Shown here: piece by piece, positions 1-64,000 of the stretch
Position numbering within the stretch: position 1 is the stretch's first letter
Layout of the letters: the number at the start of each line of letters is the position of its first letter
From: Ignavibacteriota bacterium
Lineage (GTDB): Bacteria; Bacteroidota; Ignavibacteria; Ignavibacteriales; Melioribacteraceae
Direction: 5' to 3'
Length of the DNA stretch: 64,000 nt
Assembly: GCA_002698995.1 (NCBI GenBank)
Contig: PAAX01000012.1
Span: forward strand, 1-64,000
The notes under the pieces: model-generated
What the model saw: only the letters and a program-made list of their open reading frames with translations
Told to the model about the DNA's origin: nothing
The model's database searches: none
Translations under genes and position numbers: made by a program

Positions 1-74
1 TTCTCAATAATTTTGAGTTTAGTCCCCATAAATATATATCAAAGAACATCTTACAGCAATTTTAGCAACACTTT

Positions 75-2069
75 TTGACTATTATACCCGAAATGACAAC
101 TGCAGTCATTGAACTTGACGGTGTTACTGTTACATCTGAATTTTTTAATAATGAACCGACCGAGTTAAACAGCATTACAAGTTTCAGTTATGAAGAGATT
201 AGAAGAGCTCCGGGAGGATTTGAAGATGTTGTACGCGCCCTCTCTGTATTACCCGGCGTAGCAAAGCAGAGCGCAGGAAGAAATGATTTAGTTGTAAGAG
301 GCGGAGCTCCTTCGGAGAATTTATATTTAGTTGACGGTTTTGTTGTACCGAACATTAATCACTTTGGAAACCAAGGTGCAACGGGTGGTCCGCTTAGTTT
401 TATTAATTTAGATTTTGTAAATGAAACAACATTTTCAACCGGCGGATTTTCTGCAATATACGGCGATAAACTCTCGTCTGTTCTTTCAATTGATCTGCGT
501 GAAGGAAGAAACGACAGAATTGGCGGCAAAGGAACAATTTCTGCAAGCCAATTTGGATTGAATTTAGAGGGACCAATTTCAAGCAATTCCGATTTTCTAT
601 TTTCAGTAAGAAGAAGTTATCTTGATTTTATTTTTAATGTTGCCGGATTCAATTTTGTTCCTGAATACTGGGATGTGCTTTCAAAATTTAATTTTGATGC
701 AGATAATAAAAATAAATTCTCGTTCCTTTTTGTAGGTGCTTTTGATAATGTGAAATTCAATAACGAAACCTCAGAAGATATTTATGAAAACTCTAGAATA
801 CTCGGTTCAAATCAAAACCAGTATTTAGCAGGATTTTCATACAGACATTTATTCAATGATGGATTTTACACTATTCGCTTAAGCAGAAATTTTACTGATT
901 TTGATTCATCTCAAAGAGATACATTATTTAACCCGATCTTTCTTAATCAGTCGAGAGAAGGGGAAAATGAACTTAAAGGAGATTTGGTATATAAGCTCTC
1001 TCCAAATTCTGAATTCAGTTTTGGCGCTTCGGTTAAAAATATAAAGTTCTCTGCAGATATTCTTCTTCCCAATTTTATAACTTCTTTTGGTGATACATTA
1101 AGTATCACAAACCTATCAACAGAAAGAAGATATACTAAGTCGGCATTTTATTCACAGTTCAGCTCAGTTTTATTTAACAGATTAAGATTGAATGCTGGAT
1201 TGCGCTTAGATTATTTTGATGCAATAAATACGAAGTTTTATCTTAGTCCAAGATTCTCACTTTCTTATAAATTAACCGAGCTCACAACTTTAAGTGCAAG
1301 TACGGGAATCTATTATCAAAGTCCTTCTTACATATGGCTTGCCGCAGATGCAAGAAACAAAGATTTAACTTCTGTAAAAGTAAATCAGTTTGTTGTGGGG
1401 ATAGAACATCTTTTAAGAGCAGATACAAGAATTAAGCTGGAAGGTTTTTATAAAGATTACAAAGATTATCCGGCAAGCAAGCTGAGAAACTATCTTGTTT
1501 TGGCCAATACCGGTGCGGGCTTTGGCGGTGGTGATGATAATTTTTCATCGTTCGGTTTGGAGCATTTGGTAAGTGAAGGATTCGGTTATTCAAGAGGACT
1601 AGAACTTTCTGCACAGAAAAAATCTTCAGAAGTTCCTCATTATGCAATTATGAGTTTAACATACAGCGAAACAAAATATACTCCGCTTGACGGAATTGAG
1701 CGATACGGAAGCTATGATCAAAGATGGATTTTTAATTTAAGCGGCGGTTATATTTTTAACGAAAAATGGGAAGCCGCAATTAAATTTAGAATGGCAACAG
1801 GAAATCCTTATACTCCTTTTAATAATAACGGTACGCAGTCTCAAATTCTTTATAACACAGCAAGATTTGATTTACAGCATAGTTTAGATTTTCGTGTTGA
1901 TAGAAGATGGGATTTTGACGGATGGACTTTAATAACTTATCTCGATATTCAAAATATTTATAACCAGAAAAATGTTTCAACAATCCGCTGGGATTATAGA
2001 ACTAATTCTATCGATGAAAATTCGGAGATCGGAATTTTACCTTCTATAGGAATTAGTGTGGAATTTTAA
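75..2069 (+). CDS. TonB-dependent receptor, N-terminus missing
   Basis: Outer-membrane TonB-dependent receptor. The plug domain is clear (SFSYEEIRRAPGGFEDVVRA, then LPGVA and VVRGGAPSENLYLVDG), followed by a long beta-barrel with alternating aromatic strands and a C-terminal ISVEF. Bacteroidota/Ignavibacteriota relatives normally begin with a signal peptide and a carboxypeptidase-like regulatory domain of about 100 residues. Here the reading frame opens only at a TTG without a clear ribosome binding site, and an in-frame TAG lies at 63-65. The residues just before the plug (VIELDGVTVTSEFF) look like the end of the missing domain, so this is probably a 5'-broken gene or one cut by a frameshift near the window edge. 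Substrate unknown. Confidence 0.85.
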   Translation: MTIIPEMTTAVIELDGVTVTSEFFNNEPTELNSITSFSYEEIRRAPGGFEDVVRALSVLPGVAKQSAGRNDLVVRGGAPSENLYLVDGFVVPNINHFGNQGATGGPLSFINLDFVNETTFSTGGFSAIYGDKLSSVLSIDLREGRNDRIGGKGTISASQFGLNLEGPISSNSDFLFSVRRSYLDFIFNVAGFNFVPEYWDVLSKFNFDADNKNKFSFLFVGAFDNVKFNNETSEDIYENSRILGSNQNQYLAGFSYRHLFNDGFYTIRLSRNFTDFDSSQRDTLFNPIFLNQSREGENELKGDLVYKLSPNSEFSFGASVKNIKFSADILLPNFITSFGDTLSITNLSTERRYTKSAFYSQFSSVLFNRLRLNAGLRLDYFDAINTKFYLSPRFSLSYKLTELTTLSASTGIYYQSPSYIWLAADARNKDLTSVKVNQFVVGIEHLLRADTRIKLEGFYKDYKDYPASKLRNYLVLANTGAGFGGGDDNFSSFGLEHLVSEGFGYSRGLELSAQKKSSEVPHYAIMSLTYSETKYTPLDGIERYGSYDQRWIFNLSGGYIFNEKWEAAIKFRMATGNPYTPFNNNGTQSQILYNTARFDLQHSLDFRVDRRWDFDGWTLITYLDIQNIYNQKNVSTIRWDYRTNSIDENSEIGILPSIGISVEF

Positions 2070-2078
2070 AGATTAATT

Positions 2079-2106
2079 AAGCCGGAATCAATTCCGGCTT
2101 TGTTTG
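2079..2106 (+). terminator. Rho-independent terminator candidate
   Basis: Perfect 10-bp inverted repeat (2079-2088 with 2091-2100) separated by CA and followed by TGTTTGT. It lies directly after the receptor gene. The T-tract is weak, so termination is likely but not certain. Confidence 0.6.
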
Positions 2107-2134
2107 TAATTATTCCTTACTATATTTACTTGCA

Positions 2135-2791
2135 ATGATAAAAGCAGATCACAAATATTGGGCAAGAGCCTTATTTAACAGATACATAAAAAGACTCTTC
2201 AATAAACACTTCAATGGTTTTCTGCTGATCAATAATCTGCCCGAAATAAAAGATAAGAAATTGATTATAACTCCAAATCATTTCAGCTGGTGGGATGGAT
2301 TTTTTATCGACTTTATAAACGAAAAGTTGATCAAAAGAAAACTACATATTTTGATGCTGGAAGATCAACTAAAGCGGTATTGGTTTTTCAGAAAACTCGG
2401 TGCGTATGGATTTAATCCTTCAAATCCCAAAAGCATTATTGAAGCAGTAAATTACACAAAGGAAGTTCTTGATGATAAAAAGAATTTTTCTATAATTTAT
2501 CCTCAAGGGGAAATATTTCCTTATGATCAAAATCCAATTATGTTAAAAGATGGATTGAAATACTTTGTTAAAAACTCAAGTGATGATTTGGTTGTTCTTC
2601 CAATTGCATTTAAAATTCAATATGAAGAAGAGAAGCTTCCAAATATATATTGCAGATTTGGAGAATTGCTGAATTCTGAGCATGTTAAACAAAACTTCAG
2701 TTTATTTAAGGATGCTTTTGTTGATAATATTGATAAGCTTAATAAAGATTCGCAAAATAAAATACAGTCAAAAAACTTATTCGATTTATGA
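2135..2791 (+). CDS. PlsC-type acyltransferase of carotenoid operon
   Basis: Lysophospholipid-acyltransferase-like (PlsC) protein, 218 residues. The catalytic H-x4-D motif is NHFSWWD (His49, Asp54), and YPQGEIFP around 130 corresponds to the second acceptor-binding motif. It overlaps the following glycosyltransferase gene by four bases (ATGA), heading a four-gene operon with CruF- and CrtW-like genes. By analogy with green sulfur bacteria, where CruD acylates a carotenoid glycoside made by CruC, I infer it adds a fatty acyl chain to a glycosylated carotenoid. A general phospholipid acyltransferase cannot be excluded from sequence alone. Confidence 0.75.
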   Translation: MIKADHKYWARALFNRYIKRLFNKHFNGFLLINNLPEIKDKKLIITPNHFSWWDGFFIDFINEKLIKRKLHILMLEDQLKRYWFFRKLGAYGFNPSNPKSIIEAVNYTKEVLDDKKNFSIIYPQGEIFPYDQNPIMLKDGLKYFVKNSSDDLVVLPIAFKIQYEEEKLPNIYCRFGELLNSEHVKQNFSLFKDAFVDNIDKLNKDSQNKIQSKNLFDL

Positions 2792-3888
2792 TTCAAGAAA
2801 TTCTATTTTACTCTATTTTAGTCCCAGTTGTAATTACAACTCTAATTTCTATTTATAATTTATTTACTGCTCCGGTCATTTATAACAAAGATAAACCTGT
2901 TGAAGAAGAATTGATTTCTGTATTAATTCCGGCAAGAAATGAAGAGAAGAATATTGGAAATTGCCTATCATCATTGATTAACCAGAGTTACAAGAACTTA
3001 GAAATCATTGTACTGAATGATCTTTCGACTGATGATACAGAAAAAGTTGTTTTAAGTTATGCGGAAGATAAAAGGGTTAAGCTATTAAACGGACTTGATT
3101 TGCCACAAGCCTGGCTTGGGAAAAACTGGGCTTGCAGTCAGCTATCAAAAGCTGCAAGAGGCAAAATCTTATTATTTATTGATGCAGATGTGACATTAAA
3201 AGAGCATGCAATTGTTAATGCTTACAGCAAGTTTCTAAAAAGAAAAGTAAAAATGTTATCTCTGTTTCCTACTCAAAAAATTAAATCTTTTGGTAATCAT
3301 TTAATAACTCCTTTGATGAACTGGCTGCTGTTGACTTTTCTTCCATTAAAAAAAGTTTATTCGTCAAAAAATAAATCCTTTGTGGCTGCAAACGGTCAGT
3401 TTATAATGATTGATAAAAATACTTATACTGAAATTGGCGGACACGAATCAGTGAGAAGCAAGGTGGTTGAGGATATGGAAATCGCCAGAAAATTAAAATC
3501 TCTTAATCACAAAATTATAACTTGCGTTGGTGGAGATGCTGTTTTCTGCAATATGTATAACAGTTTTGAAGATGGAGTAACCGGTTTTTCAAAAAATTTT
3601 TATAAAGGATTTAATGTCTCTCCATTTATTTTCGTTTTTATTTTTCACTTTTTCCTATTTCTCTATTTCGTTCCTGCTCTTTTAAGTTTAGTAAACTTTA
3701 CTTACATATATATTGTTGTCCTTATTATAATTGGAAGAGTTGCCGTATCAATAACAAGCAGACAAAATATTTTGATGAATGTTTTTTTGCATCTTCCTCA
3801 AATGTTAATTATGTACATGATCGGCTGGAAATCTTTATTAAACACTTTGAATGGAAATGTTGAATGGAAGGGACGAAAAATAAAATAG
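2788..3888 (+). CDS. family 2 glycosyltransferase, carotenoid type (CruC/CruG/CrtQ-like)
   Basis: Family 2 glycosyltransferase of 366 residues: N-terminal membrane segment, GT-A domain starting VLIPARNEEKNIGNCL, nucleotide-binding D-x-D (DAD at 132-134), QFIM and the VVEDMEIA stretch, then two or three C-terminal membrane helices. The sequence LDLPQAWLGKNWAC is typical of the CrtQ/CruG/CruC group that glycosylates carotenoids. It overlaps the upstream acyltransferase by 4 nt and the downstream cruF by 25 nt. Likely role: attaches a sugar to the hydroxyl made by CruF. Sugar identity is unknown. Confidence 0.8.
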   Translation: MIQEILFYSILVPVVITTLISIYNLFTAPVIYNKDKPVEEELISVLIPARNEEKNIGNCLSSLINQSYKNLEIIVLNDLSTDDTEKVVLSYAEDKRVKLLNGLDLPQAWLGKNWACSQLSKAARGKILLFIDADVTLKEHAIVNAYSKFLKRKVKMLSLFPTQKIKSFGNHLITPLMNWLLLTFLPLKKVYSSKNKSFVAANGQFIMIDKNTYTEIGGHESVRSKVVEDMEIARKLKSLNHKIITCVGGDAVFCNMYNSFEDGVTGFSKNFYKGFNVSPFIFVFIFHFFLFLYFVPALLSLVNFTYIYIVVLIIIGRVAVSITSRQNILMNVFLHLPQMLIMYMIGWKSLLNTLNGNVEWKGRKIK

Positions 3889-4511
3889 AATTCCTTGGAA
3901 TTTTATTTTTCTATATAATTTATTCGGTTGGAATTGCCGGACATATTATTAATCCGACAAGAGAGTTAATGATTCTCCTTACTCCTTTTACTCTTCTATT
4001 ATCTTCACTTGTGCTCTTCTATTTCCTTTGGAAGGAAGAGAGCAGAAAATTATTTGTTTGGCTGTCAGCAACTTACTTTATTACTTTTTCTCTAGAAGTA
4101 ATTGGAGTAAAAACCGGAATAATATTTGGAAGCTACAATTACGGCAATGTGCTGGGAGTAAAACTTCTTGAAACCCCTTTAATTATTGGCTTAAACTGGG
4201 TTTTTGTTATATTCGGCGCATACATTTTAACTTTAAAAATCACTTCAAAGAAAATATTTCTACCGATAATGACCGCCTTTCTTGCTCTTGCATTTGATTA
4301 CTTTATGGAGCCGGTCGCAATTTATCTGAATTATTGGACTTGGGACGGTTCTGTTATTCCGCTTCAGAATTATGCCGCTTGGTTTATAATTGCCTTTTTC
4401 TTTGCATCAATTTTGAGTTATTTAAAAGTTGAAATAAAAGGAAAGATTTTTGCACATTATTTTGTAATTCAGTTTTTCTTTTTTGTAATACTAAACTTGG
4501 TAATTACTTAA
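3864..4511 (+). CDS. cruF: carotenoid 1',2'-hydratase-like membrane protein
   Basis: Polytopic membrane protein of 215 residues with about seven hydrophobic segments. The signatures FGSYNYGNVLG, then ETPLIIGLNWVFVIFGAY and FDYFMEPVAIYLNYWTWDG, match the CruF (DUF422) family, which hydrates the psi-end group of gamma-carotene-type pigments in cyanobacteria and other bacteria. It overlaps the glycosyltransferase by 25 nt and the ketolase start by 1 nt (TAATG), so the three are translationally coupled. Family assignment is strong; the exact substrate is inferred. Confidence 0.85.
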   Translation: MEGTKNKIEFLGILFFYIIYSVGIAGHIINPTRELMILLTPFTLLLSSLVLFYFLWKEESRKLFVWLSATYFITFSLEVIGVKTGIIFGSYNYGNVLGVKLLETPLIIGLNWVFVIFGAYILTLKITSKKIFLPIMTAFLALAFDYFMEPVAIYLNYWTWDGSVIPLQNYAAWFIIAFFFASILSYLKVEIKGKIFAHYFVIQFFFFVILNLVIT

Positions 4512-5185
4512 TGGGATTATTAATTGCTTTACTAATAATATCTCTCTGGTTTACTCATTTATTTTACATATTAACTACGGTTGAAGTTAATTTCTTTTCA
4601 CCCTTGTTTTATTTTCATGTTCTCCTTCAAGGTTATTTGTACACCGGTTTATTTATTACTGCTCACGATGCAATGCACGGTACAGTTCTTCCTAAAAATA
4701 AAATTGTAAATAAAATTATTGGTTCTATTTCTTCTTTCCTTTTTGCCGGAATGAGTTATAACAGATTGATTAAAAATCATATGAAACACCATAAGCATCC
4801 GGGAACTGAAAATGATCCGGACTTTTACACAAAATCACAAAACTTTTTTATTTGGTGGGGATCTTTCCTTTTTAGATACACAACAATTCCACAATTGATT
4901 GTTATGGGAATTTCTTACAACATTTTAAAGATATGGATTAACGAAATTAATTTATGGTTCTTCTGGATTATTCCCGCTTTTATCGGAACATTTCAATTAT
5001 TTTTTTTCGGAACTTATCTACCTCATAAAAAACCTCATGATCATAACATGGAGCCGCATAAAGCAAGAACTCAAAAAAAGAATCATCTTTGGGCTATGTT
5101 TAGCTGTTACTTTTTCGGATATCACTTTGAACATCACGATTCCCCCGGAACACCTTGGTGGAAATTATATAAAATGAAAGGTTGA
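4511..5185 (+). CDS. crtW: beta-carotene ketolase (CrtW type)
   Basis: Membrane di-iron oxygenase of the CrtW ketolase group, 224 residues. Histidine boxes are HDAMHG (52-57), HMKHHKH (90-96) followed by PGTENDPDF, FGTYLPH (166-172) and FGYHFEHHDSPGTPWW (203 on). The last motif separates CrtW ketolases from ordinary fatty acid desaturases and CrtR hydroxylases. It is the fourth gene of the carotenoid operon and probably introduces a 4-keto group on the beta-ring of a monocyclic carotenoid. Backbone genes (crtB, crtI, a lycopene cyclase) are not in the window. Confidence 0.9.
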   Translation: MGLLIALLIISLWFTHLFYILTTVEVNFFSPLFYFHVLLQGYLYTGLFITAHDAMHGTVLPKNKIVNKIIGSISSFLFAGMSYNRLIKNHMKHHKHPGTENDPDFYTKSQNFFIWWGSFLFRYTTIPQLIVMGISYNILKIWINEINLWFFWIIPAFIGTFQLFFFGTYLPHKKPHDHNMEPHKARTQKKNHLWAMFSCYFFGYHFEHHDSPGTPWWKLYKMKG

Positions 5186-5273
5186 TTTATTATATTTGAT
5201 ATAATCTATTAGATAAGTTTGTTAATTTTTTGTTCACGGTTTCTGTTAAAATAATTTCGAAGAGTATTTTATT

Positions 5274-6257
5274 ATGCTGATTAATAAAGAACTTTTAATC
5301 CGTTCTTTAAAGAAAAGAAATTTGGGAAATTTTCTATTCTTTAAGATAAAAGATATACTGGGAAAACAACCTGAACCCGATTATGATTTTCCTTTACTGA
5401 TTAATATAGAAACCTCCAGCGTGTGCAATCTTAAATGTATTCATTGTCCGCCACAGCTTAACGAATTCAAATCTGAAAGAAGAAAGCACAATTTTATTGA
5501 TCTCTCGATATTCAATAAAATTATGGATGAAATTGATCGGCATGGCAAAAGAAGTATTTCTCTTCATAAAGATGGTGAGCCTTTAATTCATCCTCAAATT
5601 TCTTCTATTCTAAATAGAGTAAAGAAAAATAAAGATCATAAAGTTTATATAACTACAAACGGCCATTACTTAACGGAAGAAAACATAAAACTTATTCTCG
5701 AAAATAGAATTGATATTATTAATCTAAGTATTGGTGCGGCTACAAAAGAATTTTATGAACTTGTAAGGGGAAAAAGATTTGAAAGAGTGATAAGTAATAT
5801 ACATAATTTATTGGAAGCAATTAAAGAATCGGAATGGAAGCCGAGAGTTCTGGTTCAAATCATAAACCTTAAGGAAATTAATGAGATTGATTCTCAAATA
5901 GAGGCGTTCAAAGAATATTGGCAGAATTATGATGTTGAACTTGCTGTTTGGGATAAATTAAATTGGGGAGTATTTGATAATGATTCCGATTTTAAATTCC
6001 GCTATCCATGTTATTCTTTATGGGAATCTTTCAATATAAATTCCAATAATAATGTTACAGCCTGCTGCATGGATTGGAAGCAGGAATTACTCTTTGGAAA
6101 TATCTCCGAACAGAGCATTGAAGATATATGGAAGGGTAAAGAAATTGATACTTTACGCAAAATTCATATTGAAGGAAAGGAAGATGAAGTACAAGCATGC
6201 AAAAAATGCAACTATTGGTTTTGGCAGCCAAGATTAATGAATTATCAAAATAATTGA
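5274..6257 (+). CDS. radical SAM protein with SPASM-like C-terminus
   Basis: Radical S-adenosylmethionine enzyme, 327 residues. The cluster motif is C51-x3-C55-x2-C58 (CNLKCIHC). The C-terminal part carries further cysteines (FRYPCYSLWE, VTACCMDW, ACKKCNYW) of the SPASM/twitch type that binds auxiliary iron-sulfur clusters. The GNISEQSIEDIWKG stretch is typical of SPASM proteins. Substrate is not evident; the neighbouring small membrane protein and the upstream carotenoid operon do not identify it. Candidate roles include lipid or glycan modification or peptide maturation. Confidence 0.85.
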   Translation: MLINKELLIRSLKKRNLGNFLFFKIKDILGKQPEPDYDFPLLINIETSSVCNLKCIHCPPQLNEFKSERRKHNFIDLSIFNKIMDEIDRHGKRSISLHKDGEPLIHPQISSILNRVKKNKDHKVYITTNGHYLTEENIKLILENRIDIINLSIGAATKEFYELVRGKRFERVISNIHNLLEAIKESEWKPRVLVQIINLKEINEIDSQIEAFKEYWQNYDVELAVWDKLNWGVFDNDSDFKFRYPCYSLWESFNINSNNNVTACCMDWKQELLFGNISEQSIEDIWKGKEIDTLRKIHIEGKEDEVQACKKCNYWFWQPRLMNYQNN

Positions 6258-6292
6258 CTATTTTTTGATTTCTATTTTAATGAGTTCGTACT

Positions 6293-6856
6293 ATGAACAA
6301 GAAATACATCAATATAATTTTTTCATCAATTATCGGATTGGGTTTATCTCTCATAATTGGATTATGGTTTTTCGGTTATTCTGTTTTTGATGTTAATCAC
6401 CCGGCATTTTTATTTCTATCTTATGGCTTTTTTGGTTCTCTATTTTTTGCTCTTCAAAATTATGGAACCAAAACAGAATTGTACTTAAGTTTTCCATTTG
6501 TATTGATTATTCAAATGGCAATTATGGGAAGCTCAACCCCGGACTCTTATTATTTGAGAGATTTTTTATTAATTACAAGTTTATTCCTTTCGGTTTACTT
6601 GTTTACTCTAATTAACAATAAGGTTATCGGCGAGCAAAAATCGATAGTTTATAGAGCTCTTGTTTTTTCTGTTCTTTATTCTTTTAGTAATGCTCTTTTC
6701 GGCGGACTATTATTCGTAATTCAATCGGGTAATTTTACTCCCGAATTATCAATCATGATTTTCTATGCTCAATTTGCTTTTCTTATCGGATTTGCAATTT
6801 CATTTGGATTTAATATTTATCGTTATCTATTAATTAAAAAATTTACCGGCGAATAA
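6293..6856 (+). CDS. hypothetical six-helix membrane protein
   Basis: Small integral membrane protein of 187 residues with about five or six hydrophobic helices and short loops. I do not recognise a family. It begins 36 nt after the radical SAM gene and may be cotranscribed with it. It ends two bases before the convergent methyltransferase gene. Confidence 0.6.
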   Translation: MNKKYINIIFSSIIGLGLSLIIGLWFFGYSVFDVNHPAFLFLSYGFFGSLFFALQNYGTKTELYLSFPFVLIIQMAIMGSSTPDSYYLRDFLLITSLFLSVYLFTLINNKVIGEQKSIVYRALVFSVLYSFSNALFGGLLFVIQSGNFTPELSIMIFYAQFAFLIGFAISFGFNIYRYLLIKKFTGE

Positions 6857-6858
6857 TT

Positions 6859-7605
6859 CTAAAATTTAATTCTCTTTAAAACCGTAAAGCCATTGCAGTA
6901 TGGATAATGTCTTACTAAAAACTCATTACGGTAATCTGCAAAAAAGCCGGATTCATTATAGTCTGCTTTTATAAATTCCTCAACACCTTTAATTACACCT
7001 CTTCCGTTGTTCCATCCGCTCTTTACCGATCCATCTAATCTGGAATAAACTCCGTCTCCCATATTAGTATCATGAAACATCAATGTTCCTTCTTCGGTTA
7101 GGTGGTTTTTCCAGACATCAATTTCTTCAACTGTATGTTCATAATTATGCGAAGTATCAATAAAAATCACATCAGCTTTTTCGGGGAGATTATTATTTCT
7201 GCACCATTCGGTAAATTTTGATTTTCCGAATTCAACATCATCAGCTTTTATAAATTTCCATCTATCTTGGTACTTAACTTTCACATTCGAACAATCTTCA
7301 ATATCAATGCTTACAACTTTGCAATTGGCTATTTCTGCTGCAGCAAGAAGAGCTTTGGTACTTTCTCCTCCTCTGGTTCCCAATTCAATAATAAGTTTTG
7401 GTTTTGCTTCTAAAGTATGATAAAAAATTGTAGAAAGATGGTCTGAAATATCTGAGCTTTCGGGATATCCATCTAAAGAATAAATTAGTTTTTCGGAATA
7501 AAACTCCTGTTTATATTTTCTTCCGCCTCTTAACCGAAGCTTTCTTTTAACATAAGATTTCCGCCAAGATTCTTTTCTTTCTTTGTACCATGATGAAAAC
7601 GACAT
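6859..7605 (-). CDS. class I SAM-dependent methyltransferase (CmcI/Methyltransf_24-like)
   Basis: Rossmann-fold methyltransferase of about 248 residues. Motif I is IIELGTRGGESTKALL, the acidic motif II CKVVSIDIEDC, and DVIFIDTSHNYEHTVEEID and GTLMFHDTN resemble the cephalosporin-hydroxylase/macrocin O-methyltransferase group, whose histidine and aspartates can bind a metal. I place the start at the ATG at 7605 because it is preceded by AGGA at proper spacing; the longer TTG start at 7626 has no such site. Substrate unknown, perhaps a sugar or surface glycan. Confidence 0.75.
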   Translation of the reverse strand: MSFSSWYKERKESWRKSYVKRKLRLRGGRKYKQEFYSEKLIYSLDGYPESSDISDHLSTIFYHTLEAKPKLIIELGTRGGESTKALLAAAEIANCKVVSIDIEDCSNVKVKYQDRWKFIKADDVEFGKSKFTEWCRNNNLPEKADVIFIDTSHNYEHTVEEIDVWKNHLTEEGTLMFHDTNMGDGVYSRLDGSVKSGWNNGRGVIKGVEEFIKADYNESGFFADYRNEFLVRHYPYCNGFTVLKRIKF

Positions 7606-7626
7606 AATAATTCCTAATAAAATCAA

Positions 7627-7929
7627 TTAAGGTCTCAAATTTATCTAATTACTAATAAAGTTTGATAATTTATTACACATTTTTTGGGGAATTTCATCAC
7701 TCCAAAAATTAATTTGAAGTTTTCTTTAACTAAAACCATCTTTAAGCGATTTTTAATGATTTTAAATCTTACCAAATATTATTAAATCAATAACTCGTCT
7801 CTTATCATATTAATAATGGTTGTTCGTAGAGCATGCTTAAATTGTTCATAAATGCGCTCTTTTAGAGGATATTCTTTCGGAATAATTATTGAATGAACGT
7901 AATGTCAATAATCAAAAACCGGAGGAGAA
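7627..7929. other. intergenic region with one inverted repeat
   Basis: About 300 bases between divergent genes, AT-rich. It holds an 8-bp inverted repeat (ATTATTGA at 7885-7892, TCAATAAT at 7905-7912) 9 nt before the GGAGGA ribosome binding site of the downstream gene. This could be an operator or a 5'-UTR hairpin. I see no further gene. Confidence 0.4.
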
Positions 7930-9177
7930 ATGAAAAAATTTCTTACTACATTATTATTTCTTGGTCTATTCTCATTTAGCTTAATTGCTCAAGCACCAAT
8001 AATGAGTTTCGATTCAATGGCTGATAGTCCAAATTTTACAATATTAAATGAAGGACCGCCAAGCGCAGCAGTTTTATCTAACGAAACAATCGATTTTCAA
8101 GAAGGAAGCGGAGCATTAAAAGTTCAATATACAATCGGTTCATTTCATCCATGGGGTAGTTTTACAAGCTTGGTTTATAATAAACCTGAAGCTGCTCCTT
8201 TTATGGATTTTACCGGAAGCAGTTATTTAAAAATTTGGATTAAGGTATTAAATGCTCCTGCTAATCCCGATTTTATGTTTTTCCGTCTTCATATAGGTGA
8301 TCAGCCTAACGGTACCGGTCCGATTGAAGAGTACATTTATGAAAATGCAACTGCGTTAGATGCAGTTGGCGATTGGTTTGAATTGGAAATGCCTCTTATT
8401 GAAAGAGTAAGCGACGGCAATACAACTCCAAATAATGAAGGATTTGTTGTAATGCCTTTAGGTTGGGGAGGAGCTAGAAACAATGGTACATTGGATTTAG
8501 ATGCTATTGTGAATTTCACATTAGTAGCTACTACAATCGGCTGGACAGACCCCGCAAATATTCCAGCCGATTCAGTAACTGTTTTGTTTGATTTCTTTAA
8601 CAGAGACGGCGCCGTTATTCCGGTTGAGCTTACTTCTTTTTCTGCAGTTTCTTCAAATCAAGATGTAATACTTAATTGGATAACCGCTACAGAGGTTAAC
8701 AATCTTAGATTTGAAATCGAAAGAAAATCTCAAAATTCCGAATATCAAACAGTGGGCTCGGTACAAGGAAAAGGAACAACCACTGAAATTTCAAATTACA
8801 GTTTTGTAGATAAAAATCTTAATGAAGGAACTTATACTTACCGCTTAAAGCAAATAGATTTTGACGGTACAACAAGTTTCTCTAATGAAGTTGAAACAAC
8901 AATTGAAATTCCTCTTGAATACAGCTTAAATCAAAATTATCCTAATCCTTTTAATCCTTCTACCAGCATTGAATATTCTGTAGTAAGTAATGAATATGTT
9001 AGTCTTAAGGTTTATGATATTATAGGAAATGAAGTAGCAACCTTGGTAAACGAGAAGAAAGATGCGGGCAAATACAGTGTTAATTTTGATGCATCAAACC
9101 TTACAAGCGGAGTATATATTTATAAACTTTCTACAAACAATTTTGTACAAACCAAGAAAATGATGTTAGTAAAATAA
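7930..9177 (+). CDS. secreted T9SS cargo protein, unknown function
   Basis: Secreted protein of 415 residues. Signal peptide at 1-20 (MKKFLTTLLFLGLFSFSLIA, cut before QA). The N-terminal half resembles a beta-sandwich carbohydrate-binding or laminin-G-like module. A fibronectin-like region follows (VELTSFSAVSSNQDVILNWI, TYTYRLKQIDFDG), then the type IX sorting domain (QNYPNPFNPSTSIEYSV, YDIIGNEVATL, GVYIYKL, KKMMLVK). It should be exported by T9SS and anchored or released at the cell surface. A strong GGAGGAG site precedes the ATG, and a terminator follows. Confidence 0.85.
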   Translation: MKKFLTTLLFLGLFSFSLIAQAPIMSFDSMADSPNFTILNEGPPSAAVLSNETIDFQEGSGALKVQYTIGSFHPWGSFTSLVYNKPEAAPFMDFTGSSYLKIWIKVLNAPANPDFMFFRLHIGDQPNGTGPIEEYIYENATALDAVGDWFELEMPLIERVSDGNTTPNNEGFVVMPLGWGGARNNGTLDLDAIVNFTLVATTIGWTDPANIPADSVTVLFDFFNRDGAVIPVELTSFSAVSSNQDVILNWITATEVNNLRFEIERKSQNSEYQTVGSVQGKGTTTEISNYSFVDKNLNEGTYTYRLKQIDFDGTTSFSNEVETTIEIPLEYSLNQNYPNPFNPSTSIEYSVVSNEYVSLKVYDIIGNEVATLVNEKKDAGKYSVNFDASNLTSGVYIYKLSTNNFVQTKKMMLVK

Positions 9178-9226
9178 GGAGAGATCACTTATAAGTAACT
9201 AATAACTTTCCCAAAACATGAGCGTT

Positions 9227-9257
9227 AGGCTTCCTCCCAAAAGGAAGCCTTTTTTAT
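9227..9257 (+). terminator. Rho-independent terminator
   Basis: Perfect 9-bp stem (AGGCTTCCT at 9227-9235 with AGGAAGCCT at 9242-9250), six-base loop and a T6 tract. It ends the T9SS cargo transcript. Confidence 0.9.
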
Positions 9258-9355
9258 TTTAAACCTGTCCAAATCAATAATATCAAATTGTAGAAAAATA
9301 TAGCTAAGAAGTAATTATATTTTACAACAGACTTGAAAACAAATCGGAGTAGTAT

Positions 9356-9865
9356 ATGAATGCAAAAGTTATTTTCTTAGATTTATTTCAACACATGAAA
9401 TGGGCTGATCTTCAAGTATGGAACAAAATTAAACAGAGTGAAAAATTAATGAATGATGAGAAATGCACAGATTTAATTTTTCATATTCATCTTGTGCAGA
9501 ATATGTTTTTGAATGTATGGCTGAATGACAATTTACAAATCGATAGAAAAAATAGAAGTCTTGAGTCGGCCGAAAAATCAGCATTAATGTTTTATGAAAG
9601 ATTACAAGAGTTTGTAAAAAATTTCGACAGCGTTAATCTTGAAGAAGAAAAAGTACTTCCTTGGGCCGGCATGCTAAAGAAGGTATTGGGAACAGATCCA
9701 AGAAATACATTAATGCACGAAACTATCAATCAAGCAATTCAGCATTCTACTTATCATAGGGCGCAAATCAATAAAAGAATAAGGGAACTGGATGAAAATC
9801 CTCCTTTTACTGATTTTATTTATTGGGCTTGGATCAATAAACCGATAGTTGAATTTAAATTGTAA
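9356..9865 (+). CDS. DinB-family metal-binding four-helix protein
   Basis: 169-residue protein of the DinB/YfiT superfamily, predicted four-helix bundle. It has the expected metal-ligand histidines: one in FHIHLVQNMFLNVW (around 45) and the pair in QHSTYHRAQI (130 and 134). Members include damage-inducible proteins and thiol transferases (bacillithiol or mycothiol dependent). No cofactor specificity can be read here. Single gene with its own upstream region; a 7-bp hairpin (CTTGTTA/TAACAAG, about 9901-9920) follows it. Confidence 0.8.
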   Translation: MNAKVIFLDLFQHMKWADLQVWNKIKQSEKLMNDEKCTDLIFHIHLVQNMFLNVWLNDNLQIDRKNRSLESAEKSALMFYERLQEFVKNFDSVNLEEEKVLPWAGMLKKVLGTDPRNTLMHETINQAIQHSTYHRAQINKRIRELDENPPFTDFIYWAWINKPIVEFKL

Positions 9866-10061
9866 TGTTTTTCTAAAGAATAACGCTATTGACATGACTG
9901 CTTGTTATTTATTTAACAAGATTACTCGCGTATTTTTTGAAATATAAAATTCAAAAGGAACTCTTAACGCCTTTATTCGTCTAACAAATATTATTCAAAT
10001 AAAGAATTAATGCTTATCTTAAAACACATCATATCAACTCATTAAAAACGAGGTTAAAGTA

Positions 10062-13000
10062 ATGAGAAAATTATTTCTATTACTCTTGCTGGCTGCTGCA
10101 ACAATAACAGCTAATGATCCTTTACTAAGATTTCCTTCTGTAAGTCACGATGGTTCAAAAATTGCTTTTAATTTCCAAGGTGATGTTTGGACTGTTTCTT
10201 TTGAAGGAGGAACTGCTAACCGTTTGACTATTCATGAAGCTTATGATTCGAAACCTATTTGGAGTTTTGATGACAAATTTATTGCCTTCTCAAGTGACAG
10301 ATTCGGAAATAATGATGTTTATGTTACTTCTGTTTTCGGCGGAGTTCCAAACAGACTTACATTTCGCTCTACTAATGATGAAGCTGTAAGCTGGACAAAA
10401 AACAATGAATTACTTTTTACAACAAACAGAGAATTTGTTCAAGTTGAATGGATGAACGAAGTTCATAAAGTATCGGCTGAAGGGGGAAGTCCGGAAAGAT
10501 TTATGAACTCGGTTGGATTTATGCATTCTGTATCACCAAATGGAAAGTTTGTTGCTTTTGTAAGAGGCGAATGCAGAATTTCTAGAGAAGAATATAGAGG
10601 TCCGGCAAACAAAGATATTTGGCTTTATGATGTTGAAAACAAATCATATAAAAAATTAACTACCGATGAAGGAAACGATTATTTACCTTTATGGAGCGAT
10701 GATAATACCATTTTCTTTATCAGTGCAAAATCCGGTGCCTATAATATTGTAAAGTTAATGATAGATAATTCCGGAAACTTAACCGGAGACCAACAAGCGA
10801 TTACAAATTATTCTGAAAGCGGAGTAAGTCACTTCGGTGTTGATAAATCGGGTACAAAGTTTGTTTATGAAAGATTAGGTAAGGTTTATACTCAAGTTTC
10901 AGCTCAATCGCCAAAAGTATTAAACGTTAAGATAAGTGACGATTACAGATTTGATCCGGTTGAGTATAAAACCTTTTCTGCAGATATTGATGAATATTCA
11001 GTATCACCAAACGGTAAGCTAATCGCTTTTGTAATTAGAGGAGAAGTTTTTGTAAAAGAAAATGATAAAGATAAAAGCCGTTCGGTAAACCTTTCTAAAA
11101 ATCCATATAGAGATCAGCATCCTTCTTGGTTAAATGATTCAACAATAATTTATGTTTCTGATAGAGAAGGACAGAACGATTTATACTTGGTTAAATCTTC
11201 AGATGAAAAACAATCTAATATTTTCAAATCGCTAAAGCACGAAACTAAAAGACTTACCAAAACAGATGAAGAAGAAACCTGGCCAGTTGTTTCTCCCGAT
11301 ATGAAAAAACTTACTTATGAAATTGGCTCGGGAAAATTGGTTGTTGTTGATATAGACAAAGACGGCAGCATGAGCAACGAGGTTGTTCTTTTAGACGGAT
11401 GGGATGCTCCTGGAAATGTAACCTGGAGTCCGGACAGCAAATGGCTCGCTTATTCTTTAAGCGATCTTTATTTTAATTCTGAGATATTTATTCATGCCGC
11501 AGATAACAGCAGAGAACCGGTAAATGTAAGCATGCATCCAAGAGGAGATTATAATCCTTTCTGGAGTAAAGACGGATCAAAGCTTGGATTTGTATCTGCA
11601 AGAAATAACGGTGATAATGATGTTTGGTTTGTTTGGCTGACCAAAAAAGATTGGGAAAAGACTAAAGAGGATTGGGAAGAAAAAGAAGATGATGCTGAGA
11701 AAAAAGAAAAAAAGAAAGACGATAAAGATGGAGAAGATAAAGAAGAAGTAGAACCGATTAAAATTGACTTTGATGGAATGTGGGAAAGAATAGTTCAAGT
11801 TACTTCTTTACCCGGTGAAGAAAGCAGTTATATAATTTCTGGTGACGGCGAATATTTTTACTTTACATCAAGCGAACCGACTACATCTGGAAATGATTTA
11901 TATAAAGTAAAATGGGATGGTTCGGATATTAAATCAATTACCAAAGGGGGGAAAAGTCCTTCTTCATTAAAGCTTTCTGCCGATGGCAAAACAGCATTCT
12001 TCATTTCAAGAGGAAAATTAAACAGTTTAACAATTTCATCCGACAAAGACGAATCTCTTCCTCATTCAGGAAATATGATTGTTGATTACAACAAAGAATT
12101 AGATCAAATTTTTGAAGAAGCTTGGCGTGCAATTAATGCCGGCTTTTATGATCCTAATTTTCATGGTGATGACTGGGAAGAGCTAAAAGAAAAATATAAG
12201 CCGATTGCTGTTAGAGCTTCTACTATGAGCGATTTTAGAGACTACTTTAATTTAATGCTCGGTGAAATCAATGCAAGTCATATGGGACTTTATGGTTCCG
12301 ATAGAGCTGAAACCCAAAAAGAAAGAACAGGATTATTGGGAATTGAGTTTACATCTGTTTCTGTTGGAATTCAAATCACTCATATAGTTCCCGGCTCTCC
12401 GGCTGATAAAGAAGAATCAAAATTAAACATTGGTGATATTATAATTTCAGTCGATGGAATGGATGTAAAAGAAGAAACTAATTTCTATCAATTCTTCTTA
12501 AATAAAGCCGGTGATAAAGTTCTTCTAACTGTTAAATCAAAAGATGGTGAAATTAAGGAAATAGTAATTCGTCCTACAAGCTCTGTCAATTCTCTCCTTT
12601 ATGAAGAATGGGTAAAAGAAAGAAGAGCTCTTACAGAAAAATATTCAAATGGAAAGCTCGGTTATCTTCATATTGAAGGAATGAGCTGGCCAAGTTTTGA
12701 AAGATTTGAAAGAGAACTTGCTGCAGCAGGTTATGGTAAAGATGGTATTGTTATAGATGTTAGATACAATGGCGGCGGCTGGACTACAGATTATCTTATG
12801 GCTGTTCTTAATGTTGATCAACATGCATTCACTGTTCCGCGTGGTGCTGCTAAAAATTTAGAAAAAGAATCAGGTAACTTTAAAGCTTACTATCCTTACG
12901 GTGAAAGACTCCCTTATTCACCTTGGATGAAACCTTCAATTGCAATGTGCAACTCTGCAAGTTATTCAAATGCAGAAATATTTTCGCATGCATATAAAAC

Positions 13001-13250
13001 TTTGGGAATTGGCAAACTGGTTGGACAGCCTACATTTGGAGCAGTAATTTCGACAGGAGGCAAAGGTTTAATTGACGGTTCGTTTGTTCGTCTTCCGTTT
13101 AGAGGATGGTATGTTTATAAAACCGGCGAAAATATGGAATTAGGTCCTGCTGTACCTGATTTTATTGTAGATGAAATGCCTGATGCAAAATCAAATAACG
13201 ATGATCCTCAACTAAAGAAAGCTGTTGATGAACTATTAAAGAGTTTATAA
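10062..13250 (+). CDS. tricorn-like secreted protease, S41 family
   Basis: 1062-residue protease with a signal peptide (MRKLFLLLLLAAATITA). Residues about 20-560 form TolB/tricorn-type beta-propeller repeats (PSVSHDGSKIAFN, WSPDSKWLAYS). A very acidic/basic low-complexity linker follows (about 530-565, KKEKKKDDKDGEDKEE). Then come the core domain, a PDZ domain (LGIEFTSVSVGIQITHIVPG) and a C-terminal tail-specific (S41) catalytic domain with Ser969 in NSASYSNAEIF. The tricorn family trims peptides. The signal peptide places this one in the periplasm or outside, unlike archaeal cytosolic tricorn. Confidence in family is high. Confidence 0.92.
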   Translation: MRKLFLLLLLAAATITANDPLLRFPSVSHDGSKIAFNFQGDVWTVSFEGGTANRLTIHEAYDSKPIWSFDDKFIAFSSDRFGNNDVYVTSVFGGVPNRLTFRSTNDEAVSWTKNNELLFTTNREFVQVEWMNEVHKVSAEGGSPERFMNSVGFMHSVSPNGKFVAFVRGECRISREEYRGPANKDIWLYDVENKSYKKLTTDEGNDYLPLWSDDNTIFFISAKSGAYNIVKLMIDNSGNLTGDQQAITNYSESGVSHFGVDKSGTKFVYERLGKVYTQVSAQSPKVLNVKISDDYRFDPVEYKTFSADIDEYSVSPNGKLIAFVIRGEVFVKENDKDKSRSVNLSKNPYRDQHPSWLNDSTIIYVSDREGQNDLYLVKSSDEKQSNIFKSLKHETKRLTKTDEEETWPVVSPDMKKLTYEIGSGKLVVVDIDKDGSMSNEVVLLDGWDAPGNVTWSPDSKWLAYSLSDLYFNSEIFIHAADNSREPVNVSMHPRGDYNPFWSKDGSKLGFVSARNNGDNDVWFVWLTKKDWEKTKEDWEEKEDDAEKKEKKKDDKDGEDKEEVEPIKIDFDGMWERIVQVTSLPGEESSYIISGDGEYFYFTSSEPTTSGNDLYKVKWDGSDIKSITKGGKSPSSLKLSADGKTAFFISRGKLNSLTISSDKDESLPHSGNMIVDYNKELDQIFEEAWRAINAGFYDPNFHGDDWEELKEKYKPIAVRASTMSDFRDYFNLMLGEINASHMGLYGSDRAETQKERTGLLGIEFTSVSVGIQITHIVPGSPADKEESKLNIGDIIISVDGMDVKEETNFYQFFLNKAGDKVLLTVKSKDGEIKEIVIRPTSSVNSLLYEEWVKERRALTEKYSNGKLGYLHIEGMSWPSFERFERELAAAGYGKDGIVIDVRYNGGGWTTDYLMAVLNVDQHAFTVPRGAAKNLEKESGNFKAYYPYGERLPYSPWMKPSIAMCNSASYSNAEIFSHAYKTLGIGKLVGQPTFGAVISTGGKGLIDGSFVRLPFRGWYVYKTGENMELGPAVPDFIVDEMPDAKSNNDDPQLKKAVDELLKSL

Positions 13251-13275
13251 ATCTCTTTAGGAAATAATTAATTTT

Positions 13276-13320
13276 AATACCGGGTTGATTGCTTAATGGC
13301 AATTAATTCCGGTATTTTTT
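13276..13320 (+). terminator. Rho-independent terminator, possibly bidirectional
   Basis: Stem AATACCGG (13276-13283) with CCGGTATT (13309-13316), with an inner ATTGC/GCAAT stem and a T8 run. It lies between convergent genes and ends the protease transcript. Confidence 0.85.
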
Positions 13321-13344
13321 TTGAAACTTTATTGTTATAAAATT

Positions 13345-13806
13345 CTATTCTTCTCCCCATTTCAGAATATCTAATCTTACATTTACAATTCCGTCCTTAA
13401 TCATTTCTAATTCTAAAGCTGATCCGTATGAAAGATCGATAATTCTTTGTGGGTGTGAGGGCATTCTGTCATTAATTCTAATTGTAGCTGATTTGTTGTT
13501 GTTGAGATTTGTTACTTTAATGATTGTTCCAAAGGGATAATTTTCATGAGCTGCAGTAAGGTTATACATATTATAAATTTCACCATTTGCTGTTTGTCTG
13601 CCGTGAAATTTTGATGCATAAAAAGAAGCAATTCCAGTAACAGATTCTATCGCTTCATAATTATTGAATTCATCGTAGTTCGTTTCAGGAGATTTGTGTT
13701 CAGTATGATTTGGAACGGAATCTTTCTCTGCTGTGAATCTAACAGAGCTTGCGCATCCTGAGAAAAGTAAAGCGGTTATAAATATGTATAAAAGTTTTAT
13801 CTTCAA
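13345..13806 (-). CDS. RlpA-like double-psi beta-barrel lipoprotein
   Basis: 153-residue lipoprotein: signal peptide with lipobox LLFSGC, a short Ser/Glu-rich linker, then an RlpA double-psi beta-barrel (GIASFYASKFHGRQTANGE, NLTAAHENYPFGTIIKVTN, IRINDRMPSHPQRIIDLS). RlpA proteins are septal or cell-wall lytic transglycosylases that cleave peptidoglycan strands lacking stem peptides. The SPOR domain found in E. coli RlpA is absent, as in many Bacteroidota. Function in peptidoglycan turnover is inferred from family. Confidence 0.85.
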   Translation of the reverse strand: MKIKLLYIFITALLFSGCASSVRFTAEKDSVPNHTEHKSPETNYDEFNNYEAIESVTGIASFYASKFHGRQTANGEIYNMYNLTAAHENYPFGTIIKVTNLNNNKSATIRINDRMPSHPQRIIDLSYGSALELEMIKDGIVNVRLDILKWGEE

Positions 13807-13940
13807 TAGTAGTTTTGATTTTATTTCTGCTGAGTAAAAATAAATAAAATTTCAAACTTGGTTCGATTAATAATCATTTAAATGGCATTGAAGATTTAGT
13901 GAAATAATTTTATTGTTGAATTAACAATTCGGAAATAGAA

Positions 13941-16604
13941 ATGAAAAAAGCTGTTCCAATCTTAACTGTAATTATATTTATCACATCTCTTTTTTTTATT
14001 CCAACTAAAAAAGAAATCAAATTACGCGGTCAATTTTCATCAAAAGATTTAAAGAATTCTTTTCCTTCAGAATATGAGTGGATGAAAAGAAGTTTCCCCC
14101 ATTTTAAAGTTGATCCTTCTGCACATTTAGAAGCACTCAAACAGACTAAAGAGTTAAGAGAATCCTCAAGATTAAATAAAAGCAAATCGCTGGAATGGGA
14201 GTTCTTGGGTCCGGTAAATATTGGAGGAAGAATTGCTGATATTGAATTCAATCCAGTTAATCCCAATATTGTTTATGCTGGAGCAGCGGCTGGAGGAGTA
14301 TTTAAATCTACTAATACCGGAGAAACATGGTTTCCGGTTTTTGATGATGCCTCAACTTTGATGATTGGCGACATTGCAGTTGATCCCGTTAATCCTGATG
14401 TAATTTATGTCGGTACAGGCGAACCGAATGGAAGTCATAATAATTTTCCCGGTACTGGTGTATATAAATCAACCGATGCGGGAAATACATGGACAAACAT
14501 TGGTTTAGAGTTGACTTCTAACATCGGAAGAGTGTTAGTCGATCCTAACGATAATAATATTGTTTATGTTGCTGCTGTAGGTTCTAACTTTGCACCACAT
14601 TCTGAAAGAGGATTATTCAAATCAACCAATGCAGGAGAAAGCTGGGAAAATATTCTTTTTGTTGATGATACAACCGGTTGTATTGATATTATTCTCGATC
14701 CCAATGATTCAAACTTTTTAATGGCTGCAATGTGGCACAGATACAGAAAACCCGGTTACGGACAATCTGAGACCTCATACGGAGCATCAGGAGGAATATT
14801 TAAAACTACCGACGGTGGAAATAACTGGGAAAAACTTGGTGCAGCAAACGGACTTCCAGTTAGTCCGGAAAGAATTGGTAAAATCGGTTTGACAATTTCT
14901 CCTTCAAACAGTAATGTGATTTATGCTTTATATAATGACGGCGGTGTTATTTCCGGTCTTTATAAATCAACAGATAAAGGTATTAACTGGCAGTTTTTTA
15001 GTCCGGATAACGGATTGCTGGACGGAGCCTCCAATTTCAGTTGGTACTTTGGTCAAGTTCGTGTTCATCCAACAAATCCAAATACAGTATTTGTTTTAGA
15101 TGTTGCTTTTATGAAATCAACAAACAGCGGTGGAAGCTGGCCCATAAATTATGGTTACGGCGGTCCATGGCAGCTTCATGTTGATCATCATGCGTTAGCT
15201 TTTCATCCTCAAAATCCCGAGTATATCATCAGCGGAAATGACGGCGGTATTAATATTTCAACCAACGGCGGATCAACTTGGTCTGAACCGAAGCATCTTC
15301 CTATTACTCAATATTATGAAATCGGACTGGATAAGTTAAATCCAAATGGATTATACGGCGGATCACAAGATAACAGCACTCATAGAACTTTAACCGGATC
15401 TTGGGATGATTGGGATATAATTCTTGGCGGAGATGGGTTTTACGTTAATGTAGATTACACAAATTCCAATATTATTTATGCAGAGTATCAATATGGTTCT
15501 TTATTCAAGTCTGTAGATGGCGGAAATAATTTTGACTATGTTACTCCAAATCTAAATTGGAATGAACCAACTAACTGGTCAACTCCAGTAATACTTGATC
15601 CAAATAATCCTAGTATAGTTTATTACGGCTCCAACAGATTATGGAGATCAACAAACGGAGGAAACAGCTGGACACCAATAAGCGAAGTACTTACCAGAAA
15701 TAATCCTGATTGGCCTAGATTCGGAACTCTTACAACAATTGCTGTTGGACCTTCTAATTCTAATGTGATTTATGTCGGTACCGACGACGGAAAAATCTGG
15801 GTTTCTTCAGATAACGGAACTACTTGGAAAGATATTACAAACACTTCTGTTGAAAGATGGGTAACAAGAGTCGTTCCGGATAATAATGATGAGAATATTA
15901 TCTATGCAACTTATTCGGGATTAAAATGGAGAGATCCCGATTCAAGAGTTTTCAAAAGTACAAATATGGGTGAAGATTGGATTGACATTTCATACAATCT
16001 ACCCGATGCACCGGTTAACTCGTTTGCAATCGATCCTTCATCACCAAATACTTTATATGCTGGATTAGATGTTGGAGTTTTTGTACTTAAAGGAAATGAA
16101 ACTTGGGAAGCATACGGAACCGGACTTCCAATTGTTACGGTTTATGATATGAAAGTTCATCCAACGACTAAAAAATTAATTATCGGGACACACGGAAGAT
16201 CGATGTATGGAATTGATACTGATGGTGCTGTGACTGTAAACGATGAATCCAACATCCCTGCTAATTTTGTACTTGAGCAGAATTATCCGAATCCTTTTAA
16301 TCCTACAACTACAATAAGTTTTTCAATCGCAGCACGCTCTGTCATTTCGACCTCGCCTTCAGGCGATGGGAGAAATCTTAAAGATTTCTCGTCGACTTCG
16401 TCTCCTCGAAATGACATCATGGAGGTTTCGTTAAAAGTTTATGATATTCTTGGTAATGAGGCGGCTACATTAGTGAACGAAACAAAATCACCCGGAAGTT
16501 ATCAAGTTTCTTGGAATGCATCTGAATTTGCAAGCGGAATTTATATTTACAGATTAACTTCCGGCAGCATCAATCTTTCTAAGAAAATGATTTTGATAAA
16601 ATAA
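13941..16604 (+). CDS. secreted BNR/sortilin-like beta-propeller protein with T9SS domain
   Basis: 887-residue secreted protein. An N-terminal membrane/signal segment is followed by a long series of BNR/Asp-box repeats (VFKSTNTGETWFP, VYKSTDAGNTWTN, LFKSTNAGESWEN, IWVSSDNGTTWKD) that form one or two beta-propellers, as in VPS10/sortilin-like and xyloglucanase proteins. The C-terminus is a type IX sorting domain (EQNYPNPFNPTTTISFSI ... YDILGNEAATLVNE ... KKMILIK). Between SFSIA and EVSLKVYD about 30 extra residues are encoded by an in-frame palindromic repeat (16340-16416). No catalytic residues are evident; surface-exposed role inferred. Confidence 0.88.
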   Translation: MKKAVPILTVIIFITSLFFIPTKKEIKLRGQFSSKDLKNSFPSEYEWMKRSFPHFKVDPSAHLEALKQTKELRESSRLNKSKSLEWEFLGPVNIGGRIADIEFNPVNPNIVYAGAAAGGVFKSTNTGETWFPVFDDASTLMIGDIAVDPVNPDVIYVGTGEPNGSHNNFPGTGVYKSTDAGNTWTNIGLELTSNIGRVLVDPNDNNIVYVAAVGSNFAPHSERGLFKSTNAGESWENILFVDDTTGCIDIILDPNDSNFLMAAMWHRYRKPGYGQSETSYGASGGIFKTTDGGNNWEKLGAANGLPVSPERIGKIGLTISPSNSNVIYALYNDGGVISGLYKSTDKGINWQFFSPDNGLLDGASNFSWYFGQVRVHPTNPNTVFVLDVAFMKSTNSGGSWPINYGYGGPWQLHVDHHALAFHPQNPEYIISGNDGGINISTNGGSTWSEPKHLPITQYYEIGLDKLNPNGLYGGSQDNSTHRTLTGSWDDWDIILGGDGFYVNVDYTNSNIIYAEYQYGSLFKSVDGGNNFDYVTPNLNWNEPTNWSTPVILDPNNPSIVYYGSNRLWRSTNGGNSWTPISEVLTRNNPDWPRFGTLTTIAVGPSNSNVIYVGTDDGKIWVSSDNGTTWKDITNTSVERWVTRVVPDNNDENIIYATYSGLKWRDPDSRVFKSTNMGEDWIDISYNLPDAPVNSFAIDPSSPNTLYAGLDVGVFVLKGNETWEAYGTGLPIVTVYDMKVHPTTKKLIIGTHGRSMYGIDTDGAVTVNDESNIPANFVLEQNYPNPFNPTTTISFSIAARSVISTSPSGDGRNLKDFSSTSSPRNDIMEVSLKVYDILGNEAATLVNETKSPGSYQVSWNASEFASGIYIYRLTSGSINLSKKMILIK
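16340..16416 (+). repeat. palindromic repeat element inside a coding region
   Basis: 77-base element bounded by an 11-bp inverted repeat (TGTCATTTCGA at 16340-16350, TCGAAATGACA at 16406-16416). It contains two more hairpins: TCGCC-TTCA-GGCGA (16353-16366) and GAGAAATCT-TAA-AGATTTCTC (16370-16390). It keeps the reading frame open and adds about 30 residues to the T9SS sorting domain. Its design is that of an intergenic hairpin repeat. Confidence 0.85.
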
Positions 16605-16704
16605 TTTTGATAACTCGGATATGATTGTAAAAATCCAATATCGCGTGGAATTACAAAATTATTGTTTCTTGTGTTTTAAAGCTTTCTACAAGTAAAATTT
16701 TTTA

Positions 16705-16752
16705 TGTCATGCCGGTTTCCAAGTTTTCATTAAAATTTGGAATACCGGCATC
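16705..16752. repeat. hairpin repeat, CATGCCGG family
   Basis: Starts TGTCATGCCGGT and ends ACCGGCATC. The base stem is shared with copies near 42.3 kb and 57.2 kb, while the tip (TTTCCAAGTTTT against AAAATTTGGAA) is unique but self-complementary. It lies between convergent genes. Confidence 0.8.
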
Positions 16753-16796
16753 TGTTAAGGTATTAGTTGCTTAGGTATTGAAAAATCCATTTATTT

Positions 16797-17351
16797 TTAC
16801 AACGCGACTCCAAAACCTAAACTGATAATATTATTTAGCTTCGTATCTCTTGTTGTCAACTGTCCATTAATTTCATTATATGTAACATTCCCATAAACTC
16901 CATCGCCAAAATTAATATTATAACTCAATTCAATTAATAATTTTTTAAATGAATATCCTATACCCAGCACACCAAAAGTAAAAGTTCTATCATTCACTTT
17001 TTCAACAATGGAATTTCCTTTGACAGACGATGATGGAAAAATTAAATTAACCCCAAGTAAAGCATAAAAATTATAATAAAACGTGCGCATATAGCTGCTT
17101 CCTAACTGAACCCCTTGTATAGAATTGGTATAAAAATAGCCTGGTCTTAAACTAATAGTTTGATTTTCAAATGAAAAATTTATTAAAAATGTTGGATTTA
17201 AAAATGGATAAAATTTATTATGCTCTTGAAATTTTCCTTGTTCGTAATTTTCAATACTTGTTATATGAGAATTTACCATAATACCAACCTTTGTTTGAGC
17301 AATTAAATTATATCCAAAAATCATCACCGCTATAAAAAAATACTTGTTCAT
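16797..17351 (-). CDS. outer-membrane beta-barrel protein, hypothetical
   Basis: About 184 residues. Signal peptide MNKYFFIAVMIFGYNLIAQ, then alternating hydrophobic beta-strands ending in NIISLGFGVAL, a typical barrel-closing strand with a hydrophobic C-terminus. I place the start at the ATG at 17351, preceded by GGGAG, rather than any farther upstream start. It lies 16 nt after the lipoprotein gene and is probably cotranscribed with it. It resembles the two barrel paralogues at 18.6-19.8 kb in length and layout. Function unknown. Confidence 0.7.
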   Translation of the reverse strand: MNKYFFIAVMIFGYNLIAQTKVGIMVNSHITSIENYEQGKFQEHNKFYPFLNPTFLINFSFENQTISLRPGYFYTNSIQGVQLGSSYMRTFYYNFYALLGVNLIFPSSSVKGNSIVEKVNDRTFTFGVLGIGYSFKKLLIELSYNINFGDGVYGNVTYNEINGQLTTRDTKLNNIISLGFGVAL

Positions 17352-17367
17352 TTTTACTCCCAATAGA

Positions 17368-18390
17368 CTAGTTTTGATTAATATTATAAAATACTTCTCT
17401 ATAATTTTGAGTAGGAATCTTCTGTATGTAAACCCAACTATTGTTAATATCACATAAGTTTTCATTTGCAAGATAGCAGCGATATTCCAATCTGTATTGC
17501 CTTTCAAACTTCTTTAGCCAACCAGTTTTCCATGCTTCTTCACAAAAGGTATTAGTGTTATAATAATTTCCATCGCTGCCAATGTAATAAAAAATAATAC
17601 TTTGTCCTAAATTACTAGCGTGTCCTAATAATTCATCATACTCTGTCGTTTGATCTCTGGTTGAATGAACAAAGTTAAAATTACTTTTATACCCAAAGTA
17701 ATTTCTTAAGCTTGTCCAAAAACTTCTTTGATCATATGGCGCATTTACTTCTCCATATTTATCACAAGAAAATCTAAAATTTGTTCTTGAATTAATTAAT
17801 TGCTGATAAGTATATGTATAAACATAATCCCCGATATTCAATACGCTGTTAGTTCGATTAATAGAAATGTAGTTTGAAACATATTGCATATCAACTGTTG
17901 AATATGTTCCCCTCGTTAAAGGTTCGTCAATATAGTAGTAACCTGCGTCTAAGGAATTAATAGAAGACTGATAGTTGTTTTTATTATGCGGAAGTTGCAC
18001 CAATATGTCTTCTTTTAAAAAACCATTGTTTAACGCAGCATTATATTCATTTATAGAATATACTCTAATCATACTAAAACCATATTTGTCTTTCAATTCG
18101 GCAAGGACTTCGTTGGAATACGAATGCGGCCAAACACCAATCTTTTTATTTGATACCGGTGAATAGTACTCGGTTTCCCAAATATCAATATACTTAACAC
18201 TATAGTCCATTGCATTTGGAGTAATTCCTTTGTTAAGCTTTGACGAATTATTTTTAGAGTTACCTTCATTTTCAGTAATACTTTCACAACTTGTAAAAAC
18301 CAATACAACAACAAACAATGGCAAATACAATGTTTTTAAATTGTAAAGGATGTAATTTAAAGATAGGGGGGGGGTGCTTTGAGTTTTCAT
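17368..18390 (-). CDS. lipoprotein with 5' homopolymer tract, glycosidase-like fold possible
   Basis: 340-residue predicted lipoprotein: long N-terminus, hydrophobic segment LYLPLFVVVLVF, then TSC as a relaxed lipobox. The body has repeated hydrophobic strands and a YYYIDEP segment that recalls the acidic end of a TIM-barrel strand in glycoside hydrolase-like proteins; I do not recognise the family. The codons for residues 6-9 lie in a run of nine C (G9 on the plus strand, 18366-18374). Gain or loss of one base would shift the frame before the signal peptide, so expression may be switchable. GAGG lies before the ATG. Confidence 0.65.
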   Translation of the reverse strand: MKTQSTPPLSLNYILYNLKTLYLPLFVVVLVFTSCESITENEGNSKNNSSKLNKGITPNAMDYSVKYIDIWETEYYSPVSNKKIGVWPHSYSNEVLAELKDKYGFSMIRVYSINEYNAALNNGFLKEDILVQLPHNKNNYQSSINSLDAGYYYIDEPLTRGTYSTVDMQYVSNYISINRTNSVLNIGDYVYTYTYQQLINSRTNFRFSCDKYGEVNAPYDQRSFWTSLRNYFGYKSNFNFVHSTRDQTTEYDELLGHASNLGQSIIFYYIGSDGNYYNTNTFCEEAWKTGWLKKFERQYRLEYRCYLANENLCDINNSWVYIQKIPTQNYREVFYNINQN

Positions 18391-18588
18391 ACAGAACCTC
18401 GTATTATTTGTAAATAATTAAACAGAACTTCAAGAGATTATAAATTGAGAAAATGTTTTTAATTTGTCAAGTTCTTTTTTATTAATAACCATTTTTTTTG
18501 TTTCAATGTAATTAGGAATTTTAGCAAACCTTAGTAAAATAGTAAGAAATAAAATTAGTATTTTCAATAGATTTCCCATTTTAACTAA
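18391..18588 (-). promoter_or_regulatory. upstream region shared with the paralogue promoter at 19.8 kb
   Basis: About 60-70 bases (18408-18470) resemble the sequence upstream of the barrel gene at 19.8 kb (19808-19868). Both contain TTAACAGAACTTCAAG-like sequence, and both have TTGACA on the minus strand at the same relative distance (around 18465 and 19865). It is likely a duplicated promoter. No gene is visible in this gap. Confidence 0.45.
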
Positions 18589-19134
18589 TCAAATAACAAC
18601 CTTGAAACCAATGCCAATAATGTTCTTAAGTTTCATTTCTCTTGAAAAAGCAAATAGATATGTTTTACTAATAGGAATATGATAAGATGCTTCCAACGAG
18701 ACATTGTCAACAAACCTCCAGCCTAATCCTAGGAAACCTACAGCAATTGTTCTGCTTGAAAAAGTTGGATGGTCTGGAAAATTTATATGTGCATAAAAAC
18801 CTGTTTTGAAATAAAAGTCATCTAAAAGTTTATTACTGCCGTAATAAAGCCCCAGCTCCATTCCTTCATAAAATGCACTTTTCTCAGAGTTAATTGTGTA
18901 GCCAAGTTCTACTATTGCAGAATTGTTTTTGGTAAAATCTATAGTCATATCTGCATTAAAAGTAACGGCAGTAAAATTCTCATTACGAGTTGTTGTTAAT
19001 TGACCTCCCCAAAATCCCGGATCAATTATAACAGTTTCTATGTTTCCTTTTTTAACAAACATGCTTGCACCAAATTTTACTTCTTGTGCAGATACTGAAG
19101 CAACAATTATTAATAATACTATTAATTTTTTCAT
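18589..19134 (-). CDS. outer-membrane beta-barrel paralogue A
   Basis: 181 residues: signal peptide MKKLIVLLIIVASVSAQ, beta-barrel-like strands and C-terminal IIGIGFKVVI. It is clearly related to the next protein (both have KFG near the mature N-terminus, NFTAVT/NFTAIS, FYFKTGFYAHINFPDHPTF versus FYIKPGIYAHVSSPENPRF). Probably a small OmpW- or OprF-like barrel; function unknown. Part of a cluster of three barrels and one lipoprotein. Confidence 0.7.
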   Translation of the reverse strand: MKKLIVLLIIVASVSAQEVKFGASMFVKKGNIETVIIDPGFWGGQLTTTRNENFTAVTFNADMTIDFTKNNSAIVELGYTINSEKSAFYEGMELGLYYGSNKLLDDFYFKTGFYAHINFPDHPTFSSRTIAVGFLGLGWRFVDNVSLEASYHIPISKTYLFAFSREMKLKNIIGIGFKVVI

Positions 19135-19197
19135 ATTACTCTTGGTCTTGATTGTATGTCAGCATTCTAAATTGATTCATATGAATGATTGTGTCCA

Positions 19198-19791
19198 TCA
19201 AAATAAAAGTTTCATTCCTACACTAAATATTTGTTTTAATTTAAACTCAGTAAAAAAATCCTTAGCATAACTTTGTGTTATTGGTAATTGGAGGGAACTT
19301 TCTATTGAAGCATTTTCAAATATTCGTATTCCTGCACCTAATGAAGCAACAGTTATAGTTTTACTTATAAAACGTGGATTTTCCGGACTACTAACATGAG
19401 CATAGATTCCGGGTTTAATGTAAAATTGCTCAAACAATCTGTTTGTTGAATAGTAAAATCCAATGTCAATTCCCGAATACTGCAAATAGGTTTCGGAAGT
19501 AAATATTCCTCCCAATTCAAAAACAAATGCCAAATATTTGCTGAAGTCAAAAGTTATATCTCCAATTAAAGAAATTGCTGTAAAATTTTTATCTTCAGAA
19601 CTTGATGGCTGAGTTCCCCAAGAACCGCTTGAAAGATATGTCTTTTCTGCAATTGCAAATTTAACCGACAGATTTCCACCAAATTTCAAGTCTTGTGCAG
19701 ATGCCGAAGCAACTACAAACAATAACAGTATTAGCACTTTTAAATCATTTAAGAAGCGTAATTGTCTGAAGAGGATTGATTGAGGTTTCAT
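19198..19791 (-). CDS. outer-membrane beta-barrel paralogue B
   Basis: About 197 residues, paralogue of the adjacent 181-residue barrel. Signal segment VLILLLFVVASASAQ, barrel strands and terminal IFSVGMKLLF. The start at ATG 19791 (MKPQSILF) follows GTGAGAC; an upstream in-frame ATG at 19818 is possible. It lies 63 nt before paralogue A, so the two arose by tandem duplication and may be cotranscribed. Confidence 0.7.
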   Translation of the reverse strand: MKPQSILFRQLRFLNDLKVLILLLFVVASASAQDLKFGGNLSVKFAIAEKTYLSSGSWGTQPSSSEDKNFTAISLIGDITFDFSKYLAFVFELGGIFTSETYLQYSGIDIGFYYSTNRLFEQFYIKPGIYAHVSSPENPRFISKTITVASLGAGIRIFENASIESSLQLPITQSYAKDFFTEFKLKQIFSVGMKLLF

Positions 19792-19996
19792 AATAGTCTC
19801 ACAATAATTGTAAATCATTTAACAGAACTTCAAGGGACTAAAACATCCAAAATTTTTATTAAAATGTCAACATTAATTATTCGGTGCTTATGAAATTAAA
19901 TGGTTTTTTGTTCGGATGATTAAAGAAGCGGTTTGATTTACCAAGGCTTATCATTTCAAATGGTTTAGATAAGTAAATTATTGAATAGAGTACAAA

Positions 19997-20182
19997 GGGA
20001 GCCGTCTCAAAAGATTAAAATTGTCATTGCGAAGCGGTTTTTGCTGAAGCCTGCCTCGCTTCGCTTTGCAAGGCGGGCAATCTTTCTTTTTTAGCTAAAA
20101 ATGAGATCACTTCGCTTCCTGCCTCGCTTTGCTCAGCAAGGCGGGCGCTCGTGATGACAAAAGTCAATTTGAGACAGCCCTC
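19997..20182. repeat. composite MITE-like repeat with nested inverted repeats
   Basis: Bounded by imperfect inverted ends (GGGAGCCGTCTCAAA at 19997-20011, TTTGAGACAGCCCTC at 20168-20182). Inside is a second pair (TTGTCATTGCGA at 20021-20032, TCGTGATGACAA at 20149-20160), and inside that are GCCTGCC...GGCGGGC modules. There is no open reading frame. It lies in the 380-base gap between the barrel cluster and the nrf porin; the rest of the gap (19819-19996) shows only the promoter-like region of the barrel gene. Confidence 0.75.
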
Positions 20183-20201
20183 TTTAATCACTTTTTAATA
20201 T

Positions 20202-21413
20202 TTATAAAGCAACAACTGACATTAAATAGAACCATGTTGATGAATCGGGTCCTCTTGTTTCTTTGAAAATATCTCCGGGTGAAAAGAATCCCAAACCGGC
20301 TTCAAAACCGACAGCTTTATTGTACTTATATTTAAGTGTAATGTCTATCTCAGTACCAAAAGATTTTGTTGTGCTTCCGTTAATTAAAACAAAATCTTCT
20401 GCTGAATTGAACAGATGTCCTTTAACATCAATTCCAAAATTTTCAAATGGTGTTAATCCAACAGATGCATGAATATCCATTAAACCGAGTCCGTACGTAT
20501 CAGCCGGAATGTTAATAAAATAATCCATGTATCCGTAATATTTATGGTTTGTTGCAAAAAGTGTATTGAATACTTTTACTTTATTATCAGTTGGATCATT
20601 GTCACCGCTTAAGTAATCTACTCCGGCTTTAACATAAGGTTTTACTTTTGCGTCAAAGTTATATCCTAAGTTAAGAGCAGCCATTAATGCATTCAGCTTC
20701 AGATCAACATTATCTTTTCTTTTACCGGTTTGATAAGCAAATTCTGTTTCATGAAAGAATCCGCCGGATTTACCTGTAACATATAATCCAGCAGTAATAT
20801 TTTCAAATGGATAAGATGCTTTTTCTGAATTGTAATAAATAACAAACGGCTGAATTGAATAACTTTCGCCGACTTTAACATTTGAATAAGCTCCGTAAAC
20901 AGAAGCATCAAGCGTATCATTCAACTGCATACTTTCTGCTTCTTTTAAAGCAAAGAAATCGATTGTGAAATTATTTCTTTTATATTTAAGAATTGCACCG
21001 TCAAAACTTCTTCCAACGTTACTCCAGCCAACAGCACCAATTAATCTTTCAGGTCCATATTTAACTTCCATTCTACCAACTTTAAGATCAAGTGGTAATT
21101 TAAAGAAATCACTTAATTGAAAATAAGCCTGATGAAGATCTACGTTAGAGGTATTTGTCAGAGTTGAAGGTTCGGTTCCCCAAATTCTTGAATCTTGAAC
21201 CTGAACAAACATATTTAAGTTTTCGAATGCATTAAAATCTGCTCCTAATCTTGAGCGCATTTCAGTATAGCTGTGAGATTTAGTATTACTGTTAAAATCG
21301 CGGTTATCAATATTGAATCTTGGTCTAATCTCAGCTGAAATAGCCGGTAAATTTTGAGCGACAGTTAAACCACCAATAAATAGTAGGGCAATAACTGCAA
21401 ACAACTTTTTCAT
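20202..21413 (-). CDS. outer-membrane porin, alginate-export-like
   Basis: About 403 residues: signal peptide MKKLFAVIALLFIGGLTVAQ and a large beta-barrel resembling the alginate-export porin family (RSRLGADFNAFENLNMFVQV, LHQAYFQLSDFFKLPLDLKV, GRMEVKYGPERLIG). ATG 21413 is chosen because GGGGAG precedes it; a longer start would put residues before the signal peptide. It follows nrfA by about 100 nt on the same strand, so it may pass nitrite/nitrate or ammonium for periplasmic nitrite reduction. That role is inference; alginate transport itself has no support here. Confidence 0.75.
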   Translation of the reverse strand: MKKLFAVIALLFIGGLTVAQNLPAISAEIRPRFNIDNRDFNSNTKSHSYTEMRSRLGADFNAFENLNMFVQVQDSRIWGTEPSTLTNTSNVDLHQAYFQLSDFFKLPLDLKVGRMEVKYGPERLIGAVGWSNVGRSFDGAILKYKRNNFTIDFFALKEAESMQLNDTLDASVYGAYSNVKVGESYSIQPFVIYYNSEKASYPFENITAGLYVTGKSGGFFHETEFAYQTGKRKDNVDLKLNALMAALNLGYNFDAKVKPYVKAGVDYLSGDNDPTDNKVKVFNTLFATNHKYYGYMDYFINIPADTYGLGLMDIHASVGLTPFENFGIDVKGHLFNSAEDFVLINGSTTKSFGTEIDITLKYKYNKAVGFEAGLGFFSPGDIFKETRGPDSSTWFYLMSVVAL

Positions 21414-21512
21414 ACATACTCCCCAATTAGTATTTCGAATAATTATTAAAAAAAGCGAGATTCCGAAAACTCGGAATCTCAAACAGTTTTACTACAGTAT
21501 CTATATTTATTT

Positions 21513-23000
21513 CTAATATTTATTTAATGTACCGCCTTGTCTTTCAGATGCTTTTTTATCCCATTCAACTGCGGTTGTTTTTAAGAATTCTTGTTTATCT
21601 TCTTTAAGCATTTTCATATCAAGACCAATAAATCTTTGAGCTTTTTCTTTGGTTGAAATATCAGGCATATCGATCGGATATTTTTGACCATGCTTTACTA
21701 AAACAAGCGCTAATTCTCTTCTTGCTTCTTCAGCTTTTTGAATTGAAGTTCCGATAACTCTCATTGCTTCTGTTGGTGAATGGAATCCTAATCCGTTTGC
21801 TGCAGCAACCCAGTCCCATCTCCATTGTGAATGCCTGATTAAAGTTAGAATAGGTTTCATTTCTGTTTCTGTTGCTCCGGCGTCCCAAGCTGCTTTAGCT
21901 TCAATATGTGCTGCTGCTAATGCTTTTTCTGCTAATCCTCTTAATTCTTCTAATCTATCTTGTCTTTCGTAAACGTCTCTAATTAATCTTTCTGTATCTT
22001 CTCTGTGGCAGACTTGGCATGAGTTTGCAACATTATTTAAAGGACTTTGAATATGATGGTCTGTAAATTTAACTCCCCCTTCACTCTTGTAAGGCATGTG
22101 GCAGTCTGCACAAGAAACACCTCTTTGTGCATGAACACCTGTCATAAATAATTCATAATCTGGATGCTGAGCTTTCAGCATTGGAGTTTTGCTAAGTGAA
22201 TGTGTCCAGTCAACAAAATTTATTTCATCATAATATTTTTCCATCTCGTCTGCGCTAAATCCTTTATCCCATGGAAAAGTTAAATACTGAGCTCCTTCAA
22301 CTTTATCTTTATCAAAATAATATTCAACGTGGCATTGTGCACAAACTAAAGATCTCATTTCATTTCTAGTAAAATCTTCAATTTTCTTTCCTCTTCTTTC
22401 CATTGCTTCAACTAAAGCGGGACGAGTAATTCTTAAGTTCATCGTTTCGGGATCATGACAATCTTGGCATCCTATCGGATTTACAATATCGTGTCCTTTC
22501 TCTTTCCATGTTCCAGAGTAAAACTGAGCAACTCCGTCTTCAGCCATTTTTCTCGGTACATCTGTTGATTTACAAGTCCAGCAGGTTGCAGGCATAGGTG
22601 ATACAGTATTTCCACCTGTTCTTAGAGTATTTCTTATATCTCTAACTGCGTGTGCATGTCCTCTTCCTTGATTATAATCCTTTGAGAATCCGTAGCCCGC
22701 CCACATAACTACTAATTCGGGATATATTTCAAGATAATCATGCATAACAGAACCGCCGTGTTTACTAGCGAAGTTAGTGTCTAGTGTATTCAAATATGTT
22801 TCGTATTGGCGTGGAAAGTTTTCACCCCACACTTCATTTCTTGGTTCAAATTCTGCCAGAGGTTTTACCATCTGCATTGTATTAAATGATTCGCTTCTTC
22901 TTTCAACTATAGAAGAAGAGAATAATCCTATTAGAAAAACAACAACAACTGTTGCAATGAACAGAATCCAGTTAAAAATTGGCTTTCTCTCTTTAGACAT
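21513..23000 (-). CDS. nrfA: ammonia-forming cytochrome c nitrite reductase
   Basis: Pentaheme nitrite reductase, 495 residues, with an N-terminal membrane anchor (about 10-30). Heme sites: CWTCK 140-144 (the Lys-ligated catalytic heme), CQDCH 178-182, CAQCH 220-224, CADCH 297-301, CQVCH 328-332. Active-site Tyr and His are in CHVEYYF and FMTGVH; KAQHPDYELF matches the calcium-site region. It reduces nitrite to ammonium with six electrons in the periplasm, fed by NrfH. ATG 23000 is chosen for its AGGAAAAG site. It lies 10 nt after nrfH. Confidence 0.97.
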   Translation of the reverse strand: MSKERKPIFNWILFIATVVVVFLIGLFSSSIVERRSESFNTMQMVKPLAEFEPRNEVWGENFPRQYETYLNTLDTNFASKHGGSVMHDYLEIYPELVVMWAGYGFSKDYNQGRGHAHAVRDIRNTLRTGGNTVSPMPATCWTCKSTDVPRKMAEDGVAQFYSGTWKEKGHDIVNPIGCQDCHDPETMNLRITRPALVEAMERRGKKIEDFTRNEMRSLVCAQCHVEYYFDKDKVEGAQYLTFPWDKGFSADEMEKYYDEINFVDWTHSLSKTPMLKAQHPDYELFMTGVHAQRGVSCADCHMPYKSEGGVKFTDHHIQSPLNNVANSCQVCHREDTERLIRDVYERQDRLEELRGLAEKALAAAHIEAKAAWDAGATETEMKPILTLIRHSQWRWDWVAAANGLGFHSPTEAMRVIGTSIQKAEEARRELALVLVKHGQKYPIDMPDISTKEKAQRFIGLDMKMLKEDKQEFLKTTAVEWDKKASERQGGTLNKY

Positions 23001-23010
23001 TTTCTTTTCC

Positions 23011-23640
23011 TTATTTTTTTGAATTTTCTTCTTCAATAAATTTTGATAACCACTCAGGCATAATTGGTGTTAATCTTGGAACATTTGCATACGGAGTTGA
23101 ACTTAAGCTGTTAACTTTTCCATGAGGAACTTCTCTATGGCAGTCCCAGCAAAATCTTTGTCCTTCATCAATAATACTTGCAGCACCAATTGCTCTAACT
23201 GCAATTGGGTGAATATTATTTTGATGACATCTAATACAGTTTTCCTGCACTGCCTGTTTGCCTGCATCTTTAATTTGAATTACCTGTGGCTCCGTGCGTA
23301 ATGTAAATATTGTTGCATGCCTCATACCATCCTGCGCTTTGAACCAATATGTGCGCAGAATATTATCTTGCGGAACATGACAATCGTTGCATGTTGCAAA
23401 TCTGCCATGACTGCTTCTTTCCCAAGTTTTAAATTGTGGATTCATTACATGACAGTTAATGCAAGTTTTAGGATCATCGGACAAATATGAGACCGCATTA
23501 GAAATGTAAAATGTGTGAATTATTAATCCTCCCATAATACCGAGCAGTATTATTACAGGAAACTGCCATTTTGGAGGAGGTTTTAAGAATGAATAAATTT
23601 TCCTGAAAACCGATTGGTTATCGGGAGTTTCTTTGCCCAT
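23011..23640 (-). CDS. nrfH: NrfH-type tetraheme quinol dehydrogenase
   Basis: 209-residue NapC/NrfH protein: cytoplasmic N-terminus, one membrane helix (about 26-50), then four c-heme sites CINCHVM, CNDCH, CIRCH and CWDCH. It oxidises menaquinol and passes electrons to NrfA. Its start overlaps the end of the upstream polyferredoxin gene by 23 nt, and nrfA follows after 10 nt, so all three are one transcript. Confidence 0.95.
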   Translation of the reverse strand: MGKETPDNQSVFRKIYSFLKPPPKWQFPVIILLGIMGGLIIHTFYISNAVSYLSDDPKTCINCHVMNPQFKTWERSSHGRFATCNDCHVPQDNILRTYWFKAQDGMRHATIFTLRTEPQVIQIKDAGKQAVQENCIRCHQNNIHPIAVRAIGAASIIDEGQRFCWDCHREVPHGKVNSLSSTPYANVPRLTPIMPEWLSKFIEEENSKK

Positions 23641-24739
23641 TAGCTACCTCTTTTTCTGATAGTTTTTTATTAAGATATTCAATATCCCTTGTACTTGTTG
23701 GGTGACCCAGACTATTTATATCTTTAAAATTTATTAAGTATTCCTCTTGCGATACTTTATTATGCCAATTTCCGGTAATTACTCCCAATGCTATTATAGA
23801 CAAGTAAATTGCCGCAATTGCAAATCCTATTTTCTTTTTATCCTGTGCTTTGTTAGTATAAATAGATTTCAACTGTAATGTATCTTTAACCGGACAAACA
23901 TCAACGCAGCTCAAACATGTTGAGCATTCATCGGAAAATACGGTTAGTTTTTTATCAACTTTTATATTTGATGGACATGCTTTTGTGCATAATCCGCAAT
24001 CAATGCAGGAAACCGGATCTCTTTTTATTTTATTAGGACTTGCAAGAGATAATACTCCAAGCAATGCTCCGTATGGACATAAATACCTGCACCAAAAATT
24101 TCTAAACACTATCGAAAGAACAAAAAGTACCGCTATTACTATTAAAGAAAACCTTGAGATATCTGCAAAAAAGTAAAACATTTTTACATCAGCCATAATA
24201 TTGTAAGGACTGTCTAAAAAATATTTTAATGATGCCGCCGTCATTGCAAAGAAAATAGAATACACAAAAAAGCCTAATAACAGATACTTAAGCGAACGCA
24301 ATGGTATATCTATAAATTTAGGCATTATTATCTTCTTTTTAAAGAGTTTTTTGGATATTTTGTCTCCAAAATCTCCTATTAGCTCAGAGATAAAACCTAC
24401 AGGACACATCCAGCTGCAGAATGATTTTCCAAATGCTAACGAGACAGTAATAATTCCAATTAGAATAAAAAATCCGGCTGGATGAGCTTGGTGAATCTCT
24501 CCGGTTAAGAAAAAGAAATATAAGCTCATCAATGCAGAAATAGGGAGAAATGCCTCAACTCCGGCCGGTCTTCTAAAATACTCAGAGGCCAAACCTCCGC
24601 TTTCCAAAAAATTTATGAACAAATAAAATTCTACCCCAATCCAAATGCAGATTAATACCACAATTGATTGAAAAAGGAATCTATATTTTTGAATCGACTT
24701 TTCATCGTTTTTTATGATTTTATTTTTTTTCGCTTCCAT
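23618..24739 (-). CDS. NapH-like membrane polyferredoxin
   Basis: 373-residue membrane protein of the NapH/NosR/CcoG group: about five hydrophobic helices, two CxxxCP motifs on the cytoplasmic side (CSWMCPVG and CRYLCPYG), then two 4Fe-4S ferredoxin sites (CIDCGLCTKACP and CSTCLSCVDVCP). Such proteins move electrons between quinol and redox partners or support maturation of periplasmic reductases. It is first in the operon with nrfHA and overlaps nrfH. A NapH-like gene leading nrfHA is not the textbook arrangement. Confidence 0.85.
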   Translation of the reverse strand: MEAKKNKIIKNDEKSIQKYRFLFQSIVVLICIWIGVEFYLFINFLESGGLASEYFRRPAGVEAFLPISALMSLYFFFLTGEIHQAHPAGFFILIGIITVSLAFGKSFCSWMCPVGFISELIGDFGDKISKKLFKKKIIMPKFIDIPLRSLKYLLLGFFVYSIFFAMTAASLKYFLDSPYNIMADVKMFYFFADISRFSLIVIAVLFVLSIVFRNFWCRYLCPYGALLGVLSLASPNKIKRDPVSCIDCGLCTKACPSNIKVDKKLTVFSDECSTCLSCVDVCPVKDTLQLKSIYTNKAQDKKKIGFAIAAIYLSIIALGVITGNWHNKVSQEEYLINFKDINSLGHPTSTRDIEYLNKKLSEKEVANGQRNSR

Positions 24740-24755
24740 AACTGTTTACTTAGTT

Positions 24756-24910
24756 TTATAATCAGAAAAATAATTCTGATTAAAACATATAAATAAAATA
24801 CTTATTTGTCAATTATAAAAGTAATAGCGGGATAAATGCTCGTATTATCTTTTTTCTTGATAAAAATAAAATATTAGTCTAATTTTATAATCAGAAATAA
24901 TATTCTGAAA
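24756..24910. promoter_or_regulatory. paired operator sites between divergent nrf-linked genes
   Basis: Two copies of TCAGAA-N6-TTCTGA, both preceded by TTTTATAA: 24762-24779 (within a 9-bp arm palindrome TAATCAGAA/TTCTGATTA, 24759-24782) and 24891-24908. They are centred 31 and 24 nt upstream of the two divergent start codons. Position next to each start and identical half-sites suggest a dimeric repressor controlling both sides. The regulator is not in the window. Confidence 0.7.
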
Positions 24911-24923
24911 TAAAGGAATAAAA

Positions 24924-25772
24924 ATGCTTAGAAAAATAATAACAATAGCTGAAGAAAAATGTAATGGCTGCGGAGTTTGTGTTCCCGAATGCCACGAAGG
25001 TGCTCTTCAAATAATTGATGGAAAAGCAAGATTAATTAGCGATCTTTTTTGTGACGGTCTTGGAGCCTGTATTGGTTTTTGTCCGGAAGATGCTTTAAAA
25101 ATTGAAGAGCGGGAAGCCGAGCCGTACGATGAAAGAAAAGTAATGGAATATATAGTTAAAGGGGGAAGAAACGTAATTAAAGCCCATCTTGAACATTTAA
25201 GGGATCATAAAGAATTTCAGTTTTTAGCAGAAGCAATTGATTATCTTCAAGATAAGGGAATGGAAGTTCCCCTTGAAAAAGTAGAATCGGAAGAACATGC
25301 AAATGCCCCTAATTGCGGTTGTTCCGGTTCTGCACCTAAAACTTTTAACAGTAACTTTGACGAAACCTTTGAGGAAGGAACAAGACAATCGCATTTAACT
25401 CATTGGCCGATTCAGCTTCATCTTGTAAATCCAAATGCAGGTTATTTTCAAAATTCAGATTTACTTCTTGCGGCTGATTGCTGTGGATTTTCAATTCCCG
25501 ATTTCCATAAGGAATTTCTTAAAGGGAAAACTCTTTCGATTGCATGCCCAAAATTAGACAGCAATAAACAAGCTTATTTAGATAAACTTGTCATTATGAT
25601 TAATGAATCAAATATAAAATCTCTTACGGTGTTAATCATGCAGGTTCCTTGCTGCAGTGGATTATTTCAGCTTGCCCAAACCGCTTTGGAAATGTCGCAA
25701 AGAGAAATTCCGCTTAATGTAAAAGTAATTGGAATTGATGGAACTGTTCTTAAGGATGTTCAAGTTTCCTAA
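24924..25772 (+). CDS. 4Fe-4S iron-sulfur protein divergent from nrf operon
   Basis: 282 residues. N-terminal double ferredoxin domain (CNGCGVCVPECHEGAL and CDGLGACIGFCPEDAL), an alpha-helical middle, an NCGCSG segment, and a C-terminal alpha/beta domain with conserved cysteines (AADCCGF, SIACPKLD, QVPCCSG). I recall proteins of this type beside hybrid-cluster-protein genes and in nitrosative-stress regulons, which fits the shared palindrome with the nrf operon, but the exact reaction is unknown. AAGGA precedes the ATG. Confidence 0.75.
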   Translation: MLRKIITIAEEKCNGCGVCVPECHEGALQIIDGKARLISDLFCDGLGACIGFCPEDALKIEEREAEPYDERKVMEYIVKGGRNVIKAHLEHLRDHKEFQFLAEAIDYLQDKGMEVPLEKVESEEHANAPNCGCSGSAPKTFNSNFDETFEEGTRQSHLTHWPIQLHLVNPNAGYFQNSDLLLAADCCGFSIPDFHKEFLKGKTLSIACPKLDSNKQAYLDKLVIMINESNIKSLTVLIMQVPCCSGLFQLAQTALEMSQREIPLNVKVIGIDGTVLKDVQVS

Positions 25773-25778
25773 AAAATA

Positions 25779-25818
25779 CAAAGCTTGATTAAACCAAGGT
25801 TCAATCAAGCTTGCTTTT
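25779..25818. terminator. terminator between convergent genes
   Basis: 10-bp stem AAGCTTGATT (25781-25790) with AATCAAGCTT (25803-25812), 12-base loop and a T5 stretch after it. Probably serves both directions. Confidence 0.75.
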
Positions 25819-25837
25819 TCATAAATCAATTAACCTA

Positions 25838-27316
25838 TTAAATTGTTTTTACAACTTGTCTAAAGTGAAATCCATACACTGCAAACGTCATTGCAACAAC
25901 AAATTTTTTCGGATAATTAATCAAACTAAAGAAGAGAAGTTTCCAGAAATATAATTTTCCTTTATCTACAAAACCCAGTTTCCAAATTAGCTTTAAGAAT
26001 GTTTTAATTTCGCTTGGTGAAGGAAATTTAATTCCCCATTCCGGCATTTTGTAAGCAGACAAAAACTTTTTTACACGGAGATAGTATGCTTTATCCTCAT
26101 AAATTGTTTTTAGAATTTTTACATATCCGCGCATTAAATCACTGTAGTTCATCTTGGGAATGAAGTTAATTGAGCCATCCATATTATTTCCGCTGAAACT
26201 TTCTAGCAGACGCTTTTCATTTTTCATTCTGGTAAAAAGCTTTGTTCCCGTTGGTGCATTAAGCAGTCCAACCATTGCTGATACAATTCCGCTTTCTTTA
26301 ATAAATTCAATCTGTTCATCAAAAATAGTTTCAGTATCACTATCAAAACCAACTATAAATCCCCCGGAAACAATAAATCCTTTTTCTTGCAGTTTCCTAA
26401 CAGAATCAACCATGTCTCTCTTTAAGTTCTGATCCTTACCGCATTCTTCAAGACTTGAAAGACTTGGTGATTCAATTCCAACAAATATGCTGTTAAATCC
26501 GGCTTCTGCAAGCATATCGCTCAGCTCTTCGTCATCAGCAAGATTTATAGAAACTTCAGTAATAAAATTGAAAGGATATTTTTTCTCCTTCATCCAATCA
26601 ATTAATGCCGGAAGAATTTCCTTTTTCAATTTTATTTTGTTGCCTATAAAATTATCGTCAACAACAGATATTGGTCCGCGCCAACCTAATTCATAAAGTC
26701 TGTTTAATTCGCCAATAAACTGCTCTGTAGTTTTTGTTCTTGGTTTTCTTCCATTGAGAATTGTAATGCTGCAAAATTCACAATCATAAGGACAGCCTCG
26801 TGAATACTGCATGCTCATTGATGCATATTTTTTTATATCAAGCAGTTCCCACATTGGAAGCGGTGTTTCTGTTATGACAGGGAAATCGGGAGTAAAATAA
26901 ATTGGTTTGGGGTTTCCGTTCTTTAAATCTTCTAAAAATAACGGCAGAGTAATTTCTGCTTCATTTAAAACAAAATGATCAACTCCAAGAAAATCTTGAT
27001 ATTGTGTTGTTGCTAAAGGTCCACCGGCAACCACTTTTCTGTTAAGTATATTGCATCTTCTTATAACATCTCTAAACGAATTAATTTGTACACTCATACC
27101 GCTTAAGAAAACATAATCTGCCCATAAAATATCTTTATCTTTCAACTCGGTTACATTCATATCTATTAATTTTAAGTTCCATTCTTTTGGAAGCATTGCT
27201 GCAACAGTAATCAAGCCCAAAGGGGGTTCTGCAGATTTTTTTGAAATGAAGTTTAATGCTGATTCAAAACTCCAGAAAGTTGAAGGAATTTTAGGATATA
27301 CTAATAAAACATTCAT
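25838..27316 (-). CDS. B12-binding-domain radical SAM protein (DUF4070-like)
   Basis: 492 residues. The N-terminal cobalamin-binding-like Rossmann domain starts MNVLLVYPKIP. A radical SAM domain with SRGCPYDCEFCSI follows, with the typical PRTKTTEQFIGELNRLY and GGFIVGFDSDTETIF segments, and a C-terminal helical region as in the DUF4070 group. ATG 27316 follows GAGG; a longer reading frame upstream is non-coding promoter. Members include hopanoid and tetrapyrrole-related methylases and many unknowns; substrate not determinable. Confidence 0.85.
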   Translation of the reverse strand: MNVLLVYPKIPSTFWSFESALNFISKKSAEPPLGLITVAAMLPKEWNLKLIDMNVTELKDKDILWADYVFLSGMSVQINSFRDVIRRCNILNRKVVAGGPLATTQYQDFLGVDHFVLNEAEITLPLFLEDLKNGNPKPIYFTPDFPVITETPLPMWELLDIKKYASMSMQYSRGCPYDCEFCSITILNGRKPRTKTTEQFIGELNRLYELGWRGPISVVDDNFIGNKIKLKKEILPALIDWMKEKKYPFNFITEVSINLADDEELSDMLAEAGFNSIFVGIESPSLSSLEECGKDQNLKRDMVDSVRKLQEKGFIVSGGFIVGFDSDTETIFDEQIEFIKESGIVSAMVGLLNAPTGTKLFTRMKNEKRLLESFSGNNMDGSINFIPKMNYSDLMRGYVKILKTIYEDKAYYLRVKKFLSAYKMPEWGIKFPSPSEIKTFLKLIWKLGFVDKGKLYFWKLLFFSLINYPKKFVVAMTFAVYGFHFRQVVKTI

Positions 27317-27465
27317 ACAAACCTCAACAATGTGATTAATGTCTGCAATTAAAATGCATTTTATTTCTATATGGAATTGTAAAAGAAATGTAAAAGGATT
27401 TGCAGAATTATTGACCTTAATAATTTTTAATAGGACATTTACATATACATTTTTTATGGTAATAA

Positions 27466-28461
27466 TTGAAAAAGAAAAAACCGATTGTATATTACTTTTC
27501 TCTATTCGTTGCTGCTCAAATTGCGTGGATGGGACTATTAGGTTTATGGATTTACATTTACGTTTCAAACTATATCATTATTGAACAAGTCGGCGATCAG
27601 CTTGCGCCACAGATAACAATAGATACTCCGAATGCTTTGGTTTTTTCCGGCGGAATTGTTCTGATAATTGGTATTGCAATGGGAATGTCTCTTCTGTTTA
27701 GAAATCTTGGTATGCAGATTAAACTCACACAAATGTATGATACCTTTATTGCAAATATTACTCATGAGTTAAAGTCGCCGCTTGCATCTATTCAGCTTTA
27801 TCTTCAAACATTAAACAGTCGCGATGTACCTAAGGAAAAGCAGAAAGATTTTCTAAACAGCATGCTTAATGATTCAAAGCGGCTTCAGAACTTAATCGAT
27901 TCAATTCTTGAAATTTCTGCTTTAGAGCAGAAAAGAATTGCCCACAGCTTTCAAGTTTATGATGCTCATGAAATCGTTACTAAATTATTTAATGACTCTA
28001 AATTCCAATTCAAGCTTAACGATGAAAACTTTAGAATAGAAGGAACACTAAACTCAAAATGTGTTATCGATCCAAATGCAATTAAGATTGTTATTGATAA
28101 CTTGATTGACAACGCCATTAAATATTCTTTTAACAATGTTAGAATAAGTGTTGAATTAAAGAATGAAAACAACAAAATCATAATTATGGTTAATGATAAT
28201 GGAATTGGAATTCCGGCTGATGAGCACCGGCAGATTTTTAATAAGTTTCATAGAATTTATCGAAAAGATATTCCCAGCGTTAAGGGAACCGGGCTGGGAT
28301 TATACATGGTGCGGGGAATTGTAAAATCGCACAAAGGAAAGATATCCGTTAAAAGCGAAGGACTTAATAACGGGAGTTCCTTTATTCTTGAATTTCCTGT
28401 ATATCAAAAATCAAACAGAAGTTTGAATAAATTACTAATCAAAAACAAAAAGTCTATTTAA
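27466..28461 (+). CDS. sensor histidine kinase
   Basis: 331 residues: two membrane helices (about 10-33 and 58-78) with a very short periplasmic loop, HisKA H-box ITHELKSPLAS (His100), N-box DNLIDNAIKYS, G-boxes NDNGIGIP and GTGLGLYM. The small sensor region suggests membrane or intracellular sensing. The start is a TTG (encoding MKKKKPIVYY), since no ATG in frame precedes the first helix. The response regulator gene begins at the very next base, so the pair is cotranscribed and cognate. Confidence 0.92.
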   Translation: MKKKKPIVYYFSLFVAAQIAWMGLLGLWIYIYVSNYIIIEQVGDQLAPQITIDTPNALVFSGGIVLIIGIAMGMSLLFRNLGMQIKLTQMYDTFIANITHELKSPLASIQLYLQTLNSRDVPKEKQKDFLNSMLNDSKRLQNLIDSILEISALEQKRIAHSFQVYDAHEIVTKLFNDSKFQFKLNDENFRIEGTLNSKCVIDPNAIKIVIDNLIDNAIKYSFNNVRISVELKNENNKIIIMVNDNGIGIPADEHRQIFNKFHRIYRKDIPSVKGTGLGLYMVRGIVKSHKGKISVKSEGLNNGSSFILEFPVYQKSNRSLNKLLIKNKKSI

Positions 28462-29160
28462 ATGAAACCAAAAATACTTCTAATAGAAGATGAAGAATCA
28501 TTAGCATTAGGATTGGATTATAATCTTACCGAAGAAGGCTATTATGTTGTATGGGCTGATAATGGAAAAAGCGGAATCGAAAAATTTCTAACAGATAATT
28601 ATGATTTGATAATACTGGATATAATGCTTCCTTATTTAGATGGATTTGAAGTTGCAAAAAAAATCCGTGAGTCCGATCCTAAAATGCCGATTCTAATTTT
28701 GACCGCAAGAGCAAATGCAGTTGATAAAATAAAAGGATTGGAAATCGGTGCCGATGACTACATTACGAAACCATTCAATCTTGATGAACTTCTGCTTAGA
28801 ATAAAAGGAATGCTAAAAAGAAAAGCTTGGTATAATAATTTAATTGAAGTTAACTCTATTTATAAATTCGGAAATAATGAAATTAATTTTGATAAACTTA
28901 TCTGCAAAGTAAAGGAAGATGCGTTTCCTTTAACACAACGAGAAGCAATGGTAATGCAGTATTTAATTGAAAGAAAAGATAAAATTGTAACTAGACAAGA
29001 ATTATTGGAAAATGTTTGGCATATAAACCCTGATATAGAAACAAGAACGGTTGATAATTTTATAGCAAGGTTAAGAAAATATTTCGAAGACGATCCTTCA
29101 AATCCCGTTTATATAAAAAGTGTAAGAAGTGTCGGCTATACTTTTTCAGCTAAGGATTAA
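28462..29160 (+). CDS. OmpR/PhoB-family response regulator
   Basis: 232 residues: receiver domain with phospho-acceptor Asp53 (LIILDIMLP) and conserved Thr/Lys (ILTARAN, ITKPF), then an OmpR-type winged-helix DNA-binding domain (LTQREAMVMQYLIERKD, RTVDNFIARLRKYFED, VRSVGYTF). It starts immediately after the kinase stop codon. Target genes unknown. Confidence 0.95.
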   Translation: MKPKILLIEDEESLALGLDYNLTEEGYYVVWADNGKSGIEKFLTDNYDLIILDIMLPYLDGFEVAKKIRESDPKMPILILTARANAVDKIKGLEIGADDYITKPFNLDELLLRIKGMLKRKAWYNNLIEVNSIYKFGNNEINFDKLICKVKEDAFPLTQREAMVMQYLIERKDKIVTRQELLENVWHINPDIETRTVDNFIARLRKYFEDDPSNPVYIKSVRSVGYTFSAKD

Positions 29161-29170
29161 ATTGATATCG

Positions 29171-29410
<240 letters not shown>

Positions 29411-29613
29411 AGAACACTAAATAATCTTGTAAAATTAAAGAAATTATTTCTTTTCTGTAATTTTAAATAACTCTATTACTTTCTGATATCTTGCTTTTTA
29501 ACATGTTTAATTTTTGTGAATTTTCTTCGATTATTAATATTATCCGCATTTTAATAAAATTAAAATTTATTTTATAAAGTTAGCTTAAGTTTTTTCATTA
29601 AAAATTGAATAGC

Positions 29614-32355
29614 ATGAAACAATCAATTCAAAAGATCATCGACAGCCTTCCGGAAAATGACAAAGAAATTCTGTTAAAGGAATTTAGCGATATGAATCTT
29701 TCTGTTGAAGAAATTCTCAAAAAAGAATTAACCAGAAAAGAAGAGCAGTACGAGCTTATGATAGAAAACATTTCCGATCTTGTTGTTAAGGTTAACAATA
29801 AGGGTGAGTTTGAGTTTGTCAGTAAATCATACTGCGATTTGTTTGGTAAATTGGAAGAAGAGTTGCTGGGAAAGGAGTTTATTCCTCTTGTTCATGAAGA
29901 TGATATCGAATCAACAAAACATGCAATGGAAAATCTTTATAAACCCCCTTATCAATGCGTCTTTAAGCAAAGAGCGAAAACCAAACTCGGCTGGCGCTGG
30001 ATTGAATGGAATGATAATTCAATTTTAGATAAGAATGAAAATGTTGTTTCTATAATTGGGGTAGGTAGAGATATAACAAAAGAAATAAAAATTCAAGAGG
30101 AGCTGAACGAAAGCTATAAAAAGTTCCGTCATTTAATGGACAGCCTAACAAATATTTCTGTTCAAGGATATCATCCGGATGGAAAAGTTTTTTACTGGAA
30201 CAAGGCGAGTGAAAAACTATATGGATATTCTGCAGAGGATGCAATAGGAAAATCTTTATATGATTTAATAATTCCTTTAGACATAAGACCGGAGGTTGAG
30301 AAGGCTGTTGTACAAATGTTTAACTCTGGAAAATCTATTCCGGCAGAAGAACTTTTCTTAAAGCACAAAGAAGGATATTTGATTCCAGTATATTCAAATC
30401 ATACTATTCTTAGTTTTTCTGATAATAGAAAAGAACTTTATTGTATTGATATTGACTTAAGGGAACGAAAAAAATATGAATCGGAATTAAAAAGACAAAA
30501 CGAATTTATTCAAACGGTTCTAGATAATCTTCCTATTGGAATTGCATTAAATAAAATTAACGATGGTTCCGCATTTTATATAAATAAAAAGTTTGAAGAA
30601 ATATATGGCTGGCCCATAGCGGAATTGGTTGATATTGACTCTTTTTTTAAGCTTGTTTATCCGGATGAAGATTATAGAAATTCACTATTAGAGATAGTAT
30701 TTAAGGATATCAATTCTGGTGATCCTGCAAGAATGCATTGGGAAAATATAATCGTTACCACAAATACGGGGGAGAAGAAAATTGTAAATGCTCAAAATAT
30801 TCCTTTATTTGAACAGAATACAATGGTCTCAACGGTTACTGATATTACCAAATTAAAAAATGCAGAACAGCGCATTAAAGAAAGTGAAATAAAGTATAGA
30901 ACTTTAATTTCTAATATTTCTGATGTGATTGTTGTTTTTGATAAATCGGGAATAATTAATTATGAAAGTCCCAACATAAAAAATCTTTTTGGAAATGATC
31001 AAAGCAGTCTGATTGGTACTAATGTATTATCTCTCATTAATAAAAATGATTATCAAAAAGTAAAAAATGCAATAAATGATTTAAAGGAAAACGAATCGAT
31101 TAATATTGAATTCGAATATGAGAGTAAGTCGGGATTAAATTTATCAATTGAGTTGATTGCCTCTAATCTAAGCGGCAACTCGGTTATAAACGGAATACTA
31201 GCAACATTCAGAAACCTGACTGAAAGAAAAAAAGCTGAAAAGGCGGTTATTGAAAGTCAGCGTTTGGGGGCAATTGGCGAAATGTCTTCGGCAATCGCAC
31301 ATGATTTTAATAATTCACTTCAAGCAATTATAAGCAACATTGAATTGGCCTCAATTAACAAAAACATTCCTTCCGATATAAAGAGATATTTGGAAACAAT
31401 AAAAACCTCAGCAACAGATGCCGCTGCAAGAGTTAGTTTATTACAAAGGTTTAGTGGAAACAAAAAATCCAACTCATCATTAACAAAAATTAATCTAAAC
31501 AATCTAATAAGAGATGTAATTATTCAGTCAAGACCTATTTGGAAAAACAATCCCGAAAAAGAAGGAAGAATTATTAAAGTAGATGCTTATTACGGAAATA
31601 TTCCCGAAACCATTGGAAACGATGGCGAACTAAGGACTGTTCTTTACAATATTATAAAAAACAGCGTTGAGGCTATGCCAACCGGTGGAATTATTACAAT
31701 TAAAAGTTTTTCGGATAACAGTAATGTTTATATAAATATTTCTGATACCGGAATTGGAATGGATGAGGAAACCAAATCAAGAATATTTCAACCGTTTTAT
31801 TCAACAAAGGGATATGAAGTTGGACGTGGTTTGGGTATGAGCGGTGCTTACAGTATTATTAATGAGCATGAAGGAAACATAAAAGTAATTCATTCCGAAA
31901 TAAATAAAGGGACCACAATTGAGTTTTCTCTTCCAATCATGAACATAGAAATAGAAAAACCCATAAAACAAAAAGTCGATTCAAAATTTTCCAAAATCGG
32001 AAAAATATTATGGATTGATGATGAAATATTAATTCGTGAAATAGCCTCTGAAATGCTTGATTCACTTGGTTATTATGGAGATGTAGTATCTTCGGGAGCG
32101 GAAGCGTTAGATTTACTTGAAAAGAATAATTACGACTTAGTTGTTACAGATATTGGAATGCCGGGAATGAACGGCTGGGAATTTATAGATGAACTTAAAA
32201 AGAGATTCAACGGAAATTACAAGATTGCAGTATTAACCGGCTGGGGTGATCAAATCGGGGAAGAAGGAGTTAAAAACAATTTTATAGATTATATTTTATG
32301 TAAGCCATTTAAGCTGGCTGATCTGGAAAATCTTTTTTCATCTGCAATTAAATAA
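29614..32355 (+). CDS. multi-PAS hybrid histidine kinase
   Basis: About 913 residues, no membrane helices: short N-terminal helix region, four PAS/PAC domains (about 40-165, 170-290, 295-415, 420-540; ends such as VGRDITKEIKIQ and TFRNLTERKKAE), a HisKA domain with SSAIAHDFNNSLQAI (His563), HATPase (NIIKNSVEAMPTGG, DTGIGMDEE, GRGLGMSGAY) and a C-terminal receiver with Asp846 (VVTDIGMPGMNGW). The AHDFNN H-box is that of the blue-light/PAS hybrid kinases. ATG 29614 is preferred over TTG 29605; neither has a strong ribosome site. Confidence 0.9.
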   Translation: MKQSIQKIIDSLPENDKEILLKEFSDMNLSVEEILKKELTRKEEQYELMIENISDLVVKVNNKGEFEFVSKSYCDLFGKLEEELLGKEFIPLVHEDDIESTKHAMENLYKPPYQCVFKQRAKTKLGWRWIEWNDNSILDKNENVVSIIGVGRDITKEIKIQEELNESYKKFRHLMDSLTNISVQGYHPDGKVFYWNKASEKLYGYSAEDAIGKSLYDLIIPLDIRPEVEKAVVQMFNSGKSIPAEELFLKHKEGYLIPVYSNHTILSFSDNRKELYCIDIDLRERKKYESELKRQNEFIQTVLDNLPIGIALNKINDGSAFYINKKFEEIYGWPIAELVDIDSFFKLVYPDEDYRNSLLEIVFKDINSGDPARMHWENIIVTTNTGEKKIVNAQNIPLFEQNTMVSTVTDITKLKNAEQRIKESEIKYRTLISNISDVIVVFDKSGIINYESPNIKNLFGNDQSSLIGTNVLSLINKNDYQKVKNAINDLKENESINIEFEYESKSGLNLSIELIASNLSGNSVINGILATFRNLTERKKAEKAVIESQRLGAIGEMSSAIAHDFNNSLQAIISNIELASINKNIPSDIKRYLETIKTSATDAAARVSLLQRFSGNKKSNSSLTKINLNNLIRDVIIQSRPIWKNNPEKEGRIIKVDAYYGNIPETIGNDGELRTVLYNIIKNSVEAMPTGGIITIKSFSDNSNVYINISDTGIGMDEETKSRIFQPFYSTKGYEVGRGLGMSGAYSIINEHEGNIKVIHSEINKGTTIEFSLPIMNIEIEKPIKQKVDSKFSKIGKILWIDDEILIREIASEMLDSLGYYGDVVSSGAEALDLLEKNNYDLVVTDIGMPGMNGWEFIDELKKRFNGNYKIAVLTGWGDQIGEEGVKNNFIDYILCKPFKLADLENLFSSAIK

Positions 32356-32497
32356 GCTGTCTTGCCTAAATGGACTCTCTTCACGTTTTTGAACCAAGAA
32401 CAATTCTTCTTTGTTTACATTCTATCGTTTGAATTAAAAAGTAAAATAATTTAGTTTATTTGTTGGATTTTTATTTCAGAAAATTAAGGAGAATATA

Positions 32498-32962
32498 ATG
32501 CCTAACTATTGGCTTGTAAAATCTGAACCGGATGTTTATTCGATTGATAATTTAAAGAAAGATAAAAAAACTTATTGGGATGGGGTTAGAAATTACCAGG
32601 CAAGAAATTATATGCGTGATGAAATGAAAAAAGGGGATCAAGTTTTATTCTATCACAGCAATACTGATATTGTTGGAGTTTATGGTGTTTGTGAAGTCGT
32701 TAAAGAAGGTTATCCCGATTTTACTGCTTTCGATCCGGAAGACAAACATTATGATCCTAAAAGCAAAAAAGATAATCCTACATGGATAATGGTAGATGTA
32801 AAATTTGTAGAGAAATTTAAAAATCCGGTTTCACTTGATTCAATAAAGGAGAATAAAAAGCTTCAAAATATGAAACTGGTTCAAAGAGGAAATCGTTTAT
32901 CTGTTATGCCTGTTACTAAAGCAGAATTTGACGAAATTATTAAAATGAGCAGCACTGTTTAA
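32498..32962 (+). CDS. EVE-domain protein
   Basis: 154 residues, single EVE domain of the PUA-like fold: MPNYWLVKSEPDVYSID, WDGVRNYQARNYMRDEMKKG, VLFYHSNTD. EVE proteins bind modified bases in DNA or RNA. It is the first gene of an operon with two photolyases: AAGGAG precedes its ATG and its stop overlaps the next start by one base. The context suggests a role in handling damaged or modified nucleobases. Confidence 0.92.
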   Translation: MPNYWLVKSEPDVYSIDNLKKDKKTYWDGVRNYQARNYMRDEMKKGDQVLFYHSNTDIVGVYGVCEVVKEGYPDFTAFDPEDKHYDPKSKKDNPTWIMVDVKFVEKFKNPVSLDSIKENKKLQNMKLVQRGNRLSVMPVTKAEFDEIIKMSSTV

Positions 32963-34434
32963 TGAATGAGATTTCTTTGGTTTTTCCTCATCAGTTATTT
33001 GAAGAAAATCCAATTATTAATAATAGAAAAGTTTTACTTATAGAAGATCCTTTGTTTTTCGGAGATACACTTTATCCCGCCTCATTTCATAAAAAGAAAA
33101 TTATCTTTCAAAGAGCTTCGCTCAAAAATTACGAAGCTCTTCTTAATCAGAAAAAAATTAAAACAGATTACCTTAATTATGTTGATATTAAAGGGGAACC
33201 TGCATATTTAGAAAAATATTTAATGAGAAACAAAATTGATAAAATTCATTTTATTGATCCGGTTGACTTTATTCTAGAAAAGAGATTAAATAAACTCTCT
33301 GTAAAAAAACAGATTTACCCAACTCCAAATTTTTTATGCAGTAAAGATTATCTTGAAGAATATTTTTCAAACAAGAAAACTTATTTCTTAAATAAGTTCT
33401 ACATAGATGAAAGAAAAAGACTTGGATTATTAATTGATAATTCAGGAAATCCTTTAGGCGGCAAATGGAATTTAGATCAAGAAAATAGAAAAAGTATAAG
33501 TAATAAAATTATTATCCCTAATGTAAAATCGTACAATAAAAATAAATTTATTGATGGAGCCATAAATTATACTAACAGTAATTTTTCTCAAAACCACGGA
33601 AGCCCTTATAAATTCTGGTTTCCCACAAACCATTCTGATGCAAAATCTTGGTTTGAGAATTTTTTAATTACCAGATTTTATAACTATGGTGATTATCAAG
33701 ATGCTATTTTAAAGAATGAACACTTCTTGTTTCATTCTCTCCTTTCTCCTTTAATCAACAACGGATTATTAAATCCAAATTATGTCGTTGAGCGATCGAT
33801 TGAATTCGCTTTAAGCAATAATATTCCGATAAATTCTTTAGAAGGTTTTATTAGACAAATAATTGGCTGGCGCGAATTTATTAGAGGGGTTTATATTTTA
33901 GACGGAGTAAAACAGAGAAACTCAAACTTTTTTGATAATCAAAATAAAATTCCCAATTCATTTTATGACGGAACAACCGGTATTGAACCAATTGATATTA
34001 CCATAAAAAAGCTTCTTGATACTTCATATAATCATCATATTGAACGTTTAATGATTCTTAGTAACTTCATGCTTTTATGTGAATTTCATCCGACTGAAGT
34101 TTATAAGTGGTTCATGGAAATGTATATTGATTCTTACGACTGGGTTATGGTTCCTAATGTATATGGTATGGGACAGTTTGCCGACGGTGGATTAATGAGT
34201 ACAAAACCTTATATCAGTTCTTCTAATTACATTAAAAAAATGAGTGATTATAAATCTGGTGAATGGACAAAAATTTGGGATGCCCTTTTCTGGCGGTTTA
34301 TTTTTAAGCACAAAGATTATTTTTCAAAGAATATGAGAACTGTTTTTATGGCTAAATCGTTGGAAAGAATGGATAATGATAAACTTAGTAATCATATAAA
34401 AACTGCCGAAAAATTTTTAAATACTTTAACGTGA
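32962..34434 (+). CDS. cryptochrome/photolyase, (6-4)/DPRP type lacking Fe-S cysteines
   Basis: 490 residues. N-terminal deoxyribodipyrimidine photolyase-related (DPRP) Rossmann domain (LVFPHQLFEENP), then the FAD-binding helical domain (EGFIRQIIGWREFIRG, WFMEMYIDSYDWVMVPNVYG, FADGGLMSTKPYISSSNYI). Bacterial (6-4) photolyases of this class hold a 4Fe-4S cluster with cysteines after MSDY; here MSDYKSGEWTKIWDALFW has none, so three of the four ligands are absent. It probably still binds FAD and repairs (6-4) lesions or acts as a light sensor. Confidence 0.85.
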   Translation: MNEISLVFPHQLFEENPIINNRKVLLIEDPLFFGDTLYPASFHKKKIIFQRASLKNYEALLNQKKIKTDYLNYVDIKGEPAYLEKYLMRNKIDKIHFIDPVDFILEKRLNKLSVKKQIYPTPNFLCSKDYLEEYFSNKKTYFLNKFYIDERKRLGLLIDNSGNPLGGKWNLDQENRKSISNKIIIPNVKSYNKNKFIDGAINYTNSNFSQNHGSPYKFWFPTNHSDAKSWFENFLITRFYNYGDYQDAILKNEHFLFHSLLSPLINNGLLNPNYVVERSIEFALSNNIPINSLEGFIRQIIGWREFIRGVYILDGVKQRNSNFFDNQNKIPNSFYDGTTGIEPIDITIKKLLDTSYNHHIERLMILSNFMLLCEFHPTEVYKWFMEMYIDSYDWVMVPNVYGMGQFADGGLMSTKPYISSSNYIKKMSDYKSGEWTKIWDALFWRFIFKHKDYFSKNMRTVFMAKSLERMDNDKLSNHIKTAEKFLNTLT

Positions 34435-34443
34435 TAAAATTCT

Positions 34444-35793
34444 ATGAATCTTAAAAGAGTTAAACAGCAAAAAGAAGCCAAGTTTGGTAATGGTCCGGTT
34501 TTATACTGGATGCAGAGAGATCAAAGAGTAAAGAATAATTGGGCGCTGCATTTTGCAATTGAAAAAGGAAAAGAATTAAATAAGCATGTTGAAGTAGTAT
34601 TTTGCTTAATTCCAACTTTTCTTGATGCAACTATTAGGCAGTATGATTTTATGTTATCCGGTTTACAAGAAGTTGAATCGGAATTAGAAAAGCTCAACAT
34701 CCCGTTTCATTTACTTCTCGGAAACCCCGGTAAAGAAATTTCTCTGTTTTGTGAAAGTAAAAATGCTGCATGTATCGTAGCAGATTTTAATCCATTAAAA
34801 ATTGTGCGCAATTGGAAAAAAGAAGTGATAGAAAACATAAGTGTTCCCTTCTTTACTGTTGATGCGCACAACATTGTACCGGCTTGGGAAGCTTCTAATA
34901 AACTTGAATTTGGCGCTTATACAATTAGACCAAAAATAAAAAAGAAGCTTGATGAATTTATGGATGAATTTCCCAAGTTAACAAAACAAACGATTATCGG
35001 TAAAGATTGTGAAAAGACTGATTGGGAGAAGGCAAGAAAATCATTAAAAGTAAATTTTGGTGTACAGAAAATTGATTGGTTAATTCCCGGTGAGTTGGAG
35101 GCCAACAAGACTTTAGATTTATTCTTCTCAAAAAAACTGAATGATTATAACGACAAAAGGAACGATCCAAATTTTTCTGTACTTTCTAATCTTTCTCCTT
35201 ATTTGCATTTCGGACAAATTTCTGCTCAAAAAATTGCATTAGAGGCTAAAATATTTGAAGCCGATTTTGAAGAATCGATAAGCGCCTTTCTTGAAGAAAT
35301 GATAATAAGACGGGAGCTTTCCGATAATTACTGCCTTTACAATAATAATTATGATTCTTTTGAAGGATTTCCCGATTGGGCAAAGAGAACATTAAATGAA
35401 CACAGAAAAGACAAGCGTGAATATCTTTATGATTTAGAAGATTTTGAAAATGCCAAAACTCATGATCATCTTTGGAATGCGGCACAAATAGAAATGGTAA
35501 AAACCGGAAAAATGCACGGTTATATGAGAATGTATTGGGCGAAGAAAATACTTGACTGGACTGAATCCCCTGAACAGGCTTTTGAATACGGTGTTTATTT
35601 GAATGATAAGTATGAACTTGACGGAAGAGATCCGAATGGATATGTTGGTGTTGCTTGGTCTGTTGGCGGTGTGCATGATAGGGCTTGGACCGAACGTCCG
35701 GTTTTCGGAAAAATCCGTTATATGAATTACAACGGTTGTAAAAGAAAATTTGACGTTGTTTCTTATATCAAAAAAAATCTAACGAAAAATTAA
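34444..35793 (+). CDS. class II CPD photolyase
   Basis: 449 residues of the class II deoxyribodipyrimidine photolyase family: PVLYWMQRDQRVKNNWAL at the N-terminus, FLEEMIIRRELSDNYC, FEGFPDWAKRTLNEH, and the C-terminal MHGYMRMYWAKKILDWT and YELDGRDPNGYVGVAWSVGG typical of FAD binding. It splits cyclobutane pyrimidine dimers using blue light. It follows the (6-4)-type gene by 9 nt. Confidence 0.95.
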   Translation: MNLKRVKQQKEAKFGNGPVLYWMQRDQRVKNNWALHFAIEKGKELNKHVEVVFCLIPTFLDATIRQYDFMLSGLQEVESELEKLNIPFHLLLGNPGKEISLFCESKNAACIVADFNPLKIVRNWKKEVIENISVPFFTVDAHNIVPAWEASNKLEFGAYTIRPKIKKKLDEFMDEFPKLTKQTIIGKDCEKTDWEKARKSLKVNFGVQKIDWLIPGELEANKTLDLFFSKKLNDYNDKRNDPNFSVLSNLSPYLHFGQISAQKIALEAKIFEADFEESISAFLEEMIIRRELSDNYCLYNNNYDSFEGFPDWAKRTLNEHRKDKREYLYDLEDFENAKTHDHLWNAAQIEMVKTGKMHGYMRMYWAKKILDWTESPEQAFEYGVYLNDKYELDGRDPNGYVGVAWSVGGVHDRAWTERPVFGKIRYMNYNGCKRKFDVVSYIKKNLTKN

Positions 35794-35859
35794 TATGAAA
35801 CTTTATTTATAGATGCTCGTCTAAATTTTTTGCGATAGTATACTCTTGTTGAGGATAAA

Positions 35860-37761
35860 ATGTTTTACCAAAATTATAAAAACTTATTAACTGCTGTTTT
35901 AGGGCTGTTTTTTTTAGTTTCTTGTGGAAATGATTTAGAAAAAGCTCCCAGAATTTCTACAGAAGATTTTTTTAGAAATCCAGAGCAGACTAATTTTCAG
36001 CTATCTCCATGTGGTGATTACTTTACGTATTTAAAACCTGTTAATAAACGAATGAATATCTTTATTGAAAACCTTAAAGATAGTTCTACTTCCCAGCTTA
36101 CAAATTCCGAGTTTGATATTATTTCATACTTTTGGGCAAACAGTAATAAAATTCTATACTTGGTTGATGAAACCGGGGGAGAAAATTACAAGCTGTTTTC
36201 AATCAACTTGAAAGAAAATCGTGTTGAAGATATTTCTCCCAAAGATAGCGCAAGCGTATACATTATAGATCCTTTGGTGGAAATTGAAGATGAGCTGATT
36301 GTTGGTTTAAACCAAAGAGATCCAAAGATATTTGATGTATACAGACTAAATCTTATAAACAATAAATATACTTTAGTCGCCGAAAATCCTGGCAACATTA
36401 CCAAATGGTTGACCGATAATGATGGAAAAATTAGAGCAGCCCTTCAAACAGATGGAGTTAATACCGGCCTTTTATATAGAGATAACGAAAATGAAGAGTT
36501 CAGATTAATTGAAAGAAGTAATTTCAGAGAAACTTTTGTTCCTGTTATGTTTACTTTCGACAACAAAAATCTTTATATAAAATCTAACCGTTACAGAGAT
36601 AAAATTGCATTAATTGTTTATGATCCAATCAACAAAAAAGAGATTGAAACAGTATTCCAAAATTCGGAAGTGGATTTAGATAATGCTATTATATCTACAA
36701 AAAAAGAAAAAGTACTTGGTGTAACTTATACTACTTATAAAAAGAATTATAAATTTTTCGATAAAGAAAGAGCCGATGTTCAAAACTATCTGGAAAATAA
36801 CTTTCCAAATTACCTTGTAAATATTGTTAGCACAAATGGTGAAGAAACAAAATATCTTGTTCGAGTATCAAGCGACAAATCTCATAGTTCTTATTATTAT
36901 TTCAATAAAGAAACAAAACTTGTGAGAAAACTTGCCAATGAAAGTCCTTGGTTAAATGAAAACGATATGTCTTCTATGAAACCGATTACTTATAAATCAA
37001 GAGACGGGCTAACAATTCATGGTTATTTAACTCTTCCAAAAGGATATGATGCCGAAGATTTACCGGTTATAGTTTATCCTCACGGTGGTCCTTGGTTGAG
37101 AAATGTTTGGGGTTTTGATCCTGTTGTACAATTATTTGCAAATAGGGGTTATGCTGTTCTTCAAATGAATTACCGTGGCTCTACCGGTTACGGAAAAGAA
37201 TTTTGGGAAAAAGGATTTAAAGAATGGGGAAGATATATTCAGAATGATATTGCGGATGGAGTAGATTGGTTAATAAGACAAGAAATTGCTGATCCCGATA
37301 AAATTGGAATTTTTGGTTATTCTTTCGGAGGTTACTCATCATTAATGAATGTTTCAATTTATCCAGATAAATATCAGTTTGCAGTAAGCTTAAACGGAAT
37401 TGTTGATTTTACCGATTTAATAAATTCAGTTCCTCCTTATTGGGAGCCGTTCAAAGAAATGATTTATGAAATGGTTGCAAATCCAAATACGGATTCATTA
37501 ATGATAGCGGCTTATTCTCCTATCGAAATTTCAGACAGCATAACTGTTCCGGTTTTAATTGCCCAGGGAAAAAACGATACAAGAGTTAAACCAATAAGTG
37601 TTGATAGATATGTTGCCAAATTGAAATCCAACGGAGTTTTTGTAAAATATATTTTTATGGAAGATGAAGGTCATTCAATTATTAAAGAAGAAAATAGAAT
37701 TAAGTTTTATAAAGAAGCCGAGTCATTTATTGAAAATGTATTTTCGGAAAAATTAAATTAA
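35860..37761 (+). CDS. S9-family prolyl oligopeptidase-like lipoprotein
   Basis: 633 residues: signal peptide with lipobox FLVSC (lipid anchor), beta-propeller domain (about 35-370), and a C-terminal alpha/beta hydrolase of the S9 (acylaminoacyl-/dipeptidyl-peptidase) family. Catalytic triad: Ser488 in FGYSFGGYS, Asp573 in AQGKNDTRV, His605 in DEGHS. HGGPW is the oxyanion loop. It should cleave short peptides at the cell envelope. Confidence 0.93.
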   Translation: MFYQNYKNLLTAVLGLFFLVSCGNDLEKAPRISTEDFFRNPEQTNFQLSPCGDYFTYLKPVNKRMNIFIENLKDSSTSQLTNSEFDIISYFWANSNKILYLVDETGGENYKLFSINLKENRVEDISPKDSASVYIIDPLVEIEDELIVGLNQRDPKIFDVYRLNLINNKYTLVAENPGNITKWLTDNDGKIRAALQTDGVNTGLLYRDNENEEFRLIERSNFRETFVPVMFTFDNKNLYIKSNRYRDKIALIVYDPINKKEIETVFQNSEVDLDNAIISTKKEKVLGVTYTTYKKNYKFFDKERADVQNYLENNFPNYLVNIVSTNGEETKYLVRVSSDKSHSSYYYFNKETKLVRKLANESPWLNENDMSSMKPITYKSRDGLTIHGYLTLPKGYDAEDLPVIVYPHGGPWLRNVWGFDPVVQLFANRGYAVLQMNYRGSTGYGKEFWEKGFKEWGRYIQNDIADGVDWLIRQEIADPDKIGIFGYSFGGYSSLMNVSIYPDKYQFAVSLNGIVDFTDLINSVPPYWEPFKEMIYEMVANPNTDSLMIAAYSPIEISDSITVPVLIAQGKNDTRVKPISVDRYVAKLKSNGVFVKYIFMEDEGHSIIKEENRIKFYKEAESFIENVFSEKLN

Positions 37762-37790
37762 AGAAAAGTACTCAAGCCACTTCTCTTTAA
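37758..37790. terminator. bidirectional terminator between convergent genes
   Basis: Stem TTAAAGAAAAGT (37758-37769) with ACTTCTCTTTAA (37779-37790), one mismatch. It overlaps the stop codon of the S9 peptidase and faces the minus-strand gene at 37.8 kb. Confidence 0.6.
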
Positions 37791-37798
37791 TTTACGGG

Positions 37799-38086
37799 TT
37801 ATTTAAACATATCTCTTGAGTTATGATTTGAATACTGCTGCTTTTCCTCATACATTTTTCTTTCAATAGAAACAAGAACATCGTGAATACTGAAAATTGC
37901 AATTGCTCCTTCACAAATTAATCTCCAAGCTAAATTACCAATCAGAAGTGAAGATATTCCTATAAGAATTGAGCCCTCCAATATTTGGTAAACTGAATAA
38001 CTAATAATAGAAATAACTCCAAGCACATAAAGAATTTTTATAATTATACTGCTAACCATCATTCTAAATGAAAAGAACCTTTTCAC
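37799..38086 (-). CDS. small membrane protein, DUF4282-like
   Basis: About 95 residues with two hydrophobic helices (IIIKILYVLGVISIISYSVY and LIGISSLLIGNLAWRLICE) and a conserved-looking IFSIHDVLVSIERK tail, like DUF4282 proteins. GTG 38086 follows GGAGGA closely; a TTG at 38116 would extend it by ten residues, and an ATG at 38062 is also possible. Function unknown. Confidence 0.6.
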   Translation of the reverse strand: MKRFFSFRMMVSSIIIKILYVLGVISIISYSVYQILEGSILIGISSLLIGNLAWRLICEGAIAIFSIHDVLVSIERKMYEEKQQYSNHNSRDMFK

Positions 38087-38247
38087 TATTCCTCCAAAAA
38101 TTAATTTGTTCCTCAAATATAAATCACATCTATAAATTAAAAAACAAGCATATAAAATAGATTGTTTTTTAGTGTTGACATTTAAACGGATATTCTGCTC
38201 TTTTGTAAATTCATTCTATTAAAACTTAACAAACTTTGGGAGTATGC

Positions 38248-38961
38248 ATGAAAGAATTTATCCGCTTCATTTTTCTATTTTTCATTTTAACTCTTTGTAT
38301 TAATGCTCAAGATAATTCTGATATTCCTTTGCTTAAAGGGAAATATGCTTTGCAATTTGCTATATCTAACAATTTTACATTATCAAGTTTTCAAGGTGGA
38401 GTTTTCTCAGGTAAATATTTCTTTTCGGATAATTCGTCTATAAGATTAGGTGTTTCTGTAGGCAGTTCTACAGATGAAGATGAAACCACTCAAAATTCAT
38501 TGAGTTCACAAAATAATATTTCAATTACGACTGAAGCTAATACAGATGAAAAAGTTTATTTCTATGGAATTAATCTTCAGTACATTTATAATTTAAAAAC
38601 TACAAAAGATATTTTATTTTACACAGGAGTCGGACCCTTTTTTAGAATAAGTAATAATGAAAAAGAGTCTAACGGAAGCAGAATACCTGATTCTTATTCA
38701 ATGAATTCTACCATCTCGAGAAATCAAAAACAGACAAGTATAGGAGCAGAATTAATCTGCGGTATTGAGTGGTTTGTTAAATCAAACATAAGTATTTCAG
38801 CCGAGTATGGTGCAGCTTTTTCTTATAGTCATGCAAAAATTGATGAAACTCGGTTTGAAAGTGATTCAAATGTAAGTACAACTAAATCTGCCAGCTCTAC
38901 AAGAAACACTTATCTAATAAATGCTTCTAATATAAACTTTGGAGTTTCATTTTATTTCTAG
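38248..38961 (+). CDS. outer-membrane beta-barrel protein
   Basis: About 237 residues: signal peptide MKEFIRFIFLFFILTLCINAQ, then amphipathic beta strands with long polar loops rich in Ser/Thr/Asn (GSSTDEDETTQNSLSSQNN) and a closing strand INFGVSFYF. The ATG at 38248 follows GGGAG; the TTG at 38236 lies inside that site. OmpA-barrel-like, function unknown. A strong terminator follows. Confidence 0.75.
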   Translation: MKEFIRFIFLFFILTLCINAQDNSDIPLLKGKYALQFAISNNFTLSSFQGGVFSGKYFFSDNSSIRLGVSVGSSTDEDETTQNSLSSQNNISITTEANTDEKVYFYGINLQYIYNLKTTKDILFYTGVGPFFRISNNEKESNGSRIPDSYSMNSTISRNQKQTSIGAELICGIEWFVKSNISISAEYGAAFSYSHAKIDETRFESDSNVSTTKSASSTRNTYLINASNINFGVSFYF

Positions 38962-38966
38962 AATAA

Positions 38967-39003
38967 TTTATAGACGAGGAAACACCTCGTCTATAAAATT
39001 TTT
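38967..39003. terminator. bidirectional terminator
   Basis: Perfect 13-bp stem (38967-38979 with 38985-38997), AAACA loop, T-rich on one side and A-rich on the other. It lies between convergent genes. Confidence 0.85.
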
Positions 39004-40345
39004 AATGATAATCGAAAGTGCTTCCACCGATAAATTCTCTAATCACTGAATCATGCGGCACAGGAGAATCGTCATCTATTTGATGAACATCATTCAGTAG
39101 TTTGCTTATTCTTGATGCTCTCTCAAACGCATCTTCCCTTAAAGGATTTCCTTCATATTCTTTCACCCATTTATTAAAATGATCTCTCAATTTAAAAGAA
39201 TAAAGTGGAAGTTCGTAAGGCATTGCGCTGTTAATTATATAATCGGCTGTTCCTTGATAAGGAATAATATTTCTTAATTCACTTGAACGAACATAATGCC
39301 AATGCTCCAATGTCTGCTGCGGATTATATGCTCTTTGTACAGAATCACGAAGCATTCTTCTCATTAATCGAATGTCTGTCCATCTAATAAACTCTCCATC
39401 GCCGTTTTTCATTTGAAGAAGAGGTTCTAAAAACAATAGAAATTTATTTTCCGAAGGAATAGCTTCACTAAATTTTGGATAAAGCCCGTGAAGACTATCG
39501 ATCAGAAGAATTTCATTCTTCTCTAATTTCATTTTAGTATGATCAAGAGTTCTTGTTCCGGTTTTAAAGTCGTAATAAGGAATTCCTACTTCTTCCCCTT
39601 CACTTAATCTTTTCAGATGATCATTTATCAATTGAAGATCTAAAGCCTGTGGAGTTTCAAAATCATAATCACCAAATTCATCTTTTGGATGAAACTCAAG
39701 ATCAAAGAAATAGTTATCAACAATTAATGCCCTAAACTTCATTCCCATCTGTTGAAGTTTTTGTTCAAGTTTTAGAGTTGTTGTTGTTTTACCCGAAGAC
39801 GAAGGTCCGCTGATCATAACCATTTTTATTTGATCTAATCTTTCTTGTATCATTTCCGATGCAGTTAAAATATCTTCTTCATATGCGGCTTCTGATTCGT
39901 GAACAATGTGTGCAAATTCACCAAGCTCAATTCTTTTATTAAGTTTTTGAACCGTGTTTAAGCCGCTGTCAACAGACCAATCAAGCACATGCCATATTTT
40001 CTGCCAAGGAACATTTTCATCCACTCGTGATGCAAATTTTGAATCTGCTCTTCTTTTTTGTCCTCTTTCTTCTCTATAAAGAATAAAATTCTTAGCAACT
40101 TTTGCATGTCCGTTTTCAATCAATATTTTTTCTACCGCATCCTGTATTTCTTCTATTTGCGGGGTGCATCCTTCGGCGCAATTGTTCTCTAAATACTCTA
40201 CAACTTTAGCAGAAAGCTGTGCGGCTTTTTCCTTGTCTCTTCCCCCAACTGCTACTGCAGCACGATAAATTGCGTTTGTAATTCTTTCCGGATTAAAAGG
40301 TACAACGGCTCCGCTTCGTTTAATAATATTAGTTATTTTTGACAT
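39002..40345 (-). CDS. ATP-cone plus uridine-kinase/phosphoribulokinase-like protein
   Basis: 447 residues with an unusual domain order. Residues about 3-95 form an ATP-cone (IIKRSGAVVPFNPERITNAI, CTPQIEEIQDAVEKILIE), the regulatory nucleotide-sensing module of class I/III ribonucleotide reductases and NrdR. Residues about 180-430 are a P-loop kinase of the uridine kinase/phosphoribulokinase family (ISGPSSSGKTTTT, VDNYFFDLEFHP, LLIDSLHGLYP). It suggests a nucleoside kinase tuned by dATP/ATP level. GAGGAAACA precedes the ATG. The dNTP triphosphohydrolase gene lies just upstream in the same direction, supporting a nucleotide-pool role. Confidence 0.85.
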   Translation of the reverse strand: MSKITNIIKRSGAVVPFNPERITNAIYRAAVAVGGRDKEKAAQLSAKVVEYLENNCAEGCTPQIEEIQDAVEKILIENGHAKVAKNFILYREERGQKRRADSKFASRVDENVPWQKIWHVLDWSVDSGLNTVQKLNKRIELGEFAHIVHESEAAYEEDILTASEMIQERLDQIKMVMISGPSSSGKTTTTLKLEQKLQQMGMKFRALIVDNYFFDLEFHPKDEFGDYDFETPQALDLQLINDHLKRLSEGEEVGIPYYDFKTGTRTLDHTKMKLEKNEILLIDSLHGLYPKFSEAIPSENKFLLFLEPLLQMKNGDGEFIRWTDIRLMRRMLRDSVQRAYNPQQTLEHWHYVRSSELRNIIPYQGTADYIINSAMPYELPLYSFKLRDHFNKWVKEYEGNPLREDAFERASRISKLLNDVHQIDDDSPVPHDSVIREFIGGSTFDYH

Positions 40346-40390
40346 TGTTTCCTCTGCAATTCATTTTTCATAAAAATTTTTATTAACGAT

Positions 40391-41692
40391 TTACACCAAA
40401 TCAACCAAAGAACTGTAATCGGGATCGAATAATCTTTTGTAAGACCTGATTGCAAAACCGTCCGTCATTCCCGCAATATAATCACATATAATTCTTGCTC
40501 GTTTAATTTTATCGGATTCTTCTCTTATTAATCTATCGGTAAACTCCGGTACAAGTTTATCTCTCTTCAGCTTTGTACCAAGATAATTATCTTTATAGAC
40601 TTCAAACATTTTTCTAATCATTAAATCCCCTTTGTATTCCATTTGATGAAGCTGAGTGGATCTAAAAACCAATTCGACGGCAACTCTTTTGTAAAACTCA
40701 ACTCTCTCTTTCATTTCATCATCAATAATAAGCTCGTACTTATATCTGTTTGTTTTATCATCTAAAATAGTTTCTCTCTCTTTAATCGAACAGGCTTCTA
40801 TAAAATTTCCTATTCTGCTGCTGAATTTAGCTTTGTATTTACCTTCATAAATCCATCTATTAATTTCTTCCAAATAACTTTGGCAATTATTATTAAGCTT
40901 TTCGGAGTTTTCTTTTCCCCATTTATTTAGTTTTGCAAGATTTAAGAATCCGCCTGTAACGCTGTCAACAATATCATTTATAGCATAAGCTGTATCATCT
41001 GCCCAATCCATAATTTGGCACTCAATACTTCTAAAGGAATTTAATTCTTCGTCCCCGGGTTTAAAGTATGAAGAGAGATTAATTCCATCATAAACAAAAT
41101 CTAAAATCTCTTTTTGATAATCATAAATAAAATGATTTTCGGGAAGTTCATCATTAACTATCATCTGTGTAAATAATGATTTGTACTTTAACAGGCTGTC
41201 AATAAAGGCTCTTGAAGGATTCATTCCAATTCTGGATTTCTCCTGTTTCCAAAAAACTTCCGTTATTAATCTTAAAGTCTGACCGTTTCCTTCAAAGCCG
41301 CCAAACTCAGCCATAATTTTATTTAAGGTTCTTTCTCCTGCGTGTCCAAACGGGGGATGACCAAGATCGTGCGAAAGACAAGCTGATTCAACAAGATCGG
41401 GATCTATATAATAATCATCAGTAAAAATAGTTGGATTTGATTTTGATAAATAACCACAGATCGATCTTCCTATCTGCGCAACTTCTATTGAATGAGTTAA
41501 TCTGGTTCTGTAAAAATCATATTCACCGGGAAGAAAAACCTGAGTCTTTCCCTGCAGCCTTCTAAACTCAGATGAGTGTATAATTCTGTCTCGGTCAATC
41601 TGGAAAGGGGTTCTATAGGTGTCTTCATTTTTTGGTTTGATCATTCTTTCAAAATCAAACTCGTTATAGAAGTTGTTTTTTCGGTTCAACAA
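40391..41692 (-). CDS. dgt: deoxyguanosinetriphosphate triphosphohydrolase-like (HD domain)
   Basis: 433 residues, HD-domain dNTPase: RDRIIHSSEFRRLQGKTQV, RTRLTHSIEVAQIGRSI, the metal-binding CLSHDLGHPPFGHAGE and a later DWADDTAYAINDI. It cleaves dNTPs to nucleoside plus triphosphate. No ATG is available in front of the domain; a TTG at 41692 (or 41689) after GGAG is the likely start. The neighbour 45 nt downstream carries an ATP-cone, so both may adjust dNTP levels. Confidence 0.9.
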   Translation of the reverse strand: MLNRKNNFYNEFDFERMIKPKNEDTYRTPFQIDRDRIIHSSEFRRLQGKTQVFLPGEYDFYRTRLTHSIEVAQIGRSICGYLSKSNPTIFTDDYYIDPDLVESACLSHDLGHPPFGHAGERTLNKIMAEFGGFEGNGQTLRLITEVFWKQEKSRIGMNPSRAFIDSLLKYKSLFTQMIVNDELPENHFIYDYQKEILDFVYDGINLSSYFKPGDEELNSFRSIECQIMDWADDTAYAINDIVDSVTGGFLNLAKLNKWGKENSEKLNNNCQSYLEEINRWIYEGKYKAKFSSRIGNFIEACSIKERETILDDKTNRYKYELIIDDEMKERVEFYKRVAVELVFRSTQLHQMEYKGDLMIRKMFEVYKDNYLGTKLKRDKLVPEFTDRLIREESDKIKRARIICDYIAGMTDGFAIRSYKRLFDPDYSSLVDLV

Positions 41693-41747
41693 AGCTCCGT
41701 TTTTTTAATGTACAATTTACAATGTATAATTTATAATATAAATGGAG

Positions 41748-42263
41748 TTATAGATTTAAATCCAGTTTAACTTCTTTATAATCTGTTTTAAATAATGGAT
41801 ATAAAAGAGTAATAATTAGAATTGCTGCTGCAGCATAATAAATTATTGATCCAATTAATTTGTCATATAAAATTAAATTCATTTCATTAAGAAGGTATGT
41901 CCAATCATGATAAACTTTATTTCCTCCCAAAAGAGGAAGCTTTCTATCTCTTGCATCAGAAACATAGACAGAAATATTCATCATATTCTGTGCTAACCAA
42001 ATTAAAGAGAGTTGAACGGCGAACAGCTTTTTCATTCTTGCGTAAGTAATAATAAACAACACGGGAAGAATTATCTGCATTAATGTACCGCCGAACGTAT
42101 AAATGAATTTTCCAAAAACTTTGAAAATTCCATGTCCCCCTTCATGAATTAAAAGGTTTACATGATCAAGAATTGGAATGAAATCGCCTCTATTAAAAAT
42201 TATAAAGAGTGCAATCGGAAGAAGGAATAATGATGGAATGATTTTTTTTAGTTTTTCATTCAT
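41748..42263 (-). CDS. M50-like membrane metalloprotease homologue
   Basis: About 171 residues with four or five membrane helices. The sequence LLIHEGGHGIFKVFGKFIYTFGGTLMQI contains an HExxH motif (HEGGH) at a membrane helix, followed by a GG-rich segment, as in site-2-protease (M50) relatives; no clear second-motif aspartate (LDG type) is seen. ATG 42263 gives MNEKLKKIIPSLFLLP. Activity is uncertain: it may be a degenerate or specialised member. Confidence 0.65.
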   Translation of the reverse strand: MNEKLKKIIPSLFLLPIALFIIFNRGDFIPILDHVNLLIHEGGHGIFKVFGKFIYTFGGTLMQIILPVLFIITYARMKKLFAVQLSLIWLAQNMMNISVYVSDARDRKLPLLGGNKVYHDWTYLLNEMNLILYDKLIGSIIYYAAAAILIITLLYPLFKTDYKEVKLDLNL

Positions 42264-42291
42264 GGTGTTGAAATTTTTTCTGTTTATGCAT

Positions 42292-42334
42292 GAGATGCCG
42301 GTATTCTCGAAAAATCCGAGAAACCGGCATGACA
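42292..42334. repeat. hairpin repeat, CATGCCGG family, copy 1 of inverted pair
   Basis: GAGATGCCGGTATTCTCG paired with CGAGAAACCGGCATGACA. The base stem is shared with other copies; the tip TTCTCG/CGAGAA is unique to this copy and fully complementary. Confidence 0.85.
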
Positions 42335-42367
42335 TTGTAAATTCAGAAGTGATAAACAAAATAATAT

Positions 42368-42415
42368 TGTCATGCCGGTTTCAAAATGCTTTTTCATTTT
42401 GAATACCGGCATCTC
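42368..42415. repeat. hairpin repeat, CATGCCGG family, copy 2 of inverted pair
   Basis: TGTCATGCCGGTTTCAAAATG paired with CATTTTGAATACCGGCATCTC, in the opposite orientation to the copy 33 nt away. The tip sequence differs from all other copies yet is self-complementary. The gap 42264-42472 holds only this repeat pair. Confidence 0.85.
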
Positions 42416-42472
42416 ATGATCAAACCTTATTATTAAGTTATTCACATTAATCTACTGATCAGAAGAAATCTC

Positions 42473-43447
42473 TTACTCATCAATCAAATCTTTTAACTTT
42501 TCTAAGTCCTTGGTAATTCCCAAACAGAGCATTAATTTAATTCTTGCTTTTTGTCCATTCAGATAATCAGTAAATAATACGCCGGCTTCTTTAAGCCACT
42601 TGCCGGCACCGGGATAACCATATATATCAAGTGTTTCACCGGCAGGACATCTTGATGTGAGAACTATCGGAATGTTTTTATTTAATGCGTATTTAATTCC
42701 CTCAAAAGTTTTAGGAGGAACATTTCCAACTCCCATTGCTTCAACAACAATTCCCTCTACGCCGTTATCGGCAGAGAATCTGAAAAATTTTTCATCCATT
42801 CCGGCATAAACTTTTATTAAATCTACATTCGAATTTATTTTCTCTGTCTCAATAATTTCAAGCTTTCTCGGCATTCTGTTAAACCATACTTTTCCTTTAT
42901 CAACAAATCCAAGTGCACCAAAATCCAGACTGTGAAACGTTTCTATGTCTTCCGTATGTGTCTTAGTAACTTCACTTGCAGCATTAATTTCACCATTCAA
43001 GCAGACTAAAACTCCCATTCCTTTACTGTTGTCATTATTGATTATTCTTATTGCATCAAGAAGATTTATCGGTCCGTCCCAGTCCGGTTCCGAACTTGTT
43101 TTCATTGCACCAATAACAACTATCGGTTTTTCTGTTTTAATTGTTAGATCAAGCAGATAAGCGGTTTCTTCCAATGTATCGGTTCCATGTGTAACTATTA
43201 CGCCGTCAATATCAGTTCTTTCTATTATCGATTTAACTTTTTTTGATAGATCAAACATTATTTCAGGCGTCATGTGCGGACCAGGATACATTCCGAACTC
43301 AAACATATCTAAGTTCGCAAGTCCTTTTGCATCTGGAATAAGCTCAAGCAATTCATCTCCATGAAAATAAGGAACCGCTCCCCCTGTCTTTTCATCAATC
43401 TTCATCGAGAAAGTTCCACCGGTAAAAACAACCATAATGTTTTTCAT
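42473..43447 (-). CDS. L-asparaginase
   Basis: 324 residues of the bacterial asparaginase/glutaminase family. First threonine motif VVFTGGTFSMK (Thr12 region), second motif VIVTHGTDTLEETAY, which supplies Thr and Asp of the active site. No signal peptide, so it resembles cytoplasmic type I (AnsA-like). Hydrolyses asparagine to aspartate and ammonia. The epimerase gene ends 3 nt before its start. Confidence 0.92.
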   Translation of the reverse strand: MKNIMVVFTGGTFSMKIDEKTGGAVPYFHGDELLELIPDAKGLANLDMFEFGMYPGPHMTPEIMFDLSKKVKSIIERTDIDGVIVTHGTDTLEETAYLLDLTIKTEKPIVVIGAMKTSSEPDWDGPINLLDAIRIINNDNSKGMGVLVCLNGEINAASEVTKTHTEDIETFHSLDFGALGFVDKGKVWFNRMPRKLEIIETEKINSNVDLIKVYAGMDEKFFRFSADNGVEGIVVEAMGVGNVPPKTFEGIKYALNKNIPIVLTSRCPAGETLDIYGYPGAGKWLKEAGVLFTDYLNGQKARIKLMLCLGITKDLEKLKDLIDE

Positions 43448-43450
43448 AAA

Positions 43451-44377
43451 CTATCCAATAATATCTTTAAAGTAATTTATTGTTCTCTTTAATCCTTCTT
43501 CAAGATTAAAATCCGGTTTAAAGCCCATTTCTTTTGTTGTTTCTTCAATAGAAGCATAACTATGCTTTATATCTCCGGCTCTTTCCGGCTTATTAATAAT
43601 ACTGCTGTTTGATTCGGTTACTTTTACAATATTTTCTGCAAGCTCTTTTATGGTAATATATGAACCATTTGCAATATTGAAGACTCCCTTTATATTCAAG
43701 TTTTCTGCAGCCATAACGTTTGCTTTAACAATATCCTTTACATAAACAAAGTCTCTTGTCTGGCTGCCGTCACCAAATATTGTAATCTCTTCATTCTTTA
43801 ATGCTTTGCTTATAAATATTGGAACCGCTGCTGCATATTGGCTTTTAGGATCTTGTCTTTCACCATAAACATTAAAATATCTTAACGAAGTAGTGTTTAC
43901 TCCAAATTCTTCTTTATAAAGATTACAATAATATTCTCCGTCAAGTTTGGTAATGCCGTATGGAGATTTGGGGTTTGGTTTTAACTTAGTTGTTTTGGGA
44001 AGTTCAGGATCATCCCCATAAACAGCGGCTGAACTTGTATGAACAAGTTTTTTTACTTTATGCTTTTTGCCGGCTTCTAATAAATTTAACAATCCGTTTA
44101 CGTTAATCTTTATGCACTCTTCCGGCTTTTCAATCGATTCCGGAACAGAAACCAATGCAGCTAAATTAAATACATAATCTGCTTTTTCTAAAACATCAAA
44201 AACCAAATCTTTATCTTCAATACTTCCTTCAATCAGATTTACATTTAATCCAACAATATTTTTTTTGAAACCGGTTCTAAAGTTATCTATTATAAAAACT
44301 TCTGCATTTTTTTCAGACCAAAACTGGGCAAGATGACTTCCGATAAATCCCGCACCCCCTGTAATTACAACTTTCAA
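43451..44377 (-). CDS. NAD-dependent sugar-nucleotide epimerase (UDP-glucose 4-epimerase-like)
   Basis: 308-residue extended short-chain dehydrogenase: GGAGFIGSHL NAD motif (7-16), TSSAAVYGD, catalytic SPYGITKLDGE (Tyr-x3-Lys), and LRYFNVYGERQDP. Its likely role is interconversion of UDP-glucose/galactose or related sugars for surface glycans. The start is a TTG preceded by GGAGG, since no ATG lies before the glycine motif. Cotranscribed with the asparaginase gene, though no functional link is obvious. Confidence 0.9.
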   Translation of the reverse strand: MKVVITGGAGFIGSHLAQFWSEKNAEVFIIDNFRTGFKKNIVGLNVNLIEGSIEDKDLVFDVLEKADYVFNLAALVSVPESIEKPEECIKINVNGLLNLLEAGKKHKVKKLVHTSSAAVYGDDPELPKTTKLKPNPKSPYGITKLDGEYYCNLYKEEFGVNTTSLRYFNVYGERQDPKSQYAAAVPIFISKALKNEEITIFGDGSQTRDFVYVKDIVKANVMAAENLNIKGVFNIANGSYITIKELAENIVKVTESNSSIINKPERAGDIKHSYASIEETTKEMGFKPDFNLEEGLKRTINYFKDIIG

Positions 44378-44469
44378 AAATCCTCCATCTCTATAATTTT
44401 CAAAAGCTTAAAATAATAAATTTATTTTTGGGATATATTTATTAAGAGAAAAGTTTTTGCTGTGGTTTA

Positions 44470-45591
44470 TTAGTTTGCTTTAAAATTGTATAGAGGTTTT
44501 ACCATTAACTCAATTTCTACCGTTTCGTTTATACTATCTATAATGCTGTTCATATCTTTGTAAACAAATGGTGATTCGTCCAAAGTTGATTTATTTACGC
44601 ATGTAGTATAAATGCCGTGCATTGCTTTTTTAAATTCATTCAAATCTACCTCTTTCTTTGCTTTTCTTCTGGATAGGATTCTGCCGGCACCATGAGGAGC
44701 CGAGAAGTTCCATTCAGCAGATCCTTTTCCTTTACCGATAATCAATCCATCCCGCATATTAAAAGGAATTACAACTGAATCATTTTTATAAGCTTTTATT
44801 GCTCCTTTTCTAATTATGTTGTCGTTAAAATCAATGTAATTATGGACAGAAAATACTTCTCTTTTAATATTGGTTTTAAGAAACTCAATAATTATTTCAG
44901 CCATTACAATTCTATTAAAGTGTGCAAGTTTTTGAGCCGTTTTCATTGCTTCCAAATATTTATTTCCCCCTTTGTTTAAGGGAAGAAATTCTGTTCCCTT
45001 TGGAACTTCGGTAGAAATTTCCTTTAAATATTTTTTCGCTTTTTCTTGATAATAATTTGCAACCTGAAGACCAAAATTTCTTGATCCGCTGTGAATTGTA
45101 AGCCATTTATCATCAAACTCATCCACACCAATTTCAATAAAGTGATTTCCGCTTCCAAGAGAGCCGATTGATTTTACAACTTTATTAATATCCAGATTTA
45201 GTTCTTTAATAACCGGATTTAGTTCATCTACAAAGTCATTAAGTTGTTTATTTTTGGAATACTGTTTTTCTCTTATATCAAATCCATGTGGAATATTTCT
45301 TCTTATAAAGCTATCAAATAGATCAAAATCAATATTTGTCTTACCCAAATTATAAGAATAAACACCGCAGCCAATATCAACACCAACTACATTAGGAATA
45401 ATAAAATTATTAAGCTTTGAGGTAAACCCGATAACCGATCCGGCTCCGGCGTGACAATCAGGCATAATTCTTATTTTTGTATCAGCAAATGCTGGATGAT
45501 CGAGCATTACTTTTATCTGTTCCTCGGTAGTTTCATCTATAAAATCGATAAAAATATTAGCTGAGTTATATTTTCCTTTAATAGTTATCAT
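44470..45591 (-). CDS. rtcB: RNA-splicing ligase RtcB (short type)
   Basis: 373 residues of the RtcB family. Metal-ligand motifs PDCHAGAGSVIGF, DIGCGVYSYN and GSGNHFIEIG, HSGSRNFG, and the guanylation histidine in SAPHGAGRILSR. It joins 2',3'-cyclic phosphate or 3'-phosphate RNA ends to 5'-OH ends. No RtcA or archease gene is adjacent. It is the first minus-strand gene left of the origin. Confidence 0.93.
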   Translation of the reverse strand: MITIKGKYNSANIFIDFIDETTEEQIKVMLDHPAFADTKIRIMPDCHAGAGSVIGFTSKLNNFIIPNVVGVDIGCGVYSYNLGKTNIDFDLFDSFIRRNIPHGFDIREKQYSKNKQLNDFVDELNPVIKELNLDINKVVKSIGSLGSGNHFIEIGVDEFDDKWLTIHSGSRNFGLQVANYYQEKAKKYLKEISTEVPKGTEFLPLNKGGNKYLEAMKTAQKLAHFNRIVMAEIIIEFLKTNIKREVFSVHNYIDFNDNIIRKGAIKAYKNDSVVIPFNMRDGLIIGKGKGSAEWNFSAPHGAGRILSRRKAKKEVDLNEFKKAMHGIYTTCVNKSTLDESPFVYKDMNSIIDSINETVEIELMVKPLYNFKAN

Positions 45592-45599
45592 ATTATTTT

Positions 45600-46081
45600 A
45601 ATACAGCCCTTTCTCAAATCATATTTTTTGATAGAACAAGAAATGAAGTTAAAGGAAAATAGTCAACACAAAGAATCGGAATCTCAAATTCACAAATTAT
45701 TTTACTTAATAAAATTTTTATTTCTTTATAGAATAATAACTTATAAAAAATGTCACAATTTAATTTGCGCAACAATTAAATAAATTCTATTTTCACATCG
45801 CTTTAGAAGTGCTTAGACTATGTTGATAAGTTGTTGATAACTTGCTTTTGTGAAACGTTTCACGCTCTTTATATAATTAACATCAAAAATCACTTAATTT
45901 CACGAGGTTGTTTATAGTTTTTTAATAACGCTGGTTAAGTTGTTGAAAACAAACAATTTAGATGGTCTTTTTTAATGTTGATAAGTTGTTGATAAGATTT
46001 GGTTTAGATTTAATTTAGTGCTTAAAAGCCCAATAAAAACAAAGATTTTACGATATTTTAATTTGTGGATAACTTCTAAAT
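45600..46081. other. chromosome replication origin, left part (oriC-L)
   Basis: AT-rich gap of 480 bases between divergent rtcB and dnaA. It contains the 20-mer TGTTGATAAGTTGTTGATAA twice (45821-45840 and 45976-45995), each with two TGTTGATAA boxes 11 nt apart, and a perfect DnaA box TGTGGATAA (46064-46072) just before the dnaA start. A 14-bp palindrome GTGAAACGTTTCAC lies at 45850-45863. Gene orientation switches here, as expected at an origin. Nothing coding is seen. Confidence 0.85.
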
Positions 46082-47473
46082 ATGGACAACAGAACTAATT
46101 TTTCGGAGCCCAAAGAAGTTTGGAAAGAGTGCCTTACTTTAATTAAAGATAATGTTCCGCTTATAACCTATAACACTTGGTTTTTACCCATAAAACCTAT
46201 TTCTGTAGAAAATGATACTCTTAAAATTAAGGTTCCGAATAACTTTTTTGTTGAGTGGATTGAAGAACACTATAACACTCTTATCAACAAAACGATTAAG
46301 CTCGTTTTAGGAAATGACGCAAAGCTGGTTTATGTGATTTATGAAGACGAAGATGATAAGCTTGTTGATAACGGTCCTCTTTTTGAAGATGCTCTCCCAA
46401 AAAAAACTATAATTGAAGTTGAACCTGAAGAATCTTATGAATCATATATAAATGCAAAATATAAATTTGATAATTTTATAAAAGGGGAAGGAAATCAATT
46501 GGCAAGAGCTGCGGCTTTTGCAATTTCTGAAAATCCGGGTGAAACCTCTTTTAATCCGCTTTTTATTTATGGCGGAGTCGGTTTGGGCAAGACTCACTTA
46601 ATTCACGCAATCGGAAATAAAATAATTGAAAAATTTCCCGCCAAAAAAGTTATGTACATTCCCTCTGATGTATTCACAAATGAATTTGTTGACTCAGTTC
46701 AAAACAATACAACGAATGAATTTTCAAATAAATACAGAAATGTAGATGTACTTATTATTGATGATATTCAATTTTTAGTCGGTAAAGAAAAAACACAGGA
46801 TTTATTTTTCCACATATTTAATAACCTGCATCAATCGGGGAAGCAAATTGTGCTTTCTTCCGATAAGCCTCCCAAAGATCTTAAGGGATTAAACGAAAGA
46901 TTAATTTCGAGATTTCAGTGGGGATTAACAGCAGATATTCAACCCCCCGATTTTGAAACTAGAATTGCAATTTTAAGAAAGAAGGTTGAAAATTACGGCG
47001 GGATGGAAATTACTGACGAAATTATAGAATATATTGCTCATAATATTACATCAAACATTAGAGAGCTTGAAGGATGTCTAGTTAAACTTTTAGCTAATGC
47101 AACATTAAATGGAAAAGATATTGATTTTGAGCTTGCAAAAAAGACGGTTAGAGAAATTTCTTCAGTAAAACAGACAAATATTTCCATCGATTATATAACA
47201 AAAATTGTTTGCGAATTTTTTGAAGTAGATGAGAATAAAGTAAGAGAAAAGAACAGAAAAAAAGAAGTTGTGATGGCAAGACAAGTTGCAATGTATCTTT
47301 CTAAAAAACTTACCAAATCATCACTTAAAACTATTGGTCTGCATTTTGGCGGAAGGGATCACTCAACCGTAATTCATGCTTTTAATACTGTTGAACAGCA
47401 GATAGACGGTGATTTATCATTAAAGGAAACTATCGATTCAATTAAGAACAAAATTGAGTTAAGCGCAGCATAA
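46082..47473 (+). CDS. dnaA: chromosomal replication initiator DnaA
   Basis: 463 residues: domain I (1-85), short linker, AAA+ domain with Walker A GGVGLGKT (164-171), Walker B VLIIDDIQFL and sensor ISRFQWG, and the C-terminal helix-turn-helix with signature LHFGGRDHSTVIHA. Binds DnaA boxes on both sides of the gene and opens the origin. A perfect DnaA box nine bases upstream of its ATG suggests autoregulation. Confidence 0.99.
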   Translation: MDNRTNFSEPKEVWKECLTLIKDNVPLITYNTWFLPIKPISVENDTLKIKVPNNFFVEWIEEHYNTLINKTIKLVLGNDAKLVYVIYEDEDDKLVDNGPLFEDALPKKTIIEVEPEESYESYINAKYKFDNFIKGEGNQLARAAAFAISENPGETSFNPLFIYGGVGLGKTHLIHAIGNKIIEKFPAKKVMYIPSDVFTNEFVDSVQNNTTNEFSNKYRNVDVLIIDDIQFLVGKEKTQDLFFHIFNNLHQSGKQIVLSSDKPPKDLKGLNERLISRFQWGLTADIQPPDFETRIAILRKKVENYGGMEITDEIIEYIAHNITSNIRELEGCLVKLLANATLNGKDIDFELAKKTVREISSVKQTNISIDYITKIVCEFFEVDENKVREKNRKKEVVMARQVAMYLSKKLTKSSLKTIGLHFGGRDHSTVIHAFNTVEQQIDGDLSLKETIDSIKNKIELSAA

Positions 47474-47491
47474 AAATTTGAGTTAGTGAAG

Positions 47492-47530
47492 AAAAGCTCT
47501 TCTACTTTTTCTAAAGTGAAGGGCTTTTTT
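47492..47530 (+). terminator. Rho-independent terminator after dnaA
   Basis: 11-bp stem (47492-47502 with 47518-47528, one G-T pair) followed by T-rich sequence. It separates dnaA transcription from dnaN. Confidence 0.85.
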
Positions 47531-47778
47531 ATTTTAAATAATTATCAACATTGATATATTGATAACACTGCAGTCTCTTGTTAATAACTCCAAGTTATAA
47601 ACATTTTGTTGAAAAGTTAATTTTATCAATAAGTTATCCACAAGTTAACATGCGTTATATAATTAGTTTATAGTTAAAAATGAAAACAAAATAGGGTTAT
47701 CAACAAATCCACACTATTATTATTAATCTTATATTATTCTTTAAAAAAGAATAGATATATAAAATAAGGAGCTGAATT
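47531..47778. other. chromosome replication origin, right part (oriC-R) and unwinding region
   Basis: Between dnaA and dnaN: perfect DnaA box TTATCCACA at 47634-47642 and TTATCAACA boxes at 47542-47550 and 47697-47705, in the inverse orientation to the left-hand boxes. An almost pure A+T stretch follows (about 47710-47760), a good candidate for the DNA unwinding element. Together with the left cluster this makes a bipartite origin around dnaA. Confidence 0.75.
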
Positions 47779-47889
47779 ATGTTAATATCTTTCAGTGGAA
47801 TATCCTTGCTATTTTTGGTATATTTGAAAGTTCGAAAAGAATATAAATGGGGTTGCAAATGGAGTTTAAAGTTAACAGCAAAGAATTAG
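47779..47889 (+). CDS. possible 36-residue leader peptide overlapping dnaN
   Basis: Small open frame, ATG 47779 with a strong AAGGAG site at 47766-47771, encoding a hydrophobic then basic peptide (begins MLISFSGISLLFLVYLKVRK) and ending at TAG 47887-47889, 31 bases inside dnaN in another frame. The ribosome site is better than that of dnaN itself. It may couple translation to dnaN or be chance; no homologue is known to me. Confidence 0.35.
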   Translation: MLISFSGISLLFLVYLKVRKEYKWGCKWSLKLTAKN

Positions 47890-48998
47890 AAAAACTACTT
47901 TCAAAACTATATCCTGCCGTTCCTTCCAGAAGTCCTATTTCACAATTAGAAAACTTTTTAATGGAAATTAAAGACGGCAAACTAACTGCTTATGCAAGTG
48001 ATTTAGAAGTTGCTCTTAAAGCTTCGTTAAATATTGTATCGGAAGAAAATGTAAAGTTTGCAATACCCGCTAAACTTATTTACGATATGGTAAAAACTTT
48101 CAGTGACACAACTATTCATTTTCAATTTGCAGATAATGGAAAAATTAATGTAACAACCGATAAAGGTAAATATAAAATAAGTTATTTGGATGCCGATGAA
48201 TACCCCGAACTTCCATCATTCTCAACCGATGATGTAGAAAACATAGAAAAATTTTCTATCAACGGTTTAGACCTCAAATATATTTTCGACAAAACTTATT
48301 TTGCTTTAAGTAAAGATGAAGTTAGACCAGCAATGAATGGTGTATTTTTCCAGATGGGAGAAGAAGGATTAAAAAATGTTGCAACCGACGGACACCGACT
48401 TGTTTTTATAAATAAGAAAAATGCTGAATTCTCTTACAATGCGGAATTTATTGTTCCGGAAAGAGCTGTATCAATTTTAATGAAAAGCTTGGATGATTCT
48501 GATGTAACACTATACTTCAAGAAAGAAGGAAGTTCTACGGTATCTTTTGTATTAAATGATGTTGAATTGGTAACAAGATTAATTGATAAAAAATATCCCG
48601 ATTACAGAGCTGTAATTCCGGCTGAAAATGATAATCTTCTCAAAATAAGTTTGAAAGATCTTCAGGATGCAATCAAAAGAATGATGTTATTTACTACTTC
48701 ATCAAACACAAGAAGAGTAAAGTTTTCAATAACAAATAATAATCTTGAAATTTCTGCAGAAGATGTTGATAAAGGTGCTTCCGGAACTGAAAATGTAATT
48801 TGCGAATACAGCGGTGAGCCTATGGATATTGGATTTAACTCAGTTTATTTGAATGAAGTTTTATCTCATATGCCGTCTGAAAGCGATATTTTATTTAAGC
48901 TTTATAATCCAACTAAAGCAGCAATTTTAGAACCGGAAAAGAAAAAGGATAACTTTGATTTACTTATGCTATTGATGCCGGTTCGTTTGAATAATTAA
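47859..48998 (+). CDS. dnaN: DNA polymerase III beta sliding clamp
   Basis: 379 residues, three clamp domains: N-terminal MEFKVNSKELEKLLSKLYPA, central KYIFDKTYFALSKDEVRPAMNG and C-terminal end LLMLLMPVRLNN (the MPVR-L signature). The start at 47859 is chosen because GGGG lies seven bases before it and family members begin M-x-F-x-V; an ATG at 47847 would add four residues. Confidence 0.98.
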   Translation: MEFKVNSKELEKLLSKLYPAVPSRSPISQLENFLMEIKDGKLTAYASDLEVALKASLNIVSEENVKFAIPAKLIYDMVKTFSDTTIHFQFADNGKINVTTDKGKYKISYLDADEYPELPSFSTDDVENIEKFSINGLDLKYIFDKTYFALSKDEVRPAMNGVFFQMGEEGLKNVATDGHRLVFINKKNAEFSYNAEFIVPERAVSILMKSLDDSDVTLYFKKEGSSTVSFVLNDVELVTRLIDKKYPDYRAVIPAENDNLLKISLKDLQDAIKRMMLFTTSSNTRRVKFSITNNNLEISAEDVDKGASGTENVICEYSGEPMDIGFNSVYLNEVLSHMPSESDILFKLYNPTKAAILEPEKKKDNFDLLMLLMPVRLNN

Positions 48999-49001
48999 CG
49001 T

Positions 49002-50114
49002 ATGATATTGAAATCGATTTATCTAAAGAATTTTAGATTACATAAAAGTAGTGTTCTTGAATTTTCTGATGAGCTTAATTACATAGTTGGCGGTAACGGA
49101 CAAGGTAAAACAACAATACTTGAATCGATTTATTACTTATGTACAACAAAAAGTTTGAATGGGTCATCCGATTACGAATCGGTTAACTTTAACGAAGAGT
49201 TTTTTGAAATAAAAGGGAAGTTTTTTGATCTTACGGAAAATAATGTTGTAATCAACTTTATTAATGAATCAAAGCGAAAGAATATTTATATAGACGAAAA
49301 ACAAATTTATAAATCATCTGAGGTTATTGGGAAATTTCCAGTAGTAACATTAACACAATCTGATCATGCCGTTACTTTTGGTTCACCGGGAGATAGAAGA
49401 AAGTTTATTGATTCCGTGATATCGCAGACTAGTGAAACTTACCTTAAAATATTGATTGAGTACAACAAAACATTAAAACAACGGTCATCTTTATTAAGCC
49501 AAATTAAAGAAAGATATTCACCGGTGCTTGTTGATCAGCTTGATGCGTGGAGCGAAGCATTATTAAAAAATGGTTCCGAAATAGTTAAGCACAGATTAAA
49601 ATTTATTGATGAGTTTAATGTTTATGTTTCTGAAGCATACAAAAATGTAATGGAAGAGAGTGAAATTCCCTTTATTGATTATGATTTTTACGGTTCAAAA
49701 AAGGTTGATGAAATTAAGGATAGATTTAACGAAGAACTTACTACAAACAGAAACGATGAGATTAGAAGAGGAACTAATTTAGTTGGTCCTCATAGAGATG
49801 AATTTCAATTTATTCTTAACGGTAAAGAATTAAGAAAATATGGTTCTCAAGGGCAGCATAAAACTTTTCAAATTGCATTAAGATTTGCCCAGTTCTTTTA
49901 CATGAAAGATAAAATTCAAAAATCACCAATATTTTTAATGGATGATGTTTTTGGAGAATTAGATTCGTATAGAGCAAAAAAAATTAGTCATTACTTAAAA
50001 GAAATCGGTCAAGCTTTTATTACTATGACTGATTTTACTAATTATAAATTTTTAGCAAGAAACGAAAAAGATAAACTGATAGAAGTTTCTGAAGGTAAAG
50101 CAGTTTATGCTTAA
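49002..50114 (+). CDS. recF: DNA replication and repair protein RecF
   Basis: 370-residue SMC-like ATPase: Walker A GGNGQGKTT (about 31-39), signature GSPGDRRKFID, Walker B IFLMDDVFGELD. It loads RecA at single-stranded gaps with RecO and RecR. It starts 3 nt after dnaN and overlaps the next gene by 8 nt. Confidence 0.98.
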   Translation: MILKSIYLKNFRLHKSSVLEFSDELNYIVGGNGQGKTTILESIYYLCTTKSLNGSSDYESVNFNEEFFEIKGKFFDLTENNVVINFINESKRKNIYIDEKQIYKSSEVIGKFPVVTLTQSDHAVTFGSPGDRRKFIDSVISQTSETYLKILIEYNKTLKQRSSLLSQIKERYSPVLVDQLDAWSEALLKNGSEIVKHRLKFIDEFNVYVSEAYKNVMEESEIPFIDYDFYGSKKVDEIKDRFNEELTTNRNDEIRRGTNLVGPHRDEFQFILNGKELRKYGSQGQHKTFQIALRFAQFFYMKDKIQKSPIFLMDDVFGELDSYRAKKISHYLKEIGQAFITMTDFTNYKFLARNEKDKLIEVSEGKAVYA

Positions 50115-50394
50115 CAAAGAATACAAAAGTATTTCTGAGATAATTAAAGATTCTGCTGAGCTGAATGTAATTAAACAGACAGCAGATGAATATGGTGTTG
50201 TAAATAGGTTTGAAGAAATTTTTCCCGAATTAAGTAAAGTAGCAAAACCGGAAAAAATTGAAAGTGGTTTTCTAACGGTAAAAGTTGAAAACTCGGTATG
50301 GAGAAGTGAACTCCTTTATCAGAAAGAAAATCTGATAAATAAAATAAACAGCTTCTTTAATAAGAAGATAGTAACAAACATTAAATTCAAGTAA
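50107..50394 (+). CDS. DciA-like DUF721 protein
   Basis: 95 residues of the DUF721/DciA family (GFLTVKVENSVWRSELLYQKENLINKIN carries the conserved V-x-S-x-W-x-x-EL core, quoted in part as NSVWRSELLYQ). DciA recruits the replicative helicase in bacteria lacking DnaC/DnaI. Its place between recF and gyrB is a conserved arrangement. Confidence 0.85.
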   Translation: MLNKEYKSISEIIKDSAELNVIKQTADEYGVVNRFEEIFPELSKVAKPEKIESGFLTVKVENSVWRSELLYQKENLINKINSFFNKKIVTNIKFK

Positions 50395-50397
50395 TAA

Positions 50398-52374
<1,977 letters not shown>

Positions 52375-52379
52375 AATAG

Positions 52380-52676
52380 ATGTCTTTAACAAAAGAGAAA
52401 ATATTAGAAGAGTTAAGAAATAGAAAAGATATTCTCATTAATGAGTATGATGTAAAATCTATTTCTCTAGCTGGATCATATGCAACAAATAAAAATAATG
52501 AAAATAGTGACATCGACTTTATTGTTGAGTTTAATAAAGCTTCATATGATTCTCTTTTTAATCTAAAAAATTTTCTTGAAAACTTATTTACAAAAAGAGT
52601 TGATATAATTCGATTAAGACCAAGTATAAAAAAGCGTTCTTTAGATTTAATTAAAAAGGATATGATAAATGTCTAA
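52380..52676 (+). CDS. mntA: MNT-domain nucleotidyltransferase antitoxin
   Basis: 98-residue minimal nucleotidyltransferase with the exact GS-x10-DxD motif (AGSYATNKNNENSDIDF). In MntA/HepT modules this enzyme adds AMP groups to the HEPN toxin and so silences it. It starts 5 nt after gyrB and overlaps the HEPN gene by 8 nt. Base composition is more A-rich than gyrB, in line with acquisition. Confidence 0.9.
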   Translation: MSLTKEKILEELRNRKDILINEYDVKSISLAGSYATNKNNENSDIDFIVEFNKASYDSLFNLKNFLENLFTKRVDIIRLRPSIKKRSLDLIKKDMINV

Positions 52677-53037
52677 TGGCATATTAATAAATATGTTTAT
52701 GGATATTAATGAGTCTTTAGATTTAATTCAAAAGAGATTTAGTAAAATTTCAAGCTATTCTGATTTTATTATTAATGAAGATGGATTAGAAAAACTAGAT
52801 TCTATTTCGATGAGGCTTCAAGTAATTGGTGAAACCTTGAAAAAGATATCTAATTCTTCTCCTTATTTTTTAGAAAAATATGATGAAATTGAATGGAAAA
52901 AAATAATTGGTTTAAGAGATATTATATCACACAATTATTTTGATATTGATGCAGAAATAATATTTGACATATGTGAAAATCATATACCAAATTTGAGTAA
53001 AGCAGTAAGTAAAATACTAAGTGAAATAAAAGAATAA
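52669..53037 (+). CDS. hepT: HEPN-domain ribonuclease toxin (DUF86)
   Basis: 122 residues, HepT-like HEPN (DUF86) protein. The catalytic R-x4-H-x-Y motif is RDIISHNY, where the tyrosine is the site modified by the MntA partner in characterised systems. Predicted mRNA/tRNA-cleaving toxin. Coupled to the nucleotidyltransferase gene by an 8-nt overlap. Lies between gyrB and gyrA, followed by decayed hairpin repeats. Confidence 0.9.
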   Translation: MSNGILINMFMDINESLDLIQKRFSKISSYSDFIINEDGLEKLDSISMRLQVIGETLKKISNSSPYFLEKYDEIEWKKIIGLRDIISHNYFDIDAEIIFDICENHIPNLSKAVSKILSEIKE

Positions 53038-53042
53038 TTTTT

Positions 53043-53133
53043 GAGATGCCGGTATTGTTGAAAATCCAGTAATTAGGCAAGACACGTTTTATTCAAGGTC
53101 ATTCCGGCTGAACGAAGAGAGTGCCGGAATCTC
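53043..53133. repeat. decayed hairpin repeats before gyrA
   Basis: First a half-decayed CATGCCGG-family copy (GAGATGCCGGTATT at 53043; its partner arm is eroded to AGGCAAGACA). Then an intact CATTCCGG-family copy, GTCATTCCGGC ... GCCGGAATCTC (53098-53133), with its own tip. They separate the toxin-antitoxin pair from gyrA. Confidence 0.7.
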
Positions 53134-53191
53134 AAGAAAAATATAAATAGAAAAACGAATTAAAAATTACAGTAATAAAATAAAGTAAACT

Positions 53192-55660
53192 ATGTCAACA
53201 ATATTCGAAAAAGTACTACCCGTTTCCTTAGAAGATGAAATGAAATCATCTTACATCGATTATGCAATGTCTGTAATTGTTTCAAGAGCATTGCCTGATG
53301 TTAGAGACGGATTAAAACCTGTTCATAGAAGAGTTCTTTACGGAATGCATGAACTTGGTGTAGCTTATAATAAACCCTATAAAAAATCAGCCAGAATTGT
53401 GGGTGAAGTTCTTGGTAAATACCATCCCCATGGTGATACTGCAGTTTATGATTCTATGGTTAGAATGGTGCAGGAATTCTCGCTCCGTTATCCTTTGGTT
53501 GATGGTCAAGGCAACTTCGGTTCGGTTGATGGTGATTCTGCTGCAGCTATGCGTTACACAGAAGCAAGACTTGCAAGAATCTCCGAAGAAATGCTTCGCG
53601 ATCTTGATAAAAATACAGTCGATTTTGCTCCTAACTTTGACGACTCACTTCAAGAACCGACAGTTCTTCCTTCATATTTGCCCAACCTTTTAGTAAATGG
53701 TGCAAGCGGTATAGCTGTTGGTATGGCAACAAATATTCCTCCTCATAACTTAAGAGAAGTTGTTGACGGAATTATTGCTTTGATTGATAAACCTTCCTTA
53801 AATCCTGATGACTTAATTAAGTTTGTTAAAGCTCCGGATTTTCCAACCGGCGGAATTATATACGGTTATGAGGGAGTAAAAGAAGCTTATCAAACCGGAC
53901 GCGGAAAAATTGTCGTCCGTGCAAAAGCAAATGTTGAAACATTGAAAAACGACAGGGAAAATATTGTAGTTACTGAACTTCCTTATCAAGTAAATAAAGC
54001 ATCTCTTATTGAAAAAATTGCCGAATTAGTTAGAGCCGGAAAATTAAATGACATCTCGAACATTAGAGATGAATCAGACCGCGACGGAATGCGTATTGTT
54101 ATCGAGTTAAAACGCGAAGGTAAGCCGGCAGTAATTTTAAATAATCTTTTCAAGCATACACAAATGCAGATTACATTCGGCGTTATTATGCTTGCTTTAG
54201 TAAACGGCGTTCCTAAAGTTCTTAATATAAAAGAAATGATGCAGCACTTTATCGATCATAGAATGGATGTATTGATAAAGAGAACTAAGTATGAACTTGA
54301 AGCAGCTGAAAGAAGAGCTCATATTTTAGAAGGTTACATTATTGCTCTTGATAATATTGATGAAGTAATAGAAACAATTAAAAAATCAAGAGATGTTGAA
54401 ACTGCTAAACATAACTTGATGCGTAAATTTAAGCTTAGCGAAATTCAAGCTAAAGCTATTCTTGATATGCGTCTTCAAAGATTAACCGGACTTGAAAGAA
54501 AGAAAATTGAAGACGAATACAAAGAAGTTATCAAGTTAATTGAAAAATTAAGAGGAATTTTAGACAGCGAAAACAAACGATATAAAATCATTAAAGAAGA
54601 ACTTCTTGCTGTTAAAGAAAGATACGGTGATGACAGAAGAACAGATATTGTTGCAGATTACAAAGAGTTCTCAATAGAAGATATTATTGCTGAAGAAGAT
54701 GTAGTTGTTACAATTTCTCACAGAGGATTTATTAAGAGATTTCCTGTAAGCGGCTACAGAAGACAAGCCAGAGGCGGCAAAGGTGTAACCGGAGCCGGAA
54801 CCAAAGATGATGATTTTATAGAACATATGTTTATTGCTTCAACTCATAATTATATTATGTTCTTTACCGATAAAGGAAAATGCTACTGGCTCAAAGTTCA
54901 TGAACTTCCTGAAGGTGGAAGAGCAACCAGAGGAAGATCGATTCTTAATCTTATTGAAAAAGAAAAAGATGAAAATATAACCGCATTCTTAAATGTAAAA
55001 GAGTTTGATGATAATCATTATCTCTTTATGGTTACCGAACAAGGTACTGTTAAGAAAACTGTTCTTTCTGCTTATTCAAATGTAAGACGCGGCGGAATTA
55101 ATGCTATAAATCTTAATGACGGCGATAACCTTATAGAAGTTAAAATTACAGACGGCAGCAATGATATAATTATCGCTACAAAAGAGGGAATGGCAATTAG
55201 ATTTAATGAAAGCAATGTTAGAGATATGGGAAGAACCGCAACCGGAGTTAGAGGTATAAATCTTGGCAAAGGCGACATTGTTATTGGCGCTATTGCTCTT
55301 AAACGTGCTACCACACTGCTTGTTGCTACTGATAAAGGATTTGGCAAACGTTCCGATCTCAGCGATTACAGAATTACAAACCGCGGCGGTAAAGGAATAA
55401 AGACAATTAAGACCAGCGATAAGAACGGTAAACTGATTGCAATTCGTGAAGTTAATGATAAAGATGAATTAGTTATTAGCACTACCGGCGGAATGATAAT
55501 TCGTCAAAGTGTTAAAGATATTAGAGTTATGGGTAGAAATACTCAAGGCGTTAGATTGATAAGACTTAATGACGGCGATAACATTACCGATATAGCAAGA
55601 GTAATTCCTGAAGACGAAGATGTTGATATTGATGAAATATCAGATCAAATAATAGATTAA
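53192..55660 (+). CDS. gyrA: DNA gyrase subunit A
   Basis: 822 residues. Breakage-reunion domain with [38 protein letters not shown] (quinolone-resistance region with Asp, but no Ser at the usual place: HGDTAVY), catalytic Tyr in [10 protein letters not shown], then the C-terminal beta-pinwheel with a gyrase-box-like [12 protein letters not shown] and repeats [18 protein letters not shown]. Negative supercoiling of DNA with GyrB. A terminator follows. Confidence 0.98.
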
Positions 55661-55666
55661 TATTTT

Positions 55667-55695
55667 AAGCCGGTAAATATGCCGGCTTTTTATTT
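55667..55695 (+). terminator. Rho-independent terminator after gyrA
   Basis: 7-bp perfect stem AAGCCGG (55667-55673) with CCGGCTT (55682-55688) and a T5 tract. Confidence 0.9.
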
Positions 55696-55777
55696 TTTTA
55701 ATGGAGAAATCGGACAAAATCTGATTTCATAAAATACAGAGCAAAACTCTTTTGCAAATTATTTTAGGAGACAAATA

Positions 55778-56986
55778 ATGTCAAAGAATAATAACAGTGA
55801 ATTTGAATCGAAATGTGTGCACGCAGGAATTGGCGAATATGAATTTGGTCCTGTAGTTCCTCCTATTTATCAAACATCTACATTTAAGTTTGAGTCAACT
55901 GAACATGGCGGCAAGTTATTTAAAGGTGAAGAGAAAGGTTACATTTATACCAGAATGTTAAATCCCACTATTGAAGCAATGGAAGATGCAATTGCTGAAT
56001 TAGAAGGAGGATACAAAGCATTAGGAACGGCAAGCGGAATGGCTGCTATAAATACTGTATTTACTGCACTTCTTCAATCGGGTGATCATATAGTTTGTTC
56101 TAAGGCGGTTTATGGTCCTACTTCAACTCTTCTTGCTACAATTTTTACCAAGTATAATGTTGATGTTACTTTCGTCAGCACATCTGATTTAGATGAAGTT
56201 AAATCTGCTGTTAAAGAAAACACTAAAGTGATTTATGTTGAAACACCCGGCAATCCTACATTGGAAATTTCCGACTTATCTGAAATATCTAAAATAGCCA
56301 AAAATGTAAATGCAAAAGTTGTTGTTGATAATACATTTATGAGTCCTGCTCTTCAGAAACCATTTGAATTAGGAGTTGATGTTATTGTTCATAGTATGAC
56401 AAAATTCTTAAACGGTCATGCAGATGTAGTAGCCGGAATTATTGTGGTTAAGGATAAAGAAGCATACTTAAATATGCGCAAAGTATTAAATCAGCTAGGC
56501 GGCACAATTGATCCTTTCAATTCATTCTTGGTTCATAGAGGAATAAAGACTCTTGCTATAAGAATGGAAAGACATTCACAAAATGCTCAAATAATTGCTG
56601 AATATTTAGAAAATCACTCATTGGTTGAATGGGTTAAATTTCCCGGATTAAAATCTCATCCTCAATATGAAATTGGACAAAAACAGCATAAGCTTTCCGG
56701 CGGAATGATTGCATTTGAACTTAAAGGCGGATTCAAAGCCGGTGAAATTTTTATGAACTCAGTTAAATTCTGCCAGCTTGCCGTTAGTCTTGGTGGAGTA
56801 GAATCTCTAATTCAGCATCCGGCAAGTATGACTCACTTAACAATGGGACAAGAAGCTAGAGAAAAAGCTGGAATTTCTGAAGGTTTAGTTCGTTTATCAG
56901 TAGGAATTGAAAATGTTAACGACATAATAAACGATCTCGAAAACGCTTTCAAAGCAATTGAAGAAAAAATGACTATTACCGTTTAA
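55778..56986 (+). CDS. PLP-dependent trans-sulfuration enzyme (methionine gamma-lyase/cystathionine lyase type)
   Basis: 402 residues of the Cys/Met-metabolism PLP family: CVHAGIGEYEFGPVVPPIYQTSTF, YTRMLNPTIEAMEDAIAELEG, ASGMAAINT, ETPGNPTLEISDL, the Schiff-base lysine in HSMTKFLNGHADVVAG, and C-terminal SLGGVESLIQHPASMTH. It cleaves or forms C-S bonds of methionine, cystathionine or O-acylhomoserine; which one cannot be told. The cysteine typical of well-studied methionine gamma-lyases after YG is a proline here (YGPTSTLL). Own AGGAG site and terminator upstream. Confidence 0.88.
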   Translation: MSKNNNSEFESKCVHAGIGEYEFGPVVPPIYQTSTFKFESTEHGGKLFKGEEKGYIYTRMLNPTIEAMEDAIAELEGGYKALGTASGMAAINTVFTALLQSGDHIVCSKAVYGPTSTLLATIFTKYNVDVTFVSTSDLDEVKSAVKENTKVIYVETPGNPTLEISDLSEISKIAKNVNAKVVVDNTFMSPALQKPFELGVDVIVHSMTKFLNGHADVVAGIIVVKDKEAYLNMRKVLNQLGGTIDPFNSFLVHRGIKTLAIRMERHSQNAQIIAEYLENHSLVEWVKFPGLKSHPQYEIGQKQHKLSGGMIAFELKGGFKAGEIFMNSVKFCQLAVSLGGVESLIQHPASMTHLTMGQEAREKAGISEGLVRLSVGIENVNDIINDLENAFKAIEEKMTITV

Positions 56987-57024
56987 TAATTTCTAAGGTT
57001 GTAACAAAAAACAAAGTAAGAATT

Positions 57025-57083
57025 TGTCATTCCGGTTCCCGCCAAGGCGGGATACCTGTCTGCTGACAAGGCAGGCCGGAATC
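57025..57083. repeat. hairpin repeat, CATTCCGG family with nested hairpins
   Basis: Base stem TGTCATTCCGG / CCGGAATC. The tip consists of two smaller hairpins, TCCCGCC-AA-GGCGGGA and CTGTCTGC...GGCAGG, so hairpin modules are nested inside a hairpin. Confidence 0.75.
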
Positions 57084-57278
57084 TATCATTCCAAGACAGT
57101 AATCCTAAATTAAATAATAATTGTCATTCCGGCTGAGCGAAGCGAATGCCGGAATCTCAAAACACAGATGCCGATATTCCAACACAAATCCAAATTAGTC
57201 TATGCGGGAACCGGCATGATATAATAGAATTGTGATACCGAACTGCATTTGTAGAGACGTAGCATCGCTACGTCTCTA
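57076..57278 (+). repeat. 203-bp direct repeat, left copy
   Basis: Matches 58143-58345 over 203 bases without gaps, about 11 mismatches by eye (near 95% identity). It contains a CATTCCGG hairpin (57122-57158), a CATGCCGG hairpin (57167-57219) and a GTAGAGACGTAGC hairpin (57250-57278). The two copies flank the higBA toxin-antitoxin pair. Confidence 0.9.
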
Positions 57279-57384
57279 ACGACTATTTAACATCAGAAAA
57301 TATATTGAACAAAATCCCATGAAACTTGATTTGAAAAACTGCATTGAGAATATTTGTTTAATCAATAGATTATAGTTTTTACTT

Positions 57385-57401
57385 GTTCCCAATTAGGGAA
57401 C
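57385..57401. promoter_or_regulatory. higBA operator palindrome
   Basis: GTTCCC-AATTA-GGGAAC, 16 bases upstream of the higB start codon. HigA-type antitoxins repress their own operons by binding such sites; assignment is by position. Confidence 0.6.
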
Positions 57402-57416
57402 TATTTATATTTACTT

Positions 57417-57710
57417 ATGAGAATTATTGCATTAAAAACTATTAAAGACTTTTGGAAAAAACATTCGGATTCTGAACAACAATTAAAAGCTTGGTACGAT
57501 GAGGTAATTAAGTCTGAATGGAATAAATTTGATGATATTTTAAAAGATTTTCCAAATGCCAGAATAATTAAAAACAATAGAATTATTTTTAATATCAAAG
57601 GAAATAATTATAGACTTATAGTTGCAGTTAAATTCGAATTTAAGATTGTATATATCAGATTTATTGGAACACATGCTCAATATAACAAAATTAAAGCCGA
57701 GGAAATTTAG
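57417..57710 (+). CDS. higB: HigB-type mRNA interferase toxin
   Basis: 97 residues of the HigB branch of the RelE superfamily: LKTIKDFWKKHSDSEQQLKAW, NNRIIFNIKGNNYRLIVAVKF and YIRFIGTHAQYNKI are hallmarks. It cleaves mRNA on the ribosome. The antitoxin gene starts at the very next base. The toxin-first order is typical for hig loci. Confidence 0.93.
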   Translation: MRIIALKTIKDFWKKHSDSEQQLKAWYDEVIKSEWNKFDDILKDFPNARIIKNNRIIFNIKGNNYRLIVAVKFEFKIVYIRFIGTHAQYNKIKAEEI

Positions 57711-58061
57711 ATGAACATAAAACCGATAAAGAACGAAAAAGATTATTTGGAAGCACTAAAAACAATAGATATTCTTTGGAATTCTAAACCCAATACTCCA
57801 AATGGAGATAAACTGGATGTATTAGTAACATTAGTTGAAGCTTACGAAAAGAAAAAATATCCTATTGAAGCACCCGATCCAATAGAAGCAATTAAATTTA
57901 GAATGGAGCAGATGGGTTTAACTCAAAACGATCTTGCAGAAGCCATGGGTGGAAAAAATAGAGTTTCTGAAGTTCTAAACAGAAAAAGACGTCTCACAAT
58001 TAAAATGGCAAGAGAACTTCATAAAAAATTTAATATTCCAGCAGAATCACTTCTGGCTTAG
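57711..58061 (+). CDS. higA: HigA-type antitoxin with Xre helix-turn-helix
   Basis: 116 residues. N-terminal toxin-binding part, C-terminal helix-turn-helix (MGLTQNDLAEAMGGKNRVSE, RRLTIKMARELHKKFNIP). It neutralises HigB and should bind the palindrome at 57385-57401. Directly joined to higB and flanked by the 203-bp direct repeats. Confidence 0.93.
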   Translation: MNIKPIKNEKDYLEALKTIDILWNSKPNTPNGDKLDVLVTLVEAYEKKKYPIEAPDPIEAIKFRMEQMGLTQNDLAEAMGGKNRVSEVLNRKRRLTIKMARELHKKFNIPAESLLA

Positions 58062-58102
58062 CATTTCCAACGACAAAACAGACAAGAATTTCTAAACATA
58101 GA

Positions 58103-58150
58103 AGCCGGTATTGGTTTCAAAAAGAAAAACCAAACTGGGATACCGGAATC
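58103..58150. repeat. hairpin repeat with variable tip
   Basis: GCCGGTAT ... ATACCGGAATC base stem; the tip TTGGTTT/AAACCAA is unique and self-complementary. It abuts the right 203-bp repeat. Confidence 0.7.
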
Positions 58151-58345
58151 TATCATTCCAAGACAGTAATCCAAAATTAAAGAATAATTGTCATTCCGGC
58201 TGAGCGAAGCGAATGCCGGAATCTCAAAACACAGATGCCGGTATTCCAACACAAATCCAAATTAGTCTATGCGGGAACCGGCATGACGTAATAGCATTCT
58301 TATACCGAACGGCATTTGTAGAGACGTAGCGCCGCTACGTCTCTA
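58143..58345 (+). repeat. 203-bp direct repeat, right copy
   Basis: Right partner of 57076-57278, offset 1067 bases, same internal order of three hairpins. Its last hairpin (58317-58347) is a nearly perfect palindrome TGTAGAGACGTAGCG/CGCTACGTCTCTACA. Confidence 0.9.
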
Positions 58346-58479
58346 CAGAATAAAAAATACAAAAACAATAACACACTTGCTCATCTTAAAATCAAACCAT
58401 ATATTTCAAACTGAATAAAATGATATGTTAATCATTTCGTTATGATTTAGAAGTTCTGTTAAAATAAAAATTCATAAAC

Positions 58480-58507
58480 GTAGGGACAAGTCGCGACTTG
58501 TCCCTAC
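58480..58507. repeat. perfect 28-bp palindrome, GTAGGGACA family
   Basis: Starts GTAGGGACAAGTCG and is exactly self-complementary. It lies 40 bases before the first lipoprotein of the tandem pair. It shares its base stem with copies at 59656 and 60811. The rest of 58346-58547 shows no gene. Confidence 0.9.
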
Positions 58508-58547
58508 AGCAATAACAGTTAAAAATAATTGTTCTGGAAACCACATT

Positions 58548-59588
58548 ATGAAAAAACTAATTCTCTCAATAATACTCCTTTTAATAATTATAACAATCTC
58601 ATGTGAATCACCAACAGAAATTATTGATAATACCCAACCTGGAAGAAGAGATTATGTTTGGACTGTTGATACATTAGATCCTGGACCTGGCAATGCCACA
58701 TCCATGTTTGAAATGTGGGGTTCATCCCCAACTGATATTTGGTTGGTTGGAAGTGGTTATTCAATGAAACATGCCATTTGGCATTATGACGGAATAGAAT
58801 GGAAAAATGTAGTTCCAGATGAGAATATAGCATGTCTCGGATTATGGGGATTTGCACAAAATGACATATGGATGGGCACAAACAACAGCCAAATATGGCA
58901 TTTTGATGGTTCTAAATGGAGAAAATTTGGAACTTATCCATATAAAGATTTCGATGAAGTTTATATTGAGAGAATACATGGGCAAAGACCGGATGATATA
59001 TATGCTGTTGGATATGCTGGTAAAAATAATGGAAGTTACACCGCAGTCATAATGCACTATAATGGAAGCCGATGGAAATATGAAGAATTTGTGGCGGTGG
59101 AAGAAATTTTTGGTAATGTAGTTGTAGATAGAAATACTAATATACCTATTATACGTTCATTAGATTTTAATTCGACTGATCAACGTAATGTAATTTATAA
59201 ATATCAAAATAGTACCTTGACGGAATTATATAGAGGAGGAGATAAAATCAGTTTGGGGAATATTGCCGGAAAAGCAATAATAGTTATTGATAAAGTAGGG
59301 AAACTTAAAGATAAAACACTATATAGTTTTAATGGCACTAGTTTAGTTAAATATAAAGATTTTCCTTATATGAATTTTGTTGGTAATGTAACTGGCAGAA
59401 ACATAAATGACATTTTTTGTAGTACAAGTGAATGGCACTTGGGACATTATAATGGAACTGATTTGAAAGATTTAATACAAACAAATGTTAGTATCGCCAG
59501 AATTATTTTATTTGAGAAGGATGTATTTGTTTGGGGACGTGATGTTGATATAAATAAAGATAAAATATTTCATGGAAGATTAGATTAG
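58548..59588 (+). CDS. beta-propeller-like lipoprotein, tandem copy 1
   Basis: 346 residues: lipoprotein signal (MKKLILSIILLLIIITIS, then C), followed by repeats of the type WGSSPTDIWLVGSG...IWHYDGIEWKNV, which probably form a beta-propeller. Related to the next gene over the full length; signal peptides are nearly identical, while the mature parts diverge. The upstream 50 bases, including the hairpin and the TCTGGAAACCACATT leader, are also duplicated. Surface-exposed; function unknown. Confidence 0.75.
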   Translation: MKKLILSIILLLIIITISCESPTEIIDNTQPGRRDYVWTVDTLDPGPGNATSMFEMWGSSPTDIWLVGSGYSMKHAIWHYDGIEWKNVVPDENIACLGLWGFAQNDIWMGTNNSQIWHFDGSKWRKFGTYPYKDFDEVYIERIHGQRPDDIYAVGYAGKNNGSYTAVIMHYNGSRWKYEEFVAVEEIFGNVVVDRNTNIPIIRSLDFNSTDQRNVIYKYQNSTLTELYRGGDKISLGNIAGKAIIVIDKVGKLKDKTLYSFNGTSLVKYKDFPYMNFVGNVTGRNINDIFCSTSEWHLGHYNGTDLKDLIQTNVSIARIILFEKDVFVWGRDVDINKDKIFHGRLD

Positions 59589-59655
59589 AATAAAAGTTAA
59601 AGATATAACTGTTTGGTAAAAGTAAAATGATAATATCAACGAAAAATTTATAAAC

Positions 59656-59701
59656 GTAGGGACAACTCATGTTTACCCGCCGTGGCGGGAGTTGTCCCTA
59701 C
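59656..59701. repeat. hairpin repeat, GTAGGGACA family, nested tip
   Basis: Arms GTAGGGACAACTC (59656-59668) and GAGTTGTCCCTAC (59689-59701). The tip contains CCCGCC-GT-GGCGGG, the same module seen in the nested repeat at 57025. It lies 40 bases before lipoprotein copy 2. Confidence 0.85.
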
Positions 59702-59741
59702 AGCAATAACAGCTAAAAATAATTTTTCTGGAAACCACATT

Positions 59742-60782
59742 ATGAAAAAACTAATTCTCTCAATAATACTCCTTTTAATAATTTTAACAATCTCATGTGA
59801 TTCACCAACTGAAGCTATTGATAACTCTCAACCCGGACGAAGAGATTATGTTTGGAGTGTTGATACTGTAAAAATAGAGTTTAATTTATTACAGAAGTTA
59901 TCCGGAGTTGCACCAAATGATATTTGGGCTGTGGGACCTGGCGGAGGACTTGATAAAACCATCTGGCATTTTGATGGTGTAAATTGGTCAACTGATGGAA
60001 AATCAAGAGGGATTTCTCCTCTAACGGTATTTGCCTTTTCCAAAAATGATGTGTGGATAGCTGGATATGAAGGGATAATTTGGCATTATGATGGAAATAA
60101 TTGGAAAGAAAGTTTGAATTATAAAGTTGCTAATCATGATATATCCTTTGCTGATATTTGGGGAGAATCACCAAATAATATCTACGCTGTGGGAGTATCT
60201 ATTTATGACGGAATCAGTAAATCCATAATATTTAGATATGATGGGCAAAATTGGAAAAGTAACATTTTTCATGACTATAATTACCAATTCCATAGAATCA
60301 GAAAAGATATTAATGGAAATGGTAATTATTATATACTTGGATATGCTATTAGCAATTCACCTAATGAGGAATATTATAATGACATTGGAATTTTTGAATA
60401 TGATGGAGAGTCAAGCTTGAATATTTTTTATAAGGAGACATTCAATATTGAAAATTTTGCAGACGTAAGAAATTTTAATGATAAAACATATTTAAGGATT
60501 GGGAGAAAAATATATTCCAATTATCCGAGAAAAGAAATATTACAGGATAATAAACCAAATACAGGTGGACAGATCTGGGGAAGAAATGAAAAGGATATTT
60601 TTCTTCGAATGCAGGATGGGATCGCTCATTATAACGGAACAGATATAGAATATATATATCGGTTTGAAAATAGCACTTCAATATCAATTACAGATGCTGT
60701 AATATTTGAAAATGAAATCGTTTTTTTAGCGATGGATTTGCAAAATAATCAAAACTTGATCCTAAGAGGTGCTTTAGAATAA
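59742..60782 (+). CDS. beta-propeller-like lipoprotein, tandem copy 2
   Basis: 346 residues, paralogue of the preceding gene: identical signal peptide apart from a few residues, SRPGRRDYVW-like junction (QPGRRDYVWSVD), repeats SGVAPNDIWAVGPG...IWHFDGVNWS and FSKNDVWIAGYEG...IWHYDGNNWK. A longer frame from a GTG at 59682 exists, but it runs through the hairpin repeat, so ATG 59742 is the start. Conservation is highest from the hairpin through the signal peptide. Confidence 0.75.
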   Translation: MKKLILSIILLLIILTISCDSPTEAIDNSQPGRRDYVWSVDTVKIEFNLLQKLSGVAPNDIWAVGPGGGLDKTIWHFDGVNWSTDGKSRGISPLTVFAFSKNDVWIAGYEGIIWHYDGNNWKESLNYKVANHDISFADIWGESPNNIYAVGVSIYDGISKSIIFRYDGQNWKSNIFHDYNYQFHRIRKDINGNGNYYILGYAISNSPNEEYYNDIGIFEYDGESSLNIFYKETFNIENFADVRNFNDKTYLRIGRKIYSNYPRKEILQDNKPNTGGQIWGRNEKDIFLRMQDGIAHYNGTDIEYIYRFENSTSISITDAVIFENEIVFLAMDLQNNQNLILRGALE

Positions 60783-60810
60783 TCTCAAAACGCAAAATAA
60801 ACATATACCA

Positions 60811-60848
60811 GTGGGGGACGAAATCCGCCGCGACGGATCGTCCCCTAC
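60811..60848. repeat. hairpin repeat, third GTAGGGACA-like copy
   Basis: Arms GTGGGGGACGA (60811-60821) and TCGTCCCCTAC (60838-60848, one G-T pair) with an inner ATCCG/CGGAT. It follows the second lipoprotein and precedes the SIR2-like gene. Confidence 0.8.
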
Positions 60849-60952
60849 AGAAGTTAAAGGTTTATATCAACAAATAACACCTTAACAATAATTTCTCTCC
60901 TCGTTTAAGTTGATCAACATCAGTATATTTGAAGTAATAAAAATCAGTTATC

Positions 60953-62080
60953 ATGTTAGAAAATCAAATATTTCTAAAATATCCGCCAAATCGAGATGTT
61001 GTATTTGTGCTTGGTGCCGGCGCATCTCACCCCGATGGAGTTCCTCTGCAAAATGATCTTCTTCCTATGCTTTTATCGGGAGAAATAAACGAATTGAATA
61101 ATTCATTTATCGGCAATGAAGTAATCAATTTCATTAAGGAAAATTTTTACTATAAGGCAGGTAAATCAAACTATCCAAGATTAGAAGCGGTGTTTGGTTT
61201 TCTGGATTATTTTATTCAGCATGATGAATCATTAAATGCACATTACACAACCACAAAACTGATTGAAATAAAAGAATACTTAATAAAGGTAATTCATTAT
61301 TTAGTCGATTTACGGACGGATAAAAGAAGTCCTTATTACCATTTATTCTGGGAACTGATTTTTAAGTACAATTCCAATATTTCAGTTCTTACAATGAACT
61401 ACGATACACTTTTAGAACAAGCGTTTGAGGATTTTTATCAGACCAAAGGTTATATAGATTACAGAATTCATTTTATGAATTATGAATCTACTGCAGCCGG
61501 AAAGCATAAACTTACCAAATGGATAAACGCAAGCGAACCAGTAATATTTACCGGAAACATTGAACCTGTTCCAATAAAAATTATTAAACTTCACGGAAGC
61601 TTGAATTGGAAATACTGTAACTGCTGCAACCAAGTTTTAATAACTCCTTGGGATAGAAAAATAGATTTAAATAAAGGAAAATTTCTTGGTTATACTTATC
61701 CGGATAAACAAGAATACGAATATGCTTGTCCCCTTGATAATACTGACTTTAACACACTTATTATTCCCCCCACATATTTAAAGACATTGGTTCATCCAAT
61801 AATTTCACAGTTAATTAGAGAATCTTCAAGAGAAATAAGATCAGCAAAAAAAATTGTCTTTTTAGGATATTCTCTTTCCAACTCCGACATTCACATAAAA
61901 GCACTGTTCAAAAAGCATCTTCAAAAGGGTACGGAAATTGTGGTTATAAATCCGGTATTCAGAAAAAGCCAGTTAAATAATTACAAAGCTTTATCGGAAA
62001 ATGTGAAATTCTTGGAAATCGGTTTCGAAGAATCATTAAAAGATGAAGCAATGTTTAAGGAGCTTTTAACAATATCTTAA
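60953..62080 (+). CDS. SIR2-fold protein (SIR2-like, possible NAD-consuming effector)
   Basis: 375 residues of the SIR2-like fold: VFVLGAGASHPDGVP (GAGAS 21-25) for NAD binding, TMNYDTLLE (Asn149, Asp151), KLHGSLNW (His214), a cysteine group (222, 224, 225 and 259) that may bind zinc, and C-terminal FLGYSLSNSDIHI (303-315). These are the motifs of bacterial SIR2 domains found in antiphage NADases. No partner domain is fused; a PadR regulator follows 42 nt later. Defence role is inferred; a deacetylase role is less likely. Confidence 0.8.
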   Translation: MLENQIFLKYPPNRDVVFVLGAGASHPDGVPLQNDLLPMLLSGEINELNNSFIGNEVINFIKENFYYKAGKSNYPRLEAVFGFLDYFIQHDESLNAHYTTTKLIEIKEYLIKVIHYLVDLRTDKRSPYYHLFWELIFKYNSNISVLTMNYDTLLEQAFEDFYQTKGYIDYRIHFMNYESTAAGKHKLTKWINASEPVIFTGNIEPVPIKIIKLHGSLNWKYCNCCNQVLITPWDRKIDLNKGKFLGYTYPDKQEYEYACPLDNTDFNTLIIPPTYLKTLVHPIISQLIRESSREIRSAKKIVFLGYSLSNSDIHIKALFKKHLQKGTEIVVINPVFRKSQLNNYKALSENVKFLEIGFEESLKDEAMFKELLTIS

Positions 62081-62122
62081 ATTGATAAATAAAAACAAAA
62101 GAACTATTTTAAGATACATTAG

Positions 62123-62728
62123 ATGTTAATTGAAGAATATATTTTGCTTCCAAAACTTTCTACATTAATATTGGGGATTTTAGCTGAGCAGGAGATAAGT
62201 CCTTACCAGTTAAATAAACTTCTCAAAGATCTTGATACAAAGAAATGGTTTCCTATTGCCGAATCCACAGTTTATGCAACAGTAACAAAACTAAAAAGCA
62301 AAGGCTTAATTGAAGGAAGAAAAGAGAGATTAGGAAAACTTCCGGAAAGAACAATTTACAGAATAACAACAAAAGGGGAAGAGGAATTTAAATCCGCTGT
62401 ATCAAATTATTTTGATAGAATGGATTCCGACACATCCCGATTTGATATTGCAATTTTACTTATGCATAATCTTGATTCAAATGAAATTCAAAAAAGATTA
62501 AAGAAAAAACTGGAGATGCTGGAATCGAATTATTATGATATAAGAAAACAGCTTTTATCTTTGGAGAGTGAGAGACACAAAGTTGGATTTACTACGATTG
62601 CAATGTTAAAACATCGTCTGCATAAAATAGAAGCAGAGATAAAAACAATAAAAGAAATAATCAAAGAACTAAACACCACAAAAAACTCATCCCAGCAGCA
62701 TCCGTTTGATTTTAGAATGAATAACTAA
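62123..62728 (+). CDS. PadR-family transcriptional regulator
   Basis: 201 residues: N-terminal winged helix of PadR type (LSTLILGILAEQEISPYQLN, STVYATVTKLKSKGLIEGR, RTIYRITTKGEEEF) and a C-terminal coiled dimerisation region (VirR/PadR-C type). It likely represses nearby or transport genes in response to a small molecule. The ligand is unknown. Confidence 0.9.
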   Translation: MLIEEYILLPKLSTLILGILAEQEISPYQLNKLLKDLDTKKWFPIAESTVYATVTKLKSKGLIEGRKERLGKLPERTIYRITTKGEEEFKSAVSNYFDRMDSDTSRFDIAILLMHNLDSNEIQKRLKKKLEMLESNYYDIRKQLLSLESERHKVGFTTIAMLKHRLHKIEAEIKTIKEIIKELNTTKNSSQQHPFDFRMNN

Positions 62729-62800
62729 AGAAAGTCCCGCAAGGTTGAACTAAACCAAAATAAAGACTATATTTTAGTCTAAGTAAGTTAGGAATTTAAA

Positions 62801-63097
62801 ATGAAATTTAGTGAATCAATAAAACCGATAAGTTATTTAAAGACTCATGCTTCTGAAGTAATTAGAGATGTTGCGGAAAATCAGAAAACGTTATTAATTA
62901 CTCATAACGGTGAAGCTAAAGTTATACTTCAAGATGTTAAGCTTTATGAAAAAACACAGGAAAGTATTGCATTATTAAAAATTCTGGCTTTAAGCGGAAA
63001 GGAAATAAAGCAAGGAAAATACAACCCGATTAATAAATCACTTAAAAATGTTAAAAAAAGAATAGCAGATTTTAAGAATGGACAGAAAGAAGTATAA
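62801..63097 (+). CDS. Phd/YefM-type antitoxin
   Basis: 98 residues: SIKPISYLKTHASEVIRDVAENQKTL and ITHNGEAKVILQDVKLYEK match the Phd/YefM DNA-binding domain, with a basic C-terminal tail for toxin binding. It overlaps the toxin gene by 20 nt, and both form a type II module. Confidence 0.92.
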   Translation: MKFSESIKPISYLKTHASEVIRDVAENQKTLLITHNGEAKVILQDVKLYEKTQESIALLKILALSGKEIKQGKYNPINKSLKNVKKRIADFKNGQKEV

Positions 63098-63413
63098 AGT
63101 TAATTTGGTGAAATCTGCAGAAGATGATTTAGTAGAAATTTATGAATACATCTTTATAAATGATTCCGAAGAAACCGCCGATAGAATTTATTTAAAACTG
63201 GAAGAAAAGATTTTATCACTGCAGAATTATCCCAATAGAGGACATGTTTCAGAAGAAATGAATTTGCTTGGTATCGATGATTTTCTGGAAATCAATTACA
63301 AGCCATACCGAATAATCTATCAAGTTATAAAAGATACAATTTTTGTGCGTTGTGTTTTAGATGGAAGAAGAGATTTACAAAGTCTTTTACAAGAAAGATT
63401 AATGAGAGAATAA
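63078..63413 (+). CDS. RelE/ParE-type toxin
   Basis: 111 residues of the ParE/RelE superfamily: VNLVKSAEDDLVEIYEYI, YPNRGHVSEEM, INYKPYRIIYQVIKDTIFV, VLDGRRDLQSLL. ParE members inhibit gyrase and RelE members cleave mRNA; ParE-like features (LDGRRDL end) favour the former. Overlaps the antitoxin gene by 20 nt. Confidence 0.92.
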   Translation: MDRKKYKVNLVKSAEDDLVEIYEYIFINDSEETADRIYLKLEEKILSLQNYPNRGHVSEEMNLLGIDDFLEINYKPYRIIYQVIKDTIFVRCVLDGRRDLQSLLQERLMRE

Positions 63414-63415
63414 AT

Positions 63416-64000
63416 CTAGCTGAACCGCTCTTTCAATTTAGAAGTATATCTTCTGCTTACATCAAAAGGTTCTTTTACCGATTTCAAATGTATTCTATAT
63501 GATTTTTGAAACCACTCCTCAATTCTTTCTACAAACTCAAGATTAACAATTGTTGATCTGTGTATTCTTGCAAATAAATTTTCGGGCAGACGAGCTTCCC
63601 ACTCCTTGATTGATTTGAATGTAATTCCCTTTTGATTATCACCGGTTTGAATTTCTGTGTAATCCCCCGCGGCAGAAATATAAATTATATTCTTAATTTT
63701 AATGAACTGAAGCTTGCTGTTAAGAGTAACTAAAAGTCTATCTGATTCTAAAAGTTTTTTTGAATTCTCGGCAGTAGAATCATTTTTACTTAATTCTTCA
63801 ATTCTCTCAATAGTCTCTTTTAAGCGTTTTGGATTAACAGGCTTTAATAAATAATCCAAAGCATTTACATCAAATGCTCTAATTGCATATTCATCAAAAG
63901 CAGTAACAAAAATTACTTTTGTTTTAATTGGGATACTGTTGATTAAATCAAATCCAGATTCCCCGGGCATTTGAATATCTAAAAAAACTAAATCGACACT
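63416..64000 (-). CDS. LytTR-family response regulator (partial, cut by window end)
   Basis: 195 residues visible, reading open to the window edge. Receiver domain with phospho-acceptor in VDLVFLDIQMPGESGFDL, then FVTAFDEYAIRAFDVNALDY and LLKPVN, linker, and LytTR DNA-binding domain (RLLVTLNSKLQFIKIKNIIY, ENLFARIHRSTIVNLEFVERI). An ATG inside (63970) is not the true start. A cognate membrane kinase probably lies just beyond the edge. Confidence 0.93.
   Translation of the reverse strand, partial: SVDLVFLDIQMPGESGFDLINSIPIKTKVIFVTAFDEYAIRAFDVNALDYLLKPVNPKRLKETIERIEELSKNDSTAENSKKLLESDRLLVTLNSKLQFIKIKNIIYISAAGDYTEIQTGDNQKGITFKSIKEWEARLPENLFARIHRSTIVNLEFVERIEEWFQKSYRIHLKSVKEPFDVSRRYTSKLKERFS

Follow-up and report, generated by a model that had tools for sequence, protein, structure and literature searches.

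Results

An in-frame palindrome in a T9SS sorting domain

The window, by which we mean the whole 64,000-nt stretch of DNA analysed, encodes an exported protein whose C-terminal T9SS sorting domain (CTD) is split by a palindromic DNA element, with the frame open throughout the palindrome (Table 1). The CTD was matched by PF18962 at 34.2 bits (cut-off 27) and by TIGR04183 at 20.8, under the cut-off of 23. In an AlphaFold2 model of the domain (mean pLDDT 84), strands lie on either side of the insert, at residues 18–25 and then at 56–64, 69–78, 81–88, 95–103, and 106–114, and the insert itself is a low-confidence loop at about residues 29–54. These strand positions would place the insert in the β1–β2 turn, between the first two long strands. 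Foldseek with the model returned Ig-like folds, with the mirolase CTD 8qb1 (E 3.2e-3) and a T9SS complex chain in the first eight; there was no match at E 1e-3, and unrelated Ig domains scored as well or better. Taken together, the C-terminal PF18962 match and the predicted Ig-like sandwich identify a T9SS type A sorting domain.

Table 1. Features of the window
Feature	Position	Strand	Evidence or reading
Exported protein, 887 aa, with Sortilin-Vps10/BNR-like repeats and C-terminal T9SS sorting domain	13941..16604	+	ORF; PF15902, 95 bits
T9SS type A sorting domain (CTD), YPNPF to C-terminus, split by insert	16284..16601	+	PF18962 match 16284-16592
Second CTD of the window, standard 24-residue N-part, insert-free internal control	8938..9174	+	PF18962, length count
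Palindromic element, 77 nt, TGTCATTTCGA...TCGAAATGACA	16340..16416	.	Read as (S)VIST...SSPRND(I)
Inner hairpin 1 (CCTCGCC-TTCA-GGCGATGG)	16351..16369 (about)	+	DNA fold
Inner hairpin 2, 9 bp (GAGAAATCT-TAA-AGATTTCTC)	16370..16390	+	DNA fold
GTAG...CTAC-type palindrome (TGTAGAGACGTAGCATCGCTACGTCTCTA), type of the VETL CTD inserts	57250..57278	.	Outside long frames
Second GTAG...CTAC-type copy (TGTAGAGACGTAGCGCCGCTACGTCTCTACA)	58317..58347	.	Outside long frames

A sequence-only reading of this DNA had proposed the palindrome, and sequence, DNA fold, and shuffles all confirm that it is real. On one strand its ends occupy 16340–16350 and 16406–16416, and each half carries TGTC followed by ATTTC..GAAAT, the halves being inverted so that the element ends TGTC..GACA. 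Folded as single-stranded DNA, the 77 nt form an outer stem of 11 bp, the inner hairpins, and a tiny third hairpin, at −20.7 kcal/mol (z −5.6; shuffles −8.2, sd 2.2), a value that no shuffle out of 200 equalled. In-frame lengthening of the domain was correctly recognized, although the gain is 27 residues (an N-part of 51 versus the usual 24) and not the 30 or so first estimated. The second T9SS protein of the window, said to have no such insert, indeed has the standard turn. No clear target-site duplication, of the kind that marks a MITE, was seen by eye in the flanks of the element, nor was an exact empty site recovered, the homologues being too diverged at the DNA level. An RNA family was also considered for the element and was set aside, as Rfam gave one sub-threshold chance match only.

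Long turns among the sorting domains of the genome

The genome of the window (4.23 Mb in 36 contigs) was searched with the PF18962 profile, which gave 145 places at E up to 10. From these, 135 distinct domain strings were read (the weak places C25:91288 and C23:4-156 were left out), and 127 were complete enough for a length count. Counted from the tyrosine of YPNPF to the following motif, 106 of the 127 CTDs have 24 residues, 21 have more (27 to 61), and none has fewer. Palindromes of six families, some decayed and all assigned by family resemblance, occupy 14 of the 21 long turns: two of GTCATTTCGA type, the one in the window included, two of GTCATTGCGA type, six of GTAGAGACGTTGCRTGCAACGTCTC, one each of GTAGGGGACGCAAACTTTGCATCCCCTAC and GTAGAGAAGGGGCATGCCCCGTCTTTAC, and two of GTAGGGACAACTCATGAGTTGTCC type. 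In the other seven long turns of this genome, no palindrome was recognized. One further CTD, at C28:194797, contains a GTCATTGCAAG element and is frameshifted upstream; it lies outside the 127.

Stems were also scored against dinucleotide shuffles, using a measure that counts one stem only and thus under-counts multi-hairpin inserts. By this score, p ≤ 0.01 was reached in 8 of 19 long turns of the genome (p ≤ 0.05 in 10 of 19) and in 20 of 68 long turns of relatives (a list of 70 rows, two of them the own-genome repeats L161 and L211), compared with 2 of 214 control segments from insert-free CTDs. Five of the 14 palindrome-bearing turns failed at p 0.05, being decayed or multi-hairpin.

Dispersed copies and their density

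The element had been read as a repeat, and genome searches did find dispersed copies, mostly outside long frames. The pattern GTCATTYCGAN{10,40}GAGAAATCT gave 17 matches (reversed control 0). A search with TGTAGAGACG gave 14 (reversed control 6), with 4 in CTD turns and 10, at nine places, not in any frame of 90 aa. For GTCATTKCGAR there were 39 matches (reversed control 6). Fifteen of these read GTCATTGCGAA, and the 13 that were fetched all belong to a separate element; among the other 24, CTD turns account for 4, a 648-aa frame for 1, and an array at the N-terminal end of an amidohydrolase-like frame for 5, with 12 outside frames of 120 aa (C31:373947, C34:36827, and two C36 places were left out of the reading). 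Finally, GACAACTCATGAGTTGTC with one mismatch allowed was found at 14 places (reversed control 0), namely 1 CTD turn, 3 turns of an FN3-like domain, 1 transposase gene in frame, and 9 outside frames, two of which flank the transposase gene. The FN3-like domain lies upstream of the CTD in the same kind of exported protein, and its turn reads FEIQR-SVGTTHELSLQ-WEKIGFV.

A preference of coding copies for the CTD turn, which had been raised as a question, was found: across three exact-match searches the turn holds 9 places (one in the frameshifted CTD), and the other in-frame places are 3 in the second turn and 1 each in the transposase gene, the 648-aa frame, and the N-terminal array. A rough hand estimate, which takes 11.7% of the window as lying outside ORFs and 24 nt per turn, gives about 3 copies per kb in CTD turns (based on the 9 places, or 2 per kb when the VETL family counts as one) and about 0.06 per kb in non-coding DNA. 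Because this is a 30- to 50-fold excess, neutral tolerance alone appears insufficient to explain the turn.

The copies outside genes rule out the element as a unique protein extension. They also bear on the idea of an ordinary loop extension, in which the palindrome would be coincidental, or would function solely as mRNA structure. T9SS CTDs do vary in loop length generally, as described in PMC11285876, and the seven long turns without a palindrome would suit such an origin; with the same DNA outside genes, different families at one point, and the stem statistics above, we regard it as very improbable.

Association with a REP-type transposase gene

At one locus (L033), a Y1 transposase gene (frame 1348-1893) has a copy of GTAGGGACAACTCATGAGTTGTCCCTAC on each side, at 1259 and at 1967, and a third copy (at 1642) in frame inside it, between NHFH and YIEENP. 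The transposase has the NHFH and WQ motifs, and its third motif reads YIEENP versus the YIxNNP of TnpAREP subclass 2.4. It scored 64.7 bits with NF047646 (REP_Tyr_transpos), under the cut-off of 80, and 27.5 with PF01797 (cut-off 23). In the GTAGGGACAACTCATGAGTTGTCCCTAC family the hairpin opens with 5' GT[AG]G and closes on the 3' side with the complementary C[TC]AC, the feet of subclass 2.4. Its copies are also placed as in that subclass: two lie less than 1 kb from a tnpAREP gene, and one sits in frame within the gene, between the HuH and Y motifs. One palindrome family is in this way linked to a transposase gene, and a REP-associated tyrosine transposase presumably moves the elements. The window's own element has no double foot, its ends being TGTC..GACA and not GTAG/CTAC, and no GTCATTTCGA element was found in the loci of the four Y1 genes (L030-L033).

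The same turn in other genomes

Searches across the class covered 391 genomes and used insert-bearing turns as queries, so that the share of long turns in relatives is not a prevalence. The insert-bearing turn of the window found matches at E ≤ 1e-4 in 44 of the 391, many only through the conserved LKVYDILGNEVATLV part, and the VETL turn at E ≤ 1e-5 in 108, partly through conserved parts. Of 82 strings read, 75 were long or unmeasured, a figure that includes the own-genome repeats L161 and L211 and non-CTDs in L171 and L218. Several families unseen in the CTDs of the window's genome occupy the same turn in other genera: GTCATCCTTCGACAGGCTCAGGATGAC, GTCATGGTGAGCC..AACCATGAC, GTCACTCTTCGACAAGCTCAGAGTGAC, GTAGCACAG..CTGTGCTAC, GTAATGACAGGG..CCCTGTCATTAC, GTAGGGGCTGAAC..GTTCAGCCCTTAC, GTAGAGCGAG.., and TCCCCTTT..AAAGGGG. 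Translated, palindromes in the turns of relatives read, for example, VILRQAQDD, VMVSLSNHD, VTLRQAQSD, and SSTEYYSVLQ, and GTAGAGAC variants also occur. Two or more elements stand in tandem or nested in L166, L210, L300, L304-L306, and L310. Some long turns in relatives are non-palindromic, and some hold other simple repeats.

Of four genomes searched with CTTCGACARGCTCAGRRTGAC, three gave matches, 26 in all (reversed control 0). Nine lie in eight intact CTD turns and 1 in a broken-frame CTD remnant (L318); the others comprise 8 in one array, single copies inside a 596-aa frame and at the end of one of 113 aa, and 6 elsewhere. Such turns are present in MAGs titled Ignavibacteria or Ignavibacteriae (L344, L386, L416, L421), Chlorobiota (L343), and Bacteroidetes (L342). 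The loop of L421, from an Ignavibacteria bacterium, is letter-identical to that of L197 in G183, a genome from the same family as the window. In a sample of named records, drawn with VETL-type turns, 58 of 80 turns had the standard length (the near-identical rows L428 and L434 possibly stem from a single event). One turn is used repeatedly by different families in different genera.

A second insertion site was observed just after YPNPF, where, for example, TTCCGCCAGAGGCGGATCCGCCTTTGGCGGAA is read as SARGGSAFGG (L299).

For the window protein itself, 11 homologues were fetched (L285-L295) and the CTDs of 8 were read, L293-L295 being left out. The element is absent in 7 of the 8 (L285-L288 and L290-L292), including the two closest (62–63% identical). 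At the turn, L285 carries a short extension that is unrelated; in L289 the place is taken by another, imperfect palindrome, read as VVDANFAPTT.

Origin and spread of the inserts

A tree was built from the 127 CTDs minus the turn; with 74 columns and 79 of 123 inner branches open, its support is weak. On this tree the inserts need 10 parsimony changes and the six VETL inserts 3, whereas the starred (well-supported) branches force only 1. Close neighbours on it include L002 (GTCATTTCGA, element A), L114 (VETL, element C), and the insert-free L074 and L080. A single common ancestor of all inserts, which the CTD tree alone could accommodate, was rejected, as the palindromes are unrelated.

In the six VETL-type CTDs, the insert is 87–95% identical, the shared tail SQMQN included, with 66–84% identity in the C-terminal part of the domain and 73–88% in the N-terminal part. 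Since the inserts are more alike than the C-terminal part, copying between paralogues is indicated. At its strongest, this reading holds that few original insertions occurred and that gene conversion or duplication of CTD segments among some 140 paralogous domains did the rest, with variety arising by exchange inside the palindromes. The related inserts of G183, of which at least 11 were read and 13 matched in a search, are in keeping with it. The GTAG- and GTCA-type palindromes, however, share no core, which calls for several origins, and the insert-bearing CTDs do not group, subject to the weak resolution of the tree already described. We give recombination as the main source of the inserts somewhat less than an even chance; it is compatible with repeated capture of mobile palindromes, as its second step.

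Whether the inserts are conserved as protein and not as palindrome, the point on which the sequence-only reading was open to refutation, received a mixed answer. Inserts of G183 drift at amino-acid sites (pN 0.34 and pS 0.35, compared with 0.17 and 0.50 in their flanks), and amino acids are conserved in the VETLRATSQMQN family of VETL inserts (pN 0.04 and pS 0.23; flanks 0.17 and 0.63), a comparison with few differences and non-independent pairs. The latter values, and the density above that of non-coding DNA, would suit a longer turn that is useful and kept by selection, either tuning cargo recognition or processing, or lowering recombination between near-identical CTDs. The free drift in G183 and the standard turn in 106 of 127 CTDs speak against such a benefit, and we judge it distinctly unlikely.

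Elements start in codon phase 0 in 62 of 65 cases (27 of 30 GTCAT, 7 of 7 GTCACTC, and 28 of 28 GTAG starts), and the letters GTAG elsewhere in the domain have a similar, weaker bias (phase 0 in 32 of 44). This excess fits selection against stops, perhaps also against cysteines; it would also fit target choice, with one or more transposases or a microhomology step preferring the DNA of the turn as a genuine landing pad. Besides the phase of the GTCAT and GTCACTC starts, the fixed place and the high density are points for target choice, as are the resemblance of ATTCCA.. and AATGTNAC in the turn to the element ends GTCATTCCGA and AATGAC, and the coincidence of the G183 codons for VIPS with the element end GTCATTCCGAG. 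We nevertheless consider target-directed insertion unlikely, as a GTAG bias is also seen elsewhere in the domain, and stop codons in the other frames partly dictate the phase. Moreover, no matching flanks or shared target sequence were seen by eye among copies outside genes, and the site is used by unrelated families, one of which also enters the turn of the FN3-like domain.

Discussion

The most probable explanation, in which we have good if not full confidence, is that mobile REP-type palindromes have been captured repeatedly by a permissive CTD turn and partly copied among paralogues. A small, non-autonomous palindrome of the REP/REPIN kind would land in the DNA for the β1–β2 hairpin tip, and palindromes of several families would have done so many times because the turn, as modelled, is probably exposed and is not among the CTD regions known to be required for secretion, which experiments in Porphyromonas showed to be the C-terminal motif and loop β3–β4 (PMC11285876). 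If free of stop codons in the frame that is used, a palindrome would then be read as a peptide spacer, the CTD would still fold, and the insert-bearing protein is presumably still secreted. Gene conversion or duplication could later pass an existing insert on to paralogous CTDs. We think it rather doubtful that the turn is a true landing pad throughout the class, to which palindromes are steered by transposase target choice or microhomology, or in which they are kept by selection, diversifying about 140 near-identical export signals per genome.

Repeated capture makes the turn a natural repeated experiment in the conversion of selfish DNA to protein, with one site, several families, and insert-free sisters in the same genome. 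It indicates where a secretion signal can lengthen without apparent loss, and it makes directly testable the old question of whether coding palindromes are merely tolerated or actively placed.

The T9SS CTD is a seven-stranded Ig-like sandwich, and in loop β5–β6 of RgpB the replacement of three residues by eleven was tolerated (PMC11285876); loop variation among the CTD structures is presented in the available text of that paper with no mention of a mobile-DNA origin. In the open-licence PMC literature, searched by titles and abstract starts with supplements aside, no report was found of palindromes in T9SS sorting domains. In-frame palindromes as such are already known, from Rickettsia and as REPs; repeated capture at one secretion-signal turn was not found in the literature searched.

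Among REPs, the GTAGGGACAACTCATGAGTTGTCCCTAC family is close to the 'double foot' REPs of TnpAREP (RAYT) subclass 2.4 described in PMC6006769, which likewise end in GTAG/CTAC and occur both next to a tyrosine transposase gene that encodes NHFH and WQ motifs and in frame within it. That account notes that in-frame REP insertions can be tolerated in linkers or loops; unlike the REPs it describes, the GTAGGGACAACTCATGAGTTGTCCCTAC palindrome also occurs in turns of T9SS cargo domains. The GTAG- and CGTC-tagged REPs of PMC3733652, reported from Chlorobi and Bacteroidetes, are, like the palindromes reported here, small, dispersed, mostly intergenic, and in some cases within reading frames. As described there, their CGTC super-family has variants beginning with TGTC, includes RPE-4 and RPE-6 of Rickettsia, and is apparently without a dedicated transposase. 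The shape of the window element recalls these CGTC/TGTC REPs when compared by description: its halves carry TGTC, are inverted, and have a stem of 5 bp by eye, and the super-family is described with terminal CGTC (often TGTC), head-to-head dimers, and a stem of 8–9 bp beginning with AT. The intragenic REPs of that study lie in various unrelated proteins, at sites that differ within a functional category except in recB of two Xanthomonas species, and the available text mentions no secretion signal among them.

The likeness to Rickettsia palindromic elements (RPEs) suggested by the sequence-only reading holds in one respect, that palindromic DNA is tolerated in frame in protein genes; identity with RPEs does not stand, given 77 nt versus 105–146 bp, the distant taxon, and six palindrome families at the same site in one genome. 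The closest tie to Rickettsia runs through the CGTC/TGTC-tagged super-family with RPE-4 and RPE-6, again as compared by description. RPEs of 105–146 bp are fused in frame in 19 frames of many proteins, and no single favoured structural site is described for them in the available text of PMC2229807, unlike the CTD inserts, in which junk-like DNA of several unrelated families, leaving the gene unbroken, adds protein sequence at a single preferred turn of an export tag.

REP-associated transposase and in-frame palindromes

The gene for a REP-associated tyrosine transposase was located in the genome containing the window. Its own double-foot REP, a palindrome with a GTAG-type 5' end and a complementary CTAC-type 3' end, lies on both flanks and also in-frame inside the gene, and this palindrome recurs in turns of the T9SS sorting domain (CTD) and in FN3-like turns.

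Several kinds of in-frame palindrome also occupy a second beta-turn, which belongs to an FN3-like domain (FE[IV]QR..WEKIGFV) of T9SS cargo. The CTD has a second insertion site, directly after YPNPF, occupied by GGCGGA-type or other small palindromes. Decayed CTDs were also found.

Positions of repeats, insertion sites and decayed CTDs (L, locus handle; C, contig, of the window's own genome unless prefixed by another genome, G280 or G332)
Feature	Locus	Position
REP-associated tyrosine transposase gene, own double-foot REP	L033:1259-1993	C31, about 260985-261710
FN3-like-turn palindromes	L428, L434, L435, L141, L301, L307, L355, L410	
Post-YPNPF insertion site	L299, L206, L210, L230, L013	
Decayed CTD, frameshift immediately past PNPF	L083	C28:194588-195258
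Decayed CTD, stop within domain	L134	C15:192726
CTD remnant, broken frame, VTLRQAQSD element still present	L318	G332:C51
GTCATTCCGGCTGAGCGAAGCGAATGCCGGAATCTC-type repeats		window 53098, 57123, 58190
GTCATTTCGA-type repeat array, in frame	L281-L283	C31:21718-22001
CTTCGACAAGCTCAGARTGAC tandem array, 8 copies x 24 nt	L331-L338	G280:C18:27894-28082

Other repeats

A separate dispersed element, GTCATTGCGAAGCGGTTTTTGCTGAAGC, lies close to GGGCTGTCTCAAA-like ends; none of the 13 places read (window 20023 and 12 further) is in a 90-aa frame. The last two GTCATTCCGGCTGAGCGAAGCGAATGCCGGAATCTC-type repeats both fall within a 210-nt duplication.

The GTCATTTCGA-type array is placed between MINKTKN and a hydrophobic stretch, in the signal region of an amidohydrolase-like protein whose real start may lie downstream. 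The CTTCGACAAGCTCAGARTGAC array lies within an open frame, translated as SLSKSVTLSLSK.
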